In this document: in pieces, positions 1-33,065 of the stretch
Position numbering within the stretch: the stretch's first letter is position 1
Layout: each line of letters begins with the position of its first letter
DNA from: a virus
Virus record (IMG/VR): IMGVR_UViG_3300007512_000126
Span: 1-33,065 of that record
DNA length: 33,065 nucleotides
Reading direction: 5' to 3' (one strand)
Notes under the pieces: model-generated
Seen by the model: the letters and a program-made list of their open reading frames with translations, nothing else
Databases searched by the model: none
Told to the model about the DNA's origin: nothing
Program-made: the position numbers and the translations under genes

Positions 1-2
1 CA

Positions 3-3000
3 ACGGTTTATGGCCCTGTTTATGGCTTGGTGGGCTCTAAGTTTTTCTCAGGCGCTGACGTCATTCTTGGTCAATGGTTAACAGTATCAGACTGGGAAGA
101 CGATTCTCAAAGTGAAGACATTAGTGATATGATGATGAAATATTATGGTGAAGCTCCCGGGGTTGAAATCAATTTCCAAGACACGACGGTAATGATGCCC
201 GGCTATTATATTTTTAATGATGATTTTGTCATTAGGAAGATGCTATCTACACTTCCTTCTTTTCAGACGCCCGAAGATCGACCGTCAACAACTTTGGTCA
301 AAGAAGAAGCGCCTCCTTTATATTTCCCTATACACGTGGACAGGCAAGAATTCGATAGATTCGCTGCAGGCGGCGCGTTTGGGTTCGCTGAAGAGCTTGG
401 GCTAGAGTCAGAGCTTATAACCTCTACATGGCTAGAAACAGCAGAAAAAAAACCAAATTTAGCCTTTCACCCAAAAGACGTTGCAAAAAATATGCAACAC
501 ACTCATCAGTATTATGTTGATGAAAATGGCAACGGCTTCACAACGGCCACCATATCACAAGCAAACTATGATTATACTGCTTCTACTCTTCCAGATCTTT
601 CTGGCATCAAGCTGCAGTGGTATAAAACAGACGAATTTCAGCTTAAAATAACACCTAGCAACCAAACTGGAACTTGGAATTTACAAAATGTAATAAAGTT
701 TTCTGACCACAACTATAGGCCAACATGGCCAGATACCATTCAGGGTGTGCCAATTGAACAGGGCTATGGTTGGTATATGCCAGATCAGTATATAGAGCAA
801 AACATAGAGGGAGATTTTCAAAGTGGCTTGAGGCCCTTTAAAAAATATAATGCGATTCGTCACCATGTACATCCAATAGTTAACTGGAGGGTAATGCCAA
901 TTGGAATTAATGTTTATGCGCCGAAACAGGGTACTTCTGGAGGCGATCCGGAAGTTTGGAATCCCAATTACCCGCTTATGTTCCCACCAGACGTAAAGTG
1001 GGTTCATGATCACATAGCTGACGATAAAATGTCGACATTGTATAGTAGAGAAAGTACGGCAAATACTTCTAATTCTTGGCAAAAGCGCGAAATTAAAAAA
1101 GACTCAACATGGAAAGAAAAGCCGGTACCCGGCGGCCTAATGTCCGCCGGCGGCTATGAGGATGTTAATGGCGATGATTTACGCGGCGACGTATATTTGG
1201 AAATGTTAGATTTACACTTAAACACTCAGGCGATAATGGCATTATATGGGCCAGATGGAAAACATAAATTCCCGTTGCACCCGCAAACATCTTTTCTTGG
1301 TGACCTACAGAGCAACCCAGGACAAACGCCATCAAATAAGGTTGGCGTTAGTCTGTTTTTAGAGCCGGTATATGCCAAAAAAGCATCACAAGATTGGGCA
1401 GACTTATTGGAACCGATGACGCCTGAATGGCAGGAGCTTATGAAGCCCTATTTGAAGAAGCACTATGGTGCGTTTCTTGAGGGAACCAAACTTTTTGAAG
1501 AGGGCACTGAATCCATGGAATTGCGCGAAACTGTGCTTTCTTGGGCGGTTGATTTATTTCATTTGCACCTAAAGAAAACACTGACATATACAGATGGGAA
1601 TCAAACACTTGATAACATTCATTTAATTCCCAGCCGAAGACCGCAGTTGGCGCGCGGCAGAACTGCAGGCAGCCTTGAGGGCCTAGACCCGTATTTTTAT
1701 ATTAAAGGAGTGGACTTAGGTTTAGGTGAATATGAAGATCTTCTTTCAACCCCGGGCGACCTAGTTAATGAAGTTGACATACATGGCAAAAAAAGCATGC
1801 TTGGATTTGCATCTCCTTCGTGGGTTTATTCAAGCGGCGCCCCATCTGTTGCTGGCAAGATCGCTCATTGGGATTTGACACACACGATCAAGTGGCCTCC
1901 TGCGGTACAAAAAGAAAATCGTTCAATTGAAGCAAGATATAATTTTCACGATATACAATATGAAAAGTGGATAACTCATAACGCTGGAGAGTGGAGCACC
2001 GCCCTTATACCAAGCATTTGGCTTCACGCGATGATACGAGAGAACAAGGTGGACTTTTTAGGTGTCAACCCGGCAGGAGGCGGCTATGATTCTGATGTAC
2101 TTAAACAGCTTATAAGTGCAGGTAATTATGATCTCACAGCCGGTAAGTGGACATATATTATTCCTGAAAAATATTGGTTACCCGGCGGCAAAAAGTCATT
2201 CACAGGTCTTCAAAATTATTTTGATGCGTGGGCAAAACAGCCAGGCGGCCTAATGGGCGCCCTAGTAAGTGATCGTGCTCTTAGAAAGGGAGAAAATATG
2301 TTATTTTGCAACAAAGATCTTCCAATTTTACAAAAATATGGAATTTCTAGTAATGCAAAATTAAACTTCCCAATGAACATTGACATCAGGTTTAAAGTTG
2401 CCGATCAGCCTGACAACAGAGAGTTTGCCTCCCTTTTGAATGAAAACGAAGTTGTATTTAGGAACTTAATGGGCCATTTGTTTCCGGAAGCTCATGAAAT
2501 TGGCGGCGCGCCTAGTCCTCGCGATCAAACCATTGGTAGTGAAAACGCATTAAATTTTGCAAAGAAGGCCGGTTTGGGATATTATTGGGCACAGGGCCTG
2601 ACCCAGGAACATAACGACATGTCGGTGAACGATACCGCGAACCAGGGCCTTAAGAAGGGGAACAGACTTAATCCTTACGGCACAGATTATGGAGGTCTCC
2701 CCAAGGGCGCCCAACGGTGGAATACAGGGGAGAATCCCGCTTTTTGGAATATTACAAACTTTTTCTACTGTGCTGGTAATTATGGTGCTTATTATTTTGA
2801 TGATTGGAAAACTCCGCCAAACGGCAGCGGTAAGGGCGGGTATCCACCAAAGGTTAATGCTTTACAAATTGACAGCACTGCATACACTCAGGAAGATGTT
2901 TTTGAAGAGTGGGATCAAGAAGACAATTTGTCTAAGTTAGTGAGCTTCATAAGAAGCAAAAAGCGAAGTGTAAAAAACATTTTAGATGGAAAACAGGCAT

Positions 3001-4346
3001 ACTCAGAAGCGATCTTTTTTGAGTTGGAGAAGCATGATCATACAAATGAAGACAGATTCCAGCGATTTTTCTTCGCAATGCCAACAACGAAGGGTTCTGA
3101 TAACAAATTTATACAAGACACTCTAGAATTTGTCGATACGCAGATAGAATATGGAAAGCCATATTTGTATAGGCTTTATGCATATTACATTGTTATAGGA
3201 AATAAATATCAATATTGGGATTATTTAAGCTTTATGACCGCAAAACTAAAAGCTGGGCGCGCCAAACTCGGCCCGGGCGCCACCGCTTTTCTTGGCGATA
3301 ACGCACTTGAAGGTTATGTCGGCACAATACCAGAAGAAGCTGGTTTTTCCCAAGAAAACCAAAACAATCTTTTAATTTACCCATTAGAAAGCGATACAAA
3401 AACCCCTGACACGGAAGTTGTAGGTCAGTGGAAATTAATAAACCAGCCGCAGGTTTTCTTGGTAAAGAAGAGGGTTTGGGAATCAGATCAGATTAGTGTA
3501 CGAGACAAACCTCCAATGCCACCCGATGTAGATCCTTTACCGCTTAAGGACAAAAAAGATAAAATGTTGTACTGGTTGGGGGTATCTCCAGGCGATATGA
3601 TTGCCACTCCTAAACCAATATTGGAAGGGGATGAGAAGAAGTTTAAGGAATATGCGACATCACAAGGTCAAGATAAGGTTCAACTAGATAATGTAAAGCT
3701 TCATTTCAACACTGACGATCCGGTCAGGCGGTTTGATGTTTTTAAATTAGATTTTAAGCCAACAAGCTACAAAGACTTTGCACAGGGGCACATACCCTTA
3801 GAAGACGGCGACAATAATTTCATGGATACCGTTGAACCAAATAAAAAATATTATTATGTTTTTAGAACTATAGACATGCACGATCAGATTTCCAATCCTA
3901 GTCTTGTATATGAGGTGGAAATTGTACTTAATAGCGGCGCCGTATATCCAATAGTTAGAATCGCTGATTTTGAAAAAACTGCAAACAAGAGCAAGGCCAA
4001 GCATATGAAAAAATATGTACATATTGTTCCAACTATGGAAAATAGTATACCATTTGTGCCACCCGATCCGGATCTGGTAAAGTACCCAGAACGCGGCGCG
4101 CCAGAAAAAGCTTTTTCAAAATACCATGATACCGTGGGCTTATTTTCAGGATTCGAAGACAAACCAAAGTTTAAAATTAGATTCACTAGCAAATCGACAG
4201 GTAAAAAATTCGATATTAATTTGAGATTCTTACATGAACATACTCCGGGCCTGAAAGAAAATGGCACTTATGACGAGGGCAAAGTACTCTGTCCGGAGGG
4301 TTATGAATGGAACGACGTATCAGACAAGTGTGAAAAGAAAAAGTAG
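3..4346 (+). CDS. Giant virion structural protein, 5' end outside window
   Basis: The frame is open to the left edge of the window, so the gene begins upstream; a TTG at 27 is only an in-frame leucine codon. At least 1447 residues are present, ending at TAG 4344-4346. I do not recognise a named family. The protein is rich in Trp, Tyr, Pro and Gly, without membrane segments or obvious enzymatic motifs, as in large baseplate or tail-associated proteins. Near 3040-3250 and 3700-3930 two stretches look like fibronectin-III-type beta sandwiches: each has a 'RFDVFKLDF'-like strand and a 'KKYYYVFRTID'-like strand. The extreme C-terminus carries a short Cys pair (CPEGYEW...DKCEKKK). The following genes are also structural, which supports a tail or baseplate role. 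The FN3 assignment is by eye and uncertain. Confidence 0.75.
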   Translation, partial: TVYGPVYGLVGSKFFSGADVILGQWLTVSDWEDDSQSEDISDMMMKYYGEAPGVEINFQDTTVMMPGYYIFNDDFVIRKMLSTLPSFQTPEDRPSTTLVKEEAPPLYFPIHVDRQEFDRFAAGGAFGFAEELGLESELITSTWLETAEKKPNLAFHPKDVAKNMQHTHQYYVDENGNGFTTATISQANYDYTASTLPDLSGIKLQWYKTDEFQLKITPSNQTGTWNLQNVIKFSDHNYRPTWPDTIQGVPIEQGYGWYMPDQYIEQNIEGDFQSGLRPFKKYNAIRHHVHPIVNWRVMPIGINVYAPKQGTSGGDPEVWNPNYPLMFPPDVKWVHDHIADDKMSTLYSRESTANTSNSWQKREIKKDSTWKEKPVPGGLMSAGGYEDVNGDDLRGDVYLEMLDLHLNTQAIMALYGPDGKHKFPLHPQTSFLGDLQSNPGQTPSNKVGVSLFLEPVYAKKASQDWADLLEPMTPEWQELMKPYLKKHYGAFLEGTKLFEEGTESMELRETVLSWAVDLFHLHLKKTLTYTDGNQTLDNIHLIPSRRPQLARGRTAGSLEGLDPYFYIKGVDLGLGEYEDLLSTPGDLVNEVDIHGKKSMLGFASPSWVYSSGAPSVAGKIAHWDLTHTIKWPPAVQKENRSIEARYNFHDIQYEKWITHNAGEWSTALIPSIWLHAMIRENKVDFLGVNPAGGGYDSDVLKQLISAGNYDLTAGKWTYIIPEKYWLPGGKKSFTGLQNYFDAWAKQPGGLMGALVSDRALRKGENMLFCNKDLPILQKYGISSNAKLNFPMNIDIRFKVADQPDNREFASLLNENEVVFRNLMGHLFPEAHEIGGAPSPRDQTIGSENALNFAKKAGLGYYWAQGLTQEHNDMSVNDTANQGLKKGNRLNPYGTDYGGLPKGAQRWNTGENPAFWNITNFFYCAGNYGAYYFDDWKTPPNGSGKGGYPPKVNALQIDSTAYTQEDVFEEWDQEDNLSKLVSFIRSKKRSVKNILDGKQAYSEAIFFELEKHDHTNEDRFQRFFFAMPTTKGSDNKFIQDTLEFVDTQIEYGKPYLYRLYAYYIVIGNKYQYWDYLSFMTAKLKAGRAKLGPGATAFLGDNALEGYVGTIPEEAGFSQENQNNLLIYPLESDTKTPDTEVVGQWKLINQPQVFLVKKRVWESDQISVRDKPPMPPDVDPLPLKDKKDKMLYWLGVSPGDMIATPKPILEGDEKKFKEYATSQGQDKVQLDNVKLHFNTDDPVRRFDVFKLDFKPTSYKDFAQGHIPLEDGDNNFMDTVEPNKKYYYVFRTIDMHDQISNPSLVYEVEIVLNSGAVYPIVRIADFEKTANKSKAKHMKKYVHIVPTMENSIPFVPPDPDLVKYPERGAPEKAFSKYHDTVGLFSGFEDKPKFKIRFTSKSTGKKFDINLRFLHEHTPGLKENGTYDEGKVLCPEGYEWNDVSDKCEKKK

Positions 4347-4390
4347 GCTAAAATAGAAATTTAGTTTTATATAGAATAATTAATTATTAT

Positions 4391-4407
4391 CAACTAATTA
4401 CTAGTTG
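4391..4407 (+). other. Small inverted repeat before the 4423 gene
   Basis: CAACTA and TAGTTG form a perfect 6-bp inverted repeat around a 5-base loop, immediately before the AGAGGAGAG ribosome site. It could make a weak hairpin in the leader; it is short and AT-rich, so chance is possible. Confidence 0.25.
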
Positions 4408-4422
4408 AAGAGGAGAGAAAAC

Positions 4423-5484
4423 ATGGGGTTTTTAGATAACAGTGGCGACATCATTTTAGATGCGGTATTAACCGATGCCGGAAGAAAAAGAATGGCACAG
4501 GGAGATGGCAGTTTTAATATTGCTAAATTTGCTCTAGGCGATGATGAAATTGACTATTCACTTTATAGAAACTCAAATCACCCAAATGGTGCCCACCCAA
4601 GTGGAAGTGCCTATTACGACTTGGAGATAATGCAAACACCTGTTCTGGAAGCCTTTACTAATAACGCCTCTTCAATGAAAAGTAAACTAATGTCTTTCCC
4701 TGTGGGTCAATTGTTGTATCTTCCGATTTTAAAAGTCAACGATGGATATATCAAAGATGTCTATCAGAAGACACCAAATCACAATTGGCCATGGTCAGAC
4801 ACCACTAATCCAGCAAATTTGGCAGGAACATATATGGTTGCTGTTAATAGCGTTACAGCAAAAGCTTTTGAGCATAATACTATCACAGGAGTGATGAATG
4901 GTGCAAACCCTGCAGGTTCAGTTCAGCGAATTTGGATTGATCAGGGCATTGATAATGAGGATAAAGTTAACGGATTAGAACCTGGCCTCGTGGAAACCCA
5001 ATATTTTATTGAAATTGATAATAGGCTGGGTAAGATTGTAGATATGGCAGGTGGCGCCGCGAATCACTTGTTTACAGACGATGATCAAATTGCAACATAC
5101 GCAATAGATTCGAGCATGAGAAACTTTTACATGAACATGACGGGCAACAATAAAGAATGGGATGATCTGTCCGATGGGCCAATTCTCAAAGGAAAGGCGC
5201 GCGGCAGTTCGATTATGTTTAAAATTGCATCACAAAATGAAGTTTTACAAGGAAAACATCTTTTTGAACTTATTGGGCAAAAGTGGACAAGCGCCACATT
5301 CCCAACGGTAATTGGTGCATCGGTTGCATCTGAAATTGCTGCAAATAACCTAACGCAGGTTTCGACAGATGGAAAGTTGTGGTATATTGATTCACCAATT
5401 CGAGTAATCGGCAACTTAACTGGGTATAGATTAGATTTGGTTATAAGGTATGTTTTGTGCGAAACATGCTCGCTAACCGGATAA
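4423..5484 (+). CDS. Conserved virion structural protein (GFLDN N-terminus)
   Basis: 353 aa. The frame opens at TTG 4405, but ATG 4423 is chosen because AGAGGAGAG lies just upstream at proper spacing and would otherwise be coding. The N-terminus MGFLDNSGDIILDAVLT, followed by GRKRMAQGDGSF and FALGDDEIDYSLY, is of a type I associate with structural proteins of marine T4-like phages, but I cannot give it a precise role. The rest is soluble and beta-rich in appearance, with no signal peptide or membrane helix. It lies between the giant structural protein and two paralogous structural genes, with a 76-base upstream gap, so it is probably part of a tail or baseplate operon. Confidence 0.8.
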   Translation: MGFLDNSGDIILDAVLTDAGRKRMAQGDGSFNIAKFALGDDEIDYSLYRNSNHPNGAHPSGSAYYDLEIMQTPVLEAFTNNASSMKSKLMSFPVGQLLYLPILKVNDGYIKDVYQKTPNHNWPWSDTTNPANLAGTYMVAVNSVTAKAFEHNTITGVMNGANPAGSVQRIWIDQGIDNEDKVNGLEPGLVETQYFIEIDNRLGKIVDMAGGAANHLFTDDDQIATYAIDSSMRNFYMNMTGNNKEWDDLSDGPILKGKARGSSIMFKIASQNEVLQGKHLFELIGQKWTSATFPTVIGASVASEIAANNLTQVSTDGKLWYIDSPIRVIGNLTGYRLDLVIRYVLCETCSLTG

Positions 5485-5517
5485 AAACTGAAAATAGAGA
5501 TATAAAGGAGAATTAAC

Positions 5518-7017
5518 ATGCCTGACAAAATTGTAACTTCAGCAACAACTTTTAAGCCTTTTGCTGGAGATGACAAAACAAGCACAAGAACACTACTTCA
5601 CGAGGCGATTCCAATCACCGGAGCGCTCTGCTCAGGAACATATAATGAAGGTGGAACAACAACAGAAACAAACATTAAAAACTATGCACATGGAATGTTC
5701 CAGACAATTTATGATTATCCATATTTAAGCTCTTCTTCAAATCATATTTTTGACATTACATGCGGCTATTCTTCTAATAGCGACTTGTCGGGCTCCGATC
5801 ATGCTCAAAACGCGAAAAAGATAAACATGTACAATGTAATGGCTCAGCAATTAGCTGGTCACGATGTTACAGGTTCAATTCGAGAGTTCGATGAAGATGG
5901 AGATTTAACGGCCGGTACCAAGATACAAGAGTGTTATTTTGTTAGTTTTTCTAGACTTCTTGTTAAAGATGAAATTAAAAAAGGTTCATTCGAAATGAAG
6001 CTGGGAGTTGACGATGAAAGAGGGTTGGTGCCTGCAAGTAATCCGAATTTTAATAAGATAATTAGTATTGTTGACGCATCGGGTTCAAATAGTTATTTCA
6101 CAAATTCTCCCGCGGGAGACTACGGTATTCTATACGCGACATCTTCACATGTAACTGAAGCAAACAATGCGGTTACGCTTCGAACAGACGAAGGAACAGG
6201 AAAATATATTAAGTGTGGCTTGCTGTATTACCAAGCGGGAATTGCTGTGCTCTCGGGGTCTATTTTTGAAGGAGCCATGGCGACAGCAACCCTTACATTC
6301 AGCGGCAAGCCATCTGAAACAAGAATAATAACGCTTACAGACGCTGATGGTACTGTACTAACCTTTGAAGTTGATGATGATGGGAATGGCACTGCTGGTG
6401 ATAATATAGCTTTGGTTCCTGGTGGTAGTAGTGCTGCAGCAATGGCAACTGAATTGGCTGCTGAAGTTAATGGTGAAGCCACTTTAGGCATAACTGCAAC
6501 AGTCCCATCTTCAGGGAAAGTTTTACTTACTATGGATGTACCTGGAGCAGTTGGAAATAAAGCAATTACTACTACATTCAACAATGTAACCGGCGATACC
6601 ACCGCGTTCACTGGAGGCAGTGTCGGTCTGCTTAAATATGATGCATCCATCCAGGGCCCTGCCAGCACAAGCGAAGTTATCAATGCCGCTCTCACTGGCT
6701 CAACCATTGAAACTAATGCCGCCAATCTAAGAAACAGACTTTATAACATTAAGTTTAACAACACGACAGAATTAAACTCAACGCAATATTTCTGTAGAAT
6801 AAACCACAATAGTTTTAATTACAGTGCGAATCCAACATATTTGACAGGAAGTAAAATCAGAGTGAGAGAAGATTTTGATGATCTTCCCATTTCGTACATA
6901 ACCAGCGTTGGTTTATATTCAGCCGACAATGAGCTTATGGCAGTTGCAAAACTCTCAGAACCCCTAAAGAAGGATCCAAGCACAGAACTTACGATTCGTG
7001 TTAGATTAGATTATTAA
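5518..7017 (+). CDS. Virion structural protein with inserted beta domain, paralogue of the 7063 gene
   Basis: 499 aa, ATG with AAAGGAG upstream. The C-terminal 50 residues (ISYITSVGLYSADNELMAVAKL, ending in VRLDY) match the C-terminus of the next gene (FISKIGIYDKDKNLIGVAKL, ending in LKLDI). A segment before it (GLLYYQAGIAVLSGSIF) matches GVVLYSEGLFFLTGSW there, so the two are paralogues. Residues about 256-371 form an Ala/Gly/Thr-rich domain of the type ITLTDADGTVLTFEVDDD ... AAAMATELAAEVN ... GAVGNKAITTTF, a pattern I recognise loosely from beta-sandwich modules in phage virion proteins. Its richer GGT/GCT codon use differs from the flanks and suggests a mobile domain insertion. Exact virion position unknown; tail or baseplate is likely from context. 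Confidence 0.8.
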   Translation: MPDKIVTSATTFKPFAGDDKTSTRTLLHEAIPITGALCSGTYNEGGTTTETNIKNYAHGMFQTIYDYPYLSSSSNHIFDITCGYSSNSDLSGSDHAQNAKKINMYNVMAQQLAGHDVTGSIREFDEDGDLTAGTKIQECYFVSFSRLLVKDEIKKGSFEMKLGVDDERGLVPASNPNFNKIISIVDASGSNSYFTNSPAGDYGILYATSSHVTEANNAVTLRTDEGTGKYIKCGLLYYQAGIAVLSGSIFEGAMATATLTFSGKPSETRIITLTDADGTVLTFEVDDDGNGTAGDNIALVPGGSSAAAMATELAAEVNGEATLGITATVPSSGKVLLTMDVPGAVGNKAITTTFNNVTGDTTAFTGGSVGLLKYDASIQGPASTSEVINAALTGSTIETNAANLRNRLYNIKFNNTTELNSTQYFCRINHNSFNYSANPTYLTGSKIRVREDFDDLPISYITSVGLYSADNELMAVAKLSEPLKKDPSTELTIRVRLDY

Positions 7018-7023
7018 TTTGCA

Positions 7024-7044
7024 AACTATTTATAAACAATAGTT
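7024..7044 (+). promoter_or_regulatory. TATAAACA element inside an inverted repeat
   Basis: AACTATT (7024-7030) and AATAGTT (7038-7044) form a 7-bp inverted repeat whose loop begins TATAAAC. The TATAAACA at 7031-7038 resembles the T4 late promoter core (TATAAATA) and lies 25 bases before the next ATG. It could be a late promoter or a weak hairpin; neither is proven. Confidence 0.25.
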
Positions 7045-7062
7045 ATTTAGGAAAAATCTGAC

Positions 7063-8868
7063 ATGCCCTATTATAAGTTTGAAGAAAATGATGTTTTCCA
7101 TAATCGCATAAAAGCATATCCTAGCTGTGAGTTTATCATACACAGCGGTTCAACTTATTACAACAATAAACATGCTGTTGCAGGAGAATACAATGATCCT
7201 GTAAAACATGTCCCCGCAGGCCATATTAGTTTATATGAAATGAATATCGATAGGTTTGCTGCAGGGCACAATTATAGTGCACCAGTGCCTAAATATACAG
7301 AAGTTACCTTTGCGAGTGATAGTAAAAATGATTATGGTGGCAATTACGTGGCATTTTACCCCGCGGGAAAAATGGGTATCCACCAGCGCATTGTGTTTTG
7401 GTTCAATGATGGAGATGATTCAGCCCCTGATGTAGTGGCAGCAAAATTTGTTGAAGTAGATTTGTCTGCAGCAGGAGACGATACCGCTGAAGAGTTTTCA
7501 GTAAAATTTCAAGCAGTAGTTGCCGCTCAACCTGAGTTTGATGCGACTCTTGAGATCGGTGCAGTTGTTAGAGTGCTTTTGTTGGGCGTTGTGGGGGAAT
7601 CCAACGCAGATCCCGAAACAAACATTTCCTCTGGCGTACTAACAATAGAAACTGTAATAGGAAAAGAGACTTTAATTTATCAATTTATTACAAAGAATGG
7701 GAGCTTCTCTTCTTTTAAAACTATTGACACTAACAAGTTTAATCAAGATTTTGTATATGGTGACATCATAACATCAAGTTACCCTTTGTCCGCGACAATA
7801 TTAAGAGAATATTTTACAGAAGGCTTGCCTGGAAATATAAAAGTAGATCCAAAAGAACTGAACCATCCGCAAGTCGATGCATTAACTAAAGAAATAGTAA
7901 TAGAAGAAGATCCAGATACTGGTATGCCCAAGATAGAAGAAAAGGAAGATGTACCAGAATTAGAAAAGAAACACCTGTGGGCGCTAAAGAACACATTTGA
8001 CTATTATATACCGGTAAGTTATCATTATGCTTTTTCGTCACAATCTCTAGAACATGGCAGATCCGATGGTCAGATTTCTGATGCGCATGCGCCATGGAAC
8101 AAGCTTGAACAAGAGTCTACATTAATAGATATTCCTTCAATTTTCTACGGAACTGCAATCAAAAAAGGGACTGCTGATTTAAGATTTTATTTTACAGGAG
8201 CTTTGATAGGCCAACTTAGAGATGAAAAACAAAATGGAGAGTTAATTCAAGTTGGGCCTCCCGGAAGCGTTGGGAGTGGAAGTGTCGCTGGTGTTGTTCT
8301 GTACAGTGAGGGTTTGTTTTTTCTAACAGGAAGCTGGGATCTTGGCGATGAAGTTACCGACCCCCGCGGCTCCGGAAAATACAAACCAACTGCGACTGAA
8401 CAAAGTTCGGTATACTCTTCTAAGTGGATATATTTTGGAGCAGGTATGTCTAGCAGTGTCGATCTTTGGACTGACGTACATTACACCAGCTTAAATTCTT
8501 TAAACAGCTCTTCTTATAGTTTAGCCTTTTCTGGTACAAACTATATACCTACGGTTACAATGATGGCGCATGCCAAAAAAGGATACTTAAACCATTCTAA
8601 TAACCCAACGTTTATCGAATATAATCAGTCTACAGGCGCATTAACAGGTACATTCAAGTACGAAGAGCCAGATAGTTTAATTATCAAAAACACAATTAGC
8701 AGTTCTTATTGCACAGATTACACTGCTAGCTTTAAAAAACAAACTTTTATTAGTAAAATAGGAATATACGATAAGGATAAAAATCTTATTGGTGTTGCAA
8801 AATTAGCAAACCCGGTTAGAAAATTAGAAACCGACGAATACACCTTTAAACTTAAGTTAGATATATAA
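7063..8868 (+). CDS. Virion structural protein, paralogue of the 5518 gene
   Basis: 601 aa, ATG with TTAGGAAAAA about 10 bases upstream. Its C-terminal half follows the 5518 protein: GVVLYSEGLFFLTGSW near residue 410, and a final block ISKIGIYDKDKNLIGVAKLANP ending in KLKLDI. Instead of the domain inserted late in its paralogue, it carries a different insertion at about residues 105-200 (IVFWFNDGDDSAPDV, FVEVDLSAAGDDTAEEFSVKF, then a VVRVLLLGVVGESNADP strand). This resembles the 'WYN-DG..AP..I.V....GDTA.....A' module seen in phage structural proteins. Residues 265-315 are acidic and Lys-rich (PKIEEKEDVPELEKKH), probably a linker. No membrane segment or signal. The resolvase gene follows after 4 bases. 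Tail or baseplate protein by context; role otherwise unknown. Confidence 0.8.
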   Translation: MPYYKFEENDVFHNRIKAYPSCEFIIHSGSTYYNNKHAVAGEYNDPVKHVPAGHISLYEMNIDRFAAGHNYSAPVPKYTEVTFASDSKNDYGGNYVAFYPAGKMGIHQRIVFWFNDGDDSAPDVVAAKFVEVDLSAAGDDTAEEFSVKFQAVVAAQPEFDATLEIGAVVRVLLLGVVGESNADPETNISSGVLTIETVIGKETLIYQFITKNGSFSSFKTIDTNKFNQDFVYGDIITSSYPLSATILREYFTEGLPGNIKVDPKELNHPQVDALTKEIVIEEDPDTGMPKIEEKEDVPELEKKHLWALKNTFDYYIPVSYHYAFSSQSLEHGRSDGQISDAHAPWNKLEQESTLIDIPSIFYGTAIKKGTADLRFYFTGALIGQLRDEKQNGELIQVGPPGSVGSGSVAGVVLYSEGLFFLTGSWDLGDEVTDPRGSGKYKPTATEQSSVYSSKWIYFGAGMSSSVDLWTDVHYTSLNSLNSSSYSLAFSGTNYIPTVTMMAHAKKGYLNHSNNPTFIEYNQSTGALTGTFKYEEPDSLIIKNTISSSYCTDYTASFKKQTFISKIGIYDKDKNLIGVAKLANPVRKLETDEYTFKLKLDI

Positions 8869-8872
8869 AAAA

Positions 8873-9421
8873 ATGATTTTAGGATTAGATATAAGCACTT
8901 CGATCACTGGAGTATCCATTGTTGATCGAAACAACGAATTAATATACTGTGAGGCATGGAGAACAGACAAGCCCAAATTGGCTTTTTTCGAAAAGCTTGA
9001 CATCATCAAGGACAAAATATGTTATTTAAAATCTCAGTACCCCATTGAAAGTATTTTTGTCGAAGAGCCTCTAGGAATGTTTGCAGCAGGAAGAAGCTCT
9101 GCTCAGGTTATTTCAAAAATTCAAAGATTTAATGGAGTTGTCTGCTGGATGTTAAGGGAAACATTTAATATGGAGCCCAAATATATAAATGCATCAACAG
9201 CAAGAAAAAAATATGGCATAAAAATAAGAAGAGGTCAAAAAGCAAAAGAGATTGTATTACAGTACATTCTTAAAAATGAAAAAAGCTTTAAAATGGAGTA
9301 TAATCGTAATAATAACCCGGCAAAAGGGGTTTATGATAAAGCAGATTCTTTGGTAATTGCTAGGGCTGGTCACTATTTAATCAAAGAAGAAGCAAAAAAA
9401 GGAAATAAATATGAGAATTAA
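8873..9421 (+). CDS. RuvC-like Holliday junction resolvase
   Basis: 182 aa, RNase H-like fold. The acidic residues of the RuvC active site are visible: Asp6 in ILGLDIS, Glu64 (or Glu65) in SIFVEEP, and Asp155 and Asp158 in YDKADSLVIA, with spacing like RuvC (D7, E66, D138, D141). It probably resolves branched recombination and replication intermediates before packaging. T4 uses the unrelated endonuclease VII for this, so the phage has a different resolvase solution. The start at ATG 8873 follows the preceding stop by 4 bases and has no recognisable ribosome site, so translation may depend on the upstream gene. Its last 11 bases overlap the next gene. Confidence 0.85.
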   Translation: MILGLDISTSITGVSIVDRNNELIYCEAWRTDKPKLAFFEKLDIIKDKICYLKSQYPIESIFVEEPLGMFAAGRSSAQVISKIQRFNGVVCWMLRETFNMEPKYINASTARKKYGIKIRRGQKAKEIVLQYILKNEKSFKMEYNRNNNPAKGVYDKADSLVIARAGHYLIKEEAKKGNKYEN

Positions 9422-9875
9422 AAGTATAATGATTATCGCGGCTTTACTGTTTTCCTTTGCGGCGGAAGCAAAAGTATATTTTAATTCCGCGCCAATGGGT
9501 AAACAACAGATTGATGCAGTAACAGGCTTTTTATATGAAACGATCAAAAACAGACCAGCGGAAATACAAAAAATACATATGGCACAAGCGGCGCGCGCAG
9601 TCGCGTGGTTAAAAAAGCTGCACGAGAAAAAAGAGTCTTATGAAATATTAAGTTTTAAGACAGATCAAGCTAGCTTCATTAGAGCTAGTGTTTTTTATAT
9701 TGCAGAGACAGTAAACTCAAAAGACTCCACAAAGGAAAAGTCTAAAATTTTGATAAATCACTGGACCTCTATAGGCAAGCGCGTCGTCGCAAAATATAAA
9801 GAGAAAAATGGAAAATTAATATCAGGAAAGCTTATCTTAAAGAAGGGTAAAAAAAATGAAGCTAACAAGAGATGA
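9411..9875 (+). CDS. Small secreted (periplasmic) protein of unknown function
   Basis: 154 aa, ATG 9411 with AAAGGAAA upstream and an 11-base overlap with the resolvase gene. Residues 1-20 form a classic signal peptide: Arg/Lys n-region, IMIIAALLFSF core, and AEA cleavage site before Lys21. There is no lipobox and no second membrane helix, so the mature protein of about 134 aa should be released to the periplasm. It is basic and helical (KLHEKKESYEIL, GKRVVAKYKEKNGK near the C-terminus). I do not recognise a family. It overlaps the following gene by 20 bases. A role in host envelope or superinfection control is possible, but nothing in the sequence shows it. Confidence 0.75.
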   Translation: MRIKSIMIIAALLFSFAAEAKVYFNSAPMGKQQIDAVTGFLYETIKNRPAEIQKIHMAQAARAVAWLKKLHEKKESYEILSFKTDQASFIRASVFYIAETVNSKDSTKEKSKILINHWTSIGKRVVAKYKEKNGKLISGKLILKKGKKNEANKR

Positions 9876-10122
9876 TTTAAAAGGGCTGATTGAAGAGCAA
9901 TTAAATGGCGTTTTAAATGAAACTGGCCTAGGCGTACATTCTGACCGAAAAATACAAGAAGATTTACATGACATTCTAACTGAAAGAGGCCTGGATGACG
10001 ATGCAGCTGCTATTATCCTTTCTAATGTTCCGATTCCCGTCCTAAAAGAGTTGCTCCTCATTTTTTCTAGACCTGAGAGCGCTTCTAGTACTTCTGCTTT
10101 TGCTGGTAGTCTAGAAGAATAA
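9856..10122 (+). CDS. Small protein with prohead-cargo-like 22-aa leader
   Basis: 88 aa, ATG 9856 with GAAGGG upstream, overlapping the previous gene by 20 bases. Residues 1-22 follow the pattern M-x-L-T-x3-L-K-x2-I-E-E-Q-L-x-G-x-L-x-E, 13 of 22 positions identical to the N-terminus of the 1071-aa protein at 22337. The leader ends in Leu-Asn-Glu followed by Thr-Gly, which fits the (Leu/Ile)-x-Glu cleavage rule of T4 gp21 protease. Cleavage would leave a mature 66-aa acidic protein (SDRKIQEDLHDILTERGLDDD...). Known biology: T4 internal head proteins are targeted by short N-terminal sequences removed at such sites. Inference: this is a packaged internal head protein. No function can be assigned to the mature part. 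Confidence 0.75.
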   Translation: MKLTRDDLKGLIEEQLNGVLNETGLGVHSDRKIQEDLHDILTERGLDDDAAAIILSNVPIPVLKELLLIFSRPESASSTSAFAGSLEE

Positions 10123-10125
10123 AAG

Positions 10126-10154
10126 TTGACTTCTTAATTCTTGTCTGATAATAT
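10126..10154 (+). promoter_or_regulatory. Sigma70-like promoter of the primase gene
   Basis: TTGACT (10126-10131), 17-base spacer, TAATAT (10149-10154). The same architecture occurs before the gp47/46 gene. Transcription would be expected to begin about 7 bases after the -10 box, at or next to the ATG at 10161, giving a leaderless or nearly leaderless mRNA. An alternative -10 reading is GATAAT at 10147 with a 15-base spacer. Confidence 0.55.
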
Positions 10155-10160
10155 TACAAC

Positions 10161-11093
10161 ATGCATTCTGAAAAACTTCAAATCTTAGAAGAAATTCTGG
10201 GCAGTTTTTACTGCTCGAATGAAGAGTATTTATTCTCTTGCCCCTTTTGTAAACACCACAAGAAAAAACTATCAATAAACATAGTCAAAAATACCTATAA
10301 ATGCTGGGTCTGTGACTCCTCTGGTAGAAATGTGTATTGGCTGGTTAAAAGATATGGAAATCACAAGCAAAAAGCGCATTGGAATAGCTTCAACGAATCT
10401 GTAGACATCTCAGATTTTGATAATATTTTTGAAGAAGAACAAATAGAAGAAGAAAAACAGAGAATTAAACTTCCAAGTGAATATATCTGTCTAGCAAACA
10501 GGCCATGGCCACGAGATTCTAAATTGGCCTTAGATTACTTGCGAAAAAGAGACGTATCAGAGACAGATATACTAAAATGGAAGATAGGATATTGTTCTGA
10601 AGGACAATATAAGAATAGAATAATCATTCCATCGTTTAATGATGATGGATATTGTGATTATTTTATTGCGAGAACATATAAGGATGATTGGATGAAGTAT
10701 AAAAACCCACCAGCATCCAGAAACATTGTTTTTAATGAACTGATGGTTGATTGGACTGCTCCTGTTGTTTTAGTTGAGGGTGCTTTTGACGCAATAAATG
10801 CAGAAAATTCTATCCCCTTATTGGGTTCCACTTTAAACAAGCGGTCTAAGCTCTTCAGAGCGATTCTGACGCACTCTAAACAAATATATATAGCGCTCGA
10901 CAAAGATGCAGAAAAGAAGGCTTTAAACATCATTAAAACGCTTATTTCGCACGGCATTGAAGTGCACAAAATTGACACGTCTGGCTATGAAGATGTCGGG
11001 GAAATGACGAAAGAAGAATTTGCAAAAAGAAAGCAGTCTGCAACGCTGCTTGACGAGGCTACAATTTTAATGCAAAAAATATTGCAAATTTAA
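10161..11093 (+). CDS. DNA primase (DnaG/T4 gp61-like)
   Basis: 310 aa. The N-terminal zinc-binding domain has Cys27-Pro-Phe-Cys30 and Cys48-Trp-Val-Cys51 around a KHHKKKLSINI strand, as in phage primases. The TOPRIM domain follows: VVLVEGAFDAIN with Glu206 and Asp210, then IYIALDKDAEKKA with Asp247 and Asp249, the metal-binding acidic residues. It would make RNA primers for lagging-strand synthesis with a replicative helicase encoded elsewhere. The start is ATG 10161; no ribosome site precedes it, and the promoter at 10126-10154 places the transcript start almost at the ATG. The C-terminus lacks a separate helicase-binding extension, so it is a compact primase like gp61 rather than full DnaG. 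Confidence 0.88.
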   Translation: MHSEKLQILEEILGSFYCSNEEYLFSCPFCKHHKKKLSINIVKNTYKCWVCDSSGRNVYWLVKRYGNHKQKAHWNSFNESVDISDFDNIFEEEQIEEEKQRIKLPSEYICLANRPWPRDSKLALDYLRKRDVSETDILKWKIGYCSEGQYKNRIIIPSFNDDGYCDYFIARTYKDDWMKYKNPPASRNIVFNELMVDWTAPVVLVEGAFDAINAENSIPLLGSTLNKRSKLFRAILTHSKQIYIALDKDAEKKALNIIKTLISHGIEVHKIDTSGYEDVGEMTKEEFAKRKQSATLLDEATILMQKILQI

Positions 11094-11094
11094 C

Positions 11095-11123
11095 TTGACA
11101 GCTGGTAAAATAGGTGTTAATAT
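11095..11123 (+). promoter_or_regulatory. Sigma70-like promoter of the gp47/46 gene
   Basis: A perfect TTGACA (11095-11100), 17-base spacer and TAATAT (11118-11123). It starts just inside the stop codon region of the primase gene. It shares -35, spacing and -10 with the promoter at 10126, suggesting that the replication and recombination genes are a separately controlled, host-polymerase-read group. Confidence 0.65.
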
Positions 11124-11129
11124 GGATCT

Positions 11130-11155
11130 GACTAGTATTTTTTAGCATGCTAGTC
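11130..11155 (+). other. 5'-leader hairpin of the gp47/46 mRNA
   Basis: GACTAGTAT (11130-11138) pairs with ATGCTAGTC (11147-11155): nine pairs including one G-T, around an 8-base loop TTTTTAGC. The expected transcript start lies at about 11130, so the mRNA would begin with this stem-loop. Possible roles are protection of the 5' end, an operator, or translational control; it is not followed by a T-run and is not a terminator. Confidence 0.5.
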
Positions 11156-11170
11156 GGGTTTAATTAATAT

Positions 11171-14100
11171 ATGAAATTTGCACACATTGCCGACACACAC
11201 ATCAAAAATCTTAAATATCATTATGAGTACCGAGTCGTCTTCGAAAAGTTATATGAAAAACTAAAAGAAGAAGAAGTCGATTATATCATTCATTGCGGAG
11301 ATATAGCACATACCAAGACACAATTATCACCAGAATTTGTTGATATGTGTACTTCCTTTTTTAGGAACTTGGCAGATATCGCTCCTACATATATAATCCT
11401 GGGAAACCATGATGGGAATTTGAAGAATTCCAGCAGGCAAGATGCCTTAACTCCCATTGTTCATGCATTGGGTCATCCGTCGCTTTTTTTATTGAAGGAG
11501 TCAGGGGAGATACAATTAGACAATGGGTTTTCTCTTAACGTCCTTTCTGTATTTGATCGCGACAACTGGAATCCTCCTAGCGATCCCAATCGGATTAATA
11601 TTGCACTTTATCATGGGTCTATTTCAAATTGTGAAACAGATCTTGGTTGGGTTATGGCTCACGGGGAAGACGATATATCAATTTTTGAGGGCCACGATTT
11701 CGCTTTTCTTGGCGATATTCACAAGACAAACCAAATTTTAGATAAAGAAAAGAGAATCCGTTATGCAGGTTCAACCGTTCAGCAGAATCATGGGGAAACT
11801 AACGATAAAGGGTTTTTGACTTGGGACATCAAAGATAAGGATTCTTTTAGTTGCGAGCACCATATACTTGAAAATCCAAAGCCCTTTATTACTGTCGAGT
11901 TAACACCAAAAGGCAGGCTTCCTAATAAGTTTAAGGCGCCAACCGGCGCAAGATTGCGTTTGGTATCAAACAATAATCTTCCTTTAAGTTCGATGAAAAA
12001 GGCAGTTGAAGTTGCCAAACATAGATTTAAACCTGAGTCAATTACGTTTTTAAATCGTGCAGCTGGAGAACGAGGAAATGTCGATGAGTTGACGGGAGGC
12101 TTGCAAAATGACAACTTAAGAGATATTGCAATCCAAGAAGAGTTGATCAACGAATATTTAAAGGATTTTCAACCTGATGATGAATTAGTAGAAAGGGTGC
12201 TTAAATTAAATTCAAAATATAACTCTTCATTAGAACAGGATGAAGAAGTTGGTCGCAATATTAATTGGAAACTAGAATCATTCGAATGGGACAATCTATT
12301 TAATTATGGAGAGGGCAATAGAATTGATTTCAATAAACTTTCTGGAATTGTGGGAGTATTTGGGAAAAATTACTCTGGTAAGTCTAGCATTATTGACGGG
12401 ATACTTTATACTTTATTTAATAGTACTTCCAAGAATGAAAGAAAAAACCTCAACATTATTAACCAAAATAAAGAATCTTGTCAAGGGAAGGTGGTAATAT
12501 CTATTGGCAATAAAAGATATACTGTTGAGCGATCTTCCGAAAAATATACTAAAAAGCTAAAAGGCGAAGAGACCCTAGAGGCAAAAACTAATTTAAATTT
12601 TGAATGTTATGATGAGGCAACCGATGAAACAATTAGTTTAAATGGTTTAACAAGGAACGAAACCGACAAGGCGATACGAAAGTATTTTGGCACTATAGAG
12701 GATTTCCTTTTAACATCAATGACTTCCCAGCTTGGCTCACTACAATATATTAGTGAAGGTTCGACTCGACGTAAGGAAATTTTAGCTAAGTTTCTAGATC
12801 TTGAGATGTTTGAGCAAAAGTTTAAATTAGCTAAAGAAGACGCAACTGATTTGCGCGGCGCGCTTAAACGATTAGAAGGGAAGGAATTTGACGACGACAT
12901 CTTCTCAGCTGAAAAAGATATAATTTTTAATGAAAGCGAAACGAGAGGACATGCACAAAAGTGCGAAGAAATGAAAGAAGAGATTTCTGTTCTAAACGAT
13001 TTGGCACAAGAGATTCAGAGCAATATCGATTCTATCCCAACAGAGGTGATTGATATTGAAAAGACTATTAAAAACATCAGTAAAAAAGAAAGAGAGTGTG
13101 CAAATACAATTGCTGAAATTGTTAATTTGCGCGGTGAATACTCGGATAAAGAAATTCTTGTTAAAAAGATTGATGAATTCATTGGAGAGTATGATATTGA
13201 GGCTTTGCGCGCCAAAAAAGAACTAATCATAGGCAAAAGTGCACTGCTAAATAAAATTCACGATGAACTAATTGCAAGAGAAAACAGTTTAATAGTAAAA
13301 AGCAAAAAGAAACAATTACTTAAGGAAGTTCCTTGTGGGAGTCAATATCTAGATTGTAAATTTATTTGTGATGCGCATGAAGCTGCAAATGAATTAGTTA
13401 ATTTAACTCATGAGGTTGAAAGGCTTAATAAAAGCATTGTTAATACCAACAAAGAAATAGAAAAGTTAAACCCAGAGAACAATATAGATGAACAACTAGA
13501 AAAATATCAAGAAATTGTCAATAAAAAAGAAGTTTCAGAACGTGAGATTTCCACAACTATGCTCTTAATAGAAAACAATGAGATATCTTTAAAGGCTTTG
13601 GAGAAGGAAGTTGATGAATTAAATGGAAAGAAAGTGCTCTATTACGAAAACAAAGAAGTAATTGAAAATAAAGAAAACTTTATTAAAAAGTTAAACAAAA
13701 CAAAGAAAGCCCTATCAGCAAAAGAGAAGGAGCTTAAAAAATGTCACAATTCTTTGATGGGGTTTTACAAAGAGCACGGTTCATTAGAACAAAAGTTGAA
13801 TTCACTAAAGGAGCAAAAGCAAGAACTGGAAGAGCTAAGAGAAAACTATTCAGCATATGATTTGTTCATGCGCTGCATGCACTCAAGCGGCATATCCTAC
13901 GATATTATCAAAAAGAAACTCCCAGTAATTAATAATGAAATAGCAAAAGTGTTGGCGAACATTGTTGATTTTGAGATTTTCTTTGAGGACGATGGAAAGC
14001 ATTTAAAAATATTTATCAAACACTCAAAGCATTCCCCGCGCCCCCTTCAAATGGGCTCCGGCGCAGAAAAAACAATTGCTGCCATGGCCATTAGATTGGC

Positions 14101-14329
14101 TCTTTTATCTGTATCCAATCTTCCAAAGAGCAATATCTTTATTTTGGATGAGCCTGGAACTGCTTTAGATGCAGATAATATGGATGGCTTTGTTTCTATT
14201 CTAGAGTTGGTTAAATCTTACTTCAAAACAGTACTCTTGATATCCCATTTGGACTCTTTAAAAGATTGTGCAGACATGCAAGTTACTATCGATAAAAGTG
14301 GGCATTATGCAAAAGTTGTTGAAGTTTAA
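11171..14329 (+). CDS. Fused Mre11/Rad50-type recombination nuclease (gp47-gp46 fusion, SbcCD-like)
   Basis: 1052 aa, one continuous chain. Residues 1-200 are a metallophosphoesterase like SbcD/T4 gp47: Asp8 and His10 (ADTH), Asp44 (CGDIAH), GNHD at 78-81, His148 (YHGS) and GDIH at 181-184. From about residue 370 comes the SbcC/gp46 ATPase: Walker A GKNYSGKSS at 398-406, long coiled coils on both sides of a Cys cluster (Cys722, Cys729, Cys733, His736) at the hook apex, signature MGSGAEK, Walker B IFILDEP with Asp993/Glu994, and the ISHLD switch His. In T4 the subunits are separate genes; the complex resects DNA ends for recombination-dependent replication. The start ATG 11171 has no clear ribosome site. 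The hook is not the usual CxxC. Confidence 0.9.
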   Translation: MKFAHIADTHIKNLKYHYEYRVVFEKLYEKLKEEEVDYIIHCGDIAHTKTQLSPEFVDMCTSFFRNLADIAPTYIILGNHDGNLKNSSRQDALTPIVHALGHPSLFLLKESGEIQLDNGFSLNVLSVFDRDNWNPPSDPNRINIALYHGSISNCETDLGWVMAHGEDDISIFEGHDFAFLGDIHKTNQILDKEKRIRYAGSTVQQNHGETNDKGFLTWDIKDKDSFSCEHHILENPKPFITVELTPKGRLPNKFKAPTGARLRLVSNNNLPLSSMKKAVEVAKHRFKPESITFLNRAAGERGNVDELTGGLQNDNLRDIAIQEELINEYLKDFQPDDELVERVLKLNSKYNSSLEQDEEVGRNINWKLESFEWDNLFNYGEGNRIDFNKLSGIVGVFGKNYSGKSSIIDGILYTLFNSTSKNERKNLNIINQNKESCQGKVVISIGNKRYTVERSSEKYTKKLKGEETLEAKTNLNFECYDEATDETISLNGLTRNETDKAIRKYFGTIEDFLLTSMTSQLGSLQYISEGSTRRKEILAKFLDLEMFEQKFKLAKEDATDLRGALKRLEGKEFDDDIFSAEKDIIFNESETRGHAQKCEEMKEEISVLNDLAQEIQSNIDSIPTEVIDIEKTIKNISKKERECANTIAEIVNLRGEYSDKEILVKKIDEFIGEYDIEALRAKKELIIGKSALLNKIHDELIARENSLIVKSKKKQLLKEVPCGSQYLDCKFICDAHEAANELVNLTHEVERLNKSIVNTNKEIEKLNPENNIDEQLEKYQEIVNKKEVSEREISTTMLLIENNEISLKALEKEVDELNGKKVLYYENKEVIENKENFIKKLNKTKKALSAKEKELKKCHNSLMGFYKEHGSLEQKLNSLKEQKQELEELRENYSAYDLFMRCMHSSGISYDIIKKKLPVINNEIAKVLANIVDFEIFFEDDGKHLKIFIKHSKHSPRPLQMGSGAEKTIAAMAIRLALLSVSNLPKSNIFILDEPGTALDADNMDGFVSILELVKSYFKTVLLISHLDSLKDCADMQVTIDKSGHYAKVVEV

Positions 14330-14358
14330 TTTAAAAAAGCAACTAATTACCGGTAGAA

Positions 14359-14366
14359 TATAAACT
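14359..14366 (+). promoter_or_regulatory. Candidate late promoter core TATAAACT
   Basis: TATAAACT lies 14 bases before the ATG of the 14381 gene, in the 51-base gap after the nuclease gene where expression would switch to lysis and head genes. It resembles the T4 late core TATAAATA and the TATAAAC elements at 7031 and 28335. Confidence 0.3.
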
Positions 14367-14380
14367 AGCGAGGGAAAAAC

Positions 14381-14653
14381 ATGACAATGATGTACGATGG
14401 CGGAGATCATATTTATATATCGGAAACCGTAACGGATATGAGTTCTAGAGTCCGCGCCACGGGAGAACTAGAAACTGCAGCATCTAATCTAACAGGTGAG
14501 TATGAGAAACTATATACGATAGCCACAGAGGTTTCTGTTCCGCAGGCGCCCTTTTCTTTGTCGGTGAGGGGCATTATTTTTCGAAATAGGCCTGTGCCTT
14601 ATGTTGTTTCTTTGAGCGGCATCGACCCGGATACTGTCATTTCTGACGACTAG
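14381..14653 (+). CDS. Small protein of unknown function
   Basis: 90 aa, ATG 14381 after GAGGGA; a second ATG at 14387 is in frame but farther from the ribosome site. The protein is soluble, begins MTMMYDGGDHIYISETV, is slightly acidic, and has no signal, membrane segment or Cys. The middle (SVPQAPFSLSVRGIIFRNRPVPYVVSLSG) looks beta-rich. I do not recognise it. It is the first gene of the run leading into the holin-like and spanin-like genes and could be either a small structural protein or an early part of the lysis cassette. Confidence 0.65.
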   Translation: MTMMYDGGDHIYISETVTDMSSRVRATGELETAASNLTGEYEKLYTIATEVSVPQAPFSLSVRGIIFRNRPVPYVVSLSGIDPDTVISDD

Positions 14654-14676
14654 TTATTAACAAAAGGAGACTTAAA

Positions 14677-14868
14677 GTGAGACAAGCATTAGATAAAGCT
14701 TTAAATAAGCTAATGTCAAGAAAGTTAATGGTTTGGTTAACCGCAACCGGTTTTATGGTTATGGACGTTGTACCTTTAGCATCGGAAGATTGGGTAGCAA
14801 TTTCACTAGCTTATATCGGCCTAGAGGGCTTGGCAGACATTGCAACTAGATGGAGGCATGGACCATGA
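14677..14868 (+). CDS. Holin-like small membrane protein
   Basis: 63 aa starting at GTG 14677, chosen because AAAGGAGA sits 7 bases upstream and no ATG fits. The chain has a positively charged N-terminus (RQALDKALNKLMSRK), a hydrophobic segment at about 17-34 (LMVWLTATGFMVMDVVPL) and a second at 39-55 (WVAISLAYIGLEGLADIA), then a basic tail. Size and layout match small two-helix phage holins or holin-like proteins that form inner-membrane lesions. The next genes have a spanin-like topology, which supports a lysis role, but the M15 endolysin is 7 kb downstream. It overlaps the next gene by ATGA. Confidence 0.6.
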   Translation: MRQALDKALNKLMSRKLMVWLTATGFMVMDVVPLASEDWVAISLAYIGLEGLADIATRWRHGP

Positions 14869-15083
14869 ACATAAATAGCGATGAATTTAATAAAATTATT
14901 AAGGAAGAGGTCGACCGGGCCTTCCCGAATGGAAAAGTTTCTTTAGAACCAGAAGAAGAAGATCGAGTAAAACTCTCTCAGGCCATTGGAAATGTTGAGT
15001 CTTTAGCTGAACTGGCTAATGATCCAGAAGAAGTTAAGTGGCACCTATCAAATGTAAGGGAACTGTTTGGGATAGACGTTTAA
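14865..15083 (+). CDS. Small acidic protein with KIIKEEV helix
   Basis: 72 aa. The frame also opens at ATG 14850, but ATG 14865 forms an ATGA overlap with the holin-like gene and has TGGAGG at ideal distance, so coupling is expected. Residues 8-19 (FNKIIKEEVDRAF) resemble the LKQIIEEEVDYVL repeat of the 1071-aa protein, without the Leu-x-Glu end. The rest is acidic and helical (LEPEEEDRVKLSQAIGNVESLAELANDPEEV). No membrane segment. Function unknown; position inside the lysis cassette suggests a regulator such as an antiholin, but the helix similarity could instead mark a head cargo protein. Confidence 0.65.
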   Translation: MNINSDEFNKIIKEEVDRAFPNGKVSLEPEEEDRVKLSQAIGNVESLAELANDPEEVKWHLSNVRELFGIDV

Positions 15084-15488
15084 ATGGTTACATGGTTGGC
15101 AGTAAAGACTTTTTTAAAAAAATCCTGGACATGGCTTAAACACAACTGGAAAGCACCAGCGGTCGTATTATATACTATTGTCCTTTGGCTGCTTTTTCGG
15201 CAGAAAGATAAAGCACATGAAGTGCTGAAAATACGTTCTGAAAGTTATAGAAAACAAATTGATGCAATAAATGAAATCCACGAAGAAGAGATTAAAAAAA
15301 AGGATAAAATATTAGAAAAATATGGTAACATATTAAAACAACTAGAAGAGCAGTATAAGGTCGACAGTTTGGAACTGGATAGAGAAAAGAAGAAAGAAAT
15401 TAAAAAACTGGTAGAAAATTATAACGAAAAACCAGATGAACTTGCTAGACTGCTAGCAGAAAAATATGGGTTAGATTATGTGGAATAA
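15084..15488 (+). CDS. Membrane-anchored coiled-coil protein, i-spanin (Rz)-like
   Basis: 134 aa, ATG directly after the preceding stop. A basic N-terminus (KKSWTWLKHNWK) is followed by one hydrophobic helix at about 24-38 (APAVVLYTIVLWLLF) and then an almost continuous charged coiled coil from 45 to 120 (KIRSESYRKQIDAINEIHEEEIKKKDKILEKY...). N-in anchor plus periplasmic coiled coil is the plan of inner-membrane spanins, which link the inner and outer membranes in the last step of lysis of Gram-negative hosts. Its gene overlaps by 11 bases the secreted protein at 15478, similar to Rz/Rz1 pairing. No sequence-level family match was recognised; the call rests on topology and context. Confidence 0.55.
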   Translation: MVTWLAVKTFLKKSWTWLKHNWKAPAVVLYTIVLWLLFRQKDKAHEVLKIRSESYRKQIDAINEIHEEEIKKKDKILEKYGNILKQLEEQYKVDSLELDREKKKEIKKLVENYNEKPDELARLLAEKYGLDYVE

Positions 15489-15945
15489 GATATTAAGTGT
15501 GGTTTTGTGTTTATGCATGGCTTTTTTGCCAACAATTGTTCTTGCCGATGAGCCTTTGTTGCCGCCAAAAGGAAAAATAACAGGATTAAGATATAAACAG
15601 CCCGCACCATACTCCGGAGTGCTTTTGAATAGTGTCGCCGCAGCAAAGCTTCTAACAAGCAAAGATTTTTCAGAAAAACAGTGGGAGCTTAAATTACAAT
15701 ATGAGTTGGCAAAGTTAAGAGCCGAATTAAGTTTGGTCATAGAGTCACAAAAAGTATCATACAGTTCTTTAAAAGATAAGCACACAACTTTAATCAATAT
15801 AAAAAATAAAGAAATTGAAAGATTAAGCGCGATAGCCCAAGGAAAGAAAGATTACTCTCAGTGGTGGGCCGCAGGCGGCGTTTTAGTTGGCATTGGGTTG
15901 ACCTTGGCGGTTGTTTATGGCGTCAAGGAAATAGCAAACGATTAA
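15478..15945 (+). CDS. Secreted coiled-coil protein with C-terminal membrane anchor, lysis-associated candidate
   Basis: 155 aa, ATG 15478 overlapping the previous gene by 11 bases (ATG-N5-TAA). Residues 1-23 are a signal peptide ending VLA before Asp24; Cys11 and Cys13 lie in its core but neither has a valid lipobox. The mature part begins EPLLPPKGKITGLRYKQPAPYSGVLL, a Pro/Gly-rich segment, then a coiled coil at about 60-120, and a C-terminal hydrophobic helix at 129-149 (WWAAGGVLVGIGLTLAVVYGV). The topology therefore places the coiled coil in the periplasm with a C-terminal anchor, as in unimolecular spanins but lacking the lipid-modified Cys. With the neighbouring i-spanin-like gene it likely completes a lysis pair. 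Exact role unproven. Confidence 0.6.
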   Translation: MWNKILSVVLCLCMAFLPTIVLADEPLLPPKGKITGLRYKQPAPYSGVLLNSVAAAKLLTSKDFSEKQWELKLQYELAKLRAELSLVIESQKVSYSSLKDKHTTLINIKNKEIERLSAIAQGKKDYSQWWAAGGVLVGIGLTLAVVYGVKEIAND

Positions 15946-15953
15946 AAGAGAAA

Positions 15954-16340
15954 ATGAAAGAGAAAGACTGGGACTATATAGCGCGCCTAGAGAAGGCGGT
16001 TCAAAAAAAATACGGCACTGAATCAGTAATAAACCCTAAGTCATTTTGGACAGATGAGAAAGAAAAAGAATATCTTGAACAACTTAAAGAAGTTTCAAAA
16101 AAAGAACAGTCAAAAAAGGACAAAACAGATAAAGTTGAAAAAGACGGTTTTTTCATACCCAAGAATCTAATTACTAGGAAAGCTAAAAGAAAATGTCCAG
16201 TTTGCGATATATATTCTTTTGAGGGGCAGGACGATCTTTATATGAACAAATTTGAATGTTGCTATGCATGTTACATTCAATACGTAGAGGGTCGAGAAAA
16301 ACGATGGAAGACTGGCTGGCGACCAAAAAAAGAGGAGTAA
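15954..16340 (+). CDS. Zinc-ribbon protein of unknown function
   Basis: 128 aa. The open frame reaches up to 15861 within the previous gene, but that stretch is a shadow; ATG 15954, eight bases after the preceding stop and with AAAGAG upstream, is preferred. The N-terminal two thirds is highly charged (KEKEYLEQLKEVSKKEQSKKDKTDKVEK). The C-terminal part has a four-cysteine zinc ribbon: CPVC, then about 20 residues, then CCYAC, followed by YIQYVEGREKRWKTGW. Such ribbons bind nucleic acid or stabilise small protein-protein modules. It stands two genes before the terminase large subunit. It could be a packaging-associated protein, but no small-terminase fold is evident. Confidence 0.75.
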   Translation: MKEKDWDYIARLEKAVQKKYGTESVINPKSFWTDEKEKEYLEQLKEVSKKEQSKKDKTDKVEKDGFFIPKNLITRKAKRKCPVCDIYSFEGQDDLYMNKFECCYACYIQYVEGREKRWKTGWRPKKEE

Positions 16341-16344
16341 ATAA

Positions 16345-16884
16345 ATGGCAACAGTTTATGAAATAATTCAAGGTATTAATCAAGCAGCCGCAAATGCTTA
16401 TGATGGTTCACATGATGAGCGCTATGCTTACGATGGCGAATCGCGAAAAGTCGGATTAAAAAGAGAAGAGGGTGACTGTATTACAGATTCGCGCGTGATG
16501 GATGGCTTTAAAGTAAAAATTCAGGCTGATAGATTAATAATTAACTACCAGGCTGAAATTACTATGAAAGACTTTCATAACAAAAACTACGAAGATGACA
16601 TTGAACAAACATTTAAAGATATTGTCAAGTTTTTGAAGAAAGAATACAAGACAATCACCAAGAATACTCTTTCGCTATCTCCAGAGGGAGAAGCTGATGT
16701 ACACGCACAAAGCGTTTCTAGGAAAAGAAACTGGATTCAAGCTACTAAATCTTATAAAATTGGCGGATTAAAAGAAGTTGAAAGAGAAAAACAACCGTCC
16801 GAGGATAAATTAGATAGTGCTGTTAAAAAGTGGCTTGAACTTGGTCGAGACAAAGCCAAGAAACCAGAAAACGTTTCAGTGTAA
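16345..16884 (+). CDS. Conserved-looking protein upstream of terminase, unknown
   Basis: 179 aa, ATG 16345 after AGAGGAG. It is soluble with mixed alpha/beta appearance: MATVYEIIQGINQAAANAYDG, a central strand pair (FKVKIQADRLIINYQAEITMK), then FKDIVKFLKKEYKTIT and a charged C-terminal tail (EREKQPSEDKLDSAVKKWLEL). No Cys cluster, signal or membrane helix. In T4 the small terminase gene 16 precedes gene 17; this gene has the right position, but I see no helix-turn-helix and cannot claim homology. It could be the small terminase or a protein acting on the host. The terminase gene begins 17 bases after its stop. Confidence 0.7.
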   Translation: MATVYEIIQGINQAAANAYDGSHDERYAYDGESRKVGLKREEGDCITDSRVMDGFKVKIQADRLIINYQAEITMKDFHNKNYEDDIEQTFKDIVKFLKKEYKTITKNTLSLSPEGEADVHAQSVSRKRNWIQATKSYKIGGLKEVEREKQPSEDKLDSAVKKWLELGRDKAKKPENVSV

Positions 16885-16900
16885 AAACGGGAGTATTTAA

Positions 16901-18490
16901 TTGGGAAACCAACTTACCAAGAAAGAAATTATGAAAGAGATCATTAAATGTGGTAAGGACCCCGTTTATTTTATCAACAACTTTGCAAGAATTTCTCACC
17001 CACTAGAAGGTCTAATTCCATTTAAAACTTATGATTATCAAGATGACTTGCTTAAATCTTTTGATGATCACCGATTTACAGTTATTCTCAAAGCAAGACA
17101 GCTGGGAATCTCAACAATTACAGCAGCTTATATCGTTTGGATGATGTTGTTTCATCGGGATAAAAACGTCCTTGTTATGGCAACAAAGTACACAACTGCT
17201 TCAAACTTGGTTAAAAAGGTTAAAGCAATGCTGAAAAGTCTACCAGAGTGGATTCAAATTGCAGAAGTTGAGGTCAATAATAGAAATTCTTTTGAACTAA
17301 ACAATGGTTCACAGATTAAAGCGTCTTCAACCTCTGCAGATGCTGGTCGTTCTGAGGCGTTATCTCTTTTGGTAATTGATGAGGCTGCGCACGTTGAGGG
17401 TTTAGAGGAATTGTGGACTGGTTTATATCCCACACTATCAACTGGCGGTAGGTGTATTGCACTTTCAACCCCAAATGGCGTTGGTAATTGGTTCCATAAA
17501 ACATATATTGATGCTGCAGCCGACAAGAGCAACTTCCATCCCATTAAGTTGTTATGGGATGTGCATCCTGATCGCGATCATGATTGGTTCACGCGCGAAA
17601 CAAGAAACATGTCGAGAAGACAAATTGCACAGGAATTAGAGTGCAACTTTAATGCATCTGGAGACACTGTAATACACCCGGATGATATAACCAGAATTGA
17701 TAAACAAATTATGGATCCAAAATATCGTACCGGCTTCGACAGAAACTTTTGGATCTGGGAAGAGTTTAAGCCAGAAAATACATATCTACTATCAGCAGAT
17801 GTGGCGCGCGGCGACGGCGCGGATTATTCTGTTTTTCATATTTTTAAGTTAGAAACTATGGAAATCATTGCAGAATACCAAGGAAAGGTTACTCCTGATA
17901 TGTTTTCTGAGATCGTTTATAACGCAGGAAGAGAATATGGAGAATGTATGGTTGTTGTTGAGAACAATTCGGTTGGATTTTCTGTGATAGAGAAACTAAA
18001 AGAAAAAGCCTACTCAAATGTTTATCATTCAGTTAAATCAACCCATGAATATGTGGACCAATTAACTGCAGAAAGCAGAAGTGGCACAATAGCTGGATTT
18101 ACAACCTCTCTAAAGACGCGCCCCCTTCTAGTTGCTAAGTTTGAAGAGTTTATAAGAAACAAAGTTATAACTATTTATTCTTCGAGACTTAGAGCGGAAT
18201 TAGACATCTTTATTTGGAACAATGGTCGACCAGAAGCACAAAAAGGGTACAACGATGATTTGGTTATGGCCTGTGCTATTGGATGTTGGGTAAGGGATAC
18301 TGCAATTGTTGAAAATCAAAGGGACTTAGAGTATAAAAAAGCCCTTTTAGGCTCTATAATAAAGAGTAACTCTGTTTTGGACACCAGAATTCCCGGAATG
18401 GCCGGACAAAAACACTCTATAGATTTGGAAATGAAAAAGGTCGAAGCAGAAAAGCAATATGAAGAACATTCATGGTTAATAAAAGGATAA
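16901..18490 (+). CDS. 17: Terminase large subunit (T4 gp17-like)
   Basis: 529 aa. The start is TTG 16901, supported by GGGAG 7 bases upstream; the next ATG (16931) has no good ribosome site and would remove ten residues. ATPase domain: Walker A-like KARQLGIST at 64-72, Walker B LLVIDEAAH with Asp160/Glu161, and coupling motif STPNG at 189-193. Nuclease domain: Asp300 in LLSADVARGDGADYS, Glu354 in VVVENNSVGF and Asp452/Asp453 in GYNDDLVMA, the metal ligands of the RNase H-like headful nuclease. The protein translocates concatemeric DNA into the prohead at the portal and cuts it. The portal gene follows after three bases, as in a packaging operon; T4 tail genes 18 and 19 are absent here. Confidence 0.93.
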   Translation: MGNQLTKKEIMKEIIKCGKDPVYFINNFARISHPLEGLIPFKTYDYQDDLLKSFDDHRFTVILKARQLGISTITAAYIVWMMLFHRDKNVLVMATKYTTASNLVKKVKAMLKSLPEWIQIAEVEVNNRNSFELNNGSQIKASSTSADAGRSEALSLLVIDEAAHVEGLEELWTGLYPTLSTGGRCIALSTPNGVGNWFHKTYIDAAADKSNFHPIKLLWDVHPDRDHDWFTRETRNMSRRQIAQELECNFNASGDTVIHPDDITRIDKQIMDPKYRTGFDRNFWIWEEFKPENTYLLSADVARGDGADYSVFHIFKLETMEIIAEYQGKVTPDMFSEIVYNAGREYGECMVVVENNSVGFSVIEKLKEKAYSNVYHSVKSTHEYVDQLTAESRSGTIAGFTTSLKTRPLLVAKFEEFIRNKVITIYSSRLRAELDIFIWNNGRPEAQKGYNDDLVMACAIGCWVRDTAIVENQRDLEYKKALLGSIIKSNSVLDTRIPGMAGQKHSIDLEMKKVEAEKQYEEHSWLIKG

Positions 18491-18493
18491 AAG

Positions 18494-20533
18494 ATGGCAA
18501 CCAGAAATAAAAACCCCAAGGACTCAACATGGCCTCTGTTTAAGAAGCTCACAAGATTGTTTTCTGGGCCGCTGATTAATTACCGCTCTCAGAGCACAAG
18601 ACAACTTTCTAGAAGGCGATTGGATAAATACGCTAGTAGGTTTAAAGATGTTGCCGGTCAGAAATTTCAAAAACTATCCTACAATCCGTTTGAAAATCTT
18701 GCAGCCAATATTATGTCGGCTCAAAACAGAACTCAACGATATGTGGATTTTGATCAAATGGAGTACACACCAGAGATTGCTTCTACACTGGATATTTATG
18801 CAGACGAAATGACTACATCTAATGATCTGAGAAAGATGTTGACCATTAAGTGCTCGAACGAAGAGATTAAAACAATCTTAGAGTCCTTATACTTTAATGT
18901 CCTGAACATTGAGTTTAACATGTTTGGCTGGGCACGAACAATGTGTAAATATGGAGACTTTTTTCTCTACTTGGATATCAACCCTGAAGTTGGCATTGTA
19001 AATGTGGTCGGCCTCCCCACAACAGAAGTCGAAAGACTGGAAGGCGAAGATAAAACAAATCCAAACTATGTCCAGTTTCAGTGGAACACTGGCGGGATAA
19101 CTCTTGAAAACTGGCAGATGGCACACTTTAGAATTTTAGGAAATGATAAATATGCCCCATATGGAACTTCTGTTTTAGAACCAGCAAGAAGAATCTGGCG
19201 CCAATTGACGTTACTTGAGGATGCAATGATGGCTTATCGCATTGTTCGCTCTCCGGAAAGACGCGTATTCTATATTGATGTGGGAAATATTAGTCCATCG
19301 GACGTAGAACAATACATGCAAAAAGCAATCACCTCAATGAAGCGGAATCAAGTTGTAGATCCCGAGACCGGTCGCGTTGATTTGCGTTATAACCCCATGA
19401 GCATTGATGAAGATTACTTTATTCCTGTCCGAGGCTCAGTTCAGTCAACCAGAGTTGAAAGTCTTCCGGGCGGAACTTATACTGGCGACATTGATGATGT
19501 CAAATATTTACGAGATAAACTTTTCTCAGCGCTTAAAATTCCTCAGTCATATCTTTCTAGAGGAGAAGGGGCAGATGAAGATAAGACAACCTTAGCACAA
19601 AAAGATATTAGATTTGCAAGAACAGTTCAAAGATTGCAACGCTCTATCGTTTCTGAACTTGAAAAGATTGGAATTATACAGCTTTATACTCTTGGGTTTA
19701 AGGGGGATGATTTGGTTTCTTTCACCCTTCAGTTAAACAATCCCTCCAAGTTAGCTGAAATGCAAGAGCTAGAACACTGGAGAACTAAATTCGATGCAGC
19801 TGGTGCAGCCACTGAAGGATACTTCAGCAAGCGATGGGTGTTTGAAAAGATTCTTGGAGTATCAGACGAAGAGGCTATTCGTATTCAAAGAGAAATGTTC
19901 TATGACCGAAAATTTGAAACAGCAATGGAAGCAGTTGTGGAAGCTGGAATGGCTCAAATGGCTGGTGCCGCACAAGGCGCAGGGGAACAAATGGGCCTAG
20001 GCGGAGCAGGTGAAACGCCACCCGGAGCACCCCCGGGAGAAGCGGCTCCCGCAGGAGAAGAGGCAGGAGAAGAAGAGCCGCCGCCTGAAGAAGAAGGCGA
20101 AGAAGGTGGGGAAGAAGGTGGCGAAGAAGGTGGGGAATCAGCGCTCCTGGCCGCACCAGAACCTCCGGGAAAAAGAGACGAGGAAGACTGGTATAAAGTT
20201 ACGAAAAAAGATGTTTTTGGCCGCCCCGAGTCTACAACCACTTCTAAATCTAAAGGAAAATGGTATTCACCGGTAACTTATGATAGGCGCGACATGAGCG
20301 CAAGAAAACGACACTATAAAGGGCAGTGGGCTGATGAAGTCGCGAGCAACACTAAAAGAAATCTACATAAAGGAGCTTTGGAACTATATGGTTTAGGGAA
20401 AAATGCCATATTCGAGGAAAAAGAAACTAATTACAAAGAGGCGGAAAGAAAACTTTTAGAATCAAATAAGCAAATTAAAGATCTAGTTAAAGAGCTAGAA
20501 CTAAAGGATGAAGATAATGAGACTGAGGCATAA
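18494..20533 (+). CDS. 20: Portal vertex protein (T4 gp20-like)
   Basis: 679 aa, ATG 18494 with AAAGGAT upstream. The body matches T4-type portal proteins: YTPEIASTLDIYADEMTTSND, MFGWARTMCKYGDFFLYLDI, APYGTSVLEPARRIWRQLTLLEDAMMAYRI VRSPERRVFYID split across residues 215-270, then KIPQSYLSRGEGADEDKTTLAQKDIRFA at 350-380. It forms the dodecameric ring through which gp17 pumps DNA and to which the tail attaches. After about residue 480 there is an unusual low-complexity tail rich in Gly, Glu, Ala and Pro, containing a threefold EEGG repeat, then a basic charged end of about 110 residues. The T4 portal is 524 aa, so about 150 residues are extra. The last 17 bases overlap the next gene. Confidence 0.93.
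   Translation: MATRNKNPKDSTWPLFKKLTRLFSGPLINYRSQSTRQLSRRRLDKYASRFKDVAGQKFQKLSYNPFENLAANIMSAQNRTQRYVDFDQMEYTPEIASTLDIYADEMTTSNDLRKMLTIKCSNEEIKTILESLYFNVLNIEFNMFGWARTMCKYGDFFLYLDINPEVGIVNVVGLPTTEVERLEGEDKTNPNYVQFQWNTGGITLENWQMAHFRILGNDKYAPYGTSVLEPARRIWRQLTLLEDAMMAYRIVRSPERRVFYIDVGNISPSDVEQYMQKAITSMKRNQVVDPETGRVDLRYNPMSIDEDYFIPVRGSVQSTRVESLPGGTYTGDIDDVKYLRDKLFSALKIPQSYLSRGEGADEDKTTLAQKDIRFARTVQRLQRSIVSELEKIGIIQLYTLGFKGDDLVSFTLQLNNPSKLAEMQELEHWRTKFDAAGAATEGYFSKRWVFEKILGVSDEEAIRIQREMFYDRKFETAMEAVVEAGMAQMAGAAQGAGEQMGLGGAGETPPGAPPGEAAPAGEEAGEEEPPPEEEGEEGGEEGGEEGGESALLAAPEPPGKRDEEDWYKVTKKDVFGRPESTTTSKSKGKWYSPVTYDRRDMSARKRHYKGQWADEVASNTKRNLHKGALELYGLGKNAIFEEKETNYKEAERKLLESNKQIKDLVKELELKDEDNETEA
20099..20134 (+). 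repeat. Three tandem 12-base units in the portal gene
   Basis: GAAGAAGGTGGG, GAAGAAGGTGGC, GAAGAAGGTGGG in direct tandem, each encoding EEGG, inside the acidic low-complexity tail of the portal protein. Copy number could vary by slippage between relatives. Confidence 0.9.
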
Positions 20534-21338
20534 CAAAAAAAGAAATACTGCTTTTCTGTATGAGGCTTTAATAAGAGAAGTTGCCAAGAGTGTCGTTAAC
20601 AAAGATGAGAAGAAGAAGCAACAAGCTCTCGGTTTAGTTAAAGAATACTTTATGTCGTCATCTGAAATTGCAAAAGAACTACAACTTTACAAGTGCCTTT
20701 TAGAAACAACGGACATGGACATTTACACCGCAGAGAAATTAATTCAGGAAACGAAAAAGGATTATGATGAGCTAGATCATGAACAAGTTTTTATGGAACA
20801 AAGCAGGATAATTTCATTTGTTAACAAAAACTTGTCAAGAGATGTGTTTTCTAATTTTGTTCCAAACTATAAAGACTATGCTACTATTGCACAAATCTTT
20901 AGTAAGAAAACCGCCCCTAAGAAGCGCGTCCTATTAGAAGAGTCTCTGTTAAAGAAGATGACACACGAAGAAGAAGAGTTGAGAGAAGAGTTAGTGCCGA
21001 TTACAAATTTGATCTATAAAACGTTTGTCGAAAAATATAACAAAGAATATGGAGAGCAACTTTTAGAAGAGCAGAGGAACTTGTTAACCAATTATATTTT
21101 GTCGTTTTCAAACAATGGACTAAACCTTAAATTATATTTAAATGAAGAAATTACTAGAATAAAAAACGTTCTGCACGAATCACTAGAGATAGAAGAGATT
21201 AAAAATGATAAACTAATGACAGAAAAAACAAATAAAGTTTTAGGCGTCATTGACACTTTTAGAGAAAAACCGCTTACACAAGATATGGTAAAACAAATAT
21301 TAAAGATACAAAATTTAACACACGAGATTACAAAATAA
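20517..21338 (+). CDS. Probable prohead-core-associated protein next to portal
   Basis: 273 aa. The frame opens at ATG 20508, but ATG 20517 has AAGGA 8 bases upstream and gives the N-terminus MRLRHNKKRNTAFLYEALIRE. The protein is almost all helical and charged. In T4 the core genes 67 and 68 sit between genes 20 and 21, and this gene occupies that place. Its second half holds many Leu-x-Glu sites (LLEES, LREEL, LLEEQ, LNEEI, LHESL), the cleavage rule of T4 prohead protease, as would be expected for a core protein digested during maturation. No homology to gp67 or gp68 is visible by eye. It overlaps the next gene by one base. Confidence 0.75.
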   Translation: MRLRHNKKRNTAFLYEALIREVAKSVVNKDEKKKQQALGLVKEYFMSSSEIAKELQLYKCLLETTDMDIYTAEKLIQETKKDYDELDHEQVFMEQSRIISFVNKNLSRDVFSNFVPNYKDYATIAQIFSKKTAPKKRVLLEESLLKKMTHEEEELREELVPITNLIYKTFVEKYNKEYGEQLLEEQRNLLTNYILSFSNNGLNLKLYLNEEITRIKNVLHESLEIEEIKNDKLMTEKTNKVLGVIDTFREKPLTQDMVKQILKIQNLTHEITK

Positions 21339-21928
21339 TGGCAGATATTGAAGTTACAATTGGAACGCAAGACGAGCAGCTACCGGGAAGACCTCCTGTA
21401 GAAGCGGAAGAAAAACCAGATGCACAAATAACACTGGATATGAGAAAAACACTAGATGGGAGTATTGCGATATACGATCATCCTGAAATTGATATTGTTG
21501 TTATGCCTCATATGCTTAAGGTGATCACTTTTGCAAAAGATGAAATGGGCGATCATATTTATGGAGCACAGAGTAGACTGTTCAACTATCTTGCCAAAAA
21601 GGGTGTTATTGTATATGACTCCGTACAAGGTGGAAATTTATATGGTTCATTGGAAGCGAATCTGCCACCTCAATTTGAGGAAGGTGTCGATCCGGTGCAG
21701 GTTGTGCTTTTTGTCCTTGACAAGTTTATTAAAGAAGAGGCGCCTCACTATTCAAAGGTACAGGACTATGAAAAAGACTTGAACGATTGGTGGCTAGAAC
21801 CAGACGATGACACTTCGACCGATCTAGACTGGGCTACCAAAACACATAAGGCCAGGAAGGGCGTACAAAATAAATGGACAGGCGGAGTTGCTCGCTATAG
21901 CATTTATAATAATACGTATAGGGGATAA
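21338..21928 (+). CDS. Conserved unknown protein in the head cluster
   Basis: 196 aa; ATG 21338 shares its A with the preceding TAA, so translation is probably coupled. After an acidic, Pro-rich N-terminus comes LDMRKTLDGSIAIYDHPEIDIVVMP, then AKDEMGDHIYGAQSRLFNYLAKKGVIVYDSVQGGNLYGSLEA, which reads as a compact alpha/beta domain, then KFIKEEAPHY and an acidic DDDTSTDLDW tail. No catalytic motif, signal or membrane segment. It stays next to the portal and core genes, so a role in head assembly is likely, but the sequence does not say which. Product otherwise unrecognised. Confidence 0.75.
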   Translation: MADIEVTIGTQDEQLPGRPPVEAEEKPDAQITLDMRKTLDGSIAIYDHPEIDIVVMPHMLKVITFAKDEMGDHIYGAQSRLFNYLAKKGVIVYDSVQGGNLYGSLEANLPPQFEEGVDPVQVVLFVLDKFIKEEAPHYSKVQDYEKDLNDWWLEPDDDTSTDLDWATKTHKARKGVQNKWTGGVARYSIYNNTYRG

Positions 21929-21932
21929 GAGT

Positions 21933-22340
21933 GTGAACGTGCCACTTTCAAAAAACTTTAAGAAATCAGAATTTAAATGTAGAGATGGTACAGATGTACC
22001 AGATGAACTGATGCCTAATTTGTTAGAGCTTGTTGAAAACCTTCAGATCATACGCGATCATATTGGCAAGCCAATACATGTGATTTCTGGATATAGAACT
22101 CCTAAATATAATAGAAGGATTGGTGGAGCTAGAAAATCACAGCACATGAAAGCAAAAGCTGCTGATATTATTATTCGCGGAATGAGCCCGGTAGAAGTTC
22201 GAGCCATCATTATTAACTTAATAAAAGAAAAGAAAATTAAGAAAGGCGGAGTAGGCCTTTATAAAAGCTTTGTTCATTACGATGTTAGAGGGTGGAACGC
22301 GCGTTGGAAAGGTAAAGGCGTTAAGGACTATAGACCATGA
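21933..22340 (+). CDS. Peptidase M15-type endolysin (D,D- or L,D-carboxypeptidase fold)
   Basis: 135 aa from GTG 21933; the frame also runs back to TTG 21888 inside the previous gene, but that gives an implausible extension. GTG 21939 is a second possible start. Conserved M15_3-type features: VPLSKNFKKSEFKC at the N-terminus, VISGYRTPKYNRRIGGARKSQH, then zinc ligands His71, Asp78 (SQHMKAKAAD) and His115 (SFVHYDVRG). It should cleave peptide cross-links or stems of peptidoglycan. No signal peptide or membrane segment is present, so export would need the holin-like protein at 14677. A virion-bound lysozyme role is possible because it sits in the head cluster. It overlaps the next gene by ATGA. 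Confidence 0.85.
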   Translation: MNVPLSKNFKKSEFKCRDGTDVPDELMPNLLELVENLQIIRDHIGKPIHVISGYRTPKYNRRIGGARKSQHMKAKAADIIIRGMSPVEVRAIIINLIKEKKIKKGGVGLYKSFVHYDVRGWNARWKGKGVKDYRP

Positions 22341-22402
22341 ATTTAACTAAATCCCAACTTAAACAAATGATTGAAGAACAACTTGAAGGGCTTTTGAGTG
22401 AG
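22337..22402 (+). repeat. Targeting/cleavage motif copy 1 (N-terminal leader)
   Basis: Encodes residues 1-22, ending LLSE before RRPRRG. Bases 22350-22378 are an exact 29-base direct copy of 23151-23179. The layout equals the leader of the 88-aa protein at 9856. Confidence 0.85.
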
Positions 22403-25400
22403 CGAAGACCTCGAAGAGGCATTGAAACAACATCGGACACACCAGTGCTGCCAAAAATTGAACCTCGCGCCGCGGAAGCTGAAGGGTCTTTATCCACACC
22501 AGAAGTTAAAACAGATGTTGCGCATGCGGCCAAAAAACCAGACCCATATGCTGAGCCAAAATGGGATCCAGAGGCAATGCAACGTCACCACTCCGAAGCG
22601 GCATTGTATGATGATCTGCGTCGATGGAGAGGTAAAGGTCAATTTAAACATCATGCGCCATCTGCGTTGAGCACGGGAGAAATTGAGGGTGTTAAAGCCC
22701 GGTGGCATGCGGGAATGAAGGACATGTTGAAATCGAACCTAACCGATGCGCAGAAACGAAAAGTCTTCCGCATGGCTATGAGCAAAGCAGGACAAATTGG
22801 TGGCGAAGGCCATTGGAACCTCCAGCGATCTCTGGGGGATAAAGGTGGAGAACGTTATCATCGCCTCTCTTCAGTACCATTTTCTAATCTTGTAACTGGT
22901 CTTTCTGGGGGTCAAAGAAAGGAGCTTCATAAAAATTTAGCGAAATCTGGCTATTGGAAAAAATTACACCCCAGCAGCCCAATAAGACAAGACTTTGAAA
23001 AATCTGCATATTATAAGAAGCCTACAAAAAGACGTCGGCGCAAAAAGAAAAAACCGGTCCAGAAATTCCAATCGTTCGTTGCAACTGATGCAAAAACCGG
23101 CAAACCGATAACGCGTACGCAAGCAAGGAAAATGAGCACCCCCGTACGCGAATCCCAACTTAAACAAATGATTGAAGAAGAGGTAAATTTACTTTTAGAG
23201 GTCTACGAGCGCGGCATGCTGACGCCCTTCGATTCCAGGATGCCTACGCGACAAGCGCGACAAACGCGACAAGGCCCGACAGATACTCTCTCCCCTTCTG
23301 AGTGGAAAGAAAACTGGTTACCTGATTTTTTAAACCCGGATACCTATGATATTGAAAGTTCGTATGCACCAACATGGGGCTTTCAACAAGGTGCAGAAAA
23401 ATGGGAGGATGATCCTAGCATAGAAGAACTAATATATAAGTCTGGCATGCCAATACCCGAGGAAAGTGACCATATCAGTCAGCTTGATAAATCATTAGGC
23501 GACTTTATCGATGACGAGGGCTCACAAGAACTGTTTTTAATGGGCCCGGGCACCCTCTCGAAACATGTTCGTCGAGCGCTCACCGATCTCTATAGACAGC
23601 CACGTTCCGGGCTCTGGCGCAAGCACGGACAATTCGGCAAAGGCGCCACGCATCGGGGCCTCAAATATGGCCACCTCGCAGGGTTGGGTTTGCTTCCATA
23701 CGACGTTGCAAAAGAGATTGAGAACTGGGTTGATATCAATAGACGCTCACAGGGTTACGATCAGTGGGACCTTGAAAATAAACTAGGACTCGGCAAACTA
23801 TATATGTCACCAGAGCAAGCAGAAAAAGAAACGGAGCTTTGGCACCTTCTACAGCAATACGCTGGGCTATCCCCAGAACTAGGCAAAAAAGAAACAGAAC
23901 ATGACTTCTTGCAAAGCCAAGAACACGAGTTATCACCAGATATGACGCTGTATGAAGGAAAGAATGTAAAACTTAAACAAATAATTGAAGAGCAACTTGA
24001 AGGTTTTTTAAATGAGGCGCGCCCCCCACGTGGCCCAGAAGGCCCGGAGCGCCGCCCGCGGGTGTACCCATGGGATCTTTTGCCCCCTGGATATCGAATC
24101 TGGAGCCCAGAAGACAATCCAGAACCACCACCGCCCCTGCCACACCCTCTGGATCCGGATTATATAGCGGAATCTGAAGAGGACTCTGAGACGACAACGG
24201 AAAACTTAACCAAACAAGATCTTAAAGAAGCAATTGAAGAAATGCTCACAGCTGAATTAAATTCAAAAACGCGATCTGCCAAAATTTCGCCCCGAAAAAA
24301 AACACCAGATCTCAAACAAATAATTGAAGAAGAAGTTGATTATGTTTTGAGCGAGAAAAGAAGAAAGCGAAAGCAAAGCGAAGCTGAAAAGATTTTACAA
24401 ATGCATGATAAAGCGAAAAAAGCTGATGATAAAAATAAGTTAGTGCGCAAGCTTAAAGGCTTACCGGCGCAGGATCGCGGCAAAGGAATTGCAGACCCAC
24501 CATCTCGTGCAGAAAAAGTACGACGCTCGCGAGTTGTGAATAAAAGAAACAAAGAAAGAGAAGCAGAAGCAGAAGCTAGAAAGCTTAACCCCGACGATTC
24601 AAAAGAAAAAAAACCAAAAACCAAACCCAGAAAAAGAATGAAGTTCTCACCACCGACTGGAGACTATAAGGCACCAGATAAAGACATTGGTAAAAAAATG
24701 GGGCAGGTAATTAAAAATAAAAAAATGAGAAAAGGAGAAAAAGAAGCACCATTGCCCGGTGCCTCTAATCGCAAGAAATTAGAAAAAAGAAAAGCAGAAA
24801 AGAAAACACCAACGAACAAAGAAAGAAAAGCAACAAAATGGACAACTGCTAAAAAGATGTCCAAAGAAGATCATGAAGCCTATGGCCGCACTGGAAAAAA
24901 AGGTTCTTTAGCCAGAAGAGCAAAAACAAATAAACCGCACCCTAAAAGTATCAAGAGAATAGAACAATATAAATCAGACAAAGGCGCCGCTGATGCTGCC
25001 AAAGCAAAAAGGCTAAAATATGGAGAAGACGAGCTTGGGGCAATGAAAAAAAGATACAAACAGCTTCCAATATCTATACGCTATAAATTTGATGCAGCAG
25101 CGAAAGGAGATCCAAAGGCCATTGACTTTATGAAAAGGTGGGATAAAGCCAGCAAAGGCGTATCGGCCACCGGAAAATCTGGCATAGGCGGTAGAAAGAT
25201 TCCGCTACTGGGAAAGATCATCAACGCGGTTACTCCTGAGTATGGCGGCGCATATCCTCAGATCTTTCAAGACATTGCAAGAAAAAAAGAGATCATGAAA
25301 TATAGGAACACTCCTCGCGGCAGAGAGCTTGGGCCCAAACCACAAGTACAAAAGCCACCCAAAAAACCACCAGAAGTAGAGCCCAAGGCTTATAAAGGGA

Positions 25401-25552
25401 ACTTTAAACAATCCGGAGCCTCTAAAGCAACAACAAATATTGCTGGAAAGGAAGCTGATAAACTTTATGGTGTTGGAACAGCAAACAAACCAAAATCAAA
25501 GAAAAAACCTAAGAATGTAACTGCTGTTGGAAAAAAAGACGTTTGGGTATAA
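22337..25552 (+). CDS. Polyprotein-like internal head protein with repeated cleavage/targeting motifs
   Basis: 1071 aa, ATG in an ATGA overlap with the endolysin. Five copies of a helical motif (LKQ-I-I-E-E-x-L-x3-L-x-E) occur, ending at residues 22, 288, 560, 642 and 673. Four end in Leu-x-Glu (LSE, LLE, LNE, LSE), the T4 gp21 cleavage rule; the copy at 642 is degenerate (LNS). Cutting there would give pieces of 266, 272, 113 and 398 aa. The two first pieces are nearly equal in length; the third is Pro-rich and acidic; the last is dominated by Lys and Arg (KKPKTKPRKRMKF and many similar runs), as expected for a DNA-associated internal protein. No enzyme motif was recognised. The protease gene lies 440 bases downstream. 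Existence of the gene is certain; the polyprotein role is inference. Confidence 0.8.
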   Translation: MNLTKSQLKQMIEEQLEGLLSERRPRRGIETTSDTPVLPKIEPRAAEAEGSLSTPEVKTDVAHAAKKPDPYAEPKWDPEAMQRHHSEAALYDDLRRWRGKGQFKHHAPSALSTGEIEGVKARWHAGMKDMLKSNLTDAQKRKVFRMAMSKAGQIGGEGHWNLQRSLGDKGGERYHRLSSVPFSNLVTGLSGGQRKELHKNLAKSGYWKKLHPSSPIRQDFEKSAYYKKPTKRRRRKKKKPVQKFQSFVATDAKTGKPITRTQARKMSTPVRESQLKQMIEEEVNLLLEVYERGMLTPFDSRMPTRQARQTRQGPTDTLSPSEWKENWLPDFLNPDTYDIESSYAPTWGFQQGAEKWEDDPSIEELIYKSGMPIPEESDHISQLDKSLGDFIDDEGSQELFLMGPGTLSKHVRRALTDLYRQPRSGLWRKHGQFGKGATHRGLKYGHLAGLGLLPYDVAKEIENWVDINRRSQGYDQWDLENKLGLGKLYMSPEQAEKETELWHLLQQYAGLSPELGKKETEHDFLQSQEHELSPDMTLYEGKNVKLKQIIEEQLEGFLNEARPPRGPEGPERRPRVYPWDLLPPGYRIWSPEDNPEPPPPLPHPLDPDYIAESEEDSETTTENLTKQDLKEAIEEMLTAELNSKTRSAKISPRKKTPDLKQIIEEEVDYVLSEKRRKRKQSEAEKILQMHDKAKKADDKNKLVRKLKGLPAQDRGKGIADPPSRAEKVRRSRVVNKRNKEREAEAEARKLNPDDSKEKKPKTKPRKRMKFSPPTGDYKAPDKDIGKKMGQVIKNKKMRKGEKEAPLPGASNRKKLEKRKAEKKTPTNKERKATKWTTAKKMSKEDHEAYGRTGKKGSLARRAKTNKPHPKSIKRIEQYKSDKGAADAAKAKRLKYGEDELGAMKKRYKQLPISIRYKFDAAAKGDPKAIDFMKRWDKASKGVSATGKSGIGGRKIPLLGKIINAVTPEYGGAYPQIFQDIARKKEIMKYRNTPRGRELGPKPQVQKPPKKPPEVEPKAYKGNFKQSGASKATTNIAGKEADKLYGVGTANKPKSKKKPKNVTAVGKKDVWV
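23151..23200 (+). repeat. Targeting/cleavage motif copy 2
   Basis: Residues 273-288, SQLKQMIEEEVNLLLE, followed by VYERG. Its first 29 bases (23151-23179) are identical to 22350-22378, indicating recent duplication of the motif inside the gene. Confidence 0.85.
23972..24016 (+). repeat. Targeting/cleavage motif copy 3
   Basis: Residues 546-560, LKQIIEEQLEGFLNE, followed by ARPPRG. Both the motif and the following R-P-x-R-G resemble copy 1, which is followed by RRPRRG. Confidence 0.85.
24206..24262 (+). repeat. Targeting motif copy 4, degenerate
   Basis: Residues 624-642, LTKQDLKEAIEEMLTAELN. It keeps the L-T-x3-L-K-x2-I-E-E core but ends L-N-S, so it lacks the Leu-x-Glu end; it may no longer be cut. 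Confidence 0.65.
24311..24355 (+). repeat. Targeting/cleavage motif copy 5
   Basis: Residues 659-673, LKQIIEEEVDYVLSE, followed directly by the basic stretch KRRKRKQ. Cleavage here would release the 398-aa Lys/Arg-rich C-terminal piece. Confidence 0.85.
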
Positions 25553-25572
25553 AAATCACTTAAGGAGGAAAT

Positions 25573-25902
25573 GTGGAATTAATATATTTTATTTTAACTG
25601 CGTATGGTTTAACGCAGATACTTATCTTTGGCTCAATATTCGATAAAGTCAGGCCCCCAAAAAAATGGTTAAATGGTTTCGGAAAACTATTTCATTGCCC
25701 TATGTGTATGGGTTTCTGGGTAGGTGTGCTTTTATTCGGAATAAACAAGTGGACGGAACTATTTAGTTATGACTATACTTTAGCCAATGCGCTTATTTTA
25801 GGGTGGCTTAGTTCTGGAACTTGTTATCTTTTGGGCGTATTGATTAATGACTTTGGGTTCAAAGTGACATTTAAAAACGAGGGAGATTGTAATGTTGACT
25901 AA
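25573..25902 (+). CDS. Small membrane protein with CPMC motif (DUF1360-like)
   Basis: 109 aa from GTG 25573, required because the ATG at 25571 reads only three codons; AAGGAGG lies 4 bases upstream. Three hydrophobic helices are visible: ELIYFILTAYGLTQILIFG (2-20), GFWVGVLLFGI (47-57) and ANALILGWLSSGTCYLLGVLI (71-91). Between them is FHCPMCMGFWVG with Cys42 and Cys45, a pattern of the DUF1360 group of small membrane proteins (recognised by eye only). Function is unknown; a redox or metal-binding Cys pair at the membrane surface is possible. It lies between the polyprotein and protease genes, and its last 11 bases overlap a possible 36-aa gene. Confidence 0.75.
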   Translation: MELIYFILTAYGLTQILIFGSIFDKVRPPKKWLNGFGKLFHCPMCMGFWVGVLLFGINKWTELFSYDYTLANALILGWLSSGTCYLLGVLINDFGFKVTFKNEGDCNVD

Positions 25903-26002
25903 GAGATGGAAGCTACAGCCAGTTCGACGGTGCTGCAGCGGTTCTAGATTCGTGCGGGTTGCGCCCGCACTTTTTATTAAAGAGAGGATAAGAGATGTCT
26001 AA
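25892..26002 (+). CDS. Possible 36-aa basic micro-protein
   Basis: ATG 25892 follows AGGGAG at good spacing and runs to TAA 26000-26002. The product is MLTKRWKLQPVRRCCSG then SRFVRVAPALFIKERIRDV: short, basic, with a Cys-Cys pair. It overlaps the membrane-protein gene by 11 bases in the form ATG-N5-TAA, exactly as the secure gene pairs at 9411 and 15478 do, and it overlaps the protease start by 8 bases. It would fill an otherwise odd 92-base gap. Against it, bases 25952-25976 form a terminator-like hairpin that could itself explain the composition. I favour a real gene only slightly. Confidence 0.45.
   Translation: MLTKRWKLQPVRRCCSGSRFVRVAPALFIKERIRDV
25952..25976 (+). terminator. Terminator-like hairpin before the protease gene
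   Basis: GTGCGGG (25952-25958) pairs with CCCGCAC (25964-25970) around TTGCG, followed by five T. It fits an intrinsic terminator or attenuator between the polyprotein/membrane-protein genes and gp21. It lies inside the possible 36-aa gene, so one of the two readings may be only partly right. Confidence 0.65.
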
Positions 26003-26600
26003 AAAACTTCTAAGAGAATTTTATGAACTTTGCCCTGATGGAGTGTGCAAAGATCTATTAACAGAAGAAGAAAAGAAACTTGTTAATAAAGGTGTACTTT
26101 TTCTTTCTGGCGTCATGCAAAAGTGTGATACAGAAAATGGAAACGGCAGAGTATACCCTAAAGATATCCTCTCTAGAGAAGTTAAGAATTATAAAAAAAT
26201 TGTTGACGAAAGAAGATCTTTAGGTGAATTAGACCACCCAGATGATTCTGTTGTGAACTTAAAGAACGCTTCACATCTTGTAACTGATGTTTGGTTGGAT
26301 GGCGATTGCGTAATGGGCAAAATTCAGGTTTTAAACACTCCATCTGGAAAAACACTTAAGGCACTTGTTGAAGCAAATGTAAAAGTTGGTATATCATCTA
26401 GAGGTTTAGGTTCAACCGAACAAAAAAATGGCAAAACATATGTGAAAAGTGACTTTCAGTTGATTTGTTTTGACATTGTTCAGGAGCCTTCTACCAGTGA
26501 TGCATATATGGTTAGCGAGTCTATGGAACGTAGTCTTAAAAAGGTTTTCACAAAGGGCGATTGTATTAATCGCGCATTAAACGAGATATTAGAGAGTTAA
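25995..26600 (+). CDS. 21: Prohead core protease (T4 gp21-like)
   Basis: 201 aa, ATG 25995 with GAGAGGATAAG upstream. The motifs of the T4-type prohead serine protease family are present: GELDHP with His81, VGISSRG with Ser134/Ser135, and FDIVQEPS with Asp160. The early stretch GVLFLSGVMQKCDTENGNGRVYP is also typical. In T4 the enzyme sits in the scaffold core, digests scaffold, and trims capsid and internal proteins after (Leu/Ile)-x-Glu. The same rule is visible in the polyprotein, in the 88-aa protein, in the scaffold and in gp23 in this window. The C-terminus itself (ALNEILES) contains a Leu-Asn-Glu, possibly an autoprocessing site. The next gene begins 1 base after its stop. Confidence 0.93.
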   Translation: MSKKLLREFYELCPDGVCKDLLTEEEKKLVNKGVLFLSGVMQKCDTENGNGRVYPKDILSREVKNYKKIVDERRSLGELDHPDDSVVNLKNASHLVTDVWLDGDCVMGKIQVLNTPSGKTLKALVEANVKVGISSRGLGSTEQKNGKTYVKSDFQLICFDIVQEPSTSDAYMVSESMERSLKKVFTKGDCINRALNEILES

Positions 26601-26601
26601 T

Positions 26602-27066
26602 ATGAAAAGAAGCGAATTGAAAAAAATATTAAAGCCTTTAATCAAAGAGTGTATAAAAGAGGCAATCTTTGAAGAAGGTGTGCTTTCTGGAATAATTACA
26701 GAAGTCATGAGAAGCACCCAGCCTCAACAAACAATAACAAGCACACAAAGTAGTGTAAATTTAGAAGAAGAAAAGAGAGCACTTTTGGCCCTTGAAGAAG
26801 AAAAAGCCGAGAGAGCACAACTTTTAGAGCAGCGTCATAGAAGAGAGAAAGAAAAAAGAAGAAAACTACTAGACGCTACAGGGTTTGACAATGTTGATGT
26901 GTTCAGCGGCACAGAGGCCCTCTCAGATAGTGGTCAGATAAATGAAAGCGCAGGTGGCTATTCTGGCCCTCTTTCTGGAGTGGCGACAGGTGATGCAGGA
27001 GTAGATATAAGCGGCATAATGTCCCTTGGTGGATCCAAGAATTGGAAAAAATTAGCAGGTAGTTGA
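26602..27066 (+). CDS. Coiled-coil protein with targeting-like N-terminus, head cluster
   Basis: 154 aa, ATG 26602 one base after the gp21 stop. The N-terminus MKRSELKKILKPLIKECIKEAI followed by FEEGVLSGIITEV is an amphipathic helix resembling, loosely, the LKQIIEE motif of the polyprotein and the 88-aa leader; possible cleavage points are IFE and ITE. Residues 50-95 are a highly charged coiled coil (LEEEKRALLALEEEKAERAQLLEQRHRREKEKRRK). The C-terminal third is Gly/Ser-rich (GGYSGPLSGVATGDAGVDISGIMSLGG). It could be a core protein, a small scaffold partner or packaged cargo. It ends in TGATG, overlapping the bS21 start by one base, so the two are probably translated together. Confidence 0.75.
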   Translation: MKRSELKKILKPLIKECIKEAIFEEGVLSGIITEVMRSTQPQQTITSTQSSVNLEEEKRALLALEEEKAERAQLLEQRHRREKEKRRKLLDATGFDNVDVFSGTEALSDSGQINESAGGYSGPLSGVATGDAGVDISGIMSLGGSKNWKKLAGS

Positions 27067-27302
27067 TGTCAAGAAAGAGACCAATAAATGTTGAAATTAG
27101 GCCGCGCAATAGGGACGAATCACTTGAAAGAATGATTCGTCGGTTCACTAAAAAGTGTAAGAAGGAGCGCATAACAGAGAAATACAGAGAAAGAATGTAT
27201 TACGAAAAACCTTCTGAAAAAAAATTGAAAGAAAAACGACGAAGAAAACGAGTATTAGAAAAACTTCGATCAAAGAAAGAGAATATAAAAAGAAAACACT
27301 AA
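27066..27302 (+). CDS. rpsU: Phage-encoded ribosomal protein bS21
   Basis: 78 aa; ATG 27066 overlaps the preceding TGA by one base (the TTG at 27063 is an alternative). The chain matches bacterial bS21: an N-terminal strand NVEIRPRNRDESLERMIRRFTKKC aligned to the 'E-x3-FDVALRRFKRSCEKAG' part of E. coli S21, then KYRERMYYEKPSEKKLKEKRRRKRV aligned to [24 protein letters not shown], and a Lys/Arg-rich C-terminus. bS21 binds the 30S platform near the anti-Shine-Dalgarno sequence and affects initiation. Virus-encoded bS21 is known from marine phages; it probably replaces host bS21 in infected cells. Its place among late head genes and coupling to a core-like protein suggest high late expression. 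Confidence 0.88.
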   Translation: MSRKRPINVEIRPRNRDESLERMIRRFTKKCKKERITEKYRERMYYEKPSEKKLKEKRRRKRVLEKLRSKKENIKRKH

Positions 27303-27338
27303 TTAAAGTATTAGTATTGTGTCGACAGGAGATAAGAA

Positions 27339-27818
27339 ATGGCAGTATACAACGCACCAAAAGTAGGATTATATAATGTAGGTTCCTACCAAGTTTCAGG
27401 GAAGCCCTTCATAACGGGCTCAGCATTGAGCACCAATAACAAGGTGCAAAGAATTTCTTTTCCGAATGTGACAAAAAGCGTCACTGTAATAAACGGACCT
27501 GCCGTTGATTTGCCAATACAAGTTCATTTTCAAAGCGGTTCGGACGTCACTGCTTTTGCAGCAGGGGAGAACGGCAGCGCGGGCGAAAAGGCCATCAGCA
27601 ATACAGGTGACGATGTTATAACATTTAAACATTTTGTTACTTTGTCTAACTTAGGAGACTCAGTAACTTTCAATGTAAAGTGCAAAGAGATATTTATCTC
27701 CACCCCTGCATCAGCCGGAACTAATGTTGACTATCAAGTCATTGCCGATCTCACCAGCATTCCTACAACTTCCATGTATCACCTCACTGGCTCTGGCATA
27801 ACAGACGACGGTTCCTAA
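27339..27818 (+). CDS. Small virion structural or decoration-type protein
   Basis: 159 aa, ATG 27339 with CAGGAG upstream. It is beta-rich and soluble: YNAPKVGLYNVGSYQVSGKPFITG, QRISFPNVTKSVTVIN, LPIQVHFQSGS, VITFKHFVTLSNLGDSVTFNVKCKEIFIS and SMYHLTGSGITDDG, i.e. regularly spaced beta strands with few charged helices. This suits a small jelly-roll or Ig-like capsid decoration protein or a fibre base. I have no firm family name. It is followed after 3 bases by the first of two fibre-like genes and lies between bS21 and the scaffold gene, so a head-surface role is plausible; a tail role is not excluded. Confidence 0.7.
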   Translation: MAVYNAPKVGLYNVGSYQVSGKPFITGSALSTNNKVQRISFPNVTKSVTVINGPAVDLPIQVHFQSGSDVTAFAAGENGSAGEKAISNTGDDVITFKHFVTLSNLGDSVTFNVKCKEIFISTPASAGTNVDYQVIADLTSIPTTSMYHLTGSGITDDGS

Positions 27819-27821
27819 TGG

Positions 27822-28328
27822 ATGGGCTTTAGAACTGACAGGAGTGTAATTGAAAAAGCACAAGAGCGCGGTTTTAAAGTCACAAAACGTACAGTCTCTG
27901 GCGTTCTATCTGCAACCCATGAAATAACTGGCAACCTATATGTTTCTGGCGCACTGTACGCAAATGAATATCACGTCGACACAATCACAACAACAGTATC
28001 TAACATAGAACAGTATGGTTCCACCCTGTTCGGCAACTCTGCCGATGACACCCATCAGTTTACTGGTAGCTTTTATATAACTAATGATGCAAGTTTCGGA
28101 TCGAATTTATCAATCGCTGGAAATATTTTACCGGACGGAAATCAAAGATCGCTAGGCGCAAGTAATGGTAAATGGGAAGCTATTTACACGAACAACCTTT
28201 ATACCGGCGACCTCCACATGAAAAACGATAGAGGGGACTGGACTATTATAGAGGAAGAGGCCTATTTATCAGTAACCAATAACAAGACCGGAAAGGTTTA
28301 TAAGATGGTTTTGGAGGAGGTTAAATAG
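27822..28328 (+). CDS. Short fibre-like protein sharing a C-terminal domain with the 28365 gene
   Basis: 168 aa, ATG 27822, three bases after the previous stop and without its own ribosome site, so coupled. The N-terminus (MGFRTDRSVIEKAQERGFKVTKR) is basic and helical; then beta repeats with alternating Gly/Ser/Asn (ITGNLYVSGALYANEYHVDT, FTGSFYITNDASFGSNLSIAGNI). The C-terminal 60 residues (LGASNGKWEAIYTNNLYTGDLHMKN then RGDWTIIEEEAYLSV) match the end of the 870-aa protein (LGASGAKWDAVYANNVYTGDLHLKN, RGDWSVIEESDYLTL). This type of end is seen in phage fibre proteins. The pair may form short and long versions of the same fibre or a fibre and its base. Confidence 0.75.
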   Translation: MGFRTDRSVIEKAQERGFKVTKRTVSGVLSATHEITGNLYVSGALYANEYHVDTITTTVSNIEQYGSTLFGNSADDTHQFTGSFYITNDASFGSNLSIAGNILPDGNQRSLGASNGKWEAIYTNNLYTGDLHMKNDRGDWTIIEEEAYLSVTNNKTGKVYKMVLEEVK

Positions 28329-28334
28329 TTTATT

Positions 28335-28342
28335 TATAAAAC
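28335..28342 (+). promoter_or_regulatory. Candidate late promoter core TATAAAAC
   Basis: TATAAAAC within the 36-base gap before the long fibre gene, 22 bases before its ATG and upstream of the GGGGGGA ribosome site. It resembles the elements at 7031 and 14359; a T4 late promoter consists mainly of such a -10 box. Confidence 0.3.
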
Positions 28343-28364
28343 ATACAGGGGGGAAAATAAATAA

Positions 28365-30977
28365 ATGTCTTTGAATACATGGAAATATAATAATAATCAA
28401 ATTAAATTAACAGGTACGATGCACTTATCTGCAAGTGCCTATGTTAACTGGGGGGCAGATTCTGCCGAAACCGGTTCGAGCGGCTACGGAATTAGAGATA
28501 ACGGAGGTCAGTTACAGTTTAAAAACTTAACAGGCTCATGGTCTAATCTTGTTGGTGACGATCTTGCGGGTATCGGTTTGGCTGCAAACTACATTACCAC
28601 GGGCGACGCTGCAGTCAGCGTGGCCACTAGTGCTGGGAATATCACGATTGATGCTCAAGGCACCGATACTGATATTATCTTTAAAGGCACCGATGATGGC
28701 TCTGATATCACAATGCTTACTTTGGATGGTTCCGAAGCAGGCGCAGCGACTTTTAACGGTCCAATTACTTGTGCCACTAGCTTTACTATTGGTTCGGCAG
28801 CAATGTCAGAAGCCGATTTAGAACAGCTTGATGGCATTACTGCTGGTACTGCAGCTGCTTCTAAAGCAGTTGTTCTTGACGCTAGTAAAAATATTGCAAC
28901 TATTGGTACTGTTGGGTGTGGTGCGATCACATCTACTGGCACTTCTACTTTTGGTGGGGTCAATCCTGCGTCTGCAGATGGTGCGGCTCTTGGTGGCGCT
29001 TCTGCTGAGTGGTCTGATCTTTATTTGGCAAATGGCGCTAAAATTTACTTCGGTGATGATCAGGAAGTTACATTAACACACTCGCACGACAGCGGTCTTG
29101 TGTTGACACATTCGGGTTCGAGCGATCCTGTTTTGGAGCTTTTAAACTCGAATGCTGACGCAACCGGTGCGACTCTTAAATTGCACATGTCAAGTGCTTC
29201 TCCTGCTGATGCTGACGTTCTGGGTAACGTTGACTTTGCAGGGTACGATTCGGCTGGTAATGAACATACCTATGCGCGAATCTTGGCGAAGAGTGACGAT
29301 GTTACTACTGGCGAAGAAGAAGGTAGTTTAGAATTTTATGTTGCTGAGCTTGACGGTACTTTATCTAAAGGTATGGACATAAAAGGTTTGGCTTCCGATG
29401 GCAACATCACTGTGGATATTTCCACTCACGATGGTTCTGCCGGTGGTTTAAAGTTGGGAGGCACGTTGGTAACCGCTACTGCTGCTGAACTTAACTTTAT
29501 GGATGGCGGCTCAACCATTTCTACAGTGACTGTTGCTGATGGTGACGGTGTTGTTTTTAATGACGGTACAGCCATGAAGCAAGTTACGGTTCAATCGTTG
29601 GCTGCATATTTTGATGATGAGATTACGGCAATGCCCAACCTTGTTACAACTGCAGCAACTACGGTCGGTACCCTTAACTCAGGTGCTATTTCTAGTGGCT
29701 TCGGCAATATTGACAATGGTTCTAGTACGCTTGATACTGGTGTTGCAACTGTTGCTAGTTTGACTTGTACTGCAGCTGCCACTTTCGGCGGCGGCTACGG
29801 TGACACCGGTACTACTATTAGTACTGCAGGTGTAATTACATCTAATGGTGCATGTACTGTTGGTGGAGTTCTTAAAACGGATGACACTACAAATGCAACT
29901 AGCACCACTGATGGTTCTTTGCAGACAGATGGTGGATTGAGTGTTGCTTTGGATGTTATTGTTGGTGATGATGTATATTTGTTGAGCGATTCGGCCGTCC
30001 TCGGCTTAGGCGCAGGCAAAGATGCTACACTTACTCACGATGGTACAACAGGTCTCACAATTGCTGCTAATCCAATTACGTTGGATTCCGGCGCGGGACT
30101 TGTTTTAGATGCTGCCAATGGTGAGTTCGAACTCAAGGTTGCAGGCACTGAAATATTTATGTTTGAGCATAGCAATTCTGGCGATGTAACTCTTCTTAAC
30201 GACACTTCGGACAAGGACATGATCTTTAAGATTACTGACGGTGGTTCCGAGACAGAGGTTTTCCGACTTGATGGTGATGTTTCATCGTTGTTAATGGCTG
30301 GTACCAAGAAGATTACGTTTGGTGCAGCAGCCGCCTATATCAACCATGATGGTACTGATTTGCAGCTTGTAGATGATGCCGATATTAATATCAAGCCTGC
30401 AGTTGACTTCTTGGTTGATGCTGGTGGAGATGTTATCCTCGATGCAGGCGGCGGAGCCTTTGACCTCAAAGTTGCAGGCACTGAAGTTTTCATGTTTGAA
30501 CATGATAATTCTGGTGACATGACCCTGCTGACGGCGGTTTCAAATAAAGATATGATCTTTAAGGTAAATGACGGTGGTTCCGAGACAGAGGTTTTCCGAC
30601 TTGATGGTGATGTATCAGCGATGACGATGGCTTCTGGCAAACGATTACAGTTTGCTGATACTGGCGAGTACATTGTTAGTGATGGTACAAACCTGACTAT
30701 TGAATCTGGTGGAAGTATTCTTATGGGTGCTACTGTTTCTCCAGACAGCAATGGTGGACAGGATTTGGGCGCAAGTGGTGCAAAGTGGGACGCTGTATAC
30801 GCTAACAACGTGTATACGGGCGACCTTCACTTGAAAAATGAGCGCGGCGACTGGTCTGTTATAGAGGAATCTGATTATTTGACCCTTCGTCACAACACTT
30901 CTGGAAAGCGCTTTAAGCTTCTCATGGAAGAATTGAGCGATGGAGAATTTGGTCCGGGCAACGATGGTGTAATGTAA
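28365..30977 (+). CDS. Long repetitive fibre protein in the head cluster
   Basis: 870 aa, ATG 28365 with GGGGGGA upstream. The sequence is dominated by Gly, Ala, Thr, Asp, Ser and Val in beta-strand patterns, typical of trimeric fibres. Near the C-terminus a module of 111 residues occurs twice (AGTEIFMFEHSNSGDVTLL ... DKDMIFKITDGGSETEVFRLDGD and AGTEVFMFEHDNSGDMTLL ... NKDMIFKVNDGGSETEVFRLDGD), then the shared end domain with the 27822 protein. Codon use is rich in GGT, GCT, GAT and ACT, unlike most neighbours, but similar to gp23, suggesting strong expression. It could be a tail fibre or, since it sits between bS21 and scaffold and is followed by a terminator, a capsid-attached head fibre. 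Adhesion is the likely job. Confidence 0.8.
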   Translation: MSLNTWKYNNNQIKLTGTMHLSASAYVNWGADSAETGSSGYGIRDNGGQLQFKNLTGSWSNLVGDDLAGIGLAANYITTGDAAVSVATSAGNITIDAQGTDTDIIFKGTDDGSDITMLTLDGSEAGAATFNGPITCATSFTIGSAAMSEADLEQLDGITAGTAAASKAVVLDASKNIATIGTVGCGAITSTGTSTFGGVNPASADGAALGGASAEWSDLYLANGAKIYFGDDQEVTLTHSHDSGLVLTHSGSSDPVLELLNSNADATGATLKLHMSSASPADADVLGNVDFAGYDSAGNEHTYARILAKSDDVTTGEEEGSLEFYVAELDGTLSKGMDIKGLASDGNITVDISTHDGSAGGLKLGGTLVTATAAELNFMDGGSTISTVTVADGDGVVFNDGTAMKQVTVQSLAAYFDDEITAMPNLVTTAATTVGTLNSGAISSGFGNIDNGSSTLDTGVATVASLTCTAAATFGGGYGDTGTTISTAGVITSNGACTVGGVLKTDDTTNATSTTDGSLQTDGGLSVALDVIVGDDVYLLSDSAVLGLGAGKDATLTHDGTTGLTIAANPITLDSGAGLVLDAANGEFELKVAGTEIFMFEHSNSGDVTLLNDTSDKDMIFKITDGGSETEVFRLDGDVSSLLMAGTKKITFGAAAAYINHDGTDLQLVDDADINIKPAVDFLVDAGGDVILDAGGGAFDLKVAGTEVFMFEHDNSGDMTLLTAVSNKDMIFKVNDGGSETEVFRLDGDVSAMTMASGKRLQFADTGEYIVSDGTNLTIESGGSILMGATVSPDSNGGQDLGASGAKWDAVYANNVYTGDLHLKNERGDWSVIEESDYLTLRHNTSGKRFKLLMEELSDGEFGPGNDGVM
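30236..30280 (+). repeat. Exact 45-base direct repeat, copy 1
   Basis: Identical to 30569-30613, 333 bases (111 codons) downstream in the same frame. Encodes DGGSETEVFRLDGD. Perfect DNA identity inside a diverged protein repeat suggests recent conversion between the two modules. Confidence 0.9.
30569..30613 (+). repeat. Exact 45-base direct repeat, copy 2
   Basis: Second copy of the repeat at 30236-30280, in the second 111-residue module of the fibre protein. Confidence 0.9.
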
Positions 30978-30999
30978 ATTTAACCATACGTGTTTTATT

Positions 31000-31037
31000 A
31001 AGCGGGTCAGATCTTAGTGTCTGACCCGCTTTTTTTT
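31000..31037 (+). terminator. Strong intrinsic terminator after the fibre gene
   Basis: AAGCGGGTCAGA (31000-31011) and TCTGACCCGCTT (31020-31031) form a perfect 12-bp stem with an 8-base loop, and the T-run continues to 31037. It ends the bS21-fibre transcript and isolates the scaffold-capsid genes downstream. Confidence 0.93.
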
Positions 31038-31048
31038 AAATTGGGGTT

Positions 31049-31076
31049 TTTACTAATTATACACACTACTTATTAT
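31049..31076 (+). promoter_or_regulatory. Candidate promoter of the scaffold-capsid genes
   Basis: TTTACT (31049-31054), 16-base spacer, TATTAT (31071-31076), directly after the strong terminator. A promoter is needed here for gp22 and gp23; the match to sigma70 boxes is fair (4/6 and 5/6). Confidence 0.4.
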
Positions 31077-31106
31077 GAACAGCTATAGAAACAAAGGAGC
31101 GTATAT

Positions 31107-32345
31107 ATGTCTTCCATGCTTGAACAAGCAATCGTTGATGCAGAAGCTTTAAAAGAAGCTGCGATTAGGAATGCAGAATCCACACTAATTGAGAAATACT
31201 CAATAGACATTAAAAATGCCGTTAATCACTTGTTAGAGCAAGGCCCCCCACCAGAAGGTGGCGAAGAGGAGATGATGGCCGCAATGCTAGGCGGCCTAGG
31301 CGGAGGCGATCCAATGGCCGATCCTGCAGCTGCAGCAGGTCCAACCGAAACCCCTGAATTTATGGGAGATATACCTCCAGCGCACGGCGATGGTGAAAAA
31401 TTGTGCCCATGTCCAGAAGAGGACCAGCCAATAACTATAGATCTAGATCAACTTGGCGCAGCCCTTCAGTCAGCAGAAGCAGAAGGCGATATGGGCATGC
31501 CAATGGACGCTGCAGGAACTGCCGCAGAGATCATGGGAGAAGAAGGTCCCCCGGAAGAACAATACTTAGTGCAAGAGTCACTTTTAATAGACATTTTAGG
31601 AGAAGGTTACGATATGAGTGAAGTTAATGAAGATACCCAGCAAGAGGTCTTAGAAAACGAAGATGCCCTTGAAGAAGAATACGATTTGAACGAGTTGTTA
31701 GATCTTGAGGAAGACGAAAATCTAGAAGAGGCCGATGAATCATTTGTCAACACTCAAGATACGACATCTGCAAGCGCTGTAGAAACAGACATCAGAACAG
31801 AAACCGGTGCAGATGTAGGGACAATGGAAGAGCAACTTCAAGCGTATCACCACCACTATAATGAACTTTACGAACAGCATGCTCGACTTTTTGAATCGCA
31901 TGCGCAATACGAACAAGAATATAAAAATTTATATGGCCATTGGACAAATGGTCAAGAAGCTTTACAAAAGCTTCAAGAAGAGAATGAGAAGTATAAAGGT
32001 CTATTTGTAGAAATGAAAGAAAAGCTCAATGAAGCAAATCTTCAGAATGCAAAGCTTTTATACACAAACCGTGTTTTAGACAGTATCTCCCTGAATGAGC
32101 GACAAAAAGATAAAATTGTTGAAGCTGTGCAAAAAGCCGGTTCCGTTGAAGAAGCAAAAACTATTTTTGAAACCCTTCAAAGTGCAGTGGTAGGCACAAA
32201 CTCTAATAAGAGAGAGCCTAAATCCCTAAACGAAGCAGTACAAAAACGTTCTTCAGCATTCTTGCCTCGCAAAGAGGCGAAATCCGATCCGCGTTTAGTG
32301 GATAGGATGCAAAAGTTAGCTGGCATCAAAAACAACGATGCTTAA
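31107..32345 (+). CDS. 22: Prohead scaffolding core protein (T4 gp22-like)
   Basis: 412 aa, ATG 31107 with AAAGGAGC upstream. Placement between gp21 and gp23 and overall composition fit T4 gp22. The N-terminal helix (MLEQAIVDAEALKEAAIRNAESTLIEKY) is followed by a Gly/Met/Ala/Pro-rich acidic segment (about 45-150, including CPCPEED), a strongly acidic region with many (Leu/Ile)-x-Glu sites (ILGEG, VLENE, LLDLEE, NLEEADE), then a coiled coil and the end LNERQKDKIVEAVQKAGSVEEAKTIFETLQ typical of T4-type scaffolds. It forms the core around which gp23 assembles and is digested by gp21. The extra acidic middle makes it longer than T4 gp22 (269 aa). The capsid gene follows after 21 bases. Confidence 0.9.
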   Translation: MSSMLEQAIVDAEALKEAAIRNAESTLIEKYSIDIKNAVNHLLEQGPPPEGGEEEMMAAMLGGLGGGDPMADPAAAAGPTETPEFMGDIPPAHGDGEKLCPCPEEDQPITIDLDQLGAALQSAEAEGDMGMPMDAAGTAAEIMGEEGPPEEQYLVQESLLIDILGEGYDMSEVNEDTQQEVLENEDALEEEYDLNELLDLEEDENLEEADESFVNTQDTTSASAVETDIRTETGADVGTMEEQLQAYHHHYNELYEQHARLFESHAQYEQEYKNLYGHWTNGQEALQKLQEENEKYKGLFVEMKEKLNEANLQNAKLLYTNRVLDSISLNERQKDKIVEAVQKAGSVEEAKTIFETLQSAVVGTNSNKREPKSLNEAVQKRSSAFLPRKEAKSDPRLVDRMQKLAGIKNNDA

Positions 32346-32366
32346 ACAAACAAAGGAGGATATATA

Positions 32367-33065
32367 ATGTCTGTTTTAGAAAAACTAACTGAAGGAATTG
32401 TTGATCGGAACCTCGCAAAAGAAGGCAACGCTCTACTTAGCAAGTGGGAGAAAACTGGTCTTCTTGAGGGAATCAACAAGGACGATAACCGTAGCGGTAT
32501 GGCGCGTCTCCTCGAAAACCAAGCCAAAGAGCTTCTTCGTGAAGCTAGCTCAATGGCCGCTGGTGATGTGGAAGGCTTTGCTGCCGTTGCATTTCCGATT
32601 GTTCGCCGTGTATTCGGTGGACTAATTGCTAACGATCTCGTTAGCGTTCAGCCCATGAGCTTACCCTCTGGACTGATCTTTTTCCTAGACTTTACCTATG
32701 AGGCTGGTCGTCACGGTGTAGATGGTGGCGACTCTGTTTACGGTGGTGGCGTTGTTGCCACACAGTTGACCGGCGGTGTTACTGACATCAGTGAAACTGG
32801 TGGTGGTTTTTATAACCTTGCCAATGCTTACTCTTCACCGACTGGTTCTGTTGTGCCTAGTGGCACAGATGCTAATGATGCTACCAACGGCGGTCTTGTG
32901 GTTGAGGCAGTGCAGGTTGCATCCAAACTTGTAAGTGCTTTAACGGAAGAAGAAAAGAAGTTTATTCAATTCGACCCGGATCTTCTGGCCAATAACGCAG
33001 ATGATACGGTTCTGGTACTGGACACTGATTTTCAAAAAGCGGACGATCTCAATCTGGACATGCTT
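32367..33065 (+). CDS. 23: Major capsid protein (T4 gp23-like), 3' end outside window
   Basis: ATG 32367 with AAAGGAGG at good spacing; 233 codons are present and the frame is open at the right edge. The translated N-terminus MSVLEKLTEGIVDRNLAKEG, then RLLENQAKELLREASSMAAG and NDLVSVQPMSLPSGLIFFLDF, is of gp23 type. In T4 the first 65 residues are removed by gp21; here the best matching site is Leu57-Arg58-Glu59 before Ala60-Ser-Ser, giving a propeptide of 59 residues. Codons are strongly GGT, CGT, CTT and GCT, as expected for the most abundant protein. It follows the scaffold gene and is probably co-transcribed with it from the promoter region near 31049. Confidence 0.93.
   Translation, partial: MSVLEKLTEGIVDRNLAKEGNALLSKWEKTGLLEGINKDDNRSGMARLLENQAKELLREASSMAAGDVEGFAAVAFPIVRRVFGGLIANDLVSVQPMSLPSGLIFFLDFTYEAGRHGVDGGDSVYGGGVVATQLTGGVTDISETGGGFYNLANAYSSPTGSVVPSGTDANDATNGGLVVEAVQVASKLVSALTEEEKKFIQFDPDLLANNADDTVLVLDTDFQKADDLNLDML

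Follow-up and report, generated by a model that had tools for sequence, protein, structure and literature searches.

The head-gene cluster of a marine T4-like phage raised a question: what is the function of a single long protein that carries the same short helix five times? The protein, encoded by a candidate multi-tag precursor open reading frame (ORF) of 1071 amino acids (P0001), lies at 22337..25552 on the plus strand of the window, by which we mean the whole stretch of DNA analyzed here, a 33,065-base virus record from IMG/VR. The ORF is intact, and it recurs, with 0 base differences, in another IMG/VR contig (3300008954_000167). An error of frame, or a fusion created by such errors, is thus unlikely.

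A preliminary description of this DNA had claimed five copies of the helix. To score them, we used a 12-column matrix derived solely from the tags of other phages. P0001 indeed holds five copies of one helix of ~22 residues, four of them strong and one decayed. The leucines of copies 1–5 are located at residues 8, 275, 546, 629 and 659, where the copies read LKQMIEE, LKQMIEE, LKQIIEE, LKEAIEE and LKQIIEE; their scores are 24.2, 24.3, 18.5, 7.8 and 19.3 bits, respectively. In 2000 shuffles of P0001, the top site reached 14.9 bits, and no shuffled protein had four sites above 5 bits. Copy 1 (22337..22402, plus strand; MNLTKSQLKQMIEEQLEGLLSE/RR, the slash marking the predicted cut) is N-terminal and ends with an L-x-E in register (LSE22), that is, at tag positions 20–22. 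Copies 3 (23951..24016, plus; YEGKNVKLKQIIEEQLEGFLNE/AR) and 5 (24290..24355, plus; PRKKTPDLKQIIEEEVDYVLSE/KR) likewise end in register, at LNE560 and LSE673. Four copies had been said to end in Leu-x-Glu, and copies 1, 2, 3 and 5 do so, but the motif of copy 2 (23138..23200, plus; TPVRESQLKQMIEEEVNLLLE/VY) comes one residue early (LLE 286–288). The decayed copy 4 (24200..24265, plus; ENLTKQDLKEAIEEMLTAELNS) has kept NLTK and ends in LNS, without L-x-E. The exact 29-nt repeat reported earlier for two of the copies is also present: AATCCCAACTTAAACAAATGATTGAAGAA is common to copies 1 and 2 (22350–22378 and 23151–23179).

Separate products made by internal initiation were considered and, upon inspection of start codons and ribosome sites, judged unlikely for copies 3–5: copy 3 has an ATG at residue 536 with no ribosome site, and copies 4 and 5 have no nearby ATG. 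Copy 2 may give a separate product by internal initiation; an ATG at residue 266 precedes this copy, and the AAGGAAA that directly adjoins this ATG is too near to make a good ribosome site. Copy 4 retains the NLTK of a start-type tag, minus the Met. Taken with the 29-nt repeat, this NLTK and the fact that the internal copies mostly lack a Met plus ribosome site fit either a fusion of tagged genes or a duplication of the tag. P0001 thus probably originated when genes that each had their own tag were fused, or when a tag was duplicated.

A search of related genomes for the repeated motif revealed the helix as a widespread N-terminal tag: with the consensus MKITKSQLKQIIKEELExxLxE, it opens hundreds of unrelated ORFs in contigs of marine T4-like phages. 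A start residue opens 327 of 334 tags (305 M and 22 V), and of the matches scoring over 10 bits, 494 lie on the coding (plus) strand and 3 on the minus strand. When 109 tagged proteins were aligned, only the tag was common to all (mean column identity, 6%). Large contigs have 2 to 19 tagged ORFs, about 10 per contig. Their products mostly have no Pfam match; the few that were recognized include pentapeptide repeats, a ParB-like nuclease and some weak matches. ORFs with at least two tags numbered 46 in the combined scan, with P0001 at the top (four strong copies), followed by two candidates with three tags and the rest (~40) with two. With its five tags, P0001 is most likely the extreme case of a system in which ORFs otherwise have one to three.

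Is the tag cut? T4 gp21 cleaves after L/I-x-E (PMC9026906). Among 391 N-terminal tags, the frequency of [LI]xE, by position of its Leu, was 29% at 20, 10% at 19, 3% at 21 and 0% at 18, with a downstream background of 1.0% per position. A helix rich in Glu and Leu raises the frequency of L-x-E by its composition alone, but such composition leaves the exact register unexplained. An L/I-x-E end is present in 174 of the 391 tags and [LI]xE is absent near the end in 217, which argues that tag and cut site are separable. Inside tagged ORFs, 11 of 21 internal tag cores had an in-register [LIVMFY]xE; for untagged ORFs, the figure was 11 of 127 (p = 9e-6). About half of the former 11 belong to one family, and thus not all are independent.

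The putative tie to a protease was addressed by fetching contigs by the tag alone and then searching them for Peptidase_S77, with controls fetched by a random 15-mer. The S77 protease was found in 27 of 44 tag-selected contigs vs. 1 of 19 random contigs (Fisher p = 2e-5), a contrast that may partly reflect habitat, as the random set is small and unmatched in that respect. Among the 17 S77-negative tag contigs, 12 are also without a T4 portal, and the other 5 stop next to the portal or at most a few hundred bases from it; a search of the S77-negative contigs for phrog_207 gave no match, but the controls likewise had none, so that this search carries no weight. These data bear on an alternative in which the tag, a docking or dimerization element that has nothing to do with the head, always stays uncut, its terminal L-x-E being a mere consequence of an amphipathic, Glu-rich composition. 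About half of the N-terminal tags lack [LI]xE, as this alternative would have it, and an S77 gene is missing from the recovered piece of several tag-rich contigs. However, the L-x-E enrichment is position-specific, the link to S77 is strong, most S77-negative contigs either are missing the head module or stop near the portal, and the tagged genes are located inside the head cluster; we consider an uncleaved tag improbable.

The phage that encodes P0001 also encodes a T4-type portal and capsid protein and a gp21 (S77) protease. In the window, the order is terminase (16901–18490), T4-type portal (gp20; 18494..20533, plus; Portal_T4, 5e-82), a SegE-like GIY-YIG gene, a 196-aa gene, an M15 peptidase, P0001, a small conserved gene (25573..25902, plus; DUF1360/phrog_781) and the prohead core protease of the T4 gp21 family (Peptidase_S77; 25995..26600, plus; Pfam, 1.7e-30; T4 gp21 structure 5jbl, 6.4e-18). 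The protease had been placed just downstream of P0001; it is nearby, but the small gene intervenes. Farther downstream are two L-x-E-rich proteins, one of 154 residues (26602–27066; 5.2 L-x-E per 100 residues) and an acidic, scaffold-like one of 412 residues (31107–32345; 3.9 per 100), and then the 5′ part of the gp23-like major capsid protein gene (32367..33065, plus). The L-x-E density of P0001 is 1.5 per 100. Near the N-terminus of the capsid protein, the propeptide site (here LRE/A) is conserved: L57-(R/K)-E59 is kept in nearly all aligned relatives while the middle residue varies, and it lies ~38 residues ahead of an invariant QPM, corresponding to the place of gp23 processing. This conservation displays the protease's expected specificity in its best-known substrate. 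The S77 protease is the presumed cutter of P0001.

In T4, gp67 and gp68 are located between portal and protease. As P0001 is placed there as well, it might be a prohead core or scaffold component of the gp67/gp68/gp22 kind, shredded by the protease in maturation; gp21 does cut gp22, gp67 and gp68 into several fragments (PMC9026906). Relatives fetched via the protease keep the head-gene order. However, what lies in the slot that separates the 196-aa gene from the protease varies over 74 of their loci: 30 have no ORF there, and 44 have extra ones, including a tagged protein in 23. A slot that is so often without an extra gene does not suit a conserved core part, and the 412-aa and 154-aa proteins downstream are better candidates. 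We therefore regard a core or scaffold role as highly improbable. Rather, the variation indicates an accessory status for P0001, tagged genes being frequent in its slot. The comparative evidence strongly supports the tag idea, by way of the N-terminal location on unrelated proteins, the S77 link, the L-x-E ends (which are often missing, however) and the tagged genes in the slot. The earlier proposal, which extends to cuts at the internal sites and to several packaged head proteins, is partly supported.

Cuts after tags 1, 2, 3 and 5 would divide P0001 into pieces whose lengths (266, 272, 113 and 398 residues) agree with those given in the preliminary description. Predicted product 1 (aa 23–288; 22403..23200, plus) has a mass of 30.3 kDa, a pI of 10.3 and no L-x-E between tags. 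Product 2 (aa 289–560; 23201..24016, plus) would be 31.4 kDa, with a pI of 4.9, and product 3 (aa 561–673; 24017..24355, plus) would be 13.0 kDa, with a pI of 4.6; the latter is proline-rich and includes decayed tag 4. Predicted product 4 (aa 674–1071; 24356..25552, plus; 44.7 kDa, pI 10.4) is 30% K+R and devoid of L-x-E. The last piece is thus very basic, as had been stated; the first is likewise basic, and the middle two are acidic. Between tags, basic segments 1 and 4 have 0 L-x-E vs. 3.1 expected, a weak depletion (p = 0.04), as befits surviving products. The only non-tag L-x-E sites of P0001 are in acidic segments 2 and 3.

T4 targeting propeptides are 10–19 residues long, bind the core and are removed by gp21 (PMC9026906). 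By analogy, each 22-residue amphipathic helix would act like a T4 capsid-targeting sequence, docking P0001 on the prohead core. After closure of the shell, the S77 prohead protease would cut after the Leu-x-Glu of tags 1, 2, 3 and 5, yielding pieces of ~30, 31, 13 and 45 kDa. Of these, both basic pieces would most likely remain associated with the DNA, perhaps to be ejected into the host. Docking, cleavage, packaging and ejection are steps that we infer, and we estimate it as reasonably likely that P0001 is a precursor packaged in the prohead, with targeting/cleavage tags in tandem. That it is packaged in the head and cut at its tags by the phage's own protease is probable. A more specific version is a true cargo polyprotein, in which tandem tags see to the loading of four or more head proteins in a fixed ratio and cuts at each tag free them; P0001 would then be the extreme of a general system addressing hundreds of orphan proteins to the heads of marine T4-like phages. 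We put this version forward tentatively, as plausible but somewhat short of probable.

P0001 had no match in Pfam (no domain at E ≤ 1), in PHROG or among isolate phages, and only weak matches, none of evident meaning, in the PDB. Searches with the whole ORF and with each segment returned the near-identical contig as their sole match, and none of the four segments had a relative, or occurred as a tagged gene of its own, in the data covered; this is a point against viewing the segments as independent cargo. An exact DNA pattern for the tag matched one MAG contig. AlphaFold models of two segments (mean pLDDT, 39.5 and 54.9) were poor except at the helical tags, and their low confidence counts against a head-packaged precursor.

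Internal tags occur in other phages as well. One two-tag family has kept its N-terminal ~110 residues (tag, conserved acidic stretch, second tag), and the rest differs between phages: upstream parts are related in 91 of 91 pairs and downstream parts in 16 of 78, the latter forming four unrelated groups. Because sequence is kept before the internal tag and swapped after it, internal tags mark module boundaries. An internal tag of the expected pattern is seen in 14 of the 25 distinct members, and 10 of these have a strict in-register L-x-E; the others show variants such as YSE, LDD or IIQEEYYIYMIE. The remaining 11 members have no clear internal tag of this pattern, a further point against the packaged-precursor reading. 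The upstream part of this family could be a long propeptide. In P0001, too, the predicted boundaries fall at tags, yet its modules have no relatives in the data searched.

Might P0001 then carry just one cargo behind a long, multi-tag propeptide? Tags 1–3 and the intervening segments would be removed and degraded, the basic C-terminal 398 residues would remain packaged, and the extra tags would add docking strength. There is precedent in SPN3US, whose head proteins have propeptides of 111–130 residues that are cut several times (PMC5694885, PMC7411985, PMC10052503); the acidic inter-tag stretch of the two-tag family resembles a long propeptide in front of exchanged cargo, and segments 2 and 3 of P0001 are acidic and hold its only non-tag L-x-E sites. 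However, segment 1, with 266 residues, its high pI and no L-x-E, is unlike a disposable propeptide, and a propeptide of 673 residues would be far larger than those reported for SPN3US. We deem a single cargo rather unlikely.

How does the tagged precursor compare with known systems? The T4 internal head proteins IPI–III and Alt, whose capsid-targeting sequences are cut by gp21 (PMC9026906), resemble it in that a short N-terminal sequence with an L/I-x-E end is found on unrelated proteins; a gp21-family protease in the same head cluster and basic cargo are also shared. T4, however, has one targeting sequence per protein, whereas P0001 has five in one ORF, and the present tag is longer (22 aa), forms a distinct helix and is on far more proteins. 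The likeness is one of design and is not evidence of descent. In the giant phages SPN3US and phiKZ (PMC5694885, PMC10052503), head precursors also have several protease sites and inner-head proteins are ejected, but the propeptides are single and long, no tandem shared tag is described, and the protease belongs to MEROPS S80. In P1 DarB, a capsid-targeting signal in the N-terminal 30 residues is enough to carry a foreign protein into the capsid (PMC9024508), but the Dar proteins have no reported shared consensus and are not tandem. Polyvalent proteins of phages and conjugative elements (PMC5512222) deliver several activities with the DNA from one long ORF, some being processed before packaging; they differ in having recognizable enzymatic domains and no described repeated tags, while P0001 has no Pfam domain. 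Searches of the open-access literature turned up no description of the tag or of tandem targeting sequences. The system is a variant of the T4 capsid-targeting kind that has not previously been described in that literature.

If these readings are correct, the 15-residue core picks out, from the orphan genes of marine T4-like phages, those that encode virion cargo, and the tag predicts which proteins enter the host alongside the DNA. P0001 would show that tags can be chained, a strategy for packaging and stoichiometry of which we found no description in tailed phages, and would offer a natural template for loading multiple proteins into phage heads. Each predicted cut site specifies a particular N-terminus. 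The ordinary form of the system is found in the same genome as P0001: an 88-aa ORF (9856..10122, plus strand) carries a single N-terminal tag, MKLTRDDLKGLIEEQLNGVLNE/T.

In the two-tag family (related loci L205–L236), a module of about 110 residues, consisting of tag, spacer and tag, is conserved across the members. The downstream sequences fused to it fall into four unrelated groups that differ between phages. The conserved module is a putative portable packaging leader.

Within the window, a single N-terminal tag, ending in LNE with the predicted cut before the following T, is carried by an 88-aa ORF (9856–10122) that adjoins the primase gene, outside the head cluster; its product is likely a packaged protein. 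A weaker tag-like start, MNINSDEFNKIIKEEVDRAF, was observed on a short ORF at 14865–15080.

Other observations concern genes around P0001, the five-tag ORF, and the protease. Directly after the protease lies a 154-aa gene (26602–27066) with a tag-like N-terminus, rich in L-x-E (8 sites) and matched in 61 ORFs of relatives; its product is a candidate core protein. The M15 peptidase/endolysin-like gene directly before P0001 (21888–22340) may have arrived together with it, as the family was not found in nine of the ten relatives' records searched. Between portal and protease, a conserved SegE-like GIY-YIG gene (20508–21338), with 73 ORFs matched in the loci, looks less like a stray homing nuclease than like a fixed head-cluster member.

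The T4-type portals of the window (18494–20533) and of the related contigs L010, L031, L060, L075 and L076 also carry, at their C-termini, a helix resembling the tag, with VRNLISELETK and IKDLVKELEL as examples; it is possibly a docking or cut site. Finally, an 870-aa ORF (28365–30977) contains an internal repeat of about 198 bases with 78% identity at 30126–30654.
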